Of a DNA stretch of 13,090 nt, positions 1 to 13,090 are shown one piece after another. Position numbers and translations under genes: made by a program. Under the pieces are notes generated by a model. That model worked only from the letters and a program-made list of their open reading frames with translations. It was not told the DNA's origin and did not search any database. Each line of letters begins with the position of its first letter. Within the stretch, counting starts at the first letter, position 1. This DNA comes from Phycisphaerae bacterium (GTDB lineage Bacteria; Planctomycetota; Phycisphaerae; Sedimentisphaerales; Anaerohalosphaeraceae): contig SKKI01000251.1 in NCBI GenBank assembly GCA_007121565.1, forward strand, positions 1 to 13,090. Reading direction: 5' to 3'.

Positions 1-1
1 C

Positions 2-448
2 AAGAAAATTAAAGGTAAGCTCAATTATTTCGGGTCCGACAGAAAAAAAGCCTTGCAACGGTATTTTGAACAAGCCGCAATGCTTCACGGAGGTAAAGCC
101 GATAACATAAAAAGAGAAAATAAGAATGTCTCCATCACATTTCTTAGCAATCTGTACCTTGAGCACCAGCAAAGCAGGGCGCAAACAGGGCAAATAAAAC
201 AAGCACACGTCTATTGGCAAACAGTTCTATTGCGGGATTTTGTTAAGTTCATCGGCGCAGACAGATTAATACTGGACATTTCTACTTTAGATATTCAAAG
301 CTACATTAGAAAGCAAGTAAAAAATAAAAAATCTGCCGAAACCATCAATAATAGAATTTCCACCATTAAGGCTCTTTTTAATTGGGCGATTGTTTGCAGC
401 TATGGCGTGATGGCTTTTTGGGATGTCAGGACGCGGCCGGTCAGGTAA
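2..448 (+). pseudogene. Tyrosine recombinase (integrase), N-terminal fragment, truncated
   Basis: The reading frame is open from base 2, so the true start lies left of the window. It encodes a basic N-terminal stretch (KKIKGKLNYFG, then an ALQRYFEQ-type helix) followed by a SAM-like core-binding domain that ends near NNRISTIKALFNWAI. From memory this pattern fits integrase N-termini of Planctomycetota, which bind DNA arm or core sites ahead of the catalytic domain. The catalytic domain (Arg...HxxR...Tyr) is missing. After about base 395 the frame runs, without homology, through the reverse complement of the neighbouring lipoprotein gene until TAA at 446-448. This part is much AT-richer than the DNA to its right. 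It is either the scar of an excised or decayed mobile element or an assembly join. The integrase family call is fairly sure; loss of function is an inference from the missing domain. Confidence 0.65.
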
Positions 449-996
449 TCGGTAAACTGCACGCGGATGTTCAGCTCTTTTTCGTCGCCTTCTAAAATGC
501 CTTCCAGCGGCAATTGAAGCCGGTAATAGGCCCCGAACAGTCCGCGTCCCCACAAACGCCTGAGCGCTTCGGGCGAAATGTCCCACTGTTTGAGCTTCGG
601 GTTATCCGCGGCCGCCAGGTTCCAGAGCTGCACCTGCACCCGGCCGGCGGCTTTGATGGTATCCTGCTCGGCGTCGGTCGGTTTGAGGTACACCACAAGC
701 GTATCCGGCGCGCCGTTGCCCTTGGACTTGTCATACAGGCCGCAGTGGCGCCCGATGCGAAGGGTTTCCGGCACGACCAGCGCCGAGATCCGAATGTCCT
801 GATCAATGCCCGCCAGGGTTTGCAATTGTGCGGTCAGCGCCGTGTTTTCTTCCTGCAGCCGCTGCACATCCAGCGACAGCCGGCTCGTTTCGTCGCTAAG
901 CTCCGAGACCTGCTGCCAGAGCGAGTCCTCAACGCGTCCGTGATGACATCCGGCCGCTGTGAATACCAGCAGTAAAATTAAAACCCCTTGTCTCAT
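400..996 (-). CDS. Putative coiled-coil lipoprotein of unknown function
   Basis: 198 aa. Residues 1-17 form a lipoprotein signal peptide: a short Arg-containing n-region, LILLLVFTA, then the lipobox-like AAGC with Cys17 as lipidation site. Residues ~24-62 have heptad-like Leu/Val spacing and are probably a coiled coil. Residues ~70-198 look like a beta-rich domain (VVYLKPTD, VQVQLWNLA, LNIRVQFTDYLTGRVLTSQK) of a kind seen in planctomycete hypothetical proteins; I do not recognise a named family. The protein should sit on the periplasmic face of a membrane. The start at 996 has a GGAAAG site 9-14 bases upstream. It lies 32 bases after the second clpP on the same strand, so it is probably co-transcribed with the protease genes. 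No terminator is visible beyond its stop at 400-402, which lies right at the edge of the integrase fragment; the C-terminus looks complete. Confidence 0.7.
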   Translation of the reverse strand: MRQGVLILLLVFTAAGCHHGRVEDSLWQQVSELSDETSRLSLDVQRLQEENTALTAQLQTLAGIDQDIRISALVVPETLRIGRHCGLYDKSKGNGAPDTLVVYLKPTDAEQDTIKAAGRVQVQLWNLAAADNPKLKQWDISPEALRRLWGRGLFGAYYRLQLPLEGILEGDEKELNIRVQFTDYLTGRVLTSQKAITP

Positions 997-1028
997 TATG
1001 ATCTTTCCGGCAAGGTTATGGACAGGCG

Positions 1029-1673
1029 TTAATCATTATCATCATTTTTATTGGATTTGGGTTTGCTGACATGCGGCGCTTTTTGAAGCACCTCATCGGC
1101 CAGGCCATACGTGATGGCCTCCTGGGCCTCCAGCCACAAATTGCGGTCGCAGTCTTTTTCGATGGTGGCTGCGTCTTTGCCGGTATGGTGGGCGAGGATT
1201 TCATACAGTCGGCTGCGCAGGCGCAGCATTTCCTTGGCCTCAATTTCGATATCCGTCGCCGGCCCGGTCATAACGCCGCTCAGCAGCGGCTGATGCAGCA
1301 TCACACGGCTGTTGGGCAGCATATACCGCTTGCCGGCTTTGCCGCCGGCAAACAGAAACGCCCCCATGCTGGCCGCCTGACCGATACAGTAGGTCGAGAC
1401 ATCGCACCGCAGAAACTGCATCGTATCATAAACCGCCAGCCCGGCCGTGATGACGCCGCCGGGTGAATTGATATAAAAGTGTATATCGGCTTCGCTGTCT
1501 TCGTTGCTCAAAAACAGCATTTGAGCGATAATGAGATTGGCGACGTCATCGTCCAGCCCGCCGCCGAGAAAAATAATACGGTCCTTGAGCAGACGGGAAT
1601 AGATATCGTACGCCCGCTCGCCGCGGCCGCTTTTTTCGATGACGATCGGTACAAGAGCGCTATTGAATGCCAT
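1029..1673 (-). CDS. clpP: ATP-dependent Clp protease proteolytic subunit ClpP, catalytic Asp replaced by Asn
   Basis: 214 aa, normal ClpP length. ClpP forms a 14-subunit barrel that degrades proteins fed in by ClpX/ClpA/ClpC-type ATPases in the cytoplasm. Family motifs are clear: [42 protein letters not shown] with the nucleophile Ser102, and [11 protein letters not shown] with His127. Aligned with E. coli ClpP from memory (Ser111, His136, Asp185), the third triad residue falls on Asn178 (codon at 1140-1142) in [10 protein letters not shown], where the usual pattern is ERDTERDRFL. There are also two extra residues just after the active-site His. An Asn in this place is known for Listeria ClpP1, which works together with ClpP2. 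The start has AGAGG at 1679-1683. It follows the other clpP by 20 bases, so the two are very probably one transcript. Family assignment is certain; reduced activity when alone is inferred. Confidence 0.95.
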
Positions 1674-1693
1674 AAAAACCTCTGTCTGTGGGG

Positions 1694-2338
1694 TTATTTC
1701 TTCTTCTTTTCGCTTTCATCCAGTTCATTGAGCACGCTGTCAATCAGCCCGTATTTCTGGGCTTCCTCGGCGGTCATATATTTGTCGCGTTCGGTTTCCT
1801 CGGCCAGTTTGTCCGCCGTCATGCCGGTGTGTCGGGACAGGATTTTGTTGATGGTCTGTTTGGCTTTGAGGATTTCCTCGGCCTGAATCCGAATGTCCTC
1901 GGCCTGTCCGGTCACGCCGCCCCAGGGCTGATGCAGCATAATCTTGGCGTGCGGCAGAGCGTGTCGCCGGCCTTCGGTGCCCGAGGCCAGAATGATCGCC
2001 GCGCCGGACTGGGCACGACCGATACAGTAGGTTGCCACCGGTGAATTGATAAAGCGAATCGTGTCATAGATAGCCATCGTGTCATCGACGCTGCCGCCGG
2101 GGGAGTTGATGTACAGGCTGATCTCCACACCCCGCTTGAGGTTGTCCAGGTACAGCAGCTTCATAATGACTTCGGTCGCCATCCGGTAGGAGATTTCCCC
2201 GATCATGAAGACGATCCGATTTTCCAGCAGCAAATCGTCCAGCGTCATCTCACGCGTTCGCTGATAGGCCACCTGCAGCCGCGGATCGAACGGCTCAGGG
2301 TTGCCTGTCATTTCAGACTTCCAGGGTTGGTAGTGCAT
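1694..2338 (-). CDS. clpP: ATP-dependent Clp protease proteolytic subunit ClpP, intact triad
   Basis: 214 aa and first gene of the leftward operon. Motifs: [45 protein letters not shown] with Ser111, [10 protein letters not shown] with His136, and [14 protein letters not shown] with Asp185, so the whole Ser-His-Asp triad is present. The ~30 residues before the first ClpP motif may include a propeptide; the C-terminus ends in a run of Lys. It differs strongly from its neighbour (GRAQSGAA against GQAASMGA around the nucleophile), so the pair is an old divergence, not a recent duplication. Mixed ClpP1/ClpP2 rings are known in mycobacteria and Listeria, and the same is plausible here. Usual neighbours tig and clpX are absent from the window. 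The start codon has AGAGGA at 2346-2351, and a promoter candidate lies about 90 bases upstream. Confidence 0.95.
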
Positions 2339-2429
2339 ACGCTTTTCCTCTATTTTGATTTAAAATCACCGGCGTTCGTTCTAAAAAACAATGTGCCCGA
2401 TGCCTTGTTATCGACACCTTTGATGTCTT

Positions 2430-2458
2430 TATTTATCACCTTGATAGAGCTTTTTCAA
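2430..2458 (-). promoter_or_regulatory. Candidate promoter of the clpP-clpP-lipoprotein operon
   Basis: Read on the minus strand: TTGAAA (2453-2458), 17-base spacer, TAAATA (2430-2435), with TGA directly before the -10 box (extended -10, TGn). Predicted transcription start is near 2423, giving a leader of roughly 85 bases. No CIRCE-type repeat was seen. The -10 match is only partial. Confidence 0.45.
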
Positions 2459-2683
2459 TAAGAATCTAAATTAATATCCCAAAACGTGCCATTTTAAGGG
2501 GTATTTTGATTTTTCTGGGTTATCGGACATTGTGCGGTACGTTTTGTGTAGTTGATCTTGCAGGCTTACAAAACAAGGGTTGCTTTTATCGGTCTAAAGC
2601 TGTCCATCTCTTTTATTTTCAATGTCTTATGGATATTTCCGGGGAGCGTGGTAGTTTTTGCTGACCGTTTTTTGATTAGCCTG

Positions 2684-2699
2684 CGGTCACGTTTGACCG
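2684..2699. promoter_or_regulatory. Palindrome overlapping the -35 box, candidate operator
   Basis: CGGTCA, 4-base spacer CGTT, then TGACCG: a perfect 6+6 inverted repeat. Its right arm covers the -35 hexamer at 2693-2698. A third copy, TGACCG, lies at 2662-2667. The position would suit a repressor of the chaperone-like operon. No known regulator is recognised. Confidence 0.4.
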
Positions 2700-2721
2700 A
2701 CATACAGGTGTAACTTAATCT
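2693..2721 (+). promoter_or_regulatory. Candidate promoter of the GrpE-like/Hsp70 operon
   Basis: TTGACC (2693-2698), 17-base spacer, TAATCT (2716-2721). The -10 keeps the key T, A and final T positions only. Transcription would start near 2728 and leave a leader of about 100 bases before the ATG at 2831. Confidence 0.4.
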
Positions 2722-2756
2722 ATATAAGGGCAAGGTGTCGGCGGGTACGGCCGGAG

Positions 2757-2796
2757 ACGGTATAACCCGGATTTTGCAAAACGGTTGTTATGCCGT
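2757..2796 (+). promoter_or_regulatory. Long hairpin in the 5' leader of the GrpE-like gene
   Basis: ACGGTATAAC-CCG (2757-2769) pairs with CGG-TT-GTTATGCCGT (2782-2796): 13 base pairs (one T-G wobble), with a TT bulge and a 12-base loop (2770-2781). It starts ~30 bases after the predicted transcript start and ends 34 bases before the ATG. Only ATTTT follows, so it is not a good terminator. A role in translation or mRNA stability is possible. Confidence 0.45.
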
Positions 2797-2830
2797 ATTT
2801 TGGCTAAATGCCCGAGAGATTGGTAAGACA

Positions 2831-4216
2831 ATGAGCCGAATGAACTGGACAATTTTGGCGTTGCTGCTAATGATTCCCGGTGCGGCCGGACTGGGCTGGG
2901 GGATTGTGCATCAACGCCAGTTGGACCAACGCATCGCCGAGGCGGCCGAGGCGATTGCCGAGGCGCCCTCAGCCGATGAGTATCTGGCGTTGTACAGCCG
3001 GTGGTCAGCGCTGTCTGCGACCGAGAAAGCGGAAAATCCATGGGGCCAGGGGCTCTACGGCGGCCCGGAGATACAGCGGCGTCTTCGCCAGGACCAGCAG
3101 GATCGGCTCATGGCCGATTTGCCGGATCTGGATGCCGGTCTGAAAAGTCATCCCCCACAGCTTGCCGAAGTGCTTTACGGGGCCGACTGGCAGCGGCGTC
3201 TGGCCGACTATCAGCGCCAGCGCGAAAGGCGCAGCGTCATCGCCAGCGGATCGGGTATTTTGCTGTTTGCCGGCTGTTTGCTGTTTGCCGGCGGAATCCT
3301 GAAGGGACTTGTGCTGCGGTATCTGGACAACGCCCAAAGCTGGGAGCAGCCCGAAGAGGCCGAGGCTCAAGATGCAGTGTGCTCAACTGCTCAGGACAGC
3401 GCCGCCGCGTCCAATGATCAGGATGAATCCGATCCCGCAGAAGCGCACGAGGCGGATGCCCCGGCCGCCCCTGAGACGCGCCGCGGCGGGCAGGGTTATT
3501 TCCAATCGACCCAAAACACCGACAAGCAGCCCGCCTCGAGGCAGCCTGCCGTCCCGTCGTCCGATCGACCCGCATCGCCTGCGGCCGAACCCGATGGATT
3601 TGCGGCGGCGGTTTCGCTGATGGATTCACCCGCGGCGCCGGCCTCGCAGGAGCATTCGTATTTCGGCTGGGCCATCGATCCCAAGGCCGAAGAGGAGCAT
3701 CCCGCGGTGACAAATTTAATGACCACACAGGCAACCGCCAGTGAATTGGCTGAACTGACCGAGCTGACCGAGGAGGTCTCGGCGATTCGACAGTACGCCG
3801 CCGCCCAGCAGGATCAAATGCGCAAGTTTCAGGATGGCTACGACTGGATGATTGTACGCCGCTTCTGCATGCGATTTATCCGCTGCATTGACAACCTGGA
3901 CGACCGGCTGGAACACTTGGGCAGTGACGAACAGATGCTTCGTGAGGCCCTGGAGGACATTCGTGATGAGCTGGTCTTCGCGCTGGAATCCAGCGGCGTT
4001 GAGCAGTACGGCCCCGATCTGAAGGCGCCGTTCAAAGGACTTGAAAAATACGTCGAGGCGGTTCGTCAGCGCGTGCCCGTCTCGGATGCGGCGCTGGCCG
4101 GAACGATTGCCGAAATCGTCCGTCCCGGCTATCAATATTTAGTCAACGATGACGAGGTGAAAATTGTACGCTGCGCACAGGTCAAGCTGTATGACGCGGC
4201 GGAAACCGAACAGTAA
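2831..4216 (+). CDS. Membrane-anchored protein with a C-terminal GrpE-like nucleotide exchange domain
   Basis: 461 aa from the ATG at 2831. TM1 is at ~7-26, a charged helical segment at 27-136, and TM2 at ~137-163 (IASGSGILLFAGCLLFAGGI). Residues ~168-300 are an acidic Ala/Pro/Ser-rich linker, ~302-365 a probable coiled coil, and ~366-455 a GrpE-like head with GTIAEIVRPGYQYLVNDDEVK close to the GrpE beta domain. Typical GrpE is soluble, ~200 aa, with one long helix; here the exchange domain is tethered by two TM segments and a long linker, and should lie in the cytoplasm. The usual FDP-HEA motif of GrpE is replaced by GPDLKAPFKGLEKYVEAV. The Hsp70 gene starts 11 bases downstream, which supports the assignment. 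An in-frame GTG at 2735 would add 32 residues, but these show no protein-like character and overlap the leader hairpin; ATG 2831 places TM1 at the N-terminus and has GAGAG at 2814-2818. Confidence 0.75.
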   Translation: MSRMNWTILALLLMIPGAAGLGWGIVHQRQLDQRIAEAAEAIAEAPSADEYLALYSRWSALSATEKAENPWGQGLYGGPEIQRRLRQDQQDRLMADLPDLDAGLKSHPPQLAEVLYGADWQRRLADYQRQRERRSVIASGSGILLFAGCLLFAGGILKGLVLRYLDNAQSWEQPEEAEAQDAVCSTAQDSAAASNDQDESDPAEAHEADAPAAPETRRGGQGYFQSTQNTDKQPASRQPAVPSSDRPASPAAEPDGFAAAVSLMDSPAAPASQEHSYFGWAIDPKAEEEHPAVTNLMTTQATASELAELTELTEEVSAIRQYAAAQQDQMRKFQDGYDWMIVRRFCMRFIRCIDNLDDRLEHLGSDEQMLREALEDIRDELVFALESSGVEQYGPDLKAPFKGLEKYVEAVRQRVPVSDAALAGTIAEIVRPGYQYLVNDDEVKIVRCAQVKLYDAAETEQ

Positions 4217-4227
4217 AGGACAAAACC

Positions 4228-5778
4228 ATGGGTACTATTGCAGGAATCGATCTGGGAACAACTTTTTCAGCGCTGGCTCGACTCAATGAAATCGGCCGGC
4301 CGGACATTGTCCCCAACAGCGAAGGGGAACGCATCACGCCCTCGGCGGTATTTTTTGACGACGAAGACGCCGGCGCGATTCGAATCGGGCTCGAAGCGAT
4401 CAACTGCCGCCAGCTTAATCCCGAGCGGTCCGTTCGCTGGATCAAACGCCATATGGGCGATACGGACTGGAAAAAGAACATTGACCAGCGCGACTGGACG
4501 CCTGAAGAAATATCCGGGCTGATCCTCAAAAAGCTCTGCCAGGACGCCTCCCGCCAGCACGATGCCATCAAAGACGTGGTCATCTCCGTGCCGGCGCATT
4601 TTGACGAAGTACGCCGCAAGGCCACGATGGACGCCGGTCATCTGGCCGGTCTGAATGTCATTGGCATCGTCAATGAGCCGGTCGCTGCGGCGTTGTATTA
4701 CGCCACGGCCCAGAGCGTCAAGGGGCGCGTGATGGTTTACGACCTCGGCGGCGGCACGTTCGACGTGACCATTCTCGATGTAGACGGCCGCGATATGAAG
4801 ATCGTCTGCAGCCAGGGCGACCACGCGTTGGGCGGTGTGGATTTTGATCGTAAGGTGCTGGAGCTGTTTGAAGAGCTTTACCGCAAGGAGTTCGACACCG
4901 AGCTGATTCAGTCCGATCAGGATCGCGCCCGTTATGAGGACGAGGCCGAAGATGTGAAAAAGACGCTGTCACGGCGTCCGACGGCCCGTCGGATCCTGTA
5001 CGGCCCGGCCGGCAGTCTGCGCGTTGAGATCACGCGCGAGCAGTTCGAACAAGCCATCGAGCCGCTGATTGCGCGAACCGAAATCCTGATCGAGGTGGCG
5101 CTGGAAGAGGCCAAATGCGGCGTCGAGGATATCAGCCAGGTGCTGCTGGTCGGCGGAAGCACACGCATCCCGACCATTCAGGAGCGATTGACTCGAAAGT
5201 TCGACCGTGCCCCTGAAAACGCCGTGAACGTGGACGAATGTGTCGCGCTGGGCGCGGCGATCCATGCCGGGCTGACGCTGATGCGAGACAATCCCCAAAG
5301 CGTCGCTTCGGGCATTGCCGCCGGGCTGCGCGATGTCAGGCTGCAGGACGTCTGCAACCACAGCTATGGAACCCTGTGTGCGCCGCTGGACAAAGAGACC
5401 GGCCGGCACGTCGTACGCAACAGTATCATCCTGCAGAAAAATACACCGCTGCCCTGTGAGGCGACCCAGACGTTTTATACGATGGCTGAAGGGCAGTCCG
5501 AGCTTCAGGTTATCGTTACACAAGGCGAAGACGAGGATCCGGAATTCGTCAACCGCATCGCGGCCGAAGAGTTCAAGCTTCCCCCCGATCGTCCCGCCAA
5601 TCAGCCGATCAGTGTACGCTACAGCTACGATGCCAATCAGCGAATGCACTGTACCTTTCTGGATGAAGAATCCGGGCGGTCGCTCGAGATGGAATTCAAC
5701 GCCGGTGACAAGGGACAGATAAAACAAGCCGATATCCGGCAGAGTGCCGAGGAAATCAGCGCCTACAAGGTCCAGTAA
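4228..5778 (+). CDS. Hsp70-family chaperone (DnaK-like) without the helical lid
   Basis: 516 aa; DnaK is about 638. The ATPase domain is complete: phosphate-1 GIDLGTTFSALA (6-17), Lys73 in the SVRWIKRHMG segment matching DnaK Lys70, NEPVAAALYY (149-158) with Glu150, phosphate-2 YDLGGGTFDVTILD (171-184) with Asp172 and Thr177, and adenosine motif LLVGGSTRIP (306-315). A beta substrate-binding domain follows at ~378-490. Only ~26 residues come after it, so the alpha-helical lid is missing. The interdomain linker, normally hydrophobic (VLLLD in DnaK), reads VRLQDV (370-375), which suggests altered coupling between domains. The start is preceded by AAGGA at 4216-4220, touching the stop of the GrpE-like gene. 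Probably a specialised Hsp70 paired with the membrane-bound exchange factor, not the housekeeping DnaK. Substrates are unknown. Confidence 0.9.
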   Translation: MGTIAGIDLGTTFSALARLNEIGRPDIVPNSEGERITPSAVFFDDEDAGAIRIGLEAINCRQLNPERSVRWIKRHMGDTDWKKNIDQRDWTPEEISGLILKKLCQDASRQHDAIKDVVISVPAHFDEVRRKATMDAGHLAGLNVIGIVNEPVAAALYYATAQSVKGRVMVYDLGGGTFDVTILDVDGRDMKIVCSQGDHALGGVDFDRKVLELFEELYRKEFDTELIQSDQDRARYEDEAEDVKKTLSRRPTARRILYGPAGSLRVEITREQFEQAIEPLIARTEILIEVALEEAKCGVEDISQVLLVGGSTRIPTIQERLTRKFDRAPENAVNVDECVALGAAIHAGLTLMRDNPQSVASGIAAGLRDVRLQDVCNHSYGTLCAPLDKETGRHVVRNSIILQKNTPLPCEATQTFYTMAEGQSELQVIVTQGEDEDPEFVNRIAAEEFKLPPDRPANQPISVRYSYDANQRMHCTFLDEESGRSLEMEFNAGDKGQIKQADIRQSAEEISAYKVQ

Positions 5779-5799
5779 TCAAGGACAAGGACAGGTTCA

Positions 5800-6942
5800 A
5801 TGACGGTGGAACATGTCAGCAAACAGATCGTTTTGGCCGGGCGATATGCGCTGGCCGCGATGAGCAGGCTGCTGGCCGCTCTATGGGCGTTTTCAAGAGG
5901 CCGGCGGTTCCGCTGTCAGGCCGAGCAGGTGTTGGATGAGACCTGTCCATCGTATGAAGACCGTTTTCTGTGTGTCAGCATGTGCGGAGGCGTCCGCGTC
6001 CCCTGCGACAATCTCGATACCGACGTGCGTGTGGAGCTGCTGGATGTCACCGAAGGACACGCCTGCGCCGAACCGGTTCTCGCGGCCGAACCGCAATGGC
6101 AGCGGTCACACTCACCGGTGTTTCATTACCAGGCGCATAACGGCGTGATTCCCTCCCGGCATTCCGTTCTGCCCAAGCCCGTTTCCGTTGTCAAAATCCC
6201 CCTGCATCAGCTTCGCTTTGCGCGTCGCGGCCGCCGGAAAATCCAGGTGCAGGTGGCGATTGTCAGCCGCGACCATCAACAGGTGTTCGCTCAGGCACAG
6301 ACCTGCACTGAATATGTGGCCCGTTATGACGGTTTTGTCGAAATGCAGGAACGGCACGAGGCGGTGCTGCGGGCTGCCGTGGAGCTTGCCTGCGCAGCGG
6401 TCGAGCAGCCGTATGTCCAAAAGGCCGCCGATCTCATCGGCGACTGGATCGCGGAAAAAACGCAGCATTTTACGCCGCGCAGTTCCCTGACCGAACCCCT
6501 GGACCGGCTGATGAGCCCGGAGGGGGTGCTGGATACGGCCGCGGCGTGCGAGTGTGTCCTGGCATGGGGTCGCAAGTCCGATGCGGGGGCGACAATGGAC
6601 CTGGTGCTGCAGGTCGCCGCGCTGCATCCGGCGCCAACCGACAGGCAGGAGACGCTGCTCTGGTCGCTGGCCGAGCAGTTGGGCATTGCCGAACAGCGGT
6701 TTCAGGTGTTATGCCAGAAATGGCTGGTAACCGACCATTGTTCGGCCCGCTGGGCGCCGCTGCTGCTGGGAATCCGGGACAGGCTCACGCCCGACGCGCT
6801 GCGCGCCCGGCTCAATGACCAGTACCGCAAATGGAACGCCCGCGTGACGCACGCCGACCCTGATGTACGTCGTCAGGCGGATATTATCTTATCCACCATC
6901 GCCGAAGTCCGCAGTCAACAGGGGGCGGTGCTTAGCCACTGA
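5800..6942 (+). CDS. Uncharacterised protein of the Hsp70 operon, TerB-like middle and degenerate J-like C-terminus
   Basis: 380 aa, no certain family. Residues ~8-31 are hydrophobic with scattered Arg and could be a membrane-associated helix. Residues ~55-170 look like a beta-rich domain. Residues ~185-325 are helical and resemble TerB-type repeats (RAAVELACAAVE, LLWSLAEQLGIAEQRFQVL). The C-terminus (~322-372) reads LLGIRDRLTPDALRARL, then QYRKW (341-345) and later ADIILSTIAEVRSQ. This order resembles the J domain of DjlA, which also has an N-terminal membrane helix and a TerB domain. Where J proteins have HPD, this one has THADPD (350-355), so the motif is not intact. The start has AAGGACAGG upstream; the gap after the Hsp70 gene is 21 bases. 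A co-chaperone role is inferred from operon position and this weak resemblance. The C-terminus could instead be an unrelated helical domain. Confidence 0.7.
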   Translation: MTVEHVSKQIVLAGRYALAAMSRLLAALWAFSRGRRFRCQAEQVLDETCPSYEDRFLCVSMCGGVRVPCDNLDTDVRVELLDVTEGHACAEPVLAAEPQWQRSHSPVFHYQAHNGVIPSRHSVLPKPVSVVKIPLHQLRFARRGRRKIQVQVAIVSRDHQQVFAQAQTCTEYVARYDGFVEMQERHEAVLRAAVELACAAVEQPYVQKAADLIGDWIAEKTQHFTPRSSLTEPLDRLMSPEGVLDTAAACECVLAWGRKSDAGATMDLVLQVAALHPAPTDRQETLLWSLAEQLGIAEQRFQVLCQKWLVTDHCSARWAPLLLGIRDRLTPDALRARLNDQYRKWNARVTHADPDVRRQADIILSTIAEVRSQQGAVLSH

Positions 6943-6974
6943 TTTGCAATCAACGGCGCCGTTTATTGAAATCA
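6940..6974 (+). terminator. Hairpin overlapping the stop codon of the third operon gene
   Basis: TGATTT-g-CAAT-c-AACG (6940-6955) pairs with CGTT-t-ATTG-AAATCA (6960-6974): 14 pairs with one bulged G, one mismatch and a GCGC loop. The first three bases are the TGA stop. No T-run follows, so it may be a 3' stability element or a Rho-assisted end, not a classic intrinsic terminator. Confidence 0.4.
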
Positions 6975-7055
6975 GCAGCTCGACAGCGGGGGGGGTACAG
7001 GCCATTGACAGGGCAACTGAAAATCATCCGTCAACCTGGGCAAAAGTGTTTCTTG

Positions 7056-7061
7056 TATAAT
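7056..7061 (+). promoter_or_regulatory. Perfect -10 hexamer, possible upstream promoter of cinA
   Basis: TATAAT at 7056-7061 in an otherwise gene-free stretch. The best -35 is poor (TCAACC at 7031-7036, 19-base spacing). It would give a cinA leader of about 155 bases. Less convincing than the promoter at 7128-7155. Confidence 0.3.
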
Positions 7062-7127
7062 CGCTCCTGTTTGTCTGGATATGGTGATGTTCTCACAGTC
7101 GCCTATCATCAATAAGCCATTTGCGAA

Positions 7128-7155
7128 TTGACGACTCACTGTAAGTCTGTATACT
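7128..7155 (+). promoter_or_regulatory. Candidate main promoter of cinA
   Basis: TTGACG (7128-7133), 16-base spacer, TATACT (7150-7155). Both hexamers match the consensus in five of six positions. Transcription would start near 7162, leaving a leader of ~60 bases before the ATG at 7223. Confidence 0.55.
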
Positions 7156-7222
7156 ATTCCAGCACAGGGTGTCAATCTTGGAATTTAATCAGCATTATCC
7201 TTGCTGAAGTCAGCGAGCTGAG

Positions 7223-8464
7223 ATGAATCGATCTGCGTTAATTAGTGTCGGTAATGAATTGTTGTGCGGCCGGACGGTGGATACCAATGCGGCCTGGCTC
7301 GGCGGGCGATTGTTTGCGATGGGCGTGCGGACGGCATCGGTTCACCTGGTTGCCGACGAGACGGCTGATATCGTCGCGGCGCTGCAGGCGGCGGCGGGGC
7401 AGGCGGATATCGTGCTTGTGACCGGCGGGCTGGGACCGACTGATGACGATCTGACCCGCAATGCGCTGGCGGAGTATCTCGGCGTTGAGTTGGAATATCA
7501 CCCTGAGCTGGCCGGGCGAATTGAGGCGTTTTTCTCCACGCGAGGCCTTTCGATGCCCGCCCGCAATCGGACACAAGCGTATGTGCCCAAAGGGGCCGAG
7601 CCGATTGATAACCCCTGCGGTACAGCTCCGGGCATCCTGTACCAGACGGAACATAAACTGATCGCCCTGATGCCCGGCGTGCCGTCGGAGATGAAGGCCA
7701 TGTGTGAGGCTTCTGTGCTGCCTCAGATCCGCCGGCGACTGGGCGGCCCGGTTATCCGCTCGGCCAACCTGCGATGTTATGGAGCCGGCGAATCGTCTAT
7801 TGCCCAGATGCTTGGCGACCGGATGCGGCGAGGCCGCAATCCTCTGATCAACTGCACCATCAGCGCAGGTATTATAACGCTTCAGATGATCGCCTCGGCG
7901 CCCAACGAGCGGCAGGCTGAATTTTTACTTGCCGAGCAGCGGGCCGAACTGGAAAAAATTCTTGGCCCGCTTGTGTTCGGCACCGGCGAACAAACGCTTC
8001 AGGATGTCCTCGGGCGACTGCTCAGTGCTCAGAACAAGACACTTGCGGTAGCGGAATCCTGTACAGGGGGACTTGTGTCCAAATTATTGACCGATGTGCC
8101 CGGGGCCAGTCAATATTTCAATTTTGGATGGGTAACCTACAGCAATAAGGCAAAAATCGAACAATTGGGGGTCTGTACGGATTTAATCGAGCAGTTCGGG
8201 GCCGTCAGCGAGCCGGTGGCAAAAGCCATGGCCCAGGGGGCGGCCCGAAAAGCCCGGGCTGATTGCGCTATAGCGATTACCGGGATTGCCGGTCCAAGCG
8301 GCCAAACGGAACAAAAAACTGTGGGACTTGTCTATATCAGTGTGTTGAACAACGAAAAATGTCAGGTCCATCGGTTTCATTTCCCCAATGCGGGACGTGA
8401 ATTAGTGCGATTGCGGGCGGCGCAAACCGCGTTAAATCTTCTTCGACTTGAATTGACCATTTGA
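7223..8464 (+). CDS. cinA: CinA family protein (ADP-ribose pyrophosphatase / nicotinamide-nucleotide amidase)
   Basis: 413 aa, full family length. Residues ~1-170 form the MoCF/MogA-like (COG1058) domain: ISVGNELLCGRTVDTNAAWL, LVTGGLGPTDDDLTR, CGTAPGI, LMPGVPSEM. A linker domain follows, then the PncC-type C-terminal domain (~255-410) with AESCTGGLVSKLLTDVPGAS, GWVTYSNKAKIEQLGV and AITGIAGPSG. Characterised CinA proteins hydrolyse ADP-ribose with the N-domain and deamidate nicotinamide mononucleotide to nicotinic acid mononucleotide with the C-domain, recycling the pyridine nucleotide that NAD-dependent DNA ligase releases. All expected motifs are present, so both activities are likely. It seems to be transcribed alone; the next gene starts 79 bases later with its own promoter overlapping this stop codon. 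The Shine-Dalgarno sequence is weak (GAGCTGAG directly before ATG). Confidence 0.95.
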   Translation: MNRSALISVGNELLCGRTVDTNAAWLGGRLFAMGVRTASVHLVADETADIVAALQAAAGQADIVLVTGGLGPTDDDLTRNALAEYLGVELEYHPELAGRIEAFFSTRGLSMPARNRTQAYVPKGAEPIDNPCGTAPGILYQTEHKLIALMPGVPSEMKAMCEASVLPQIRRRLGGPVIRSANLRCYGAGESSIAQMLGDRMRRGRNPLINCTISAGIITLQMIASAPNERQAEFLLAEQRAELEKILGPLVFGTGEQTLQDVLGRLLSAQNKTLAVAESCTGGLVSKLLTDVPGASQYFNFGWVTYSNKAKIEQLGVCTDLIEQFGAVSEPVAKAMAQGAARKARADCAIAITGIAGPSGQTEQKTVGLVYISVLNNEKCQVHRFHFPNAGRELVRLRAAQTALNLLRLELTI

Positions 8465-8489
8465 CCTGATCGGACGAGTGTGATACAAT
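8461..8489 (+). promoter_or_regulatory. Candidate promoter of the pilus ATPase cluster
   Basis: TTGACC (8461-8466), 17-base spacer, TACAAT (8484-8489), preceded by TGA (extended -10). It is one of the best promoter matches in the window. The -35 box covers the cinA stop codon (8462-8464). Transcription would start near 8496, about 48 bases before the ATG at 8544. Confidence 0.55.
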
Positions 8490-8543
8490 CAAGAAAAGAC
8501 ATTGAACGCAAAAACACTCTTATTAGGCTGCCCATAGGTACGA

Positions 8544-10274
8544 ATGCAGAAAAAACAACGACATTTAGGCGAAATTCTTTATCGCAAAGGATTTGTCGAT
8601 AAAAACAATCTGATCCGCGCCATCAAAAAGTCCAAGGCGTCCAATAAACGGCTGGGCGAGGTGCTTATTGAGATGGGGCTGGCGACAGAAGATCAGATTA
8701 CCGAAGCATTGGCCAAGCAATTCAAGCTCGAGTATGTGGACCTGGATGAGGTGGACATACCCGCCAATGCCTCGAAGCTCATTCCTGAAGAACTCATCAA
8801 AAAGCATTATGTTGTGCCGCTGGGGCAGGATAACGGGGAATTAAAAGTTGCTGTTAAAGACCCGATGGATCTGGATTTGCAGGATCTGCTTCGGTTTCGC
8901 CTTAATACCGAACTGCGTTGCTGCCTTGCCAGTCCAAGCAAGATCGATGCTTATATCAAGGGCAAGACCAGTACCGACGAAGTGCGCAACAGTATCGATG
9001 CGACGGCGGCTGAACTGGCGGAGGCCGGGCATGCGATTGAAGCGGAGGTCCGACGTGCTCAGGCCGCCGAAGACCAGGGCGATGACGCCGAAGGGCCGAT
9101 CGTCCGACTGGTCAATCTGATCATCGACGAAGCGGTAAAGCTGCGTGCCAGCGATATTCACGTCGAGCCGATGGCCGACCGTGTGCGGGTGCGCTACCGG
9201 ATTGACGGGGTCTGTGTCGAGCGCGATAACATCCCGAAAAATATGCAGGCGCCGATTATGGCGCGCGTCAAGATTATGTCGGGCATGGATATCGGCGAGC
9301 GCCGTCTGCCGCAGGATGGACGTATCAAACGCACGATCGAAAATCAGGATATTGACTTTCGTGTCTCGTGTCTGCCCGGCTATCACGGAGAAAGCACGGT
9401 ATTGCGTATTTTGCGGCCGGATTCGGTCAATATCGGCATTCAGGCCATTGGCTTTGAGTCCGAGGACTATCAGCGATTTAAAAAAATCATCAAGCGACCC
9501 AACGGCATTTTCCTGGTTACCGGGCCGACCGGTTCGGGTAAAACGACGACGCTGTATTCGGCCCTTCAGGAACTGAACCGTCCCGATCAAAAAATTATTA
9601 CGGCCGAGGATCCGGTTGAGTACAATATCACCGGTATCAACCAGTGCCAGGTTCGAACGGAAATCGGGTTCACTTTTGAATGGATTTTGCGGTCGATGTT
9701 GCGCCAGGCGCCCAATATCATTCTGGTTGGTGAAATCCGCGACGGGCTGGTGGCCGATATCGCGATTCAGGCGGCCTTGACCGGTCACCTGGTGTTCAGC
9801 ACGCTGCATACCAACGATGCCCCCAGCGCGATTACCCGGTTGATCGACATGGGAGTCAAACCGTTCCTGGTGGCCAGCTCGATTCAGGCCATCATGGCCC
9901 AGCGGCTGGTGCGTGTGATTTGTGACAATTGCAAAACCGTCGATAAGTCCCCCGATCCTCACTTTCTGCGCTTGCTGAATATCACTCCGGATGAAATACG
10001 TAAAAATCCGATCTACAAAGGGGCCGGCTGCAACCGCTGCCAGGGAACGGGGTTTCGAGGGCGAATCGCAATTTTTGAAATGCTGGAGATGAACAGTCAA
10101 CTGCGCGATTTGGCCTATGCACGCGCGCCTTCCGGTGAGCTGCGTAAGGCGGCTATCGCATCCGGCATGAAAACCCTGCTTCAGGACGGCAGGATCAAGG
10201 TGTTCCGCGGTGTCACATCGCCGTCTGAGATCGCAAAGGCCACGCAGGCCGAAGGGTTGGTGACAGACGCATGA
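8544..10274 (+). CDS. pilB: GspE/PilB-family assembly ATPase with N-terminal MshEN domain
   Basis: 576 aa, full length. It is the hexameric cytoplasmic motor that drives pilin polymerisation in type IV pilus or type II secretion systems. Residues 7-30 and 36-59 are two 24-residue LG...L motifs separated by exactly 5 residues, the MshEN pattern known to bind c-di-GMP; the first begins HLG, not RLG. The ATPase core has the Asp box (ASDIHVEP, 202-209), GERRLPQDGR (251-260), Walker A GPTGSGKTTT (327-336), Walker B ILVGEIRD (393-400) and His box HLVFSTLHTN (415-424). A zinc site is formed by CX2C at 460-463 and CX2C at 496-499. Unusual: the normally RQDPD stretch before Walker B is RQAPN (387-391), and the ETA/ETM after it is GLVAD. 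PilT and a second copy follow on the same strand. PilB and GspE cannot be separated from sequence alone. Confidence 0.9.
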   Translation: MQKKQRHLGEILYRKGFVDKNNLIRAIKKSKASNKRLGEVLIEMGLATEDQITEALAKQFKLEYVDLDEVDIPANASKLIPEELIKKHYVVPLGQDNGELKVAVKDPMDLDLQDLLRFRLNTELRCCLASPSKIDAYIKGKTSTDEVRNSIDATAAELAEAGHAIEAEVRRAQAAEDQGDDAEGPIVRLVNLIIDEAVKLRASDIHVEPMADRVRVRYRIDGVCVERDNIPKNMQAPIMARVKIMSGMDIGERRLPQDGRIKRTIENQDIDFRVSCLPGYHGESTVLRILRPDSVNIGIQAIGFESEDYQRFKKIIKRPNGIFLVTGPTGSGKTTTLYSALQELNRPDQKIITAEDPVEYNITGINQCQVRTEIGFTFEWILRSMLRQAPNIILVGEIRDGLVADIAIQAALTGHLVFSTLHTNDAPSAITRLIDMGVKPFLVASSIQAIMAQRLVRVICDNCKTVDKSPDPHFLRLLNITPDEIRKNPIYKGAGCNRCQGTGFRGRIAIFEMLEMNSQLRDLAYARAPSGELRKAAIASGMKTLLQDGRIKVFRGVTSPSEIAKATQAEGLVTDA

Positions 10275-10338
10275 TTGTGCCCGATTCGGGACTGTTTTTC
10301 GAATGAATTGATTTATTGTACTCAAACAGGAATCGATT

Positions 10339-11475
10339 ATGGCAACACTTCAAATTGATCGTTTGCTGGATGCCTGCATCAAAATGGGCGGCTCGGATCT
10401 GCATATTGTAGTGGGACGTCCGCCGGTGCTTCGCATGTCCGGCCGGATGCGTTCACTTGATACGAAGGTCCTGGAGGCCGATGACACGGTATCGCTGATG
10501 AAAAGCATTACGCCGGAGCGCAACCAGCAGGAACTGCAGGAAGTTGGCGGAACAGACTTCGGGTTTGCATTCGGCGATGCGGGGCGGTTCCGTACGTCAG
10601 TGTTTCGCCAAAAAGGACATATTTCGATGGTACTGCGTCTGATTCCCTCGGAGCTTCTGAGTTTTGAGCAGATTGGCTTGCCGAAAATATGTGCGTCCTT
10701 GTGCCGTCGGCCGCGCGGCTTGTTTTTGGTGACCGGCCCGACCGGTTCCGGTAAGACAACAACACTGGCCTCGATGATTAATTATATCAACGAAACGCTG
10801 GATCGGCACATCATTACGGTAGAAGAACCGATTGAATATTATCACTCGCACAAAAAAGCGGTCATTGTTCAGCGTGAAGTGGGGCTGGATGTGCCGACTT
10901 TTTCCGAGGCGCTGCGCCGGTCCCTGCGTCAGGACCCGGACGTGATTCTGGTGGGCGAATTACGAGACCTTGAAACCATGGAGGCGGCCATCACCGCCGC
11001 CGAAACCGGCCACCTGGTGTTCGGCACACTTCACACAACCGGTTGCCAGGGAACCGTCAACCGTATTATTGATGCCTTTCCGGTCAGCCAGCAGGAGCAG
11101 ATTCGAATTCAGCTCAGCACAAACCTGATTGCCGTCCTGAGCCAGGCGCTGTGTCCTCGAAAGGGCGGCGGTCGTGTTGCGGCGTACGAATTTATGGTAG
11201 CAACCCCGGCGATTGCCAATTTGATTCGGGAAAATAAGGTGTACCGCATCGAATCGAGCATTCAGATCGGCAAGAAGTTGGGCATGCAGTTGCTGGATGA
11301 TCACCTCTGGGAACTGTTTGATAATGATTTGATTGAACTCGATGAAATGGTCGATAAGTCGCGAAACCCGAGCGAGGTGATGGAAAAAGCTGAAAAGAAA
11401 GCCGGCGCTCCCCTAAAAATGAAAAAGAAAGTGGATGACGAGTATGGTCAAGTGCTTAAAACAGGACAAACATAA
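10339..11475 (+). CDS. pilT: PilT-family retraction ATPase
   Basis: 378 aa; typical PilT is ~345-370. PilT powers pilus retraction (twitching motility, DNA uptake) at the cytoplasmic membrane. N-terminal PAS-like region with GGSDLHIVVGRPPVLRMSG (17-35), Walker A GPTGSGKTTT (133-142), Asp box-type TVEEPIEY (160-167), RQDPDVILVGELRDLET (197-213), and His box HLVFGTLHTT (225-234). The C-terminal AIRNLIRE motif, tied to retraction in characterised PilT, reads AIANLIRE (291-298). From ~340 there is a Lys-rich tail (EKAEKKAGAPLKMKKK) that looks disordered. AGGAA at 10328-10332 gives a good ribosome site. The gap to the preceding ATPase is 64 bases, with no good promoter seen, so the two are probably co-transcribed. 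The presence of a PilT argues for a type IV pilus instead of a pure type II secretion system. Confidence 0.93.
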   Translation: MATLQIDRLLDACIKMGGSDLHIVVGRPPVLRMSGRMRSLDTKVLEADDTVSLMKSITPERNQQELQEVGGTDFGFAFGDAGRFRTSVFRQKGHISMVLRLIPSELLSFEQIGLPKICASLCRRPRGLFLVTGPTGSGKTTTLASMINYINETLDRHIITVEEPIEYYHSHKKAVIVQREVGLDVPTFSEALRRSLRQDPDVILVGELRDLETMEAAITAAETGHLVFGTLHTTGCQGTVNRIIDAFPVSQQEQIRIQLSTNLIAVLSQALCPRKGGGRVAAYEFMVATPAIANLIRENKVYRIESSIQIGKKLGMQLLDDHLWELFDNDLIELDEMVDKSRNPSEVMEKAEKKAGAPLKMKKKVDDEYGQVLKTGQT

Positions 11476-11548
11476 AGTCGAATACGGTCAATGATAGGCG
11501 GATTCTCTAAAAACATTCTGCGTTACATACTTAGTGTACAACTGATAT

Positions 11549-11571
11549 TTGATTTCAAAAATCAATTTTTT
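11549..11571 (+). terminator. AT-rich intrinsic terminator candidate after pilT
   Basis: TTGATTT (11549-11555), loop CAA, AAATCAA (11559-11565), then six T (11566-11571). The shape is right, 74 bases after the pilT stop, but the stem has only one G-C pair, so it may be weak. Confidence 0.4.
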
Positions 11572-11694
11572 GCAATTTTATTTCGGCCGCGATGTTTCAG
11601 GGTTTCCTCACTATTTTTTCTTACATCAAGGACAATATATGGTTTTTTTGCATAAAATCTTGTGTCATAAGCTAAGTGTCTAAGTAGAAAATTC

Positions 11695-11723
11695 TTGTTT
11701 TTTGTTTTGTACGTCCGTATAAT
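11695..11723 (+). promoter_or_regulatory. Candidate promoter of the second assembly ATPase
   Basis: TTGTTT (11695-11700), 17-base spacer, perfect TATAAT (11718-11723). Transcription would begin near 11730 and give a leader of about 160 bases. Confidence 0.55.
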
Positions 11724-11729
11724 GAGTAT

Positions 11730-11848
11730 AGTGGCTTATCCGTCTCTACCCCAAAAGCGGAAGTGCCACTGATCACATAGGAACTTGTAAATTGTAGCAC
11801 GGCTATCTTGGCCGTGTTCGCGGGCCCAAAGCCCTGTTGATTTTTTTT
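11730..11848 (+). promoter_or_regulatory. Structured 5' leader with three hairpins and a T-run, possible attenuator
   Basis: Hairpin 1: AGTGGC (11730-11735) with GCCACT (11765-11770), continued by TCCG (11739-11742) with CGGA (11758-11761) across a symmetric 3x3 internal loop. Hairpin 2: CACGGC (11798-11803) with GCCGTG (11811-11816). Hairpin 3: GGGC (11822-11825) with GCCC (11831-11834), followed 6 bases later by eight T (11841-11848). Hairpin 1 begins at the predicted transcript start. Hairpin 3 plus T-run resembles an imperfect intrinsic terminator ahead of the gene. No known riboswitch class is recognised; hairpins 2-3 could also be a dispersed repeat of the genome. Confidence 0.45.
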
Positions 11849-11888
11849 AGCATCGGTTTAGGAAATTCAAGACGCGGAGAGTGGACAT

Positions 11889-13090
11889 ATGGCAAAGATA
11901 CCGCCAGTCAACGAATTAAAAGGCCGTTCGTTGGGTCGCATTTTGATTAAGATGCGTTTGCTGACGCGGGAGCAGGTGCGTGAATGTCTGGTCGAGCAAA
12001 AGAAAAAAGGCGGCAAGGTTAAATTAGGTCAGTTCCTCCTTGAGAATAACCTGATCAAAAAACAGGATCTCGATGTGGCATTGGCCGGCCAGCGGGGGAT
12101 GGAGTTTGTTGATATCGAAGGTCTTGATGTTCCCGGCGACGTCCTGGAGACAGTCCCCGCTCATATTGCTCAGAATCATCGCGTGGTTCCTCTGGAGTTT
12201 GATAAATCTCGCAATCGCCTGACCGTCGTGCTGGACAATCCTGATAATTTCCGCGCGATTGACGATCTCAACACGCTGCTGGGCTTTACCGTGGAGGCCA
12301 AGATCGCCAACCGGGAGGCCGTCGACGCGGCGATTGATAAGTACTACAAAGAAGAAGAATCCAGCATGAACGAGTTGATCGGCGAAATCGAGAGCGATGT
12401 GTCGCTGACGCAGTTTGGGGGGCGCGATCAGAGTATCGATCTGGATTCCCTGCAGGAGATGGCCGACTCGACCGGCGTTAAGAAGCTGCTGAACCTGGTC
12501 CTGCTTCAGGCGATTCGCGACAAAGCCTCCGACATCCATTTTGAGCCTTTTGAAGAAGAATACAAGCTCCGCTACCGCATTGACGGCGTGATGTATGAAA
12601 TGGTGCCGCCGCCCAAGCATATTGCGATGGCCCTGAGCAGCCGTATCAAGGTCATGGCCAACTTGGACATTGCCGAGCGCCGCCTGCCGCAGGACGGACG
12701 TATCCCGCTGATGGTCAGCGGCAATCCGGTGGATTTGCGTGTGAGTATTTTGCCGACCATGTTCGGCGAGAGCGTGGTGCTGCGTGTGCTGGACCGGACA
12801 CAGGTGGACCTGAAACTGGACCTGCTGGGGCTCAGGGACCACGAGCTGTCGATGGTTCGCCAGTTGATTCATAAACCCAACGGGATTGTGGTGGTGACCG
12901 GACCGACCGGCTCGGGCAAAACCACCACCCTGTATTCCTGTCTCAAAGAGCTCAATAACCCCGAGACGAAAATCATCACCACAGAAAACCCGGTCGAATA
13001 CGACATTGACGGCCTGATTCAGGTGCAGATTCGGCCGGAAATCGACCTGACCTTTGCCAAGTGCCTGCGGTCGATTTTACGTCAGGACCC
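11889..13090 (+). CDS. pilB: Second GspE/PilB-family assembly ATPase, 3' end beyond the window
   Basis: 400 complete codons, open at the right edge. MshEN-like N-terminus: SLG...EQ (14-37) and KLGQFLLENNLIKKQDLDVALAGQ-type motif (45-68), here with a 7-residue spacer and with Gly missing at the tenth position of both motifs, so c-di-GMP binding is doubtful. ATPase core: ASDIHFEP (213-220), AERRLPQDGR (262-271), Walker A GPTGSGKTTT (338-347), TTENPVEY (364-371, where TTEDPVEY is common). The window ends inside the RQDP motif before Walker B; unlike the first copy, this one keeps the usual RQD. The start has GGAGAG at 11876-11881. It has its own promoter and leader, so it may be regulated apart from the upstream ATPase. 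The Walker B and zinc regions, if present, lie outside the window. Confidence 0.88.
   Translation, partial: MAKIPPVNELKGRSLGRILIKMRLLTREQVRECLVEQKKKGGKVKLGQFLLENNLIKKQDLDVALAGQRGMEFVDIEGLDVPGDVLETVPAHIAQNHRVVPLEFDKSRNRLTVVLDNPDNFRAIDDLNTLLGFTVEAKIANREAVDAAIDKYYKEEESSMNELIGEIESDVSLTQFGGRDQSIDLDSLQEMADSTGVKKLLNLVLLQAIRDKASDIHFEPFEEEYKLRYRIDGVMYEMVPPPKHIAMALSSRIKVMANLDIAERRLPQDGRIPLMVSGNPVDLRVSILPTMFGESVVLRVLDRTQVDLKLDLLGLRDHELSMVRQLIHKPNGIVVVTGPTGSGKTTTLYSCLKELNNPETKIITTENPVEYDIDGLIQVQIRPEIDLTFAKCLRSILRQD

Follow-up and report, generated by a model that had tools for sequence, protein, structure and literature searches.

Here we describe three consecutive genes of one planctomycete order whose products probably form an Hsp70 machine that is dedicated, tethered to the membrane and remodelled in the contacts between chaperone and partners. 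The genes lie in a 13,090-nt stretch of DNA from Phycisphaerae bacterium GCA_007121565.1 (contig SKKI01000251.1), referred to here as the window, and are called gene 1, gene 2 and gene 3, or together the trio (Table 1). Gene 1 is a GrpE in family and fold, gene 2 is an Hsp70 without a lid, and both the order of the genes and the presence of separate housekeeping chaperone genes are conserved in relatives. From this we infer a physical partnership among the three proteins, with gene 1 and gene 3 in partner roles.

Table 1. Positions in the window of the trio genes and of the parts discussed in the text
Feature	Position	Strand	Basis
Gene 1, membrane GrpE-type protein, 461 aa	2831..4216	+	PF01025 and Foldseek
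Gene 1 TM segment 1, residues 8-26	2852..2908	+	Hydropathy peak 2.10
Gene 1 TM segment 2, residues 143-161	3257..3313	+	Hydropathy peak 2.22
Gene 1 GrpE domain, residues 305-452	3743..4186	+	PF01025, model, structure matches
Gene 2, Hsp70 without lid, 516 aa	4228..5778	+	PF00012, short tail
Gene 2 Gly146 codon, aligned with DnaK Arg167	4663..4665	+	Alignment
Gene 2 interdomain linker RDVRLQD (DnaK VLLLD region)	5329..5349	+	Alignment
Gene 3 (380 aa), from an N-terminal helix through a beta sandwich and a TerB-like part to a J-like C-terminus	5800..6942	+	Family alignments, AlphaFold2 model
Gene 3 beta sandwich, residues 36-174	5905..6321	+	AlphaFold2 model
Gene 3 TerB-like helical part, residues 176-312	6325..6735	+	PF05099 in relatives, not in window copy
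Gene 3 J-like C-terminal part, residues 313-380	6736..6939	+	Model helices, weak profile match
Gene 3 loop THAD, at HPD position	6847-6858	+	Loop counts

A preliminary description of this DNA had reported three consecutive open reading frames, and the gaps it gave, 11 bases between gene 1 and gene 2 and 21 between gene 2 and gene 3, are exact. The N-termini of relatives favour the ATG at 2831 as the start of gene 1 over an upstream GTG at 2735. Promoter and terminator counts in the window are close to shuffled background (4 against 2.0, sd 1.5, and 5 against 5.1, respectively), and Rfam has no match anywhere in it.

All 61 related loci have gene 2 behind gene 1 in the same orientation, and in 56 of them gene 3 comes next; the presence of gene 1 in all 61 is by construction, because gene 1 was used to find them. 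The five loci without gene 3 terminate 0-429 bases past gene 2. Leaving aside two loci in which one gene is in pieces (L036 and L043, which are excluded from the gap ranges), the gaps are short throughout, with the exception of one 167-base gap in L041. Gene 1 occurs in 97 of the 161 genomes of the order, in 37 of 66 good genomes and in 46 of 84 genera, and in none of 194 genomes outside the order (from a phylum draw of 199). The other 29 of the 66 good genomes have no gene 1 match, so the trio would be dispensable there, which counts against our reading.

Gene 1 matches PF01025 over residues 305-452 with 32.1 bits (cut-off 25.8). Both TM peaks are seen by hydropathy in 27 of 30 family rows, including that of the window, and the stretch between them is conserved among relatives and modelled as helices. 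The model of the protein (mean pLDDT 72.5) places helices at 301-362 and 368-387 and strands at 390-456, which gives the GrpE architecture of a long helix, a short helix and a C-terminal beta wing. In Foldseek its top structure matches fall between E 1.5e-5 and 3.3e-4 and are to GrpEL1 or E. coli GrpE; they include a GrpEL1-mortalin structure (E 1.5e-5) and a GrpE-DnaK structure (E 1.1e-4). That the modelled fold resembles GrpE as it sits in complexes with Hsp70 would favour a partnership with gene 2.

Gene 2 matches PF00012 with 330.7 bits over profile positions 1-513 of 599 and is 33% identical to E. coli DnaK. Among the 59 trio Hsp70s compared (58 loci and the window; L010, L036 and L069 lack a full Hsp70 and were excluded), residues D8, T11, T12, K70, E171, D194, T199 and D201, which we take to be the Hsp70 catalytic set, are unchanged in every one. 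The substrate-binding beta domain is present and the helical lid (SBD-alpha) is absent: the beta-domain motif YD.N.RM is followed by merely 41-46 residues in 59/59, compared with 152 in E. coli DnaK, and the alignment of the last three gene 2 residues to DnaK position 585 is an artefact of the short tail. Thus the preliminary view of gene 1 as a GrpE-like protein with two TM segments and of gene 2 as an Hsp70 lacking its lid holds, and the bit scores justify its description of both family calls as solid. In a tree that used 24 of the 59, the trio Hsp70s form a single clade (100/99) separate from DnaK, HscA and HscC; they do not group with E. coli HscA or HscC, whose long branches make their own placement uncertain. 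The same genome holds a second small Hsp70 set on contig C2, consisting of a GrpE-like protein, an Hsp70 that lacks the lid and carries His at position 167 and Asp at position 170, a VWA protein and a J-like protein without HPD.

Both canonical contacts of the Hsp70 are altered, since the residue that meets HPD and the GrpE-signature loop have been lost. The site of DnaK Arg167 is Gly in 53 and Ala in 6 of the 59 trio Hsp70s and Arg in none, whereas Arg is present in seven of seven planctomycete DnaKs and in E. coli DnaK, HscA and HscC; Gln378 (DnaK numbering) is retained in three of the 59. According to the available text of a review (PMC8215388), Asp35 of HPD contacts both Arg167 and Gln378 of DnaK. 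The GrpE-signature loop is deleted in 59/59, as it is in E. coli HscA and HscC, and Lys55/Arg56 are missing from all 59 as well; the same text links the absence of these features to the GrpE independence of HscA and HscC, and we count it against a working GrpE contact in the trio. Residues G32 and R34, which belong to the GrpE contact loop, are unchanged in 59/59, whereas position 34 is H in HscA and Y in HscC; this speaks in favour of the machine. With Arg167 and the signature loop gone, the statement in the preliminary description that the trio "rebuilds the Hsp70 cycle" was too strong.

The AlphaFold2 model of gene 3 has a mean pLDDT of 90, and the helices modelled at its C-terminus (316-322, 331-346 and 354-379) come in an order that fits the J fold. 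In Pfam the window protein matches neither TerB nor DnaJ. Within the family set A3 (37 proteins: 33 of the 56 locus proteins, the window copy and three database proteins), PF05099 (TerB) is matched at E up to 1 by 27 members, with a best E of 2.2e-11, and three relatives scanned singly pass its cut-off of 24.4 (P0028 with 29.9 bits, G530 with 37.8 and G020 with 30.1). The TerB assignment of gene 3 is supported through these sequence matches of its relatives. PF00226 (DnaJ) is matched at E up to 1 by none of the 37, and by none of 25 C-terminal pieces. The HPD tripeptide is found in 14 of 84 gene 3 proteins and absent in 70 (87 proteins, minus three without the loop pattern, two of which are fragments or unlike the rest). 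Comparison of the J-like part with a J profile by hhalign gave a weak similarity of 9.3% probability (score 18.6 against a maximum of 17.3 in 100 column shuffles), using a profile that contained the true N-terminal J domains of DjlB and DjlC, both HPE; a profile from seven planctomycete DnaJs gave 5.0% (30 shuffles), and one with E. coli J domains added gave 5.5%, with DjlB left out and DjlC represented by an HPD stretch outside its J domain. A clear N-terminal TM peak is present in 31 of the 87 proteins, the window copy reaching 1.52, just under the threshold of 1.6. The score above all 100 shuffles speaks for a J-like part, while the other J-domain results and the TM results count against gene 3 as a membrane-bound J partner. 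Of the TerB-like and J-like parts proposed in the preliminary description the former stands, by way of PF05099 in relatives; the latter has no support from the standard profile and resembles a J domain weakly, and the role of J-type partner is unsupported as worded there.

E. coli DjlA offers a close parallel in layout, a membrane helix and a TerB-like domain preceding the J part at the C-terminus (available text of PMC11709261, and a Pfam scan of the E. coli protein); that gene 3 may carry its TerB-like part and J-like C-terminus in the DjlA order is an analogy that we count in favour of the machine. Unlike DjlA, gene 3 has an added beta sandwich, mostly no HPD and a TM segment that is not general, and no match to PF00226, for which DjlA scored 41.8 bits as a control (cut-off 27.8). 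A caution in the other direction is that DjlB and DjlC, proven E. coli partners, depart from HPD as gene 3 mostly does (both have HPE) and score below the cut-off (21.1 and 19.3 bits), yet they do match, unlike gene 3.

The strongest alternative, to which we give serious weight while considering it unlikely, is that gene 3 is no J-type partner at all, being a client adaptor or scaffold, and that the lidless Hsp70 relies on the housekeeping DnaJ as its trigger or needs no J protein. The lack of any PF00226 match, the scarcity of HPD and the weak profile similarity would all suit this explanation, and a canonical DnaJ is available in seven of the seven whole relatives searched for it. However, a normal DnaJ should fit gene 2 badly, since Arg167 is lost and Gln378 mostly so, and in DnaK both are contacted by Asp35 of HPD (available text of PMC8215388). 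Gene 3 is moreover the next gene wherever loci extend far enough, the five exceptions ending too soon to reveal it.

An improbable explanation is that the trio is an assembly factor for type IV pili or for type II secretion and not a general membrane chaperone. In 16 of the 61 loci a T2SSE-type ATPase gene, co-directional with gene 1, ends within 100 bases upstream of it, which would suit such a narrower role and counts against ours; the cluster occurs anywhere at the locus in 22 of 61 (its identity was checked with Pfam on one member, L032), and three T2SSE ATPases lie downstream of the trio in the window. Against this, the nearest upstream gene differs elsewhere, being ClpP in the window, a ~626-aa protein in nine loci and a zf-HC2-like protein in five, and the association may reflect inherited gene order. 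The trio remains intact while the flanking genes vary between loci, a point in favour of the dedicated machine. ClpP was dropped as a functional neighbour, its cluster occurring in the window alone.

A role in conflict or defence is very unlikely for the trio. HSP70 and GrpE genes adjoin a DnaJ-fused protein in some neighbourhoods of GTPase-centred conflict systems (eLife 2020; available text of PMC7159879), a phage-defence role has been speculated for TerB domains (available text of PMC11709261), and the patchy occurrence of gene 1 among good genomes of the order would fit. Unlike those systems, however, the trio has no FNIII-DnaJ fusion and no GTPase among its annotated neighbours; a PADLOC scan of the trio proteins with an E threshold of 0.01 gave no match, on which ground the idea was dropped, no effector-like neighbour recurs among the clusters listed (neighbours being partly annotated), and the trio Hsp70s are one clade. 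That the trio is the diverged housekeeping DnaK set of the organism is barely conceivable: the assembly that holds the window yielded no second dnaK, but this is 77.7% complete and its contig C250 encodes groEL with the canonical dnaJ and grpE (groEL-dnaJ-grpE, broken at the contig end), and a separate DnaK gene in 15 of 15 whole relatives (14 full length, one partial), among them a 99% complete genome from the window's genus, refutes the explanation for relatives.

Canonical GrpE was likewise present in all 15 whole relatives examined. Both comparisons suggested in the preliminary description, of trio adjacency and of a separate dnaK/grpE/dnaJ set in related genomes, therefore came out in its favour: because the order is conserved and the housekeeping genes are separate, relatives show neither a scattered trio nor the lack of another dnaK and grpE, and its distinction of the trio from DnaK-DnaJ-GrpE is upheld in relatives by separate genes and a separate Hsp70 clade. 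The trio shares with DnaK-DnaJ-GrpE the Hsp70 ATPase core, the beta substrate domain and the GrpE fold, but differs in having its GrpE behind two TMs and a third protein in which no J domain is recognised, besides the changes in its Hsp70. HscC of E. coli with DjlB/DjlC is comparable as a specialised Hsp70 with dedicated membrane partners encoded nearby, but HscC keeps Arg167 in our alignment, and the available text of PMC8215388 gives it part of a lid and expects no GrpE partner for it. In the part of the open-access literature covered, we found no paper describing a GrpE-Hsp70-gene 3 trio.

Taken as a membrane-tethered Hsp70 machine, the trio would sit at the inner membrane and be distinct from the DnaK-DnaJ-GrpE set of the same cell. 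Gene 1 would be the two-TM partner, with its GrpE domain predicted to be cytoplasmic and its conserved helical domain across the membrane. Gene 2 would be the ATPase, presumably active, whose open, lidless peptide-binding domain may suit clients that are folded or membrane-bound and are contacted briefly. Gene 3 could be a DjlA-like adaptor that unites client and Hsp70 through its TerB-like and J-like parts, contacting the Hsp70 independently of the HPD-Arg167 pair and perhaps triggering ATP hydrolysis in that way.

A bolder reading, which we hold as tentative and on balance doubtful, is that the on-switch of the Hsp70 has been rebuilt, with the HPD-Arg167 contact lost in the Hsp70 of every trio and in most partners, the GrpE contact remodelled around a membrane-anchored GrpE and no cross-talk with the housekeeping set, the contig C2 set being a second case. 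The Hsp70-gene 3 pair also occurs outside the order, in G530 and G020, where an M48 peptidase adjoins it in both loci examined, which hints at protein quality control and counts in favour of the dedicated machine, and the two pair Hsp70s join the trio clade in the tree (100/93). A perfect coupling, in which loss of HPD always accompanies loss of Arg167, was rejected: G530 keeps Arg with TNKD in its gene 3, G020 has Lys with THDD, HPD persists in 14 of the 84 gene 3 proteins despite Arg167 in 0 of 59 trio Hsp70s, and HscC has Arg with HPE partners.

Hsp70 machines are treated as sharing one switch, stimulation by J proteins via HPD and Arg167, and 59 of 59 Hsp70s without Arg167 beside a mostly HPD-less partner offer a natural test of whether that switch can be replaced. 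The trio also tests how two Hsp70 sets in one cell stay separate. If our reading is true, a membrane-linked Hsp70 type with its own GrpE would join the three prokaryotic types, DnaK, HscA and HscC, named in the available text of the review (PMC8215388). An uncultured planctomycete group thus looks to have a second, membrane-tied chaperone set beside its normal one, in which the on-contact of the Hsp70 appears to be altered.

The three adjacent genes occupy 2831..6942 exactly as the preliminary description placed them, with intergenic gaps of 11 bases (genes 1-2) and 21 bases (genes 2-3), and the start chosen for gene 1 is supported by the agreeing N-termini of its relatives. Their adjacency in related genomes was borne out by 61 loci from a profile scan of species genomes with gene 1, which is therefore present by construction: gene 2 comes next on the same strand in all 61 and gene 3 follows in 56, while at the other five the sequence ends 0-429 bases past gene 2. 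One locus, perhaps from a mislabelled MAG, is assigned to Gammaproteobacteria; all others carry planctomycete labels. What stays constant in these loci is the trio, and the upstream genes vary: the window has a ClpP pair, 16/61 loci have a T2SSE-type ATPase that ends at most 100 bases upstream, and the nearest upstream gene is a ∼626 aa protein in nine loci and a zf-HC2-like protein in five. In 13/61 loci the upstream genes include a small sigma-70-type factor, a zf-HC2-like protein (below cut-off) or both; these are possible regulators.

Coordinates of the trio, its neighbours and comparison loci
Feature	Position	Strand	Description
Gene 1	window 2831-4216	same as genes 2, 3	ORF
Gene 2	window 4228-5778	same as genes 1, 3	ORF
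Gene 3	window 5800-6942	same as genes 1, 2	ORF
Phage-type integrase	window 2-448		N-terminal portion, at contig end; PF02899
Two adjoining ClpP genes	window 1029-2338	minus	both PF00574
Three consecutive type II/IV secretion ATPases	window 8544-13088		576, 378 and 400 aa; all PF00437; third cut by contig end
GrpE-like protein	L002 669-4138 set		218 aa
Lidless Hsp70	L002 669-4138 set		531 aa; His at DnaK 167, Asp at DnaK 170
VWA protein	L002 669-4138 set		231 aa
134-aa protein	L002 669-4138 set		DnaJ match 24.1 bits (cut-off 27.8); no HPD; hydrophobic C-terminal segment
Lidless Hsp70, gene 3 relative, M48-family peptidase	L166 5876-9918; L167 6785-10694		other planctomycete families
Sigma-70-type/zf-HC2-like example	L025 4640-5742		upstream of trio
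E. coli K-12 djlB, djlC	L125 1416-5664		J domains with HPE; PF00226 below cut-off

Of 161 genomes from the order Sedimentisphaerales, 97 have gene 1, and among the 66 good ones it was not found in 29; when 199 genomes were drawn from the phylum, it occurred in 3/5 from the order and 0/194 outside it. Gene 3 turned up in 9/392 phylum genomes. Two of these lie outside the order; in both, an Hsp70 at 43-46% identity comes before it and an M48 peptidase after it, and the 16-17 kb of sequence read at each pair showed no relative of gene 1. The Hsp70-gene 3 pair may thus predate the addition of the GrpE.

The trio is also distinct from the housekeeping set, as had been suggested. Among seven whole relatives DnaK is encoded apart from the trio in every case (full length in six, partial in G002), together with canonical GrpE (146-161 bits) and canonical DnaJ, which was searched in this set only; in another eight relatives, which are 95-99% complete, a full DnaK scores 858-886 bits and a canonical GrpE 139-164 bits. 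The window's own draft genome (1.72 Mb, 335 contigs, 77.7% complete) carries groEL-dnaJ-grpE on another contig, cut at its end. Phylogenetically, trio Hsp70s form one clade (100/99) apart from DnaK, joined by the two pair Hsp70s from outside the order (100/93). The window's genome also holds a second small Hsp70 set (L002), whose Hsp70 groups with a second Hsp70 of the genome G308 (100/100).

The family assignments of genes 1 and 2 held. PF01025 (GrpE) matches gene 1 residues 305-452 at 32.1 bits (cut-off 25.8), and the two claimed TM segments appear as hydropathy peaks starting at residues 8 and 143, both found in 27 of 30 family rows, window counted. The model (mean pLDDT 72.5, values <50 mainly at 173-302) has a GrpE-like long helix and beta wing, and its top structure matches are mortalin-bound GrpEL1 (E 1.5e-5) and DnaK-bound E. 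coli GrpE (1.1e-4). The helical stretch that separates the TMs carries a conserved motif, NPWGQG.YGGPEIQ, and would face outward provided that the GrpE domain lies in the cytoplasm, which a partner role would demand.

Gene 2 matches PF00012 at 330.7 bits and retains the beta substrate domain, and the residues that we take to be catalytic are kept in all 59 trio Hsp70s (58 loci plus the window) aligned to E. coli DnaK. Only 41-46 residues follow the YD.N.RM motif of the beta domain, versus 152 in DnaK, so the lid is indeed absent. Some positions are changed in 59/59: Arg167 to Gly (53) or Ala (six), Thr173 to Val, Lys155 to Met and the arch residue Met404 to Gly. At Gln378, 54 copies have His and three retain Gln; in the interdomain linker Leu391 and Asp393 are kept and positions 390 and 392 are mostly polar. 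According to published work, Asp35 of the DnaJ HPD touches Arg167 and Gln378, and DnaK R167H suppresses DnaJ D35N (PMC8215388, PMC7289447, PMC5519331). Where DnaK meets GrpE, all 59 retain Gly32 and Arg34, but all 59 also have Lys55 and Arg56 replaced and the GrpE-signature loop deleted. Such losses in HscA and HscC are tied to GrpE independence in a review (PMC8215388), a precedent that argues against a standard GrpE contact.

For gene 3, the TerB-like part stood through its relatives (27/37 match TerB, Pfam E up to 1), whereas the J-like part is unproven: the DnaJ profile matched 0/37 at that threshold, and HPD occupies the loop in just 14/84 proteins. Pfam returned nothing for the window protein at E up to 1 (best DUF503, E 2.1). 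Its model (mean pLDDT 90) opens with an N-terminal helix, followed by a beta sandwich (38-174), a helical part and then three helices (316-322, 331-346, 354-379). These three are ordered like helices I to III of a J domain; LLLGI stands at the LG motif position, and a conserved Y.KW(N/S).RV closes the second. Profile comparison with thirteen J domains gave 9.3% probability and a score of 18.6 (maximum of 100 column shuffles, 17.3); the alignment spans only helix I and the greater part of helix II. With PF00226, DjlA scored 41.8 bits, and DjlB (21.1) and DjlC (19.3), both HscC partners, fell below the cut-off of 27.8; their HPE in place of HPD makes the departure less singular and a J-like gene 3 slightly more plausible. 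PF13446 (RPT, repeat of UCH proteins) matched weakly in 7/25 C-terminal pieces (best E 0.056), possibly a shared helix pattern.

The trio is best read, with moderate probability, as an Hsp70 machine tethered to the membrane that has an exchange factor and an adaptor of its own and would be insulated from the housekeeping chaperones. HscC with membrane-anchored DjlB/DjlC is its nearest functional parallel, and DjlA has the domain order nearest to gene 3. Strict coupling of HPD and Arg167 loss is ruled out, since the pair Hsp70 of G530, from outside the order, keeps Arg167 while its partner lacks HPD, and HPD persists in some gene 3 proteins though Arg167 occurs in 0/59 trio Hsp70s; losses on the two sides are thus not strictly coupled. 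It is this altered J contact that makes the most interesting part of the trio.
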